Of a DNA stretch of 33,009 nt, positions 1-33,009 are shown piece by piece (within the stretch, counting starts at the first letter, position 1; every line of letters starts with the position of its first letter). The notes under the pieces are model-generated. The model was not told the DNA's origin. It saw nothing but the letters and a program-made list of their open reading frames with translations, and did not search any database. Origin of the DNA: a virus; IMG/VR virus record IMGVR_UViG_3300045741_000217, positions 1-33,009 of that record; one strand, written 5' to 3'. A program made the translations under genes and the position numbers.

Positions 1-779
1 ATGTCCTGCGCGGCTTCCTTGTAGCGTGACAAAGCGTCTTCATTCCAGGCCTGGGTATGTCCGACCATCCAAGGAGCCGTAGAGTATCCCCAGCTGGTTC
101 CCTTGAAGTCGCAGGTGTAAGCATTCACATCTGCGGTCTGGGCAGTATCCCAGTGAGGAGTGTTCTGCTCCCTCCAGGTCTTGTCCAAGTAGAACCAGAA
201 CATCTCAGAGACGGGCGGCCACTCGTGGGTAATGTCCCCGTATGCCCTGTTTGAGCACCAGTGAGGAGTGATGAAGGTCGCCTTGGCTCCCTTCTTCATG
301 ATCCTGTAGAGCTCGTTGAAGAACTTTGCCCTCGGCCTGGTGACAACCTTCGTCGTCTTGACTTCTTTGGTGTTCCAGTCGATCTCCACCTTGAAGTCAA
401 CATCCTTGCCGGGAATGTGCTCGAGCAAGTGAGAGGCGTGAACCTCATCTACCGAGTCGTTCTCCCAAGGCCAAGGATAGACCGTCAGATCGTGTACGAT
501 GTCGATACCAGGCGTCCCGTCCTTGTTGTACCTCTGCTCTGCATCTACGCCCAGGAAGCCTGGCTTCTTGCGTTCTCCAGAGCCGCACCCAAGGTCAAGC
601 CGGATGCCTGTTCCTAGCGTCGGGGAGACCGATGGAGGGTTTTTTAGCAGCTCCATGGCCTTCTTGATCTCCTCCATCTGGCGCTCGAGGGCGGCCATCT
701 GGACGCCGGCGGGCAGGGGAGGAGGATTGGTGTTTGACATCTGGATTCCATTGTTCGGGTACTGAGGATTGGGGTTCAT
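1..779 (-). CDS. SAM-dependent methyltransferase (partial, runs off left edge)
   Basis: Open frame from an ATG at 777-779 to the window edge without a stop, so the C-terminus is missing; 259 codons are visible. An AGGAG site sits 6 bases upstream of the ATG. The first ~50 residues are Asn/Pro-rich followed by a short helix. Then comes RLDLGCGSGERK, a class I methyltransferase motif I (glycine-rich SAM loop), with an acidic residue after the next strand (FLGVDAE) and VDEVHASHLLEHIP, the usual motif before the SAM-MT type 11 core. This is read as a small-molecule or sugar/protein methyltransferase; the substrate is unknown. It lies just downstream of a glycosyltransferase-like gene and fibre genes, so modification of surface structures is possible but inferred. 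Confidence 0.85.
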   Translation of the reverse strand, partial: MNPNPQYPNNGIQMSNTNPPPLPAGVQMAALERQMEEIKKAMELLKNPPSVSPTLGTGIRLDLGCGSGERKKPGFLGVDAEQRYNKDGTPGIDIVHDLTVYPWPWENDSVDEVHASHLLEHIPGKDVDFKVEIDWNTKEVKTTKVVTRPRAKFFNELYRIMKKGAKATFITPHWCSNRAYGDITHEWPPVSEMFWFYLDKTWREQNTPHWDTAQTADVNAYTCDFKGTSWGYSTAPWMVGHTQAWNEDALSRYKEAAQD

Positions 780-808
780 TCGCTCTCCTGAATGCTTGAC
801 GGTTCAGA

Positions 809-1534
809 CTACCAGGTGATGTCGGTTTGAAGATCATGGTGCCCAGTCGGCACGTCGCAGGCTACTGCACAGCGGTAGCCATACTTCCTTGCATCGCCCC
901 AGAAGTACAGATCCTGGGTTCCAACGCCTTCTTCTGCGCTTGCCACTGTCTTGAACCACGGCTTGCGTAGATCTGGGTCTTTGAACATCTCAGTCCGCCA
1001 AACGGCAAAGCCCATCCCAATGCCGTAGCACTCAATCAGGCCTCCGTCAGCTCTTGGTGGCTGTGGCCTATAGTTGACCATTGGGTCGTTGATGTCTCCC
1101 CAGATCTGTGGGCAACCACCCTCACCCTTGGTCCAGTATAGCCCTGAGATGGCAGCAAACTCAGGGTGCATCTCCATGTGCTTGATGAGCTTGAGCACGC
1201 CGTCTGGAGGCGGGACGTTGTCATGCTCGATGGTGACGATGTATGGGAACTTGGAGAGCTGAGGGTTGTCCAAGATCATCTGAATGGCGTTTGAGTACGC
1301 CTGGCCAACCTCTGTACCCACCATACCGATCTTGATGACGCCGTTGTTGGGGGGAAAGATGAGGTTCCACCAGCTCATCGCACACTTCATTGGAACCATC
1401 TTGGCTGCTGGAAGAAGGACGATGCAATCTTGTCTCTTCCAGCTCCCGCCTTGAATGACTCTAAGGCGGGCGTTCTCTAGATCCTGGTTGTGCCTTCCAG
1501 GGTCGTGGTCCTGCACCGTGAAAGATTCTGACAT
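809..1534 (-). CDS. Glycosyltransferase-like protein (GT-A fold suspected)
   Basis: 241 residues. The start is ATG 1534 because AAAGGAG lies just upstream; a longer frame begins at a TTG at 1558 without support. Visible features are a strand-like IVLLPAAKMVP near the N-terminus, a central YIVTIEHDNVPPPDG in which EHD resembles the DXD metal site of GT-A enzymes, then SGLYWTKG and GIGMGFAVWRTEMF, the pattern seen in phage and bacterial family-2-like glycosyltransferases, and a C-terminal GHHDLQTDI. The likely role is transfer of a sugar from a nucleotide sugar; acceptor unknown. It sits 29 bases upstream of the methyltransferase gene and is probably cotranscribed with it. The family call rests on motif shape only. 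Confidence 0.6.
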   Translation of the reverse strand: MSESFTVQDHDPGRHNQDLENARLRVIQGGSWKRQDCIVLLPAAKMVPMKCAMSWWNLIFPPNNGVIKIGMVGTEVGQAYSNAIQMILDNPQLSKFPYIVTIEHDNVPPPDGVLKLIKHMEMHPEFAAISGLYWTKGEGGCPQIWGDINDPMVNYRPQPPRADGGLIECYGIGMGFAVWRTEMFKDPDLRKPWFKTVASAEEGVGTQDLYFWGDARKYGYRCAVACDVPTGHHDLQTDITW

Positions 1535-1557
1535 GTGTTTTGATCTCCTTTGAGACA

Positions 1558-1595
1558 AGACGCCGACACACTAGCGCATGAGTGTGTGTACGTCT
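1558..1595 (-). terminator. Stem-loop between fibre-region genes and glycosyltransferase
   Basis: Nested inverted repeat: outer arms AGACG/CGTCT and inner arms ACACACT/AGTGTGT around an 8-base loop. On the minus strand it is followed by TGTCTCAA, only a weak U-tract, and it lies directly before the glycosyltransferase ribosome binding site. It could be a weak terminator or an mRNA processing/stability element. Confidence 0.4.
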
Positions 1596-1616
1596 ACTGT
1601 CTAAAAGAGAAGTCCC

Positions 1617-1856
1617 TTAAGGTGCCTGATTTGCGTGGTCTGGGCACAAACAATACATGGGAACCGTAAATGTGTTTGGAACCACCTTCCAGCCAGTCGG
1701 AAGGTAGAAAGTTTCCAAGTGCCAAATGCCATCCTTTGGGGGAGGATTTAGGGCTAGGTCTGGGGTGCCGTTGACATCCTTCAAACGAACTTGAAGTGCT
1801 ACGTTTGCCCCGCAGTTGTCTGCATAGCACCAGCACTGAACTTGAACGGTTACCAT
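1617..1856 (-). CDS. Small Cys-containing protein of unknown function
   Basis: 79 residues, starting at ATG 1856 with AGGTGGG upstream, 8 bases after the stop of the preceding fibre-like gene. It contains five cysteines (CWC and DNC near the N-terminus, YCLC near the C-terminus) and several short beta-prone stretches (VALQVRLKDV, HLETFYLP). It looks like a small beta domain. No family recognised. Its place directly after a fibre-like gene suggests a virion accessory or fibre-tip protein, by position only. Confidence 0.6.
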   Translation of the reverse strand: MVTVQVQCWCYADNCGANVALQVRLKDVNGTPDLALNPPPKDGIWHLETFYLPTGWKVVPNTFTVPMYCLCPDHANQAP

Positions 1857-1864
1857 TGGCCCAC

Positions 1865-2779
1865 CTAGACTGTGTAGTTGCGGAGGTCAAACCAAACGTT
1901 TGCAGCACCACCCTGAGTGCTGGCACCAGTAATGGCGTTGTTCTGGATTGTGGCTGCCGTACCACCAGAACCAAACAATCCCAAGAAGTCATCCTGCTGG
2001 CCAGTGGCATTTGACGCCACGTTCCAACCCATGATCGCCATCCAGGCAGTTGCTGCTGGCATAACGCCAACAGAAACGGTCTGGCCGAGGTTCGTCCAAG
2101 AAGCTACTGCACCAGATGAGTATGTGGCGGTCGACATGTGAAGAGCAAAGTAGTAACGGTTTGGAACGAAGATCGTAGTCGTCGCCAACGGAATATTCAT
2201 GTCATGGATGGAAGCGTAAGACGAAGAGCTGTTGCTCTGGTAGAAGCCGGTGTACGAGGCGGAACCAGAGTTGAACGAGCTCAGCGTGCTGCCGTTTCTC
2301 GTGTAGAACACAACCGACAACGAGATTACTTTGCCAGCCGATGAAGTATTGGCAGCGGTACCAACGGCAATCGAGATAGGAATACCGATGGCAGAAGCTG
2401 CCAATGGGACGTTGACCAGTAGGTTTTGAATCGACGCCTGCGTGTTGTTTTGAGCGCCGGCAGGTGTAGTGAGTCCTGGACCGGCATACGATCTCGAGAC
2501 AGTTGTCCCGTACCCGTTGAAGCTGATGGTGCTGCCGTTTCCACTCAGGGTGATGTTGTTGCCGCCGTGGAACTGAATGTCCGTTCCAGCCACCTGGCTG
2601 GTATTGGACGTGTTACCACCCATGTTGTAGACGATCTGGTGGTTCGCGTTCCAGTCTGCCTGTCCGCGAACTAGATCTGTTGCGTTGATAGTAGTGGTAG
2701 ATCCCTGCGAGTTGAATACAGTAACTGCCCCAGCACCCCAGTCAGCTGCCGTAATCGACTTTGCATGTGTTACTGGCAC
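1865..2779 (-). CDS. Fibre/adhesin-like virion protein
   Basis: 304 residues. The start is GTG 2779, preceded by a perfect AGGAGG five bases upstream. Composition is Ser/Thr/Asn/Gly/Ala-rich and almost free of Lys, typical of beta-rich extracellular phage fibres. The N-terminal part includes NNITLSGNGSTISFNGYG, a pattern common in phage tail-fibre-like proteins; the rest resembles a beta-sandwich receptor-binding domain (repeated short strands such as YYFALHMSTATY). No chaperone or collagen-like repeat is seen. A strong terminator lies just upstream, so this gene must depend on read-through or a promoter in the short gap. Likely a structural appendage; host receptor unknown. Confidence 0.7.
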   Translation of the reverse strand: MPVTHAKSITAADWGAGAVTVFNSQGSTTTINATDLVRGQADWNANHQIVYNMGGNTSNTSQVAGTDIQFHGGNNITLSGNGSTISFNGYGTTVSRSYAGPGLTTPAGAQNNTQASIQNLLVNVPLAASAIGIPISIAVGTAANTSSAGKVISLSVVFYTRNGSTLSSFNSGSASYTGFYQSNSSSSYASIHDMNIPLATTTIFVPNRYYFALHMSTATYSSGAVASWTNLGQTVSVGVMPAATAWMAIMGWNVASNATGQQDDFLGLFGSGGTAATIQNNAITGASTQGGAANVWFDLRNYTV

Positions 2780-2790
2780 GAGGGCCTCCT

Positions 2791-2833
2791 AGAAGAAAGG
2801 CGGGGTCGAGGCTTGAAGGCCCCGACACCCGCC
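2791..2833 (-). terminator. Intrinsic terminator after the 190-residue fibre-like gene
   Basis: On the minus strand, arms GGCGGG/CCCGCC continue inward as GTCGGGG/CCTCGAC (one bulged base, one G-T pair) around a small loop, followed directly by TTTCTTCT. This is a classic GC-rich hairpin plus U-rich tract. It lies between the stop at 2858 and the GTG start at 2779. Confidence 0.75.
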
Positions 2834-2857
2834 TGAGCCACCCGCAGCTTACTACAA

Positions 2858-3430
2858 CTACGCCATCGACAGGGTAAGCGTGACGTTCAGAGTGTCGGCG
2901 CTCTGTACCTGACGAGATCCGGCGTTGAAGTTACCTGCCGAGTAGATGATGCCAGCGGTTCCTGCGGTCGCAGATGCAGTCGAACCGACCGAGTTACCAG
3001 CCACCAACAGACCCGACACAGTGTACGTGCTGGTCGTGAAACCAAACGACGCAGTAGTGGTGTACACGTTGGTGTTGAATGTCGAGATGGTGATCGACTG
3101 CCGGTTCGCGCCGTAACCACCAACCTCGGAGGCGGTGATGCCGGTCAATCCAGAAAGGATGGACGCGGTGGCGTTTGTATAGCTGTGGAGGCCGAGATAC
3201 CAGACGCTCATCGAGGCATTTGTCTGCTGCCCGAAGTAGCGGTTCATGATATCGACCTTGCCCTGGAACTGAACCGCATTCTGCCAACGGTCAGTCCACT
3301 TGGTCCCGTCTGGGCCGACACATTCAACGTCAGCTAGCCATGCCGGGGCACCAACGACGTTGCCGTTATCGTGCGCGGCCATCGTCATCCCTGCGCCGAT
3401 CTTGTCACCTGGGAGAACCTTGTCGCTCAT
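2858..3430 (-). CDS. Beta-rich virion protein (fibre or head-decoration type)
   Basis: 190 residues, ATG start, with GGAGGC upstream. It begins with a short charged segment, then VWYLGLHSYTN and a long Thr/Ser/Gly-rich beta domain ending in QVQSADTLNVTLTLS. This layout (VWYLGL near residue 75, closing with a 'DTLNVTLTL' strand) resembles a recurring group of phage beta-sandwich appendage/decoration proteins known only as structural or hypothetical. It is the last gene before a strong terminator. No catalytic motif seen. The structural role is inferred from composition and neighbours. Confidence 0.65.
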   Translation of the reverse strand: MSDKVLPGDKIGAGMTMAAHDNGNVVGAPAWLADVECVGPDGTKWTDRWQNAVQFQGKVDIMNRYFGQQTNASMSVWYLGLHSYTNATASILSGLTGITASEVGGYGANRQSITISTFNTNVYTTTASFGFTTSTYTVSGLLVAGNSVGSTASATAGTAGIIYSAGNFNAGSRQVQSADTLNVTLTLSMA

Positions 3431-3446
3431 TGTTGCCTCCGAAGAT

Positions 3447-3463
3447 AGTGGCAGCGTGCCACT
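3447..3463 (-). other. Short perfect hairpin upstream of the fibre-like gene
   Basis: AGTGGCA and TGCCACT form a 7-bp perfect stem with a GCG loop in the gap between the stop at 3529 and the start at 3430. No U-tract follows in the minus direction. It may affect translation or RNA stability. Confidence 0.3.
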
Positions 3464-3528
3464 GGGTTTGTCGGGTGGGAACTACTTTGCAAGAAGATGC
3501 ATGGAGAAATCATTTGCGGGCTCAAACA

Positions 3529-4014
3529 CTACGGCTTCAGCTTCAAAACTCGTTCTACAGTCGAGAGACGCTCTTCAAGATTGAGAGATGTGAGCTTCTC
3601 TAGACCTGTCTTGATCTGCTCCACACCTTCTCGCAACTTCTGGAATTCGAGGTATTGCTTGTCATACGAAGAAGCATTCCCATCGAAGACCATCACCATC
3701 CGATTCATCTCTGCACGAAGAGGCTCTAGCGCACCCATCAACAATGTCTTATATGTCTCTTGTTGAGCAGCTATGACTACCTGTCTCTCTCTTACTTCTA
3801 CCCTCTCATGCTCTGTAAATCGTCTGGCCAAAGACCATTCTACAAACACTAAGACAAGAAGGGACATTGCAATTAGAACCAAGACATCTTTATGCCCTTC
3901 TCCATCCCAAATAGCCGTGCCGAATATAGCCAGACTTACAAACGCTCCATAGAGGACCACGGGACCCCCCATCATGGCTAGCTTGAGAAAAGAGCTCGTC
4001 ACTTTGGTCAGCAT
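3529..4014 (-). CDS. Two-helix membrane protein with coiled-coil tail
   Basis: 161 residues, ATG start, 3 bases after the preceding stop, with its GGTAGGGG site overlapping that stop. Two hydrophobic segments lie at about residues 12-34 and 42-60 (GGPVVLYGAFVSLAIFGTAIW; VLVLIAMSLLVLVFVEW), followed by a charged alpha-helical region through to the end (ARRFTEHERVEVRERQ; LREGVEQIKTGLEKL) likely to be coiled coil. Paired with the next upstream gene, which is also a membrane anchor plus coiled coil. Possible roles are holin, inner spanin or membrane-anchored complex. No endolysin is adjacent, so a lysis role is not established. Confidence 0.6.
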   Translation of the reverse strand: MLTKVTSSFLKLAMMGGPVVLYGAFVSLAIFGTAIWDGEGHKDVLVLIAMSLLVLVFVEWSLARRFTEHERVEVRERQVVIAAQQETYKTLLMGALEPLRAEMNRMVMVFDGNASSYDKQYLEFQKLREGVEQIKTGLEKLTSLNLEERLSTVERVLKLKP

Positions 4015-4017
4015 CCC

Positions 4018-4446
4018 CTACCTCTTGGAGAGCTTTGCCCTGGCTATCTCTAGAGTTCTCTTTTCCAATTTGAGATCGTCCTGTGCCTTGTGAAGATCTT
4101 CGAGTCCTTCTTGTGCAACTTTTGCAATTGCCTTGTTGGAAGCCGCTAGCTCTTTCAGAGCATCTACCAACTCTCTGTGCTGTGAGGAGAGCTGAACTCT
4201 GTACGCATCACTTTGCTTTTGAGCAGCGTCTCGCTCGGCTTCCATCTGACGCTCTCCCATGTTCATCAGCTTCCAGGACATGGTCATAAAGCCACCCTGG
4301 AGAAGCACGCCGATGACTAGGGCCCACCAACCCTTCTGCTTTACGTAATCAGAGTACCGACGTCCCGGTCCTCGAGGAGACACCTTCTTCGCACCTTCTG
4401 GAGGTGTCTCCTGTGGATCGTCTTGGCGGCGATGCTCATGAGACAT
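4018..4446 (-). CDS. Single-pass membrane protein with coiled-coil domain
   Basis: 142 residues, ATG start; AAGGAG lies 10 bases upstream. The N-terminal ~37 residues are basic and hydrophilic, followed by one transmembrane segment (GWWALVIGVLLQGGFMTMSW, about 39-58) and then ~85 residues of heptad-like Glu/Lys/Ala-rich helix. Basic N-terminus plus one membrane span plus long coiled coil is an inner-spanin-like topology, but no outer-spanin lipoprotein is seen nearby. The gene is separated by 3 bases from the two-TM gene downstream, so the products may interact. Function unknown. Confidence 0.6.
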   Translation of the reverse strand: MSHEHRRQDDPQETPPEGAKKVSPRGPGRRYSDYVKQKGWWALVIGVLLQGGFMTMSWKLMNMGERQMEAERDAAQKQSDAYRVQLSSQHRELVDALKELAASNKAIAKVAQEGLEDLHKAQDDLKLEKRTLEIARAKLSKR

Positions 4447-4500
4447 GATTGGTGGGCTCCTTGACGGAGTATCCGACTAGAGTAGATGAGCGGGAAGGAT

Positions 4501-4782
4501 CTACTTCTTTGATGTGCGCTTCTCTGCCGGAGGTTGGGTAGCAGGATCTACTACGACTTGGGGTAATGTCTGTTCCTGCACTGCTGGCTTTGGAGCGTTT
4601 GCCACCTGTTGCTGCAATACAAACCAGAGTGGTAGGGAGTCACCAAAGTACAGGACCTTGTTTGCCTGTAGCTTCAGATCTCGATTGGGAATGAAGTCCA
4701 TATCGAATTCAAGACCATTACCCGGAAGTAGCATCTTGCCCCTGTACTCAAGGGGAGTATTCGTCGTGTTCCAGACCATCAT
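4501..4782 (-). CDS. Small virion-region protein of unknown function
   Basis: 93 residues, ATG start overlapping the previous stop (ATGA). Contains a compact N-terminal half (NTTNTPLEYRGKMLLPGNGL) and a Pro/Gln/Lys-rich tail (VDPATQPPAEKRTSKK) that looks disordered. It is translationally coupled to the 158-residue protein upstream, which has a similar architecture: small folded head, then a disordered tail. No family recognised. Position after the capsid gene suggests a head-completion or virion accessory role, by context only. Confidence 0.55.
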   Translation of the reverse strand: MMVWNTTNTPLEYRGKMLLPGNGLEFDMDFIPNRDLKLQANKVLYFGDSLPLWFVLQQQVANAPKPAVQEQTLPQVVVDPATQPPAEKRTSKK

Positions 4783-5255
4783 GACTGGCGTCCCTTCCGC
4801 TTTCTGGTTGGGGTTGGTACTGATAGTTCAGGGGCTGTTGCACTTGGCTGAGTTCCTCCCGGATCTTGAGAAGCTTCCTGAGGGAGGTGTTCAGCTTCTC
4901 TGCTGCTGTCTCCACTAGAGCTGTCAGGAGCAGATTCAGCAAGAGGCCGCTCACTTGCCTGAATGACCACGACTGGGGAGGGCTTTGTTTCGATTTCACT
5001 GCCTTGCTCCACCGTTTGGTCAGTCTCTGGAGGAGGATCTTCTAGCTTCTCGACCTTGATTGCCTGGGCCTTGATGAGGCGCTCAATGGTCACTTTCGAC
5101 AACAGGTACTGATCTTCTGACAACTGAACTACGCTACCACGCCGAAGTGTGTGACCGGCTACAACGGGGGCCTCGGAGAAGTATGGGTGGGTTCTCTGCA
5201 CTGTAGTCAGCTGCTGAGTTCCAGCGTCCAGCGCAGACTTGACGATGTACTTCAT
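4779..5255 (-). CDS. Small folded domain with long acidic/proline-rich tail, unknown
   Basis: 158 residues, ATG start with AAGGAG five bases upstream. Residues 1-70 look folded (MKYIVKSALDAGTQQL; SVVQLSEDQYLLSKVTIERLIKAQAIKVEKL), resembling a small beta domain ending in a helix. Residues 70-158 are Glu/Ser/Pro-rich and end in a basic stretch (TRKRKGRQS), likely disordered. The first gene after the major capsid terminator. It could be a head-tail connector or decoration factor, but nothing in the sequence proves this. Confidence 0.55.
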   Translation of the reverse strand: MKYIVKSALDAGTQQLTTVQRTHPYFSEAPVVAGHTLRRGSVVQLSEDQYLLSKVTIERLIKAQAIKVEKLEDPPPETDQTVEQGSEIETKPSPVVVIQASERPLAESAPDSSSGDSSREAEHLPQEASQDPGGTQPSATAPELSVPTPTRKRKGRQS

Positions 5256-5267
5256 TGTAGCTCCTTG

Positions 5268-5302
5268 AAAGAGAAAAGGGCGGCGGGTATGCGCCGCCGC
5301 CC
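5268..5302 (-). terminator. Strong intrinsic terminator after the major capsid gene
   Basis: On the minus strand GGGCGGCGG and CCGCCGCCC form a 9-bp GC-only stem around CGCATAC, followed by TTTTCTCTTT. It sits 30 bases past the capsid stop, a common arrangement for a very highly transcribed gene. Confidence 0.85.
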
Positions 5303-5331
5303 TTCACTCTATCCTATTCGGAGATCCAGTT

Positions 5332-6468
5332 CTAGAACTGGACCACCGACGGAGTGAACGTGCCGGCGTCAGCCAGGTTGTTCACTGGTGCGAAGAGCGG
5401 GTCGGTCTCATCCAGTGGCAGCGCTGCTGCGTAGCCAGTGTCGGTAGCGGTTGGAGTTACTGATCCACCGTAGGTCTCCAGCTTGACCACCGAGGCCACG
5501 TTTCCGAGGCCGATTGCAATGTCCTCCCATGACTGCCAGGTGATGAGGTTTGCAATCTTGTCGATGTAGAACTTGGTCTGGTTCAGAACGTAGAACCGGC
5601 CCAAGAACTCTGGAGCAGTGAAGCAGTAGATGTTGCCCTCGCGGAGGATCTCGGTCTTGATCGTCCTGATGATCTTCAGACCGACCACTGTCGAGGCCTT
5701 CCAGCCTTCCACCGAGGTCTCGCCGGCGATCGTCATGCCGACGTCCTGGATGGTCCATGCCGAGATGTCATCATAGTCCGGCTCTGTGATGAGCATCCGC
5801 TCTGCACGCAGGTGCTTGCGGTGCAGAAGCTTCTTCAGCTTGATGAAGTCCGGCTTCAACACAGGGTGGACGGTGAAGTCGATTGCGCCAGCAGTAACCG
5901 CACCCTCACCCTTGATGACCGACGCTACCACCACGGTGCCGCCCACGCCGATGAAGGTCTGGGCATTCAGCTTCGCAGCCGAGTTGGCATTTGCAGCCAA
6001 CTGAGCAGCCTGGACAGCGGCCTCGACGAAGATCAAGAACTGACGATCCTCGACTGCCTGGATGTCCTTCACCGAGTTCTCTTCGATGATCTTGGTGATT
6101 GGCATCTCGTAGGCCAAGAGCTCCTGCTCCGTCTTCTCGAACTTCTCCGAGGAGATGGTGAAGAAGGGGATCTCGTAACGAGGGCCACGGACGAACCGGG
6201 CGCGGGGCTGACCACGGAAGGTCATGCTCATCGCCTTCGAGTTTGGCTCGATGTCGACGATCTTGACCAAGGTGTCGTGGTTCAACGACCGCTGGCACTC
6301 TGTCCTCTGCACTGGCTGAGGCGGAATGACCTTGCGTGCGAAGCTCACCTCACGGAGGCGGTCCCTGATGTACGCGCCACCGAATTCGGCGATCTTCGTC
6401 TGCCCTTCCTGCGTAGCGACCTTCTCGAAGAAGAGGTCGTTGACCTGACGTGCGTTCTGGGTGTCCAT
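5332..6468 (-). CDS. Major capsid protein (HK97-fold type, probable)
   Basis: 378 residues, ATG start with CAGGAG upstream. The length, a position a few genes downstream of the prohead protease, a likely decoration gene just before it and a strong terminator just after it all fit a major capsid protein. Sequence features consistent with the HK97 fold: an N-terminal helix (DLFFEKVATQEGQ), an E-loop-like region (SLNHDTLVKIVDIEP), the long spine-helix region (EDRQFLIFVEAAVQAAQLAAN, about 135-155) and a beta/P-domain ending YVLNQTKFYID. Codon use is more C/G-ending than in its neighbours, as expected for an abundant product. No large cleavable delta domain is obvious; the only K-x-A-[TSA] site near the N-terminus is EKVAT at about 15-19. 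Confidence 0.85.
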   Translation of the reverse strand: MDTQNARQVNDLFFEKVATQEGQTKIAEFGGAYIRDRLREVSFARKVIPPQPVQRTECQRSLNHDTLVKIVDIEPNSKAMSMTFRGQPRARFVRGPRYEIPFFTISSEKFEKTEQELLAYEMPITKIIEENSVKDIQAVEDRQFLIFVEAAVQAAQLAANANSAAKLNAQTFIGVGGTVVVASVIKGEGAVTAGAIDFTVHPVLKPDFIKLKKLLHRKHLRAERMLITEPDYDDISAWTIQDVGMTIAGETSVEGWKASTVVGLKIIRTIKTEILREGNIYCFTAPEFLGRFYVLNQTKFYIDKIANLITWQSWEDIAIGLGNVASVVKLETYGGSVTPTATDTGYAAALPLDETDPLFAPVNNLADAGTFTPSVVQF

Positions 6469-6501
6469 CTTTTTCTCCTGATTCTTGTTAGTGGGTTACG
6501 C

Positions 6502-6966
6502 TTAGAACCAGGCGCACCCGTAGTGGACGAACCTGACCTTGGTCGCTGAGACAATCTTCGTCACGAAACCCACAACCATCTTGCTGGTCGCAGCCCTCTT
6601 CTTCAGGCCACGACGGTTCTGAGCGTTGAAGGTGATTGTCTGCACGGTCAGCGGGTCACCAAGAGCTAGGGGACCAGTCTGGTCGATGACTGCCGTCTCC
6701 GCCTCGTACATTCCGAGGTAGAGCACGTTGACCTTGCCAAGGCCCTGCACGTCATAACGACCCTGCTCGGTGTGGACAACGTGCGAGGGAACTGCGGCCT
6801 CGCCTGTTCCACGGATCAGTGAGTAGCTCGAGTCAAGCTCGAGCCACTCACCGTCGACCAGGGGGTTGGAGTTGAGTGGGTTGAGGATTGTGGGATCGGT
6901 GACCGGAAAGTCATACCGAGTCAGCGTCTGGAGCTCGCTGATGAGAGTGAAGTTAGGGGCTGCCAT
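6502..6966 (-). CDS. Probable capsid decoration/stabilisation protein
   Basis: 154 residues, ATG start with AAGGAG upstream. It has a beta-rich composition with many short strands (EWLELDSSYSLIRG, VNVLYLGMYEAET, GDPLTVQTITF, KMVVGFVTKIVSATKVRFVHYG) and no transmembrane segment. A small beta-rich protein encoded immediately before the major capsid gene, with similar C/G-ending codons, is the usual position and size for a head decoration or cement protein. No sequence family recognised, so the role is inferred from context. Confidence 0.6.
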   Translation of the reverse strand: MAAPNFTLISELQTLTRYDFPVTDPTILNPLNSNPLVDGEWLELDSSYSLIRGTGEAAVPSHVVHTEQGRYDVQGLGKVNVLYLGMYEAETAVIDQTGPLALGDPLTVQTITFNAQNRRGLKKRAATSKMVVGFVTKIVSATKVRFVHYGCAWF

Positions 6967-7026
6967 CTTGGTTCTCCTTCAAGGGGTTTATGAGACGTTG
7001 GTGACCGTGTTGCGCGAGGAGGTTTC

Positions 7027-7401
7027 CTATTCAATCAGACCCGACACGAAATTCGCCTCGGCTGCCTTGCCGTCGATGTCACCATCAGTTGGGACCTGCC
7101 CACCGTTGGAGTCATCGTCGACTGACGCAACCTTGATCTGAGGAGCGCCCATCTTTACCGCTTCCTCCACTACGGCCAGGTCACGGTCACCCGTCAGCAA
7201 GCTCGCAACCTTCTCCTGGAAAGAGGTGTCGGGCTGGTAGCCCTTCTCTTCCATCAGGTTGGCGATCTGCTCGGCCCGCACCTTACGCTCGTAGCTGGCG
7301 ACCTTCGTCCGCAGCTCAGCGTTCTCCTTCGACAGCGCACGGATATTCACCGCTGCGGTCTTCATGAGCTGCTGAGCCTGCGTGGCGCTGATCTTGTCCA
7401 T
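7027..7401 (-). CDS. Coiled-coil head-region protein, scaffold candidate
   Basis: 124 residues, ATG start. Helical heptads run from about residue 5 to 55 (ALSKENAELRTKVASYERKVRAEQIANLMEEKGY), followed by an acidic tail rich in Asp/Gly/Asn. It contains four K-x-A motifs (MKTAA, TKVAS, EKVAS, IKVAS), the same short motif that recurs across neighbouring head genes. Small helical, charged proteins just upstream of the capsid gene are often scaffold or core proteins removed by the prohead protease. That role is inference. Confidence 0.55.
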   Translation of the reverse strand: MDKISATQAQQLMKTAAVNIRALSKENAELRTKVASYERKVRAEQIANLMEEKGYQPDTSFQEKVASLLTGDRDLAVVEEAVKMGAPQIKVASVDDDSNGGQVPTDGDIDGKAAEANFVSGLIE

Positions 7402-7450
7402 GTGCTTCTCCTCGTTCTCGTTGATGAGTTAGGTTTGTGGAAGACGAGGT

Positions 7451-8560
7451 CTAGTCCTTCTTCTCCGACTTCTTTGCCTCGACCTTCGCCTTCAGCTTGC
7501 AGTACTGGCACTCGCCCTTCCCATCGCACTTGCACCCTTCCTCCGCAATCTTGTGGAGTAGGGTCTTGGCCACTGCGATCTTCACGCCCCCCTTGGAGGC
7601 GTTACGCAGGTTCTCTTGCACCTTCGAGTCGTGTGCGGCGCTGAACGCTGGCTCTGTCAGCACCTGAGCAAGCTCTGCCTTGCGTGGAGCCTTGAGCTCA
7701 CGCTTCTTGGCGTTGATCGCTGCGCTGATTGACATCACAGCCTTCTGGCCAGGATTTGATGGAGGCTTTGGTCCCGACTCAGATGGAGAGTCTAGGGTCT
7801 CTCCACCCATCTTCTTCTCGATGGCGGCATTGCCTTGCTCACCAGCAGCGGTCTTTTTTACAGAAGCAGCCTTGTCGATGGCACCAAGGATGAAGTCAAC
7901 GGCCGATGCTTCCTTCTTCTCTTCTTTCTCTTCCTTCTCAGAAGGAATGTGGCCGTGCTCCTTCTTCTCGTAGGCGACTAGCTTCTTGACCTTGTCGCCA
8001 TCACCTTCCTTCTTCTCCTCCTTCTTGTCGCCATCCTTCTTGGCGAACGGATTCTCACCAGCAGTCTTGGAACGGAGCTGCTCAAGGATAGAAGCTGAGG
8101 CCTTCTTCAATACACCCTTGGCTGGGTAAGCAGGCTTTACTCCCATTCCCATGTTGTCACCAACAAGGGTGCCTGGGCCACCAGCGCCATCTGGGTGCTT
8201 GGATGTCTTGCCTTCATCGGCCTTGACTGTGTGCTCAGTCAGAGCCTTGTTCTTCTTGTACTGCTGAGTTCCTGGAGTGCCCTTGTTGTTATCCAGGAGC
8301 TCTCCGCCAACTCTGGACTCGCCGCCCATATCACCGGCTGCAAGCTTCTCTCCTGCCTCTTCCAGAGCGGCAGCTAGCTTGTCCATGTGGTCGAGGTCGT
8401 GAAAGTCGAGACCTGTCGGTGTCTCTACCTTCTCCGGCTCCTGCACAGAGGCAGTCTTTTCAGACTCATCATTAACGATCGCCAACTTCCTGGCGTTCTC
8501 GTTAATGGTGGCCTGTACTAGTTCCCGGAGAGGCTGGTAACCTGCCAGCTTTGACTTCAT
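7451..8560 (-). CDS. Lys/Glu/Ala-rich head-module protein with C-terminal Cys cluster, scaffold candidate
   Basis: 369 residues. The start is ATG 8560 because AAGGAG lies 6 bases upstream; the longer frame starts at a GTG at 8575 that overlaps this site. Highly charged and apparently disordered, with a Lys/Glu tract at about 170-220. About nine K-x-A-[S/A/G] motifs are visible (EKTAS, DKLAA, EKLAA, LKKAS, SKTAG, KKEAS, DKAAS, KKTAA, SKLAG). The C-terminus carries CKCDGKGECQYC (C-x-C-x5-C-x2-C), a possible small zinc site, then a basic tail. Located between protease and capsid genes, so a prohead core/scaffold protein is plausible. No recognised family. Confidence 0.6.
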   Translation of the reverse strand: MKSKLAGYQPLRELVQATINENARKLAIVNDESEKTASVQEPEKVETPTGLDFHDLDHMDKLAAALEEAGEKLAAGDMGGESRVGGELLDNNKGTPGTQQYKKNKALTEHTVKADEGKTSKHPDGAGGPGTLVGDNMGMGVKPAYPAKGVLKKASASILEQLRSKTAGENPFAKKDGDKKEEKKEGDGDKVKKLVAYEKKEHGHIPSEKEEKEEKKEASAVDFILGAIDKAASVKKTAAGEQGNAAIEKKMGGETLDSPSESGPKPPSNPGQKAVMSISAAINAKKRELKAPRKAELAQVLTEPAFSAAHDSKVQENLRNASKGGVKIAVAKTLLHKIAEEGCKCDGKGECQYCKLKAKVEAKKSEKKD

Positions 8561-8571
8561 CTTGGACTCCT

Positions 8572-9006
8572 TCACGCTGCCGTGATTGCCGGCGGGGGAA
8601 GCGCCTTGGTGGACATTGTCACATCAGCCTTAGTTGCAGACTCAAGCGGAGCCACGCCAGCCTTGGCGTAAGATGGGGCCATCTTCGGTGGGGCTGTCTT
8701 GAGCTTCGTCATTGCGCTTCCGCCGACTGCTGAAATCTTTTGGAGTTCGTCAGTAAACCCCTTCCACAATGCCAAGTTGGCAGAGGTCTTGGTCTTGTGG
8801 GAAGGATCTGCTGTTTGCTTGTATTCACTCTTCGGTGAATCGTATTTCTCCTTTGCCTCTCTCTTACCTTCTGATGTTCCGTAACCCTGTGGCGTATGTC
8901 CTGTTGCGTGAGCTTGCTGCGTTGCGATTGCAAAAGATTCCGACTTCGGCATTCCCGGATTCTTCCTCCGAATGTGATCTGCCCTGTCGTGAATCCAAGC
9001 CGGCAT
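8572..9006 (-). CDS. Conserved-looking small head-region protein, unknown
   Basis: 144 residues, ATG start with CGGAG upstream. The N-terminal ~55 residues (WIHDRADHIRRKNPGMPKS, then SFAIATQQAHATGH and YGTSEGKREAKEKYD) form a distinctive motif block that I recall from other large-phage hypothetical proteins; no function is known. The middle carries LWKGFTDELQKISA, a short F-x-x-E-[LI]-x-K-[LI]-[AS] element also seen at the N-terminus of the 80-residue protein at 19635-19877. The C-terminal 50 residues are Ala/Pro/Lys-rich and probably disordered. Eleven bases separate its stop from the next start. Confidence 0.6.
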   Translation of the reverse strand: MPAWIHDRADHIRRKNPGMPKSESFAIATQQAHATGHTPQGYGTSEGKREAKEKYDSPKSEYKQTADPSHKTKTSANLALWKGFTDELQKISAVGGSAMTKLKTAPPKMAPSYAKAGVAPLESATKADVTMSTKALPPPAITAA

Positions 9007-9021
9007 TGATCACTCCGAAGT

Positions 9022-9057
9022 GTTAGGGGACCGGGCCCGTACTCCCGGTCCCCTAAC
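9022..9057 (-). other. Perfect 14-bp inverted repeat in the head operon
   Basis: GTTAGGGGACCGGG (9022-9035) and CCCGGTCCCCTAAC (9044-9057) pair perfectly around an 8-base loop. It begins 9 bases after one head gene's stop and ends 15 bases before the next start. There is no U-tract in the minus direction, so it is not a typical intrinsic terminator; an RNase processing or mRNA stability element is more likely. Confidence 0.6.
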
Positions 9058-9065
9058 GAGGGGAA

Positions 9066-9995
9066 CTACTCCTGAGCCTCTTCACCACGCAGGGCGGAGA
9101 CGTCGAATCCCATCTCCTCGAGCGTTGCGAGAGCCCGATCTTCTACAACGGTATTGACGAGATCTGCCGGATTCACCTGCTCGTCAGCTGCTGTCTTCTC
9201 AGCTGGCTCGCCAAGTGTCTCTGGGTCAATTCCGTTTGCCGTCAGGATCTCGTTGACCCGAGCATTGGTCAATGCGTCCAACGCCGGCGTGGTCGACTCG
9301 GTCTCCTCGGCAGATGCGGCCTTCTTCTTCTCGCCTCCGAATGCCTTCGCAGCGCCAAAGCCAGCGCCCGCAGCACCCAAAGCTCCAAGGCCGATTGCCG
9401 ACTTTGGATACTTCTTGGCCACATCTACAACCTTCTTCTTGATGTTACCAAACTGGCCAAGAGCCCGCTCCTTCAGACCAGCCTTGGCTCCTGGAACCTT
9501 ACCCTGCTTGGCCCCACGAGCGTTGATGGTCCTATCAAGCTTTGTCTTTGGGCTGCTTGGGTCAGCCTGGTTGGCAAAACCCTTTCCTAGCTCGCGCTGC
9601 TTACGGAAGTTGGCCCTCTCTGCCTTTGAGGAATTCTTTCCAGGAGAGGGAGACATCTCACCCTTCGACTGAAGGAGTCTCTCGCTCGCATTGGCAGCAT
9701 CCTTCTCCAGCTCGGTCTTCTCCTGCCAGAAAGAATGGGCCATCACGCGACCGAGGTAGTCAGCCTCTGCCAGCTTCTCTTCGCCTTCCTCTGAAGCGGC
9801 AGGCTCAGTCTCACTCTCACCCTCAGACAACATCTCGGCCGCAATGGCCTCCACGTCATCTACAGTGAGCTCGTTGAGGTCGATGCCAGAGTCATCTGAG
9901 AGAGCCTCAGTCAACTCAGCAGCAGCCTGCTTCTGAAGGGTCTCTTCATCACCGGCCGGTGCCGTCCCGTACATCTCTGCCAGTTCCTTGTTCAT
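9066..9995 (-). CDS. Acidic/Ala-rich head-module protein with Gly/Ala hydrophobic segment
   Basis: 309 residues. The start is ATG 9995 because CGGAG lies 7 bases upstream; an ATG at 10031 in frame has no clear site. Residues 1-80 are acidic and helical (TEALSDDSGIDLNELTVDDVEAIAAEML). The centre is basic (about 110-170), followed by a Gly/Ala-rich hydrophobic stretch (SAIGLGALGAAGAGFGAAKAF), then an acidic helical C-terminus. K-x-A motifs include QKQAA, EKDAA, KKKAA and EKTAA. The gene lies directly downstream of the protease. Candidate inner-core or scaffold protein, and a likely protease substrate; no family recognised. Confidence 0.55.
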   Translation of the reverse strand: MNKELAEMYGTAPAGDEETLQKQAAAELTEALSDDSGIDLNELTVDDVEAIAAEMLSEGESETEPAASEEGEEKLAEADYLGRVMAHSFWQEKTELEKDAANASERLLQSKGEMSPSPGKNSSKAERANFRKQRELGKGFANQADPSSPKTKLDRTINARGAKQGKVPGAKAGLKERALGQFGNIKKKVVDVAKKYPKSAIGLGALGAAGAGFGAAKAFGGEKKKAASAEETESTTPALDALTNARVNEILTANGIDPETLGEPAEKTAADEQVNPADLVNTVVEDRALATLEEMGFDVSALRGEEAQE

Positions 9996-10049
9996 TTGAT
10001 TCTCCGTTTGAGTGCAGATGGGGGAGGCCATCTTCGAGGTTCAGAACCC

Positions 10050-11675
10050 CTAGGCCGGAATGTGGTCTTGAAGCCACCGATCAGCAGACACCGCCATGGT
10101 GACTGCCGCATTGCTGAACAGGCTGCTGGCCATATATGCGCCCGCGATGTATGCCACCGAGTCGAGGTTCAACGTCGGGACGCTGGCTGTCTTTGCAAAC
10201 ATATTGATCAGCATCCTTCCGTTCAGTGCCTGCCTCAACTGCGGGTCGCCTTCCACTGCTGCTGCCGCCTGCGAGATCTTGAGCAAGAGGTTTTGTCGAT
10301 AGCCGTTGTAAGCTGCCGAGATCTTGTCCAGGAGAGAATGCGTTATGGGATTGGGGGTGGGAAGAGCCTTCTGATTTGTCTTCTCAAACCCAAGTCTCCG
10401 TAGCGCAAACGGTTCTCCGAAAGCTGTGCGGTATTGCACTACGGACATCAAATCAGCAGCAAGTTTTGAGTTCACTGCCTTCATATCCAGACCAACCTGA
10501 TCAATGACACCAGGTACCTGTCTGAATACCAAGTTGTTGTCATTCAACTCACGAGCCCAGTCGGCATAACCCATCTTGACCAGAACGATGGTTTGGAACT
10601 CCTGGGGCTTTAATGGAATGCCCATTGCCCCAGCCGTGCTGCAAATAGAGGAGAGAGGCATCTCCTCAGCGTGGCGCTCGAGATTGGGAATGTTTGGTTC
10701 TCTAACAGTAAGCTCAGTGAACTTGTTGGCTGGCACCTGCTTCAAGATCTCAGACAGTTTCTCACTGGCGCTCTTGATGCCAAACTCTGCCATCTTCTCC
10801 TTGCAGCAATCTACTTCGCAGGGAGCTGAAGCTGTCTTCTCTACACCGTAGCTCTCTGGCACTTGAACCATGTGAGCTACCTCTGCCGATGGGCGTGGGA
10901 TGGTGCAGATGTCTCCAAGGCAAACTTGGTTGCCGCGAGAAGCAACCTTTGCCATTACTTTTGCAGTCTTGTCTGCGCCGATGAAAACAAAGGAGATATC
11001 GAAGAACCGGGGCAGTGTATTGATGACATAGATTCTCCGGCCATCTGGGAGAATCTTGTTAGGTCCCCACTCCCCCTTGTGCTCTTCGGGGGGACGCATG
11101 TGCTTGCAGTAGTCATCACGAGTCTTGGACTCATTCCCGCAGATGGAGCAGATGTCGTATGGAACCTTGCACCCCATCGACACATCCGGGAACTCTCCCA
11201 TGTCGATGCGGTTGATGATCCCATCAGCTTGCTCTACCTTCGCCCTCTCACGATCAAGACGAATGATGAGCTCAACCCTCTTCATCTGAGGGTTAAGAAG
11301 AGAAAGCACCGGCTGTCCAAATGCCCTGGACGGATCTTTGTTGGCGTGGTGTTGGAAAGCGTGGGCATTCAAGAACGTTTTGTAGCCGTAGTCTTCTCCC
11401 TCATGGGTAAGCGCATTCCATGGGAAGTAGTCGGCATTGATGTTGGAGCCAAAATACTCTCCAGCACCAAGAGCGTTCACTAGAACGTAGGCAGACTTCT
11501 TACGCTCACCGGCAGGAATCTTCTCGATGAAGTCTCTAAGCTCATCGCCGGTTGACCAATCTGAGAATGGTGGAGCGCCGGCGGTCTTTTCAAAGACGCC
11601 AGCAGATCCAAAGAGTGGCTGGCAGAAGATGCCACTCTCCGTTCTACCCCAGAACTGGCATTGCTTAATTAGCAT
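10050..11675 (-). CDS. Prohead (capsid maturation) protease with zinc-binding-type Cys/His cluster
   Basis: 541 residues. ATG 11675 overlaps the previous stop as TGATG. The protease core is in residues ~60-240: SNINADYFPW, then NAHAFQHHANKDPSRAFGQP (candidate catalytic His among 105-110) and FPDVSMGCKVPYDIC (candidate nucleophile Ser166 in V-S-M-G). This H...S arrangement fits the assemblin-like prohead serine proteases (T4 gp21/HK97 gp4 relatives). Cys176/Cys179 and Cys190/His192 (CSIC...YCKH) form a likely zinc site immediately after the serine. The last ~300 residues are an extra helical region holding several K-x-A motifs (EKTAS, IKSAS, SKLAA, AKTAS). Cleaves scaffold and capsid proteins during head maturation. 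Confidence 0.78.
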   Translation of the reverse strand: MLIKQCQFWGRTESGIFCQPLFGSAGVFEKTAGAPPFSDWSTGDELRDFIEKIPAGERKKSAYVLVNALGAGEYFGSNINADYFPWNALTHEGEDYGYKTFLNAHAFQHHANKDPSRAFGQPVLSLLNPQMKRVELIIRLDRERAKVEQADGIINRIDMGEFPDVSMGCKVPYDICSICGNESKTRDDYCKHMRPPEEHKGEWGPNKILPDGRRIYVINTLPRFFDISFVFIGADKTAKVMAKVASRGNQVCLGDICTIPRPSAEVAHMVQVPESYGVEKTASAPCEVDCCKEKMAEFGIKSASEKLSEILKQVPANKFTELTVREPNIPNLERHAEEMPLSSICSTAGAMGIPLKPQEFQTIVLVKMGYADWARELNDNNLVFRQVPGVIDQVGLDMKAVNSKLAADLMSVVQYRTAFGEPFALRRLGFEKTNQKALPTPNPITHSLLDKISAAYNGYRQNLLLKISQAAAAVEGDPQLRQALNGRMLINMFAKTASVPTLNLDSVAYIAGAYMASSLFSNAAVTMAVSADRWLQDHIPA

Positions 11676-12274
11676 CAACGCCTCAGGCGCTCAGGCTCCA
11701 TCATCTTCTGAGCAACTCCAAATGTTCCATGGACGCCGAATTGGTTACGCTTGACATCCGTAAGCGTACCCCTGGTCTTGATTAGACGCTCCATGTAGTC
11801 TGGTAGTAGTTCGGGTTCCATGCGACCCATTACGCTCAAGATCGCACCACCGAGCATTGGATCAGACGTCATGTCTGGAGCGTACCTATGTAGAGTTGTG
11901 TAAGCGGCCTTTAGACGCTTTGGGTCGTTAACCTTCTTGTCTAAATCAGGATTGGCAATCATGATCCGACGAAAGTTGCGACTCTTGGTTAAACCTCTCC
12001 TGGCTGCATCGTATAGGTCGGCGGCAACAGAACCACCAAGAGTCATTGCTGCACCGGTACCTAAAACCGCAGCTCCCATTAGAGCCTTGTCTGCAACACC
12101 AGCAAGCTTCTGGACCCCATCCTGAGTATGGGCAACAATCGCATCAAGCTCAGCTGCTATCTCTTCTACAAACTCAGGAGACTCTTTCTGAACTAGTGAC
12201 ATGGCAACAGCGACCTTCACCATAGTCTCATGATCAGCCTGATCTGCAATCTCAAGAACTTCTCTCTTATTCAT
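11675..12274 (-). CDS. Head-region protein with hydrophobic central segment, unknown
   Basis: 199 residues, ATG start overlapping the previous stop (ATGA), and its own stop overlaps the protease start. The N-terminal half is helical and acidic (ETMVKVAVAMSLVQKESPEFVEEIAAELDAI); a Gly/Ala hydrophobic stretch lies at about 68-85 (LMGAAVLGTGAAMTLGGSVAA). The second half carries RRIMIANPDLDKKVNDPKRL and YTTLHRYAPDMTSDPMLGGAIL, a block I associate with hypothetical structural proteins of large phages. Tight coupling to the protease suggests a prohead or injected internal protein. Confidence 0.6.
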   Translation of the reverse strand: MNKREVLEIADQADHETMVKVAVAMSLVQKESPEFVEEIAAELDAIVAHTQDGVQKLAGVADKALMGAAVLGTGAAMTLGGSVAADLYDAARRGLTKSRNFRRIMIANPDLDKKVNDPKRLKAAYTTLHRYAPDMTSDPMLGGAILSVMGRMEPELLPDYMERLIKTRGTLTDVKRNQFGVHGTFGVAQKMMEPERLRR

Positions 12275-12501
12275 GGTCCACCTGGGGGAGGAGTGATCGG
12301 CCCTGCGAGCTGATTGTGAATAGCAGGGTCAAAGCCCTTCTTGAATTGTTTGGTCTGCTTTACTCCACCAACCCCAGCTGCAACTCCAACTGCGGTCTTG
12401 CCGGGATTATTGGCAATGCCTTTACCAATAGTAGAGAGAAGTCCGGCCATCTTGCGGAGAGCAGAAAGAGTGCTCGCCGTCTTAGCGAGACGCAAGAGCA
12501 C
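12271..12501 (-). CDS. Small Gly/Ala/Lys-rich protein overlapping the 306-residue gene
   Basis: 76 residues if started at GTG 12501, chosen because AAGGGG lies 7 bases upstream and the frame then overlaps the upstream gene by 20 bases. An ATG at 12450 (59 residues) is the alternative but lacks a clear site. Sequence: LRLAKTASTLSALRKMAGLL, then a Gly/Ala hydrophobic segment (TAVGVAAGVGGV), and a Pro/Gly tail. It resembles a shortened version of its neighbours (K-x-A motif, small hydrophobic stretch). Function unknown. Confidence 0.5.
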   Translation of the reverse strand: MLLRLAKTASTLSALRKMAGLLSTIGKGIANNPGKTAVGVAAGVGGVKQTKQFKKGFDPAIHNQLAGPITPPPGGP

Positions 12502-13402
12502 GGAGGTTCCCCTTGATGAACTCGTCGATGTCGTGGATTGCCTCATTGGCTTCGGCAATCTTGACTGAGCACATCGCAATAGTGTCGTTCGCGTCTGCGA
12601 TCTCAGAAACGAGAGCAACGAAGGGGTGTTCTGGATTTACTTGACGATGAGCGAGCTTTTCCAAACTCTTGAGCTGGTGCTTGAGAGTATGGGCTCCGGC
12701 AACCTTCTCCTGCATGAGACGGGTAACCACTGGATTGATTACAGTAGCTACCTTCTCGGCAGAGAGGCCTGTTGTCTGGGCTGCATTCACTACGTCGGCG
12801 ATGCTGCCGCCATCCAACATGTGGCGCTTTACCTCGTCGTAGTACTTCTCGCTTGCATACTTGGCGACGTTGTCATGCTGATCTGCCAAGTGAGTGAGGT
12901 TGTCCTTCAAACCCCTCATGGAGTCCTTCAGCGCAGTAATGTCGGTAGCAACTGTCTCTGAACTGAAGTCGATCTGTGTGGGCTGCCCAAACAACTCGGC
13001 CAGCTGCTCGTCATTGATGCTGGCCTTCTTCTCATTCGGCAGAGACCCATAAGAAGGGTCTACGCTTCCTTCAACCACAGGCTTGGCAGCTACAGTCAGC
13101 TGCTGCACTACCTGGGTAGGGTCTGCCAAAGGGAACTGGGGGTAGCTCGAGCCGGCAGATGCTACCTTGTTCTTGTCGTGAATACCAAGGTAGATGCTCT
13201 GATTGGCTAGCTCACAAATTCTCTTGATGTGCTCGGCTGTATAACGGTTGCCTTCTGAAGCAAGTTTTACGATAGTCCTGGTAGGAGGAGTGCCGTGCTC
13301 TAGGTAGGCTGCCGCTGCTTGCTTACCCAGCAGCTCGAGAACCTCAGGAGCAACGGAAGGCTGTAGACGGTCGCTGGTTAGGAATTCCGCGAGCTTGTCC
13401 AC
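12482..13402 (-). CDS. Helical head-module protein rich in K-x-A motifs, unknown
   Basis: 306 residues. The start is GTG 13402 because AGGAG lies 8 bases upstream; the longer frame to 13519 would run across the divergent regulator gene and reads as non-protein-like. Mostly alpha-helical (ALKDSMRGLKDNLTHLADQHD; VALVSEIADANDTIAMC), no transmembrane segment. Contains about seven K-x-A-[S/A/G/T] sites (GKQAA, VKLAS, NKVAS, KKASI, AKYAS, EKVAT, EKVAG). First gene of the minus-strand head cluster after the terminase and the plus-strand insert. A structural or core protein is likely; a portal cannot be confirmed from the sequence. Confidence 0.55.
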   Translation of the reverse strand: MDKLAEFLTSDRLQPSVAPEVLELLGKQAAAAYLEHGTPPTRTIVKLASEGNRYTAEHIKRICELANQSIYLGIHDKNKVASAGSSYPQFPLADPTQVVQQLTVAAKPVVEGSVDPSYGSLPNEKKASINDEQLAELFGQPTQIDFSSETVATDITALKDSMRGLKDNLTHLADQHDNVAKYASEKYYDEVKRHMLDGGSIADVVNAAQTTGLSAEKVATVINPVVTRLMQEKVAGAHTLKHQLKSLEKLAHRQVNPEHPFVALVSEIADANDTIAMCSVKIAEANEAIHDIDEFIKGNLRALASR

Positions 13403-13466
13403 GTGGTAGACTCCTGTACTGTTGCTGGGTGCGAGACAGGGACAGGGTAGTCTCCGAGAGGAGAAC

Positions 13467-14159
13467 ATGGGAAGCGAGAAAGTGGACCAAATCTGGACGG
13501 CAAACAGATTGAACGTCACTACGAGGACCGTCAGGAACTATGTACGAGATGGTCTTCTAAAGCAGTATGTAGTGAACAACAGAGCCGTATACGATAGATC
13601 TGAAGTTGAACAGCTCGCAATTGACCAGGGCTCTGACGTCCCAGCTTTGACTAGAAAGACTGTCTTTGCCTTGGTTGCCAGAATCCAAAAGCTAGAACAA
13701 GACATGGAAGTAATGAGAAGGGCACTTGCAATCCAGAATGCTCCTCTACGACCTACGAATACAGAAGCTTTGGAACTCTACCAAGCGGCCAGCCTATCTT
13801 TAGGTTGCAGAAAGTGGCACCTAGACGAAATGAAGATGTGGTCTACGGTGTTTGATAGGCTGGATGAGCCGGCTCTACAATTGATTGGCTCGGCTGCCGT
13901 GTTGGATAAGCCTTGGGAGACCTTCTTCCAACTCTGTCTGGCCCAGATCAACTACATCTCCCAACTGCCTGGGTTCGCCACAAACCTAGAGCTACAGATG
14001 CTACACAAACAGTTAGATGAGGGGCGTAAGAAGTTACGTTCTTCAATCTTGATCTGGATCGAGCTTCATAGGGGGCAAAGCCAGGTTCAGGACACTTTGC
14101 AGGTGCTCGAAAAGGGCACAAATACCCTTCTACGCAGGCTAGGTGGCAAAAGCAGCTAA
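13467..14159 (+). CDS. MerR-type helix-turn-helix DNA-binding protein
   Basis: 230 residues. ATG 13467 is used because GAGGAG sits just before it; an upstream in-frame start at 13422 is weaker. Residues ~8-45 (IWTANRLNVTTRTVRNYVRDGLL, then a wing ending RAVYDRSEVEQLA) fit the winged helix-turn-helix of the MerR/excisionase group. A coiled-coil helix follows (ALVARIQKLEQDMEVMRRAL), then a large helical domain of unknown family. Probably a phage transcription regulator or DNA-packaging accessory protein. It is encoded opposite to the head genes with only 64 bases between divergent starts, so it may control that junction; this is inferred. A hairpin terminator follows. Confidence 0.7.
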   Translation: MGSEKVDQIWTANRLNVTTRTVRNYVRDGLLKQYVVNNRAVYDRSEVEQLAIDQGSDVPALTRKTVFALVARIQKLEQDMEVMRRALAIQNAPLRPTNTEALELYQAASLSLGCRKWHLDEMKMWSTVFDRLDEPALQLIGSAAVLDKPWETFFQLCLAQINYISQLPGFATNLELQMLHKQLDEGRKKLRSSILIWIELHRGQSQVQDTLQVLEKGTNTLLRRLGGKSS

Positions 14160-14178
14160 CTCCTGGGGATAAGAAGTT

Positions 14179-14202
14179 GAACCCAATTCTGGGTTCTTCT
14201 CT
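14179..14202 (+). terminator. Hairpin terminator after the regulator gene
   Basis: GAACCCA/TGGGTTC stem with a 4-base loop, followed by TTCTCT, 20 bases after the regulator stop and 26 bases before the next start. Moderate strength; likely partial read-through into the downstream membrane-protein gene. Confidence 0.5.
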
Positions 14203-14227
14203 AACCTCCCTCCAGGAGAAAACCGCA

Positions 14228-14740
14228 ATGCCTGAGAACGAAGTGGCAATCCCCCCGCTGCACGAGAAGCGGGCGCAGGAGGCGCAGAAGGCGCAGACGC
14301 AGCAGGAGAACCGGATGGTCGCCGACGATCTGTCCGGAAAGAACCCCGTCGATGCGCAGACGGGGAAGCCGGTGGACATCAGCGACTCGAGCAGCATCGA
14401 GGCGCTGAAGAACCGGATCGCCAACGTGATGTTCGAGAACGGCCTGCCGCAGGGCGGGCTGAAGCTCCGGGGGATCGACCCCGAGAAGCTGGGGGCCTGG
14501 GACCGCGTGAAGCTCCGCGCGGGTCAGCCGATCAGCGCCATCGACCTGGTGAAGTTCACGCTGTTCGCCGGCGCGGCGTACTTCGTGTACCAGGGCGTGT
14601 CGTACCTGGTGCGCGACTACTGGGAGATGCCCGGCAGCTGGAAGTGGGAGACCGGCAAGGCCGCCGAGCGCTCCCTCGCGGTCGAGGGGGCCATGGCCAA
14701 GGCCAAGGTCCCGGCCAGCGCCGTCGGCGTGATGCGGTAG
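14228..14740 (+). CDS. GC-rich single-pass membrane protein, unknown
   Basis: 170 residues. ATG 14228 is used because AGGAG lies 9 bases upstream; the in-frame start at 14177 lies inside a hairpin. Gln/Glu/Ala-rich helical N-terminus (EKRAQEAQKAQTQQENRM), a central folded segment (IEALKNRIANVMFENGLPQGG), one transmembrane segment at about 110-130 (LVKFTLFAGAAYFVYQGVSYL), then a short helical tail. Nearly every third base is G or C, unlike the flanking genes, so the gene is either highly expressed or recently acquired. It is followed by two consecutive stem-loops. No family recognised. Confidence 0.7.
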   Translation: MPENEVAIPPLHEKRAQEAQKAQTQQENRMVADDLSGKNPVDAQTGKPVDISDSSSIEALKNRIANVMFENGLPQGGLKLRGIDPEKLGAWDRVKLRAGQPISAIDLVKFTLFAGAAYFVYQGVSYLVRDYWEMPGSWKWETGKAAERSLAVEGAMAKAKVPASAVGVMR

Positions 14741-14745
14741 GCTTC

Positions 14746-14778
14746 CTCCTCCACCGAATCGCGCGATCGGTGGAGGAG
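14746..14778. other. Perfect 12-bp stem-loop between convergent genes
   Basis: CTCCTCCACCGA (14746-14757) and TCGGTGGAGGAG (14767-14778) pair perfectly with a 9-base loop. No U-tract on either side. It lies just before a second hairpin with a U-rich tail, forming a tandem structure at the end of the plus-strand membrane protein gene. Confidence 0.5.
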
Positions 14779-14791
14779 AGGAGAACGGAGG

Positions 14792-14826
14792 AAGTCCGGG
14801 GTTGTTGACCGGGCTTCTTTCGTTAG
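14792..14826 (+). terminator. Intrinsic terminator between GC-rich membrane protein and terminase
   Basis: AAGTCCGG (14792-14799) pairs with CCGGGCTT (14809-14816) with one G-T pair, followed by CTTTCGTT. Ends 4 bases before the terminase stop codon on the other strand, so it insulates the convergent transcripts. Confidence 0.6.
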
Positions 14827-14829
14827 CCC

Positions 14830-16620
14830 CTAATCAACACTAGTTGTCTTGCTTGTTGGATTCAGGACGTCATAGCGAGGATGAGTCAGCATGGAAGCCA
14901 AGAAGCAATAAAGCAGCGAGTGGAACGAGTCGTCAGTCTTGTCTGGCGGAGCGTCGTACTTGATCATCCTCTGGGTCTCAACGTATTCAGAAAAGATGTT
15001 AAGCATGTCTTGTCCGAATGGCTTCTCGAACTGAGACCAGTCTGGGAACCCAAAGATGTTGCCTCGCTTGATTGCTTCAAAGATATCCTTCATCACCTCG
15101 GTGCGATGCACCAGGAATCTGTGAAGGAGTGGCTCCCAACGAACCTTCTGACTTGGTGTGCTGTACTGGTATGGCCATATCTTGTTCTTGCCGAATGCGC
15201 GCATGAGGTGGCTATTCTGGTGAACACCGCCACCGTAGTCTGTACCTACCGCCTGCACGTTCCAGTACTTGAGGATGTCCTCAATCAACTGTAGTTGAAT
15301 CACCGGCTCACTCTCTGGTCCCTCGAACCGGTGGATGTAGAAGATGAAGAATCTGTCGTTCAAGTAGGTTCCAAGACTCAGAACCGTAAACGAGTGTTCT
15401 GTACCAGTACCCCAGTCAATCCCTGCCCAAACTGGGGTAGCCTGTCCAATCATGGACCTGACACGCTTTAGCGTGTCTTCACTCATGAAGAACCCCTGCC
15501 TACAGTTCTGCACCACATCTTCTCTGCGTAGAGGTCTGGTTCCGCTGTCGTAGGAGAGACCCAAAACCTCGTTGAAGAACTTGTCTCGAGCATAGGTTCG
15601 GTACTTGTCCAGGATTTCGCCCCATGGCAACCATGGCACCATCAACTGGGGGATCCTGAACCCTTCGTAGGGCTCCTTGAGCTCCTGCCTGACCCTTGGG
15701 TTCATTGAGACCCACTGGGCAAGAGGATGCATCGGATTGATCTTGTTTCCGCACTTGTCGCAGATCAGTCCGTCTTTGCCGATGTTGGGCTCCCCCAGTA
15801 CATTCCAATGCCAACTTGAAGGGGTTCCAGGTACACCATGATGTTCACAAGGAATGGCCCACTCGTTCTGAGTAGAGTGGTCAGACCAATACCTCTCAAG
15901 GGTGTTGTCGTAGCTCTTTGGGGTTCCAGCGTAGATGAAGATCTTGAAGGGAGAGTGGGATGCCGACTCTTCAATAACTGGGATGTTGTCGGTGATGATG
16001 TCCTGGATCTCATCGATCAGGATCATGTCCGACGGGATACCGCGAACACGGTCGGCGTTGTGGTAGGCGTACCGCAGAGTGATCTGACTTCTGTTCACGA
16101 ACTTCTTCAAGAACACGTTGTCGGCAAGCTTGCTGGTAGTCCAAGCTTTGAGGACCTCAGACGTGTCGATTGGCTCCTTCAAACGGTCTTGGGAGAACAC
16201 CTTCGTCTGGGCGTTGGTAGGGGAGACGTACAGGATGTTGAAGCTGGAGTGGATTGCCGCGTAAGCAATGCTCTTGTTGCCAAGGAGGGTGCTCTTCTCT
16301 ACCTGGCGTCCGCACTTATAGAGGGTTCGTCTGGAGCTGACGTCGTAGGGCAGCCTAAGATAACGACGCTCGTTGAATGAGAAGGGAATCTGCTTCTGGG
16401 TGTGTGGTTCCCTGACCCGGATGGCAAACTCGACGAACTCAGAAGGGCTGACACCGATGACATCGGCAGCCTTCTGCATGGCTATGTCTTCGTCGTACTC
16501 TTCACGTATCCTTGGTTCGAAGTCCCACTCTTCCCTCAGTTCAGGCTGCCCACTCTCGGAGATGACGACGTTACTACGCATCTCTCGACGGAGCTCTTCG
16601 GAGGTAATGACCTTGCTCAT
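14830..16620 (-). CDS. terL: Terminase large subunit (DNA-packaging ATPase/nuclease)
   Basis: 596 residues from ATG 16620, with AGAGG just upstream; a GTG at 16686 overlaps the divergent gene. ATPase domain: Walker A-type CGRQVEKST (G104-S110, with Glu in place of the usual second Gly), strand ILYVSPT, and Walker B MILIDE (Asp203, Glu204). An inserted Cys/His group follows (CEHH at 258-261 and CDKC at 287-290), probably zinc-binding. RNase H-like nuclease domain: Asp402 in WAGIDWGTG, Asp461 in VGTDYGGG and Asp563/564 in KTDDSFHSLLY. It pumps DNA into the prohead and cuts it. No small terminase gene was recognised nearby. It is divergent from a plus-strand gene 53 bases away. Confidence 0.95.
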   Translation of the reverse strand: MSKVITSEELRREMRSNVVISESGQPELREEWDFEPRIREEYDEDIAMQKAADVIGVSPSEFVEFAIRVREPHTQKQIPFSFNERRYLRLPYDVSSRRTLYKCGRQVEKSTLLGNKSIAYAAIHSSFNILYVSPTNAQTKVFSQDRLKEPIDTSEVLKAWTTSKLADNVFLKKFVNRSQITLRYAYHNADRVRGIPSDMILIDEIQDIITDNIPVIEESASHSPFKIFIYAGTPKSYDNTLERYWSDHSTQNEWAIPCEHHGVPGTPSSWHWNVLGEPNIGKDGLICDKCGNKINPMHPLAQWVSMNPRVRQELKEPYEGFRIPQLMVPWLPWGEILDKYRTYARDKFFNEVLGLSYDSGTRPLRREDVVQNCRQGFFMSEDTLKRVRSMIGQATPVWAGIDWGTGTEHSFTVLSLGTYLNDRFFIFYIHRFEGPESEPVIQLQLIEDILKYWNVQAVGTDYGGGVHQNSHLMRAFGKNKIWPYQYSTPSQKVRWEPLLHRFLVHRTEVMKDIFEAIKRGNIFGFPDWSQFEKPFGQDMLNIFSEYVETQRMIKYDAPPDKTDDSFHSLLYCFLASMLTHPRYDVLNPTSKTTSVD

Positions 16621-16673
16621 GAACCTCTCGCAGGCGTCAGTAAATTCGTGTACACAGTAGCACAGGAGAGGCC

Positions 16674-16994
16674 ATGCACGCTTCACTACCGCCCCTAGCC
16701 TGGCTGGATGATTTCTGTGAGTCTATGAAAGCTGCCGTTGGAGAGAACATTACCTACTCCATTGCAGATACAGACGAAGAGATGGTCAAGCTGGTTACTT
16801 TTCGATTCCAGACCTACATTGGCATCAAGAGCCTGAGGTTGATTTACAGCCTTCTACACGACTGGGCAACGTCAAATAACTGCGGAACGATCGATAGCTT
16901 CAAACGATCGGACTTCAGTATGTTCACGAAAATCGTGGTCAAACGGCAATTCGGTCAAATGAAGATTCATCACCCTCTCGGGGATAAGAAGTAG
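16674..16994 (+). CDS. Small protein of unknown function
   Basis: 106 residues, ATG start with AGGAG upstream. No transmembrane segment and no metal site; helical with a central FRFQTYIGIKSLRLIYSLLHDW stretch and a basic C-terminal part (FTKIVVKRQFGQMKIHHPLGDKK). First gene of a short plus-strand operon that continues into zinc-ribbon microproteins and RNase HII. Its divergent neighbour is the terminase. No family recognised. Confidence 0.6.
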   Translation: MHASLPPLAWLDDFCESMKAAVGENITYSIADTDEEMVKLVTFRFQTYIGIKSLRLIYSLLHDWATSNNCGTIDSFKRSDFSMFTKIVVKRQFGQMKIHHPLGDKK

Positions 16995-17006
16995 AGAGGA
17001 GATATT

Positions 17007-17195
17007 ATGGAAGATTGCCCTGTTTGTGGTGGCCAGTGTGGGATCCTCGGCACGTTGGGCAACACCCATCACTACCAGTGCCGAAACTGCGGTGCTGAGT
17101 TCGCAAAGAACGCACGCAGAAGAAGGAAGAGCAAACATGCCCAGAAACAGTTCAAGCAAGGCCCCAGACCCGACCAAGTTCGAGAGAAAGAGTAG
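17007..17195 (+). CDS. Zinc-ribbon microprotein
   Basis: 62 residues, ATG start with GAGGAG upstream. CPVCGGQC at the N-terminus and YQCRNCGAEF in the middle form a four-Cys zinc ribbon of the kind found in transcription-related small proteins; the tail is strongly basic (ARRRRKSKHAQKQFKQG), suggesting nucleic-acid binding. It overlaps the next gene by 59 bases in another frame. Target unknown. Confidence 0.65.
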   Translation: MEDCPVCGGQCGILGTLGNTHHYQCRNCGAEFAKNARRRRKSKHAQKQFKQGPRPDQVREKE

Positions 17196-17370
17196 CATCA
17201 ACCGGAAGCGTGGGACTCGTAGTCGCTACCAACGGTGCCCCAAGTGCAAGAAGCTCCGACTGAGGAGATTCCTGCCCAACAACTGGCACCCATGGAGAAA
17301 GATGTGGGGAAAGTTGGGTAACCAGGTTGTTTGCCACATCTGTATAGACCGAGCGGCGTTATGCTCGTAG
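17137..17370 (+). CDS. Basic zinc-finger microprotein
   Basis: 77 residues from ATG 17137, with AAGGAAGAG upstream, inside the preceding gene. The N-terminal 35 residues are Arg/Lys/Ser-rich, followed by CPKCKKLRLRRFLP and, after about 30 residues, CHIC: a widely spaced four-Cys site. Its end overlaps the RNase HII start by 10 bases. The strongly basic, zinc-binding character suggests binding to nucleic acid; no family recognised. The start could also be upstream, but the N-terminal part of that frame reads as a shadow of the preceding gene. Confidence 0.55.
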   Translation: MPRNSSSKAPDPTKFERKSSINRKRGTRSRYQRCPKCKKLRLRRFLPNNWHPWRKMWGKLGNQVVCHICIDRAALCS

Positions 17371-17966
17371 CCGGTTGTGATGAAGTAGGGACTGGAGCTT
17401 TGGCTGGACCCATCATCTCAGTCATCACAGTCTTCAGAGAGGAAGATCTCCCACTTCTCTCAAAACAAGTAAGAGACTCCAAGCAGGTATCCCCTACGAT
17501 GCGTCGTAGTCTCTACTTAGGCCTTTGTAAGGCAGCCTTTGACGTAGGCATCGGTTACGCATTTCCGTGGGAGATAGACAAGATCAGGTACACAAACGCC
17601 CTTCAGCTTTCTTATTCCAGGGCGCTAAAAGACCTACGGTCCACTCCAGAAATCCTCTACATGGATGGCGTCAATGCTGTACGAGCTTGGAAAGGTAGAC
17701 AGATTGTAGAGCCAAAAGCAGACGCCAAGTACAAGCAGGTGTCAGCCGCCAGCATCATTGCGAAGGTGTTCCGAGACGCATTGATGGCTGAAGAGGGTAA
17801 GAAGCATCCTCAGTACAACTGGGCGCAAAACCACGGCTATGGTACCCCAGACCACATTGAGGCCATTGAGAAACATGGCCTGCTATTCGACGGGCAGAGC
17901 TACTCCCATCGTCGAACCTTCTGCACCAAGCTCATCAACCGACTGGCAACAAGGAGCATGAAATGA
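17361..17966 (+). CDS. rnhB: Ribonuclease HII
   Basis: 201 residues from ATG 17361; a TTG at 17331 would add 10 residues. Motifs of type 2 RNase H are clear: VAGCDEVGTGALAGP (catalytic Asp7/Glu8), ILYMDGVNA (Asp102) and PKADAKYKQVSAASIIAKV (Asp121), followed by a C-terminal HGYGTPDH...H pattern also typical of the family. It cleaves RNA in RNA-DNA hybrids and at single ribonucleotides in DNA. The usual Arg after DEVG is Thr here, and 'GPL' reads 'GAL', small deviations in the substrate-binding GRG motif. Likely roles are primer removal or degradation of transcript hybrids. Overlaps zinc-finger genes on both sides. Confidence 0.93.
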   Translation: MLVAGCDEVGTGALAGPIISVITVFREEDLPLLSKQVRDSKQVSPTMRRSLYLGLCKAAFDVGIGYAFPWEIDKIRYTNALQLSYSRALKDLRSTPEILYMDGVNAVRAWKGRQIVEPKADAKYKQVSAASIIAKVFRDALMAEEGKKHPQYNWAQNHGYGTPDHIEAIEKHGLLFDGQSYSHRRTFCTKLINRLATRSMK

Positions 17967-18160
17967 CGATCGCTGTGCAATGCACGGTGTGTGAGACTCC
18001 AGGACTAGCGGAGGAAGAAGTTCTCGACAAACTCCCCCAGCCACTGCTTCTCTCATGCACCAAGTGCCGGAAGAACGTTCCATGGCCGGTCATCAAGGCT
18101 CTCTACTTGATGAACTGGAGGGTCTCCCACATCTACGAGAAGACGAAGGCAATGGCCTGA
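17963..18160 (+). CDS. Zinc-ribbon microprotein
   Basis: 65 residues, ATG start overlapping the RNase HII stop (ATGA), hence translationally coupled. Two CxxC pairs, CTVC near residue 7 and CTKC near 32, form a zinc ribbon separated by an acidic helix (EEEVLDKLPQPLLLS). The C-terminal half is helical (VPWPVIKALYLMNW). Last gene of the operon, followed by a strong bidirectional terminator. Coupling to RNase HII suggests joint action on nucleic acid; that is inferred. Confidence 0.65.
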   Translation: MTIAVQCTVCETPGLAEEEVLDKLPQPLLLSCTKCRKNVPWPVIKALYLMNWRVSHIYEKTKAMA

Positions 18161-18165
18161 AATGG

Positions 18166-18193
18166 AAAAGGGTTCCCAGCCGGGAACCCTTTT
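18166..18193. terminator. Bidirectional intrinsic terminator
   Basis: AAAAGGGTTCCC (18166-18177) pairs perfectly with GGGAACCCTTTT (18182-18193), loop AGCC. Runs of A on the left and T on the right give a U-tract in both directions. It lies between the convergent plus-strand zinc-ribbon gene and the minus-strand virion gene. Confidence 0.9.
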
Positions 18194-18202
18194 TCTCTAG
18201 CC

Positions 18203-18247
18203 CTCAGGGTGTTCCACCTGTGGCTCTTGCTCTCAGGGTTTTCCACC
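18203..18247 (-). repeat. Direct repeat of a gene 3' end
   Basis: CTCAGGGTGTTCCACC (18203-18218) and CTCAGGGTTTTCCACC (18232-18247) differ at one base. The second copy holds the stop codon and last residues of the 157-residue gene; the first copy lies beyond the stop. It looks like a small tandem duplication of the gene's end. Confidence 0.5.
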
Positions 18248-18706
18248 CAAGAGTTCGTAGAACTTTTTGCACACGTTTACTGCCAGGTACTTCGGGTCTA
18301 GGGACTTCGCGTAGCCGATGGCTCGGACGAAGAAGGACCCCATGTCTTGATCGAAGGAAGTTTCGATTCTGTTATCAGCAAATGATGTAGTTAGGGAAAG
18401 TTTAAGTAGGTTTTCTGTTCCTTGCGGAAACTGTGGTAGCTGCTTACCCTCCTTTTGCTTTAGCCGGTATTGATAGGGCCAGAAGTGAAAGATGATGTCG
18501 TCATCTTTCTCCGCGAATTCGGCTTCAAAGATCCCTCGTCCGATGACCGGCTGGAATTTGATTGGTTTGAACTGTCGTAAACCTTCGCCAGTTTCCTTGA
18601 CTATGGCTTGGTGTACGTCAACCTTAGCTTTGTCTAACTCAGCAGCTCTAGCCTGGTCTACCTGGCTATCCTGCTGCGTTTCCAACTGACGCTCGTGCCA
18701 GACCAT
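18233..18706 (-). CDS. Virion-region protein, unknown
   Basis: 157 residues. ATG 18706 is chosen because it follows the upstream stop by 4 bases with GAGG just before it; the longer frame to 18781 would overlap that gene. The N-terminal third is charged helix (DQARAAELDKAKVDVHQAI), the rest beta/alpha with FKPIKFQPVIGRGIFEAEF and DDIIFHFWPYQYRL. No membrane segment or metal site. Last gene of the polymerase-baseplate operon. A tail or baseplate role is suggested by position only. Confidence 0.6.
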   Translation of the reverse strand: MVWHERQLETQQDSQVDQARAAELDKAKVDVHQAIVKETGEGLRQFKPIKFQPVIGRGIFEAEFAEKDDDIIFHFWPYQYRLKQKEGKQLPQFPQGTENLLKLSLTTSFADNRIETSFDQDMGSFFVRAIGYAKSLDPKYLAVNVCKKFYELLGGKP

Positions 18707-18713
18707 GCATTCC

Positions 18714-19604
18714 TCAGTTCTTTGTTGGATCCGGTTTAGCAGGCTGCTCTTCACGGACTCCGTTACCAGAGAAGCTACCACCAGCTGTTAGCTGCTGGAT
18801 TGGTGGGGGCACATCTGCTGGCCTCTCCATGCGCCACTTCTCGAAGTTCTTGAGAATGTCCTTCAGCGCCATGCCTTCGGTGTTGAGAGCTGCATGGCAT
18901 TCTAGCACAGTCTTTCCCAGCATGTTCATGTTCTTCACTTTCTCGGTGCTGGTGCCAGGCTTCAAGTGGCACTCCATGAAAGTGAAGTAGGAAGCCTTCT
19001 GGATCTCCGTAATCATGTGACGGCTTTCGATGGTCTGCGACACTTGCAACATACTGAGAGCCAGCTGAGTATCTGCTGTCATCATCGACATCATGCGCTC
19101 ATAGACAGCTGTGCGACCGTAAAGGAAACGGCCCCAGTCATCGAACGTAAGTAAGTCGATGTTCCAGTAGTAGTGCTTGTAGAGGTCAATCCCGTCGGCA
19201 GTCAGATGCCAGTTCTTCTGCTGATTGATCTTCTTGGCCAGCTCAACGGACGGAATCCTGGAGAAGAGAGCTTGCTCTACGACTAGCCGTTTATCTGGTC
19301 GAATAAGGATGTCTCTTGCATCCCTCATCGCTGCCGACGGAACAAAGTAGTCGTAGACTCCCTGGTCCCTCAAATAGCGCATCGAAGCACGATGCCGCTG
19401 GTCCATGAAGTTAAAACCTGTAGGAGGCGCATTCTCTCCTCCAGGTTGAAACTCCTGAACCAGCGCAGGCAGGTAGTTGTTCTGCACCTGTGCGAGGGGA
19501 GACATGAAGCCTCCCTGCTCGAGCTTGGTGAAGAGATCTACTGCCTGAAAGGTTGGATTCTGAATGCAGAGGGCTTTGAGGTAGAACTCGGCGGGATGAC
19601 GCAT
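18714..19604 (-). CDS. Virion-region protein, unknown
   Basis: 296 residues, ATG start, 30 bases after the preceding stop; only a weak ribosome binding site is visible. Helical core with SPLAQVQNNYLPALVQEFQPG and FMDQRHRASMRYLRDQGVYDYF; a disordered Pro/Gly tail begins around residue 260. Several Met/Arg-rich helices (YERMMSMMTADTQLALSMLQ) suggest protein-protein packing. The operon also encodes the spike and the 910-residue protein, so a baseplate or tail-associated role is plausible. No family recognised. Confidence 0.6.
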   Translation of the reverse strand: MRHPAEFYLKALCIQNPTFQAVDLFTKLEQGGFMSPLAQVQNNYLPALVQEFQPGGENAPPTGFNFMDQRHRASMRYLRDQGVYDYFVPSAAMRDARDILIRPDKRLVVEQALFSRIPSVELAKKINQQKNWHLTADGIDLYKHYYWNIDLLTFDDWGRFLYGRTAVYERMMSMMTADTQLALSMLQVSQTIESRHMITEIQKASYFTFMECHLKPGTSTEKVKNMNMLGKTVLECHAALNTEGMALKDILKNFEKWRMERPADVPPPIQQLTAGGSFSGNGVREEQPAKPDPTKN

Positions 19605-19634
19605 GTCTGGAGTCTACAACATCCCAGAAATGAA

Positions 19635-19877
19635 TCAACCACCGCCCATCATCTTTAATTGAGCTGCGTATTCAGATTGCTGAGAAGATGAAAGATTGTT
19701 CGTGTCGAGTAGTGGTTTTGAACACTGCCCGCCACCACAAGTAGCGGGCATAGCTGGTTTTGGCATCGGCATTTTTGATGGTTTTGGTACACCAATCTTA
19801 GGTGGCTTTGGAGCCCCCAACATTGGCCCAAACGCCAGCTTTTCGATCTCATTAGTGAAGGCACGAAACAAAATCAT
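19635..19877 (-). CDS. Small Pro/Lys-rich protein with N-terminal FxxE-type motif
   Basis: 80 residues, ATG start overlapping the previous stop (ATGA). Starts FRAFTNEIEKLAFGP, the same F-x-x-E-[LI]-x-K-[LI]-[AS] element as in the 144-residue head protein. Residues 20-45 are Pro/Lys repeats (PKPPKIGVPKPSKMPMPKP), then CGGGQC and a Ser/Gln/Gly-rich tail. Largely disordered. Possibly an internal or accessory virion protein carrying a targeting or cleavage motif; this is inferred. Confidence 0.55.
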   Translation of the reverse strand: MILFRAFTNEIEKLAFGPMLGAPKPPKIGVPKPSKMPMPKPAMPATCGGGQCSKPLLDTNNLSSSQQSEYAAQLKMMGGG

Positions 19878-22606
19878 GCCTGAGACTCCTCTACCCCTCG
19901 AATTGCTTTCAGCCCTGCAATCACATCCTCCATGCCAGTCATGGCCTTCTCGATTGCGCCTTCTGGCATGTCCTGTTGACCCAAGTAGCTATGGATGAGC
20001 ATCTCAGCCATACGCTCACCAGCCTGCTCGAGCTCTGGCAAGTATTCAACGAAGGTTGAGACGTTCTCTGGGTTGATGAAGTTGAGCGCCAAGACTTTGT
20101 CGATCGTGGCCTCATCCTTGATGGCGGCAGCTTCCTTGACCAAATCCTTGCGTAGATTTGGCAGCCTCTCTAGGAAGGCGCTAGCTGTCTTCACCGACTG
20201 GCTATAACGCTCACCCAGAGTGGTGATTGTCTTCAATCCAGCCAGCTTGACTGAATCACGTCCATTGAGCTTACGCGCTTCCGCTACCTTCTGCTTTGCC
20301 ATTGACCCAGGAACGCCAAGCAGTCCGAGCATGAACTCGGCGCTTACTGCGTCAAGATCGTAACGGAACTCGCTGGCGATCTTGTGTAGGCCACAGCCAC
20401 CCTCTAACTGGAACGCTCCGTTGAAGTACAACTCAACGGTGTTCTGAGCTGCCTGAGCGGCAGATGTCTTGGTCTTTGGCTTCTTGTCGTCCTTCTTCTC
20501 AGGCTTCTTCTCGTCCTTCTTTTCTGGCTTCTTGCCAGACTTTGACTCAGCCTTAGGAGGACCCTTTGGTGCAGCACCTGGAGGCCCGCCAGGCGCAGCC
20601 TGAGCTCCACCTGCGTCAGGAGGCCCACCAGGTCCAGCGGGTGGCGGCCCACCTGCCTGAGGACTTCCTGCATTGGGCCCAAGCATTCCACCGCCCGGAA
20701 CCACTGGAGGACCTGCTGTAGTTGGGCTAATAGGCCCTCCAGAGCCTGGGATCGTTCCGCCACCAGGCCCACCCGGAGCTGTTGGAGTAGCCTTGGTTCC
20801 ATTACCCATCTTGTTTGGAACGCCCTTCTTTTGAGCCAGAGCGTGGGCTGGAGGCTCAGGTGGTGGCTGTGGCGGGGCACCTGGCATCGACGCGCCAGCT
20901 CCATCTGGTCCGCTCGCGCCTTGGAGCTGCGTCTGATTGTTGAGGCGCATCCAGGACCAAGAATCCGGGATTGCGTACTCGTTATTGTTGATGCGCTCTG
21001 GCTGCGTCAATCCCTGAGTGACCCGCAAGACAAGTGGATTACCGAATGGATCTGATCCCTGATAAACAGGAGACCCATCTGGGCCAGCCATAGCAGAAGA
21101 CAAGGTCACCGGAACTGTTGCGGTCACCCCATCATTGGTGACCGAGTAGAAGGTGCCTTCTCCAACTGGATCGCTCTCAGGTAGACCAACACTCTTTCCA
21201 ACCATCTTGCCGACGATGCCGTCCTGGAGTGCATAGGCGGAACCATTGGTGAAGAGCATTGTTGGCATTGGGGAGAAGTTCCCATCCCAAGACAAAAGCT
21301 CTGGGAACACCCAACCAACAAGGTCATTACCCATTGTGTCCTGCACAGTGTACTGACCAAATTCCTGTACAGGCTGGCCATCAAATCCCTGCGGACCAGC
21401 ATTTGGCTTTACTGGATCTGCAACAGCAGTGACTGACTGGCCAGGCTTCATTCCATTGACTGTGTCTGCGCCTACAGCGTCCGCTGCTTCAGACTGTGGA
21501 ACAACCTGACCTTGTGCTTCTGGACCTCCAGCAAAAGCATTAACAGCAGCCGACTTCACCAGGAAGTCTCCACCAGGAAGCTTCTGGATTGTCATTACGG
21601 TTGGTTGGATGTTGTCAGCAATTGTCCTGAGGTAGTCCTCAGCAGATGCACGCTTGGTCTTATCAAAGGCCTCAATCAGAAGATCTGAGACGCTTCTTAG
21701 GCCAACCTTGATTGAGTTGTCTGATGCCAGCTTGTTGATAAACTCCTGGGCAGCCTTCTCCGAGATTGTCGGAGCGATGGCGAGAAGCAGGCTGTCAGTA
21801 CGTACTGATGCAGTCTTTGGATGGTAGCCGTACCTCTTGGACGCCAGCTCGAAGACGGCGTTGGTTACCTCAGGATGGTCATACTTTCCAAACTTCTCTA
21901 CCAGCCCCTGAACCTTCTCGTTCTGGTAAAGGGCAGACCACTGCTCAGGAGTAATGTGGGCAAATGCCCTTTTTTCCTTCTTATCAACCTTATCTAACTT
22001 CTTCTCCAACCCTGCAAGGAATGCTTCAGTAGCAAGATTACCGACTCCAACAGCAACAGCTGTCTTGGATTTTGATGAAAGTCCTTCAAAGAAAGCAGCA
22101 TCGGCAGACGCAAGCTTGAACTCACCACCAACGCCAACACCAGTACGGTTGGGAGGCATCCACTGCTCGATCAAGCTTGGATCTGCCGGAGGGATAGTAG
22201 AAAGGTCAAAGGCCTGAGGATTGAATAGGGTTTCACGAACCCTATCCTCGTTCATCGGCATGACCCGATCACCATCCATGAAGACGGTGAAAGGACGGAG
22301 CTGGTGATCTTCCACGATCAACGGAATCCTGATGTGTGGGATTCCAGTCTCTTCATGCTCCTGCTCAGGCCGCTCGGTCTTATTTGAGACGTCGATATAG
22401 CCAAAGCCAAAGCCACGCTGCTCATCCAGCTTGTCAACGGTCGGAGAGATCTCATAGTCGGACAACCATGGGTGCCGACGGAGCATCTCGCTGGTAGCTT
22501 CCTGGGCCCAGTTCTGGGGCTCGTCCGAAAGCTTCGCAACGTAACCTGCCTCCTTCTTGAAGGCATTTACGAGCTCAGGATGATCGTCCAGGTAGAGTCG
22601 CGGCAT
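19874..22606 (-). CDS. Large multidomain structural-type protein with disordered linker, unknown
   Basis: 910 residues, ATG start with AGGAG upstream. Residues 1-160 look folded (PHIRIPLIVEDHQLRPFTVFMDG). Residues ~160-370 are helical and hold many K-x-A motifs (FKLAS, PKTAS, NKLAS, KRASA, VKSAA). Residues ~425-570 form a beta-rich domain including DLVGWVFPELLSWDG and LFTNGSAYALQDGIVG, a block I recall from other large-phage structural proteins. A ~140-residue Pro/Gly/Lys-rich linker follows (about 572-715), then a helical C-terminus with EKTI-type and VKTAS motifs. Function not known; size, motif content and position next to the spike suggest a virion protein, possibly processed by the protease. 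Confidence 0.65.
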   Translation of the reverse strand: MPRLYLDDHPELVNAFKKEAGYVAKLSDEPQNWAQEATSEMLRRHPWLSDYEISPTVDKLDEQRGFGFGYIDVSNKTERPEQEHEETGIPHIRIPLIVEDHQLRPFTVFMDGDRVMPMNEDRVRETLFNPQAFDLSTIPPADPSLIEQWMPPNRTGVGVGGEFKLASADAAFFEGLSSKSKTAVAVGVGNLATEAFLAGLEKKLDKVDKKEKRAFAHITPEQWSALYQNEKVQGLVEKFGKYDHPEVTNAVFELASKRYGYHPKTASVRTDSLLLAIAPTISEKAAQEFINKLASDNSIKVGLRSVSDLLIEAFDKTKRASAEDYLRTIADNIQPTVMTIQKLPGGDFLVKSAAVNAFAGGPEAQGQVVPQSEAADAVGADTVNGMKPGQSVTAVADPVKPNAGPQGFDGQPVQEFGQYTVQDTMGNDLVGWVFPELLSWDGNFSPMPTMLFTNGSAYALQDGIVGKMVGKSVGLPESDPVGEGTFYSVTNDGVTATVPVTLSSAMAGPDGSPVYQGSDPFGNPLVLRVTQGLTQPERINNNEYAIPDSWSWMRLNNQTQLQGASGPDGAGASMPGAPPQPPPEPPAHALAQKKGVPNKMGNGTKATPTAPGGPGGGTIPGSGGPISPTTAGPPVVPGGGMLGPNAGSPQAGGPPPAGPGGPPDAGGAQAAPGGPPGAAPKGPPKAESKSGKKPEKKDEKKPEKKDDKKPKTKTSAAQAAQNTVELYFNGAFQLEGGCGLHKIASEFRYDLDAVSAEFMLGLLGVPGSMAKQKVAEARKLNGRDSVKLAGLKTITTLGERYSQSVKTASAFLERLPNLRKDLVKEAAAIKDEATIDKVLALNFINPENVSTFVEYLPELEQAGERMAEMLIHSYLGQQDMPEGAIEKAMTGMEDVIAGLKAIRGVEESQA

Positions 22607-22615
22607 CGAGATCTC

Positions 22616-23704
22616 CTAATCAGAGAACAGTGCTTGAGAGACGATCCCTAAATCTGGTGGAACTGGAGGAGGACCAGCACCCAATGCAGTGTGAACGTGG
22701 GTGGCCAACCAAGTCAAAAGGGGCACAGCAAGAGCTACAGGACTGCTGCCACCTTGAACGACGGTAGCTCCCTGTAAAGAGATAGAGCTGGCGGCAGTAA
22801 TCTCGACAGCGCCAGTCTGAGCTTCGATGGCGACATCAGCGCCAGCAGCTCCAAGACTACTAGCTGCGGAGATCTGCACATTGCCGCCACTCGTCAATGT
22901 CATATCTCCATCCGAGTGTACGGTGTAATTCCCTGAGGTGAATCCGTTTACATCCCCTTGCGAAACCCAGCTCACTTCTCCGGTTTTCTTCATCAAAAGC
23001 TTGATCTGATCGGCAGAACCTTCGCCTCCAGAGTCGTGAATCACCAAGCGCAGGATAGTGTCCTCATCTCCCTCTTGGGAACCTATTTCCAGTTCTGCCA
23101 CATACTTAGAGTCGTCGGAGAACTCCTTTGCAGAGAGCTTCAAGGAGCTTGGACGAGTTCCATCGGTGGTTTCTTCCTGACGCCGTATGGTCCACTCCAA
23201 GTCGCCACCAAGTGAATGGATGGCAAAGTTCTCACAGTAGTTCTTGATGGTGTTGTTGATCGGAACATAGATGGTTTGGGCTAGTGGTGTAGCTCCAATC
23301 TGAACAACCCCACCACGCCTCAACACCATGAAGTTCTCATCTCTGGTCCCAAGGTAGATGTCACCAGGATTCAAGCTCTGCTTATTTGTCCTGAAGCTGC
23401 CCTTTGTATCCATGCCTGCTTTCCAGGCGATAACAAAAGGTTTGCCTCCATCTGAGTTGTAACAGACCCAACAGAGACTCCCTACCTCAGGCATGAAGTA
23501 GATACCCTCACCATTGTTGGGGTGCTGGTAGGGTGTAGCAAAAGGAATCTCTGAGTGTGGGCTCTTGATGAACTCAGGCGCGATGGTAACGGTGTACCTG
23601 TCTACGTTTACGTTCAGAACTCGAGCAGACAAGATGAACGCAGGAGTAATGCTCGAGTAAGTAAGCCTGCCTCCTAGTTGATCTGGATAAGAAACGGTAG
23701 GCAC
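22616..23704 (-). CDS. Baseplate spike protein (gp5/VgrG-like)
   Basis: 362 residues. The start is GTG 23704, with AGGAG five bases upstream that uses the polymerase stop codon (TAG) as part of the site. N-terminal OB-fold-like domain (FILSARVLNVNVDRYTVTIAPEF; GEGIYFMPEVGSLCWVCYN, with typical GxxPxVGxxV-like wording), and a C-terminal beta-helix with repeated short strands (DGDMTLTSGGNVQISAAS, VEITAASSISLQGAT), ending in ATHVHTALGAGPPP, a common close for gp5/gpV-type spikes. It pierces the host envelope in contractile tails. This supports a contractile (myovirus) tail. No lysozyme domain is present. Confidence 0.82.
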   Translation of the reverse strand: MPTVSYPDQLGGRLTYSSITPAFILSARVLNVNVDRYTVTIAPEFIKSPHSEIPFATPYQHPNNGEGIYFMPEVGSLCWVCYNSDGGKPFVIAWKAGMDTKGSFRTNKQSLNPGDIYLGTRDENFMVLRRGGVVQIGATPLAQTIYVPINNTIKNYCENFAIHSLGGDLEWTIRRQEETTDGTRPSSLKLSAKEFSDDSKYVAELEIGSQEGDEDTILRLVIHDSGGEGSADQIKLLMKKTGEVSWVSQGDVNGFTSGNYTVHSDGDMTLTSGGNVQISAASSLGAAGADVAIEAQTGAVEITAASSISLQGATVVQGGSSPVALAVPLLTWLATHVHTALGAGPPPVPPDLGIVSQALFSD

Positions 23705-23712
23705 GTTGACTC

Positions 23713-26700
23713 CTAGTAGACGTGCGGCTTCTTTTCTTTGAGATCAGCTGGTGGCCGTCCGAACTCACTACCCCTTGCGTAGGCAGGAATTGGGTGTGAT
23801 GAGTGGATGTCACTCTTCCATGCCTGGGCTGCGCCCTGCATGATCGTCTGGGCCAACCTCTGGTAGTTCAACCTAGCCATCCAGTCTGTAGACCCTACGC
23901 CAGTAGAAACCTGCTTGATGCCATGAAGAACAGGCTCATGAATGATGGGCTTTTCTCCAGGCTTCAAATTCCGATTGTGTTCATCAACTACGGACCTGGC
24001 AGTTACGTCTCCATGAAGTAGTTCGCTAGTCCCAGGATCTTTCACCTTGGTTAGGTTGGTCATGGAACGTACCACAACTTCGACATTGCGCCGGCGTACA
24101 CCTTCCTTGTCATAGAGCTCATTGTACATCTCGTCAGTCAGATACTTCTGCACCCGGTGAATGTCTGACAATGGTAGCAGATGACGTGGGTTGATTGGCC
24201 CATCTGATAGAGGATGGGACTTAGACACTTCCGAACCAACCCCTACTTTCAGTTTTGTGGGGTACGGCACGTAGTGTTTCTCCAACTCCCCACCAGCATG
24301 AGGCTGTACCATTACGTCGTGGCCGCCGGCAGCGTCCTTGGTGACGGCAACAACCTTACCATCTATCCTAGATAGCGTAGCAGCGTTCTTCAACTTCTTT
24401 GGGATCTCGAGCAAGTGGGAGAGCCTTGTCATACGGTCAACTGACTCTGCACCACGCCCTTGGGCAAGACCACCGCTGTGGAAGCTGTCCATTGCCATCT
24501 GTACAGCCGGCTCAGACAAAGCCTGCCCAGCCAATACACCGATGTTTGTACCGACCTCATGTAGCCTACCGTTCTCGTTCAAGCCAAAACACTTGGAGCA
24601 GATACCATCTCCGTGCTGGCACTTCAGTGGAGATCTAGCCAGCACCTTCTCATGTCCGCTCTTGCGAAGCTTGGCTGAGAGCTCTGGGGTAATGAGATCT
24701 CCAGGCTTTGCGATCGTTCCATCATGCAGCTTGTACTGGGTCGCCAGGAAACGATCGTGTACGTCCTTATGACTGCGATCGTCCTCTCCATCCTTGGTTG
24801 GAGGAGTAAGACGCATAAGAACACCCTGACTGGTCCCACAATCCTTGGAGACGATCAGAGTGCTCATAGTGGCATTGATGATGTCCTTCGACACTACGCC
24901 AGGCTCGCTGGTTCCAAGTGTACGCTGTAGAGTTCCCTTGCGAGCGCCATGCTGGGCTTGCCAGTAATCACCGACATCCAAGCCTTCGGCATAGCTCCTG
25001 GTGACCGGAGTCATCAGAGTGCGTCCAGAGCCATCCTGCATGAGCATTGGTGCTGCGATCATCTGCCTCAGCTGCTCCGGCTTTCCCTTCGATCCAGTGT
25101 AAACCATCTGCGCCAGACGGTTTCCAGAAGTTGCGTGGAACTTCTTGGACAGCTCATCCAACTGTGTAGTTGCATCTTGATAAGTTGCAATGACCTGACT
25201 ATCACGGTCATCCCTGTTGGTTACAGTCTTCTTGATGTGCTCTGCTTTCTTCTGTGCATCATCAAGAATTGCCTTGCGTCCAGGCAAAGGCGCGATGTCA
25301 CGAAGACCAAACGAGAAGCCTGCACGATACACGTGTTCGTTACCGAGGTTCTTCAGCCCGTCCACTGTCTCAGAGAATTCCCGTGGATGCTCTCGAGCAA
25401 CGATGTCGGCAATGCTGTTCATCACCTTCTTGTTGATAGTGAAGGTTGGGCTGTGCAACACGTCCGAGTTGAGCTTGAATCCTGAAGGCAGCTTCTCGGC
25501 AAGCATCAAGCGACCGACAGTAGTAGCGCCCTTGGCACCCTTGACGGTCACGACGTCATCGACAGCGATCTTGTGCGCCTCGTAGGCCTTCTTTGCATCA
25601 CCCACAGTATCGAACTTGTGGTTGGTGGTCTTTCCCCACTTGGTAAGCAAGTGAAGACCTAACATTGACTCCTGCACAGGCATGAACATTGGCCCGCCAG
25701 AAGTAGGAGAGAACAGGTTCTTGGAAGGGAACATCTGTTTGGCTTCCTCCACTGCCTCCTTGGACATTGGGACGAAGCCAGACATGGTGTCGCCGTCGAA
25801 GTCGGCGTTGAATCCACCGCAGACCAGTGGATGGATCTGGATGGCCTTCCCTTCTACCAACCTGGGCTTGAAGGACAGAATGTTGAACTTGTGTAGTGCA
25901 GGGTCGCGCTTGAGCATCAGCGGGCGATCTGCAATTGCCTTCTCAAGAGCCTTGAAGGCAATGTCTGACCCCTTCTTCATGTGGTCCTGGGCGTCCAATG
26001 CCGTGACGCCCATCTTCTTCATCTCGACCACAACGTAGGGCTTATAGAGCTCCATCGCTGCATTTCTGGGGATGCCCACCTCATCCAGTCCAAGCTTTGG
26101 CTCTGGGATGATGGTAGAGCGGATAGATAGGTTCTGACGACGAGCTACAAGCTTGCGCTGGAAGTAACCTTCCTTTGGCTGCGTCTTCTCCCCAGAGTCC
26201 TTCTCCCCGCCACCAATCATGGCGAGAATGCCCTTCAAGGACCGTTTTCCACCAGGTGAATCTGTGTCGTACCCAACCGTCCCTCCAACAGACTGGAAGG
26301 CCTTTACACTCTCATAGAGAGAGTGCCTCAGTGGATGTAGCATCTCCACTGGCATGATGTTGTGGTCAAACTCACCGACCTTTTGGTTGAGCACTGCAAT
26401 GTTCTTGTAAAGACCATTGAGCGACGATGCGTGGACATCCCCATTTTCCGTCTCAGTCACTGGACGGAATACAGGAGGAAGAACCGGCAAGGTGTGGAGA
26501 ACGTAAGCCTCGTGAGGCTTCATTCCTACTTCCTTCAATGCAAGCAGGTAACGAAGCTTCTTGTTTGCGCGATCTAGCTCTGCACCACGTGTCACGCTCT
26601 TGAGCTTGGCCCGCTGGAGATCAATCTCCTTATCGACATCCAGCTTCTTCAGCGCGCCCTCGATAGCGTGCCCACCAGTCTTGCCGTTGATCTCCATCTC

Positions 26701-29700
26701 ACCGCGCATGACCTTTTCAACATCATCTAGTTTCATCCCCAACAGTGTTGGGACAGGTCCAGTCTGGTTGCCAGAACCAACAAAGATCGGGTTGGGGATA
26801 GGCTCGTTGAGACGAATGAATCCCCACTTGGTTCCTTCGCGCCCACCAGTAATTCCAATATCAAAGAGGCCATGCTTCTCTTCGCGTAGGTCTTTTGCAC
26901 GAAGAGTCATGTTGGCATTCTTGATCTCCCCCTTTGGCCCTCCGGCCATGTGGATGATCTCTTTGTCCGTCAAAGGCTGAATACGCATCTGAGTGCCATG
27001 CTTCTCGATGTTCACCCCAAGCCCTTTGAGCAGGCCCGTAAACTTCTCATAAGCAAATGGAACTTTGGGAGGTGGTGGCTCGTAGCCCTCCTGAATCATT
27101 GACCAGAAGCCAGCATCCTGGAGGTCTGACTTGTACGTTGCTGCTTCACGAAGATTGGCCCTGGCGTTATGCCCAAGCAACACGTACGCATCGAGCTGAC
27201 CAAGGCTCTGGCCGCTGTTTCCACTTCCCCGAGTAGGCTGCCGATCAACATCGACAGGCAACGGACGACGATTCAGATCGGTTCCACCACCACGTACGGA
27301 GAGCTTCTTCTCCACCTGGTGCTTCAACTTCATCAGGTACTGGGGGCCAACTAGAACAGAGCCCAGTGCATGGTTCGGATCATTTGGGTCGTAGACCTTC
27401 TCTTCGTCGGAAATACCATGAGCCTTGAGATCCTTCATTACTTGCTCATGGTAGATATGGCTTGGGCCGGCAAAGTTGTCCACCTTGTAGACCTTGCCGG
27501 TCTTCTCTGCGATCTTTCCTACAGCTGTCTCCATTGCCTGGCCGATGTTGATACGGCTAGGCACACCATGAGGGTTGAGAAGTACCTCAAGAGGCTTTGC
27601 CTCCCCCTTCTCATCCTTCGTGTGCGGCATCTCATGATCTGGAAGGATCATGGTCACGATGCCCTTGTTTCCATGCCGACCCGAAAGCTTGTCGCCAATG
27701 ACCAGAGGCTCCTCAGTCTTGACGTAGACCTTTACGTCCTTTCCAGTTGGGCTCTTCACCACCTTGATGACTTCACCAACGTGGTCTTCGTCCCAAACAA
27801 TCGAGTTGTCCTTCCAAGGCTTCCAAGAACGCTTTCCAAATTCAGCGATCTTCTGGGTGTTCTTCTTTAGAGCCGCAACCATTACCTGACCAGGAACAAC
27901 CTTGGTCCCAGGCTTGATGATTCCCTCATCATCAAGAGCATTGATGTGCTCCTGAGGGATTGACTTCGCCTTCAATGATGCATGTACCAGAAACTTGCTC
28001 TTGGAGACGATGTCCGTATCTGGGTCTACTTCCAGACTGCGACGGTGCAGGTGTTCCGAGGTCAGCTTCTTGGCGGCGCTCTCGGAAATGACGATGCCGT
28101 CCTCGAAGTTGTATCCCTTGTATGGGATGTAACCAACCCGCAGGTTGGTGCCGAGAGCCAGAGTTCCGCCCTTGGTGTAGTTCGAGTCTGCTAGTAGCTG
28201 ACCCTTCTTGACGGAGTCACCTACCTGGACAGTGGGAGTTGAGTGCAACATCCCCTTGGCGTCATTCAAGGGGAAGTGATCGTAGATGTGTACTTCATGC
28301 TTCTTCCTGCCATCACCAATGACGATTGCGTCCTTCTTGATGGCGACTACCTTTCCATCAACGGGGGCAGAGATAGAAGTAAAGCGACCTACTTCATGAT
28401 CGAACGTATGCACCCCTGGTCCCATAGACTGAACCAGTGGTGGCTCTCTGTGCTTGAGCGAGATGGCCTGCTCCATCTGTTTGTCGGCCATCGATACGCG
28501 GTTGCCCTGATCGCAAGGAAGGAACGGAATCAGGTTAGAAGCAATGCCGAACACACCCTTAGTGCTCGGCATGACGTAACGAGCATCTGAGAACTTGGAC
28601 GGATGAATATCACCACCCTCGTGCTTGATCTTGACCTCAGACGAGATGGGCTTTGGGATACCCTTCTCCCACCTCACCTGGTCTGGCAACACAACCTTGG
28701 CGTCGTGAAACTGTGCCGGGTTAAGATAGGTCAGCTTGCCTGTTTCCTTGTCGAAAACAGGAGATACCAAGTCCTTCCCGATCTTCTGGGTGGACAAGTT
28801 CATGTGCAGAGTGATGCCAGTCCTCGAGCTCTCAGGCGTGTGCATCGGATCTAGGAACCCGAAATGGCTCGGGTTGATGACACGCATCTCATCAATAAGG
28901 GAGTGCTCGCTCTTCATTCCTCCGAAGTCTGGGGCAATGAGTGTGGTCTTGTGGTGACCGGCTAGCATCTGTAGAGGGTTGGTCTGTTCAGATCTCTCTG
29001 TGATGGAACCACTCTTCTTAAAGAAGTCCATTACTGGACGGGCGAAGAGATCTGGGGACACGATCTCGAGCACAGACTTCTTACGATCTACCGTGTGCCG
29101 CAGACGTCCCTTGATGGACATGTCTGCCCGCTTGATCTTCTCTGGGATGAAGTCCTCTACAGAAACAACCTCCTTGAAGGAGAGGTTGTCGCGGTCATCT
29201 GGTTGTACTGTGCCTCGAGCTACTCCCAACAGTTTAGCGGTAGCTAGCTGAAGCGTTTCTCCATTCACGGAGTCAAAGGCCTTGCCTAAAGTCACCTTGG
29301 TTGTGTCGGGACGCAATTGCGTCTTGCTAAACCAATCCTTCACATGCGCTACGGCCTTACCCAAATCCGCCGGCGCTGCCTGGTCGCCCGTCTTTGAGTA
29401 GAAGGAATGCAGTGACTTGTTGAAGGCGTTCTGATCTTTTGGCTTGTTAGCCGCCAAGATCTCCTTGCCCCAAGCCACCTGTAGCTGATCGTCGGAAACA
29501 CCCAACGAATGCAGGATTGGATACAGAGGGATGTGTGTAGATCCCATCTTCATCTGGAACTGCTTCTTCTTGCGGTCCAGGAAGACTGAGAAGCCATTGC
29601 CGCTGGCTAGGTTGAACTCAGACTTGATGTCACCGTTCTGCTGGATGCGAGCGTAGACGCCACTCTTCAAACGAAAGAGGTGGTCTACCTGATACTCATT

Positions 29701-30015
29701 GCCATCGACGATGAATCCATACCTGGATGTCATCTTCGGAAGACGAGAAAGAGTCATCGTCTTTGAATCGATCACTTTGCCAGTAGCCTTGTCGATCAAC
29801 TCGAGATCGCCCTTGATGGGCACGCCCCAGGTCTTCTCCTTGTCCTTTGCCTCCGCCTGGGAACGGATGTCATCAACAGACAACTTGTCATCTGCCCAGA
29901 TGTTCTTGAGCACGAGCTTCTGATTACGGCCTTCGTATGGAAAGTACGACGACACTGACTTGATGACGCTATCCTTCAGTACACTAAAGGAAAGCTCTGG
30001 GTCGATCGTTGGCAT
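23713..30015 (-). CDS. Single-chain fused RNA polymerase beta-beta' (phage multisubunit-type RNAP)
   Basis: 2100 residues, ATG start with GGGCGG upstream. Beta half (~1-1010): fork/Rif region NPLQMLAGHH (346-355) and NPSHFGFLDPMHTPES (381-396); YKGYNFEDG around 634; GDKLSGRHGNKG (774-785) with the two catalytic-centre lysines K776/K784. Beta-prime half (~1015-2100): VLPPVFRPV, RQNLSIRSTI, KRDPALHKFNIL, catalytic NADFDGD (1403-1409; Mg-binding Asp1405/1407/1409), bridge-helix HGARKG (near 1689), a zinc site (Cys1726, 1799, 1806, 1809) and trigger loop ending SFHSGG (His1846). The N-terminal zinc site of bacterial beta-prime is absent. Much shorter than E. coli beta plus beta-prime. No alpha or sigma gene is seen in the window. 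Probably transcribes phage genes; its place directly before the spike gene suggests a virion-packaged form. Confidence 0.95.
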   Translation of the reverse strand: MPTIDPELSFSVLKDSVIKSVSSYFPYEGRNQKLVLKNIWADDKLSVDDIRSQAEAKDKEKTWGVPIKGDLELIDKATGKVIDSKTMTLSRLPKMTSRYGFIVDGNEYQVDHLFRLKSGVYARIQQNGDIKSEFNLASGNGFSVFLDRKKKQFQMKMGSTHIPLYPILHSLGVSDDQLQVAWGKEILAANKPKDQNAFNKSLHSFYSKTGDQAAPADLGKAVAHVKDWFSKTQLRPDTTKVTLGKAFDSVNGETLQLATAKLLGVARGTVQPDDRDNLSFKEVVSVEDFIPEKIKRADMSIKGRLRHTVDRKKSVLEIVSPDLFARPVMDFFKKSGSITERSEQTNPLQMLAGHHKTTLIAPDFGGMKSEHSLIDEMRVINPSHFGFLDPMHTPESSRTGITLHMNLSTQKIGKDLVSPVFDKETGKLTYLNPAQFHDAKVVLPDQVRWEKGIPKPISSEVKIKHEGGDIHPSKFSDARYVMPSTKGVFGIASNLIPFLPCDQGNRVSMADKQMEQAISLKHREPPLVQSMGPGVHTFDHEVGRFTSISAPVDGKVVAIKKDAIVIGDGRKKHEVHIYDHFPLNDAKGMLHSTPTVQVGDSVKKGQLLADSNYTKGGTLALGTNLRVGYIPYKGYNFEDGIVISESAAKKLTSEHLHRRSLEVDPDTDIVSKSKFLVHASLKAKSIPQEHINALDDEGIIKPGTKVVPGQVMVAALKKNTQKIAEFGKRSWKPWKDNSIVWDEDHVGEVIKVVKSPTGKDVKVYVKTEEPLVIGDKLSGRHGNKGIVTMILPDHEMPHTKDEKGEAKPLEVLLNPHGVPSRINIGQAMETAVGKIAEKTGKVYKVDNFAGPSHIYHEQVMKDLKAHGISDEEKVYDPNDPNHALGSVLVGPQYLMKLKHQVEKKLSVRGGGTDLNRRPLPVDVDRQPTRGSGNSGQSLGQLDAYVLLGHNARANLREAATYKSDLQDAGFWSMIQEGYEPPPPKVPFAYEKFTGLLKGLGVNIEKHGTQMRIQPLTDKEIIHMAGGPKGEIKNANMTLRAKDLREEKHGLFDIGITGGREGTKWGFIRLNEPIPNPIFVGSGNQTGPVPTLLGMKLDDVEKVMRGEMEINGKTGGHAIEGALKKLDVDKEIDLQRAKLKSVTRGAELDRANKKLRYLLALKEVGMKPHEAYVLHTLPVLPPVFRPVTETENGDVHASSLNGLYKNIAVLNQKVGEFDHNIMPVEMLHPLRHSLYESVKAFQSVGGTVGYDTDSPGGKRSLKGILAMIGGGEKDSGEKTQPKEGYFQRKLVARRQNLSIRSTIIPEPKLGLDEVGIPRNAAMELYKPYVVVEMKKMGVTALDAQDHMKKGSDIAFKALEKAIADRPLMLKRDPALHKFNILSFKPRLVEGKAIQIHPLVCGGFNADFDGDTMSGFVPMSKEAVEEAKQMFPSKNLFSPTSGGPMFMPVQESMLGLHLLTKWGKTTNHKFDTVGDAKKAYEAHKIAVDDVVTVKGAKGATTVGRLMLAEKLPSGFKLNSDVLHSPTFTINKKVMNSIADIVAREHPREFSETVDGLKNLGNEHVYRAGFSFGLRDIAPLPGRKAILDDAQKKAEHIKKTVTNRDDRDSQVIATYQDATTQLDELSKKFHATSGNRLAQMVYTGSKGKPEQLRQMIAAPMLMQDGSGRTLMTPVTRSYAEGLDVGDYWQAQHGARKGTLQRTLGTSEPGVVSKDIINATMSTLIVSKDCGTSQGVLMRLTPPTKDGEDDRSHKDVHDRFLATQYKLHDGTIAKPGDLITPELSAKLRKSGHEKVLARSPLKCQHGDGICSKCFGLNENGRLHEVGTNIGVLAGQALSEPAVQMAMDSFHSGGLAQGRGAESVDRMTRLSHLLEIPKKLKNAATLSRIDGKVVAVTKDAAGGHDVMVQPHAGGELEKHYVPYPTKLKVGVGSEVSKSHPLSDGPINPRHLLPLSDIHRVQKYLTDEMYNELYDKEGVRRRNVEVVVRSMTNLTKVKDPGTSELLHGDVTARSVVDEHNRNLKPGEKPIIHEPVLHGIKQVSTGVGSTDWMARLNYQRLAQTIMQGAAQAWKSDIHSSHPIPAYARGSEFGRPPADLKEKKPHVY

Positions 30016-30186
30016 CGCATCCGCCCTGCGCGTTGGGGGAAATGTTCAAGTGCCGGGCCCTACCTCGTGCGCTCGAGGTTCTCGGGTCCGCCGTAACAAT
30101 GGTGAAGATACAGCGAAAACCTAGGAGGAGGAAGGGATAAGAATCTGTACACATCTTGACTCAATGTTCAAACTTTGGAGGTTGCC
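30016..30186. promoter_or_regulatory. Divergent intergenic region between the polymerase and the Cys-rich operon
   Basis: About 170 bases separating divergent transcription units, so promoters for both directions are expected here. I see a small CCTCG/CGAGG hairpin around 30062-30079 and an AGGAGGAGG stretch near 30123 without a usable start codon. On the minus strand TTGAAC followed about 16 bases later by TGTGTACAGAT is a weak promoter-like candidate. No clear consensus on the plus strand. Confidence 0.3.
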
Positions 30187-30270
30187 TTGAAGCTCTTCTT
30201 CATCGCTTTCCTGGTCTCACTCCTTCGCTACTTTGCAACCGCATGCATGGTTGCAGCTAGCCACGGATAG
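30187..30270 (+). CDS. Hydrophobic leader-type peptide
   Basis: 27 residues starting at TTG 30187, with GGAGG exactly five bases upstream. Sequence is a single hydrophobic helix (KLFFIAFLVSLLRYFATACM), like a signal or membrane peptide. The stop is 4 bases before the GTG start of the next Cys-rich protein, so translation may be coupled. It is too short for routine gene calling. The strong ribosome binding site is the main evidence; it could still be chance. Confidence 0.45.
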   Translation: MKLFFIAFLVSLLRYFATACMVAASHG

Positions 30271-30274
30271 GCTC

Positions 30275-30664
30275 GTGTCAGACCCCTACGACCCGCCGAC
30301 CAAGATTGCGTTCTGCAAAATCCTCCACGCTGCAAACGGAGGACGATTCAACGAATGGGGGAAGCCAATCTTCGAGGAGGGTGTACGGGGTAACTGTGAC
30401 GATCCGCATGATTGTGGAAACTGCGGATACTTCCAGTCCTGGATTCAAACCCTCGCTCCGACCTACGTCATCACTTGGGAATGCCAAGCCTGCGTCAAAT
30501 GGACGAAAGACGTCTGGAGATCTCTCCAGGGCTACTACCACGAAGGTGTCTGCCAACGGTGCGGTCTCATCAACACACCACTCCTTCAACTAGTTCTTAG
30601 AGCTGAGGTGCTTCCTCCGTTTCCGTGGCCACTAGATCGTTGGCCTCCGCCAGATGAGGAATGA
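30275..30664 (+). CDS. Cys-rich zinc-binding-type protein
   Basis: 129 residues if started at GTG 30275 (GGATAGG upstream, just after the leader stop); a TTG at 30233 is possible but unsupported. Cys pairs CDDPHDCGNC (around 45-54), CQAC (around 75-78) and CQRC (around 96-99) suggest two zinc sites. The C-terminus is Pro/Trp-rich (PPFPWPLDRWPPPDEE) and probably disordered. Starts the operon divergent from the RNA polymerase gene, so it may be a transcription accessory factor; this is inferred from position only. Confidence 0.6.
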   Translation: MSDPYDPPTKIAFCKILHAANGGRFNEWGKPIFEEGVRGNCDDPHDCGNCGYFQSWIQTLAPTYVITWECQACVKWTKDVWRSLQGYYHEGVCQRCGLINTPLLQLVLRAEVLPPFPWPLDRWPPPDEE

Positions 30665-30898
30665 ATGCTGTGTGAGATCTGCTCCAGAAAGATCAGACCA
30701 GAGCATAGGGTCTTCGTACTCAAGGTTGCGGTTGCAGAAGCTGGGGATGACATCAATTACAACAACGTTGGACTGGTTCCATCTGGGTTTGAAGACGGGA
30801 CAAAAGAAAAGCTCTGGCACTATCGATGTGCCTTCCAAATGATCTCCCCGATGTCACTACTCGGCGTCGTTAGGAGTGACGAGAGGTCAGATGTCTGA
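30665..30898 (+). CDS. Small Cys-containing protein
   Basis: 77 residues, ATG directly after the previous stop, with GAGGAATGA overlapping as its ribosome binding site. CEIC near the N-terminus and HYRC near residue 55 form a possible C-x2-C...H-x2-C zinc site. Between them a beta-like segment (HRVFVLKVAVAEAG). Second of three Cys-rich genes. Function unknown. Confidence 0.55.
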   Translation: MLCEICSRKIRPEHRVFVLKVAVAEAGDDINYNNVGLVPSGFEDGTKEKLWHYRCAFQMISPMSLLGVVRSDERSDV

Positions 30899-31250
30899 CG
30901 CCACCTACCAACCAGGGTTCAATCAGCCTTGGCCCCAAGAAGCTTACGAACAAACACCAGTGCTGAATGAGCTCGTCTGTGATTACTGCGGGGAGATCAT
31001 AGAGCGAGGAGACCGAGCATTCAGTGTTCTACCTGGTGTACCCGGCATCAGCAAGAAAAGTGGAAGAATGACGTTGGTGGATGAGGATCCAAACAATCCA
31101 GAAGAAGCACATATAGTGCATCTCCACTGCATCATACCAGCGGCTCTCGGGGAGGAAGCGTACACTTGTATGGGCTGTGGTGAAGAGTTGCTATGCCCAA
31201 CATGCGACGATGTTCACTGCGCTAACTGTGACATCTCGACAAAGCCATGA
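30891..31250 (+). CDS. Cys-rich zinc-binding-type protein (two Cys clusters)
   Basis: 119 residues from ATG 30891 (AGAGG upstream), overlapping the previous gene by 8 bases. First cluster CDYCGEIIERGD with HLHC about 45 residues later resembles the pattern of the preceding gene (C-x2-C...H-x2-C), suggesting related folds. The C-terminal cluster CMGCGEELLCPTCDDVHCANC holds six Cys in 21 residues and could bind one or two zinc ions. Its stop overlaps the next start (ATGA). Role unknown. Confidence 0.6.
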   Translation: MSDATYQPGFNQPWPQEAYEQTPVLNELVCDYCGEIIERGDRAFSVLPGVPGISKKSGRMTLVDEDPNNPEEAHIVHLHCIIPAALGEEAYTCMGCGEELLCPTCDDVHCANCDISTKP

Positions 31251-31459
31251 AGCCCATCTTCAGAGAACAAGTGGAGGTCATTGCTAGTGACTTGAATTCA
31301 ACTACCTGGTCAGAGCTTTACGACACATACAAAGCTGCACGGGCTCTTGATGAGGATCCTAACATCATTAATGAGCTTGCCTATCTGATAGGTGAAGTGC
31401 AGAGAATACATGACCGGGTTTTGAACCTGGCAAAGTTCTTTCCCAACGAGGAGCATTGA
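31247..31459 (+). CDS. Small helical protein, unknown
   Basis: 70 residues, ATG start overlapping the previous stop (ATGA), stop overlapping the next start (TGATG). Predicted all-helical and acidic (WSELYDTYKAARALDEDPNIINELAYLIGEVQRIHDRVLNLAKFF). No Cys or membrane segment. It is coupled to both neighbours. Confidence 0.6.
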   Translation: MKPIFREQVEVIASDLNSTTWSELYDTYKAARALDEDPNIINELAYLIGEVQRIHDRVLNLAKFFPNEEH

Positions 31460-31665
31460 TGCCCCGGCGTTTCTACTACGACCCCGATGATGTGCGTGAG
31501 AGCAGAGAAGAAATTCGTCGTGAAAATGAAGCACACGCGGCCGAGGATGAGATGCCTCTAGGCAAATCTTCGTCATTCGATGAGTGGTTCAGGCTTGGCA
31601 AGCCAGATGAGTTCTACAGCATTTGGCTCGCCAAGCAACTTGCCTTGGGACGTAAGTTCCCGTAA
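31459..31665 (+). CDS. Small charged protein, unknown
   Basis: 68 residues from ATG 31459, with GAGGAG upstream and TGATG overlap with the previous stop. Highly charged (DPDDVRESREEIRRENEAHAAEDE) with a short Trp/Phe-containing C-terminus (FDEWFRLGKPDEFYSIWLAKQL). No family recognised. Last gene of this coupled operon. Confidence 0.55.
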   Translation: MPRRFYYDPDDVRESREEIRRENEAHAAEDEMPLGKSSSFDEWFRLGKPDEFYSIWLAKQLALGRKFP

Positions 31666-31697
31666 TCAGTAAAATGTCAGAGGTCTAGGTTATGAGA

Positions 31698-31723
31698 ATG
31701 TACGGATCAATTGGTCCGTACAT
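31698..31723. promoter_or_regulatory. 26-bp palindrome upstream of the coiled-coil gene
   Basis: ATGTACGGA...TCCGTACAT flanks TCAATTGG; apart from one T/G pair the whole 26 bases are self-complementary. It lies 21 bases before the ATG of the GC-rich coiled-coil gene. No U-tract. Either an operator for a dimeric regulator or a leader hairpin. Confidence 0.5.
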
Positions 31724-31744
31724 CCCAACCCTGGAGCACTGACA

Positions 31745-32755
31745 ATGGCACGTAATCCCCGTAGCAAGGCAGAGACAAAGTCCGCAGCAGCTCGCGTTCG
31801 CGCCGAAGTGGCGGCGACAGAAGAGCTTCCCACGCACGAGAAGGAGGCTGCCGAGAAGCGGGCTGCTTCTGTCTCGGCAGCGGTGGGCCAGATCACGGCC
31901 GAGTCGGCCCTGAAGAACCTCACCGATGCCCGCCTGAAGCTGGGCAAGGTGTTCGACGACATCGGGTCGCAGGTCATCGAGCAGACCACTCTGCTCGCCA
32001 ACCTGAAGGAGCAGAACAAGAATCTCACCAAGGAGATTGAAGAGCTTCATGGCAAGGAGGTCATCGCATCTTCTCTCAAGGATGCGATCGCCGAGCACGA
32101 CGCCAAGGTGGCAGAGCTCGAGAACGAGATCTCCTCCATGAAGGCTGCCTGGGAGCAGGAACAGGCAGACCACAACGAGCAGATCAACAAGCAGATCCGC
32201 GAGGCCAACGAGAACAGGCGCAAGGAAGAGACCGAGTACAACTACAACCTCAGCCAGAACAGGAAGAAGGCCGAGGACGCCTACAACTTCCAGCGCTCCA
32301 CCATCGACCGCGCCAACCAGGACAAGGACACCCTGCTGAAGAAGGGCTGGGATGAGAGGGAGGCTGCACTGAAGGCCAAGGAGACCGAATTCGTAGCCCT
32401 CAAGGCCCGCGTGGACAACATCACGAACGAGATCAAGGCGGAGGTGAACAAGGAAGTCGCCATCGCCACCAGCGCGCAGAAGCGGACCTATGAGCACGAG
32501 AAGGCCCTGGCTGACCAGGTGGCGGCTTCCGAGAAGAGGCTCTCGCTGCTGGAGATCGCCGGCCTCAAGGAGACCATCGCCAAGCAGGCCAGCGACCTCG
32601 CCAAGCTCAGCGCCGAGCTGGGAGAGGCCCGCAAGGAGAACGTCGCTCTGGCCACCAAGGCCCTCGAGTCCAGCTCCGGTCAGGCAACCCTGGCTGCGAT
32701 GAAGGACTTCCAGGCGCAGCAGGCAGCCAGCAGGCCGAACAGCAACAAGCAGTAG
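31745..32755 (+). CDS. Long coiled-coil protein, GC-rich codon use, unknown
   Basis: 336 residues, ATG start with CTGGAG upstream. Nearly continuous heptad helix from about residue 60 to 310 (LKEQNKNLTKEIEELHGKE; ISSMKAAWEQEQADHNEQINKQ; ALADQVAASEKRLSLLEIAG), flanked by a basic/Ala-rich N-terminus and a Gln/Ser tail. No globular domain or membrane segment. Third positions are mostly G/C, as in the capsid gene and the GC-rich membrane gene, suggesting high expression. It stands alone between a palindrome and a strong terminator. Roles such as a scaffold, filament or internal virion protein are possible; none is shown. Confidence 0.75.
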   Translation: MARNPRSKAETKSAAARVRAEVAATEELPTHEKEAAEKRAASVSAAVGQITAESALKNLTDARLKLGKVFDDIGSQVIEQTTLLANLKEQNKNLTKEIEELHGKEVIASSLKDAIAEHDAKVAELENEISSMKAAWEQEQADHNEQINKQIREANENRRKEETEYNYNLSQNRKKAEDAYNFQRSTIDRANQDKDTLLKKGWDEREAALKAKETEFVALKARVDNITNEIKAEVNKEVAIATSAQKRTYEHEKALADQVAASEKRLSLLEIAGLKETIAKQASDLAKLSAELGEARKENVALATKALESSSGQATLAAMKDFQAQQAASRPNSNKQ

Positions 32756-32776
32756 CTCCGAGGGATGGGAGCTGGG

Positions 32777-32814
32777 TCGGGCCACTCGCCTTTGTGGGGG
32801 TGGCCCGATTCTTT
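32777..32814 (+). terminator. Intrinsic terminator after the coiled-coil gene
   Basis: TCGGGCCAC (32777-32785) and GTGGCCCGA (32800-32808) form a 9-bp stem with a 14-base loop, followed by TTCTTT. Confidence 0.8.
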
Positions 32815-32828
32815 AGCTTAGAAAAAAC

Positions 32829-32857
32829 TTGTAAGCACAAGTGATAGGAAGTAGAAA
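32829..32857 (+). promoter_or_regulatory. Sigma70-like promoter candidate with inverted repeat
   Basis: TTGTAA and TAGAAA are spaced 17 bases apart (four of six matches each to -35 and -10). ACTTGT-AAGC-ACAAGT overlaps the -35 region as a small operator-like repeat. Follows a terminator and precedes the last gene by about 40 bases, so a promoter is expected here. The matches are weak. Confidence 0.35.
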
Positions 32858-32896
32858 CCCCAAACTTCAGCCTCAAACTGAGAAAGGAACGATGCA

Positions 32897-33009
32897 ATGG
32901 CCCGCAAACTCATGCAGTTGCTAGCAGTTGAGAAGGCCGCGAAGAACAATGCTGAGACGTTCTTCACGAAGACCTACCAGGAAGTCCAGAAGACTGACTT
33001 GGTGAACGG
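32897..33009 (+). CDS. Partial gene at right edge, conserved phage hypothetical
   Basis: ATG 32897 with AAAGGA upstream, open to the window edge; 37 codons plus two bases visible, beginning MARKLMQLLAVEKAAKN and reaching TYQEVQKTDLVNG. The wording 'LLAVEK...QKTDLVNG' resembles the start of a small hypothetical protein common in actinophages and large phages; this is recall, not a search. Function unknown. Confidence 0.7.
   Translation, partial: MARKLMQLLAVEKAAKNNAETFFTKTYQEVQKTDLVN

Follow-up and report, generated by a model that had tools for sequence, protein, structure and literature searches.

A tailed phage encodes a bacterial-type RNA polymerase core as a single beta-beta' chain, probably partnered by a phage sigma factor

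A tailed-phage gene encodes both catalytic subunits of a bacterial-type RNA polymerase (RNAP), beta followed by beta', as one uninterrupted polypeptide of 2100 amino acids. The DNA analysed, here called the window, is linear, spans 33,009 bases and represents the entire IMG/VR record IMGVR_UViG_3300045741_000217. The RNAP gene occupies positions 23713..30015 on the minus strand, starts with ATG and contains no internal stop codons; its identity and integrity are near certain. The encoded protein is predicted to be an active core enzyme that, with its catalytic halves covalently joined, could assemble without alpha and omega subunits. This core would team with a phage-encoded sigma-70-like factor, be packaged in the virion (together with sigma in at least one relative) and be injected into the host, where it would transcribe early genes. 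Its promoters would be specific to the phage, with CAA(A) followed, after a spacer of about 13-16 nucleotides, by GGNATAAG, and would lie mostly opposite the strand carrying the RNAP and virion genes. We consider this the probable function of the system.

The assignment to bacterial-type RNAPs is based on profile searches of the translated gene. Pfam domains appear in the order Rpb2_3, Rpb2_6, Rpb1_1, Rpb1_2, Rpb1_3, Rpb1_4 and Rpb1_5, with best E-values of 4.5e-61 for Rpb2_6 and 1.7e-26 for Rpb1_2, confirming an initial sequence-only reading that a single 6.3-kb frame carries both catalytic subunits in order. Among NCBIfam models, the Helicobacter-type beta/beta' fusion scores 577 bits, rpoC 567 bits and rpoB 335 bits. 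Archaeal models score far lower (147 bits for B and 124 bits for A'), which identifies the enzyme as bacterial-type. Solved bacterial beta' chains match the protein at E ~1e-121. A first scan of IMG/VR returned 13 relatives with 53-63% identity, mostly over the full length, on contigs of up to 209 kb, while a deeper scan identified at least 273 stretches encoding relatives. The same reading had described an unusual, compact, bacterial-like phage fusion that may mark a separate lineage; the fusion and its distinctness from phiKZ-type enzymes hold, but it is no isolated oddity given the number of relatives.

The genomic setting places the RNAP gene among virion genes. The window encodes a large terminase subunit (14830..16686, minus strand; phrog_675, E 1e-63), a major capsid protein (5332..6468, minus strand; phrog_2522, with relatives in Salmonella phage Arash and Vibrio phage D69), a head protease and a baseplate-hub/spike-like protein, identifying the virus as a tailed phage. 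The hub-like gene (22616..23704, minus strand) lies directly downstream of the RNAP gene in conserved synteny, and further conserved genes continue to the terminase. In relatives the portal gene is found upstream, so that RNAP sits between portal and hub genes, and the RNAP genes of Arash and D69 likewise follow the portal. The RNAP mRNA leader contains a conserved hairpin (30052..30092, minus strand) in which 4 of the 8 pairs show compensatory changes across 13 sequences; an Rfam search of the window returned no matches.

A sigma-70-like factor of 290 amino acids is conserved in the lineage: of 14 large relatives, 13 encode an orthologue and the other gave no match. The factor was revealed using a weak Pfam sigma match in one relative (L026) as query; the Pfam models for sigma regions 2 and 4 yield almost no matches in close relatives. 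Searched against the PDB, the sigma profile retrieves RpoS, RpoD and SigA structures (best match RpoS, E 2.4e-7), and many NCBIfam sigma models match, all with scores below their curated cut-offs. The relatives' factor contains regions 2, 3 and 4 related to those of sigma-70, and its orthologue in Arash is Gp10. The gene is absent from the 33-kb window fragment. A helix-turn-helix gene at 13422-14159 was considered as a sigma candidate and appears to be MerR-like instead. Alpha (PF01193) had no match in the records of 11 large relatives and omega (PF01192) none in those of 14, with controls matched in both searches; host subunits may still take part. Fused bacterial RpoBC enzymes work with alpha and omega. 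A search for a second, T7-type RNAP gave no match, but the control search likewise returned none.

In full contigs, GGCATAAG or GGGATAAG, preceded by CAA(A), is overrepresented in upstream regions, and further genomes carry GGTATAAG or GGGATAAG. Each of the six large genomes examined, with GC contents of 42-61%, contains the motif. In close relatives, where 4.7 sites would be expected on each strand, 35 are located opposite the RNAP strand versus 2 on the RNAP strand itself, and intergenic sites in Arash show a similar distribution (30 opposite-strand versus 3). This bias is weaker in one genome (G010, 12 versus 6) and absent in another (G011, 8 versus 8). Within the window, the plus strand carries three exact GGGATAAGAA sites, at 14166, 16981 and 30134, each ahead of genes on that strand, and allowing one mismatch yields 6 matches compared with 1.5 expected. 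The first (14166..14175) has GCAAAAG upstream, the second (16981..16990) precedes an RNase HII gene block and the third belongs to a promoter-like site, CGAAAA...GGGATAAG (30114..30141, plus strand), that diverges from the RNAP gene. No clear promoter motif was found for the late strand in two genomes searched (G004 and G005). Conservation of the motif across genomes of such different base composition suggests that the phage sigma recognizes the CAA...GGNATAAG element. The motif indicates which genes follow it and not the timing of their expression. Host RNAP equipped with the phage sigma could also recognize it.

Packaging of the enzyme is reported for Arash alone, from published proteomics of its virions. 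The fused beta and N-terminal beta' protein Gp206 gave 3516 spectra, the highest count of all proteins and above that of the major capsid protein, while the C-terminal beta' protein Gp216 gave 1210 spectra and the sigma factor Gp10 gave 467 spectra with 24 unique peptides; Gp196, the second annotated Arash sigma, is absent from the main text (PMC10585845). Arash is a distant member of the lineage with about 33% identity and a two-piece enzyme. By analogy, the window phage may package its single-chain RNAP. The Arash authors interpret the virion enzymes either as serving early transcription or as carry-over from abundant expression (PMC10585845), and their preparation may hold contaminants since 116 proteins were detected in it (PMC10585845).

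The carry-over interpretation leads to the main alternative, namely that the RNAP is made during infection for middle or late transcription and merely trapped in virions while host RNAP with phage sigma reads the GGNATAAG promoters. Besides the authors' own admission of carry-over, this would fit the host-like TTGAC-N17/18-TAYYCT sequence found upstream of RNAP in some relatives and the resemblance of the Arash GGTATAAG motif to a sigma-70 -10 element. Against it stand the rank of the fused RNAP at the top of the virion spectra, the reported presence of only one of the two Arash sigma factors in virions (PMC10585845), the position of the RNAP gene among virion genes and the recurrence of the same motif core in phages that differ in GC content (42-61%) and host. 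We therefore regard this alternative as rather unlikely and favor a packaged core with sigma that would read the GGNATAAG motif early in infection. The wider proposition, that large phages throughout this lineage inject one-chain core and sigma as a two-part machine that needs no host alpha, omega or sigma and is directed to a lineage-specific CAA...GGNATAAG promoter conserved across hosts, seems to us somewhat better than an even bet.

Alignment with bacterial and phage relatives resolves the motif anatomy of the chain. The beta half comprises residues 1-1008 (26992..30015, minus strand, as are all following features of the gene) and is defined by Pfam Rpb2_3 and Rpb2_6 and by structure matches to bacterial beta chains. 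It contains the catalytic motif GDKLSGRHGNKG at residues 774-785 (27661..27696). The beta' half comprises residues 1009-2100 (23716..26991), as supported by Pfam, alignment and structure matches, and lacks the N-terminal four-cysteine zinc-binding domain of bacterial beta'. The NADFDGD metal-binding loop is located at residues 1403-1409 (25789..25809) and represents the site of intein insertion in several relatives. Both the GDK...GRHGNKG lysine motif of beta and NADFDGD of beta', noted at first from the letters, are thus borne out by alignment, and the two double-psi beta-barrel halves that carry them are those of a bacterial-type RNAP. The beta' half also contains the site at which the Arash/D69 sub-clade is broken (residues ~1483-1518, 25462..25569), located by alignment and an architecture survey of relatives, followed by a conserved bridge helix (residues 1691-1706, 24898..24945), a C-terminal cysteine cluster of C1799, C1806 and C1809 (24589..24621) and a conserved trigger-loop region (residues 1826-1851, 24463..24540). 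Catalytic activity of the one-chain enzyme, in which every catalytic motif is retained, is likely on the basis of this anatomy.

AlphaFold2 models were built with 74-75 natural homologues. The model of residues 330-1475, spanning both catalytic barrels and the junction, reaches a pLDDT of 88 and a pTM of 0.82, and that of residues 985-2100 a pLDDT of 92 and a pTM of 0.89. In Foldseek searches against the PDB, the first model retrieves bacterial beta chains and the second bacterial beta' chains; the top matches listed are cellular and plastid chains only, and crAss-like RNAP is not among the listed matches. Together with the full-length identity to independent contigs, the models exclude a chance resemblance. 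At the junction (residues ~1001-1020, 26956..27015), the beta C-terminus passes straight into the beta' N-terminus without an added linker. The chain could in principle be a precursor from which later proteolysis releases beta and beta' as individual subunits, as such phages possess a head protease and cleavage is common among virion proteins. However, the junction is compact and conserved, without a variable linker, the model is confident across it and NCBIfam family models document naturally occurring fused bacterial enzymes, making a precursor improbable.

Relatives of the single chain fall into two main architectures. After removal of duplicates, the IMG/VR loci surveyed include 87 distinct full-length single chains and 38 of a split type in which beta and N-terminal beta' are fused (~1470 amino acids without inserts) and C-terminal beta' has a gene of its own, which was located close by in 30 of the 38. 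The remainder consists of 11 loci truncated by contig ends and 3 others. The split type includes the cultured phages Arash, D69, D181 and D148, the latter three infecting Vibrio, and the RNAP genes of cultured members are annotated merely as 'beta' or 'hypothetical'. Separate trees of the beta and beta' halves were computed for 44 phage enzymes and, as the only cellular ones, 23 bacterial enzymes. In these quick trees, calculated without bootstraps, the phage enzymes cluster together without exception, with support of 99 in one half-tree and 100 in the other, and are separated from the bacterial enzymes (support 100). The window enzyme groups with the same three relatives (L017, L013 and L008) in both half-trees. 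The phages Carin-5, GN1, RHph_Y65 and Va2 are placed elsewhere. Split-type enzymes come together in one group that lies within the single chains in both half-trees; this is most economically explained by a fusion already present in the ancestor of this large, mostly uncultured phage clade and one later split of beta', just after the active site. That the gene is an assembly artefact, chimera or decayed frame is exceedingly improbable: the window itself is one metagenomic contig only, but the frame is free of stop codons, many independent contigs share its architecture and the concordant half-trees rule out misassembly, dispelling the initial concern that its halves might derive from different lineages.

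The system bears on two open questions: what allows an RNAP core to form when alpha and omega are missing, and what is the smallest number of polypeptides needed for a sigma-dependent enzyme. With a natural core of one chain, its cognate sigma and a promoter motif that can be read, two genes would suffice to test both directly; if the proposal is correct, few known sigma-dependent RNAPs would be as simple. An initial fusion followed by a single fission of beta' would inform the debate on the origin of split phage RNAPs. The lineage also explains the 'hypothetical' or half-annotated RNAP genes of cultured phages.

The lineage probably corresponds to the already described mReC, the multi-subunit RNAP-encoding Caudovirales of Weinheimer and Aylward (2020) (PMC7481178). 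According to that study, mReC are IMG/VR tailed phages with beta and beta' alignable to those of bacteria and forming one clade apart from cells (PMC7481178); likewise, the RNAP clade of the window lineage is monophyletic, lies outside the sampled bacteria and can be aligned to cellular beta and beta'. In addition, metagenome 3300017989 yielded two of the three mReC examples named there as well as a single-chain member identified here (L202). In contrast, the paper ties fusion to crAss-like phages only and, in the parts available, describes neither sigma factors nor promoters, and it assigns the 8 capsid proteins found in the 97 mReC to PF07068 (PMC7481178), whereas the window capsid protein has no Pfam match at E 0.01 and hence none to PF07068. 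In the literature searched, we found no description for this lineage of the one-chain architecture, the later fission, the conserved sigma or the promoter motif.

The closest cultured systems, Arash, D69, D181 and D148, share a homologous fused beta and N-terminal beta' gene adjoining the portal; Arash and D69 also share the sigma factor, and Arash the GGTATAAG motif and RNAP in virions. They differ in having the part of beta' beyond the active site encoded by a second gene and in their identity of about 30-33%, with AADYDGD in Arash in place of NADFDGD. Phages phiKZ and AR9 similarly lack alpha and omega and use a virion RNAP to transcribe early genes, but their virion and non-virion enzymes consist of four or more separate, highly divergent polypeptides (PMC7598289), while in the window RNAP neither beta nor beta' is divided over several genes. 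At the sequence level gp226, the promoter factor of AR9, is not similar to sigma, in contrast to the true sigma-70-like factor of the relatives described here, and the split after DPBB-A common to the phiKZ/AR9 enzymes (PMC7598289) lies at a position resembling the break in the Arash sub-clade. In crAss-like phages, beta and beta' are also fused in one protein, although according to the mReC study this RNAP is too divergent to be detected with beta and beta' profiles (PMC7481178); RNAP-associated proteins of crAss-like phages are virion cargo (PMC10172136). The RpoBC proteins of Helicobacter/Wolinella and Wolbachia (NCBIfam PRK09603 and PRK14844) are, like the window enzyme, single polypeptides, but they are cellular and about 2840-2890 amino acids long, compared with 2100 for the phage chain.

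The leader of the RNAP mRNA contains a hairpin (window positions 30052-30092, minus strand) with the sequence pattern ACCTC..GCGC..GAGGTAG. This element is conserved, with compensatory base changes, among 13 close relatives, and Rfam gives no match for it. In five relatives (loci L009, L011, L014, L017 and L020), a host-like TTGAC-N17/18-TAYYCT sequence is located ca. 60-130 bases upstream of the RNAP gene and overlaps the divergent GGNATAAG site, a promoter-like motif on the opposite strand. The region upstream of RNAP in the window lacks the TTGAC part of this sequence.

Adjoining RNAP and divergent from it is a cluster encoding small cysteine-rich, zinc-ribbon-like proteins (30233-31250, plus strand), the first gene of which is conserved at this position in relatives. 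The plus strand also carries a phage-encoded RNase HII gene (17331-17966), conserved in relatives, and a gene with an N-terminal MerR-like helix-turn-helix (13422-14159); L006 and L019 each have a related gene at the corresponding position.

Large in-frame inserts are present in the RNAP frames of nine compared loci (L015, L016, L079, L089, L103, L114, L118, L122 and L203). Those that were checked, in L015 and L016, are intein-like, combining LAGLIDADG and splicing domains. Inserts most commonly lie directly 3' of the catalytic NADFDGD motif, with a further position in beta after residue ~820 and one insert near residue 1847 in L103. In Vibrio phage D181 (L004), a homing endonuclease gene splits the beta part, whereas D69 is without such an interruption. 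Additional, unusual chain breaks are found in L226, L227 and L124, that of L227 being near the beta/beta' junction.

Three records labelled as phage (OR846602, OR844998 and CAKLQH020000005; L027-L029) contain ordinary bacterial rpoB-rpoC, and their enzymes fall among bacteria in the trees.

In the Salmonella phage Arash (L263-L272), CTAAAAT/TAAAATA occurs on the RNAP strand in 5 of 18 upstream regions, a motif reminiscent of T4-type late promoters.
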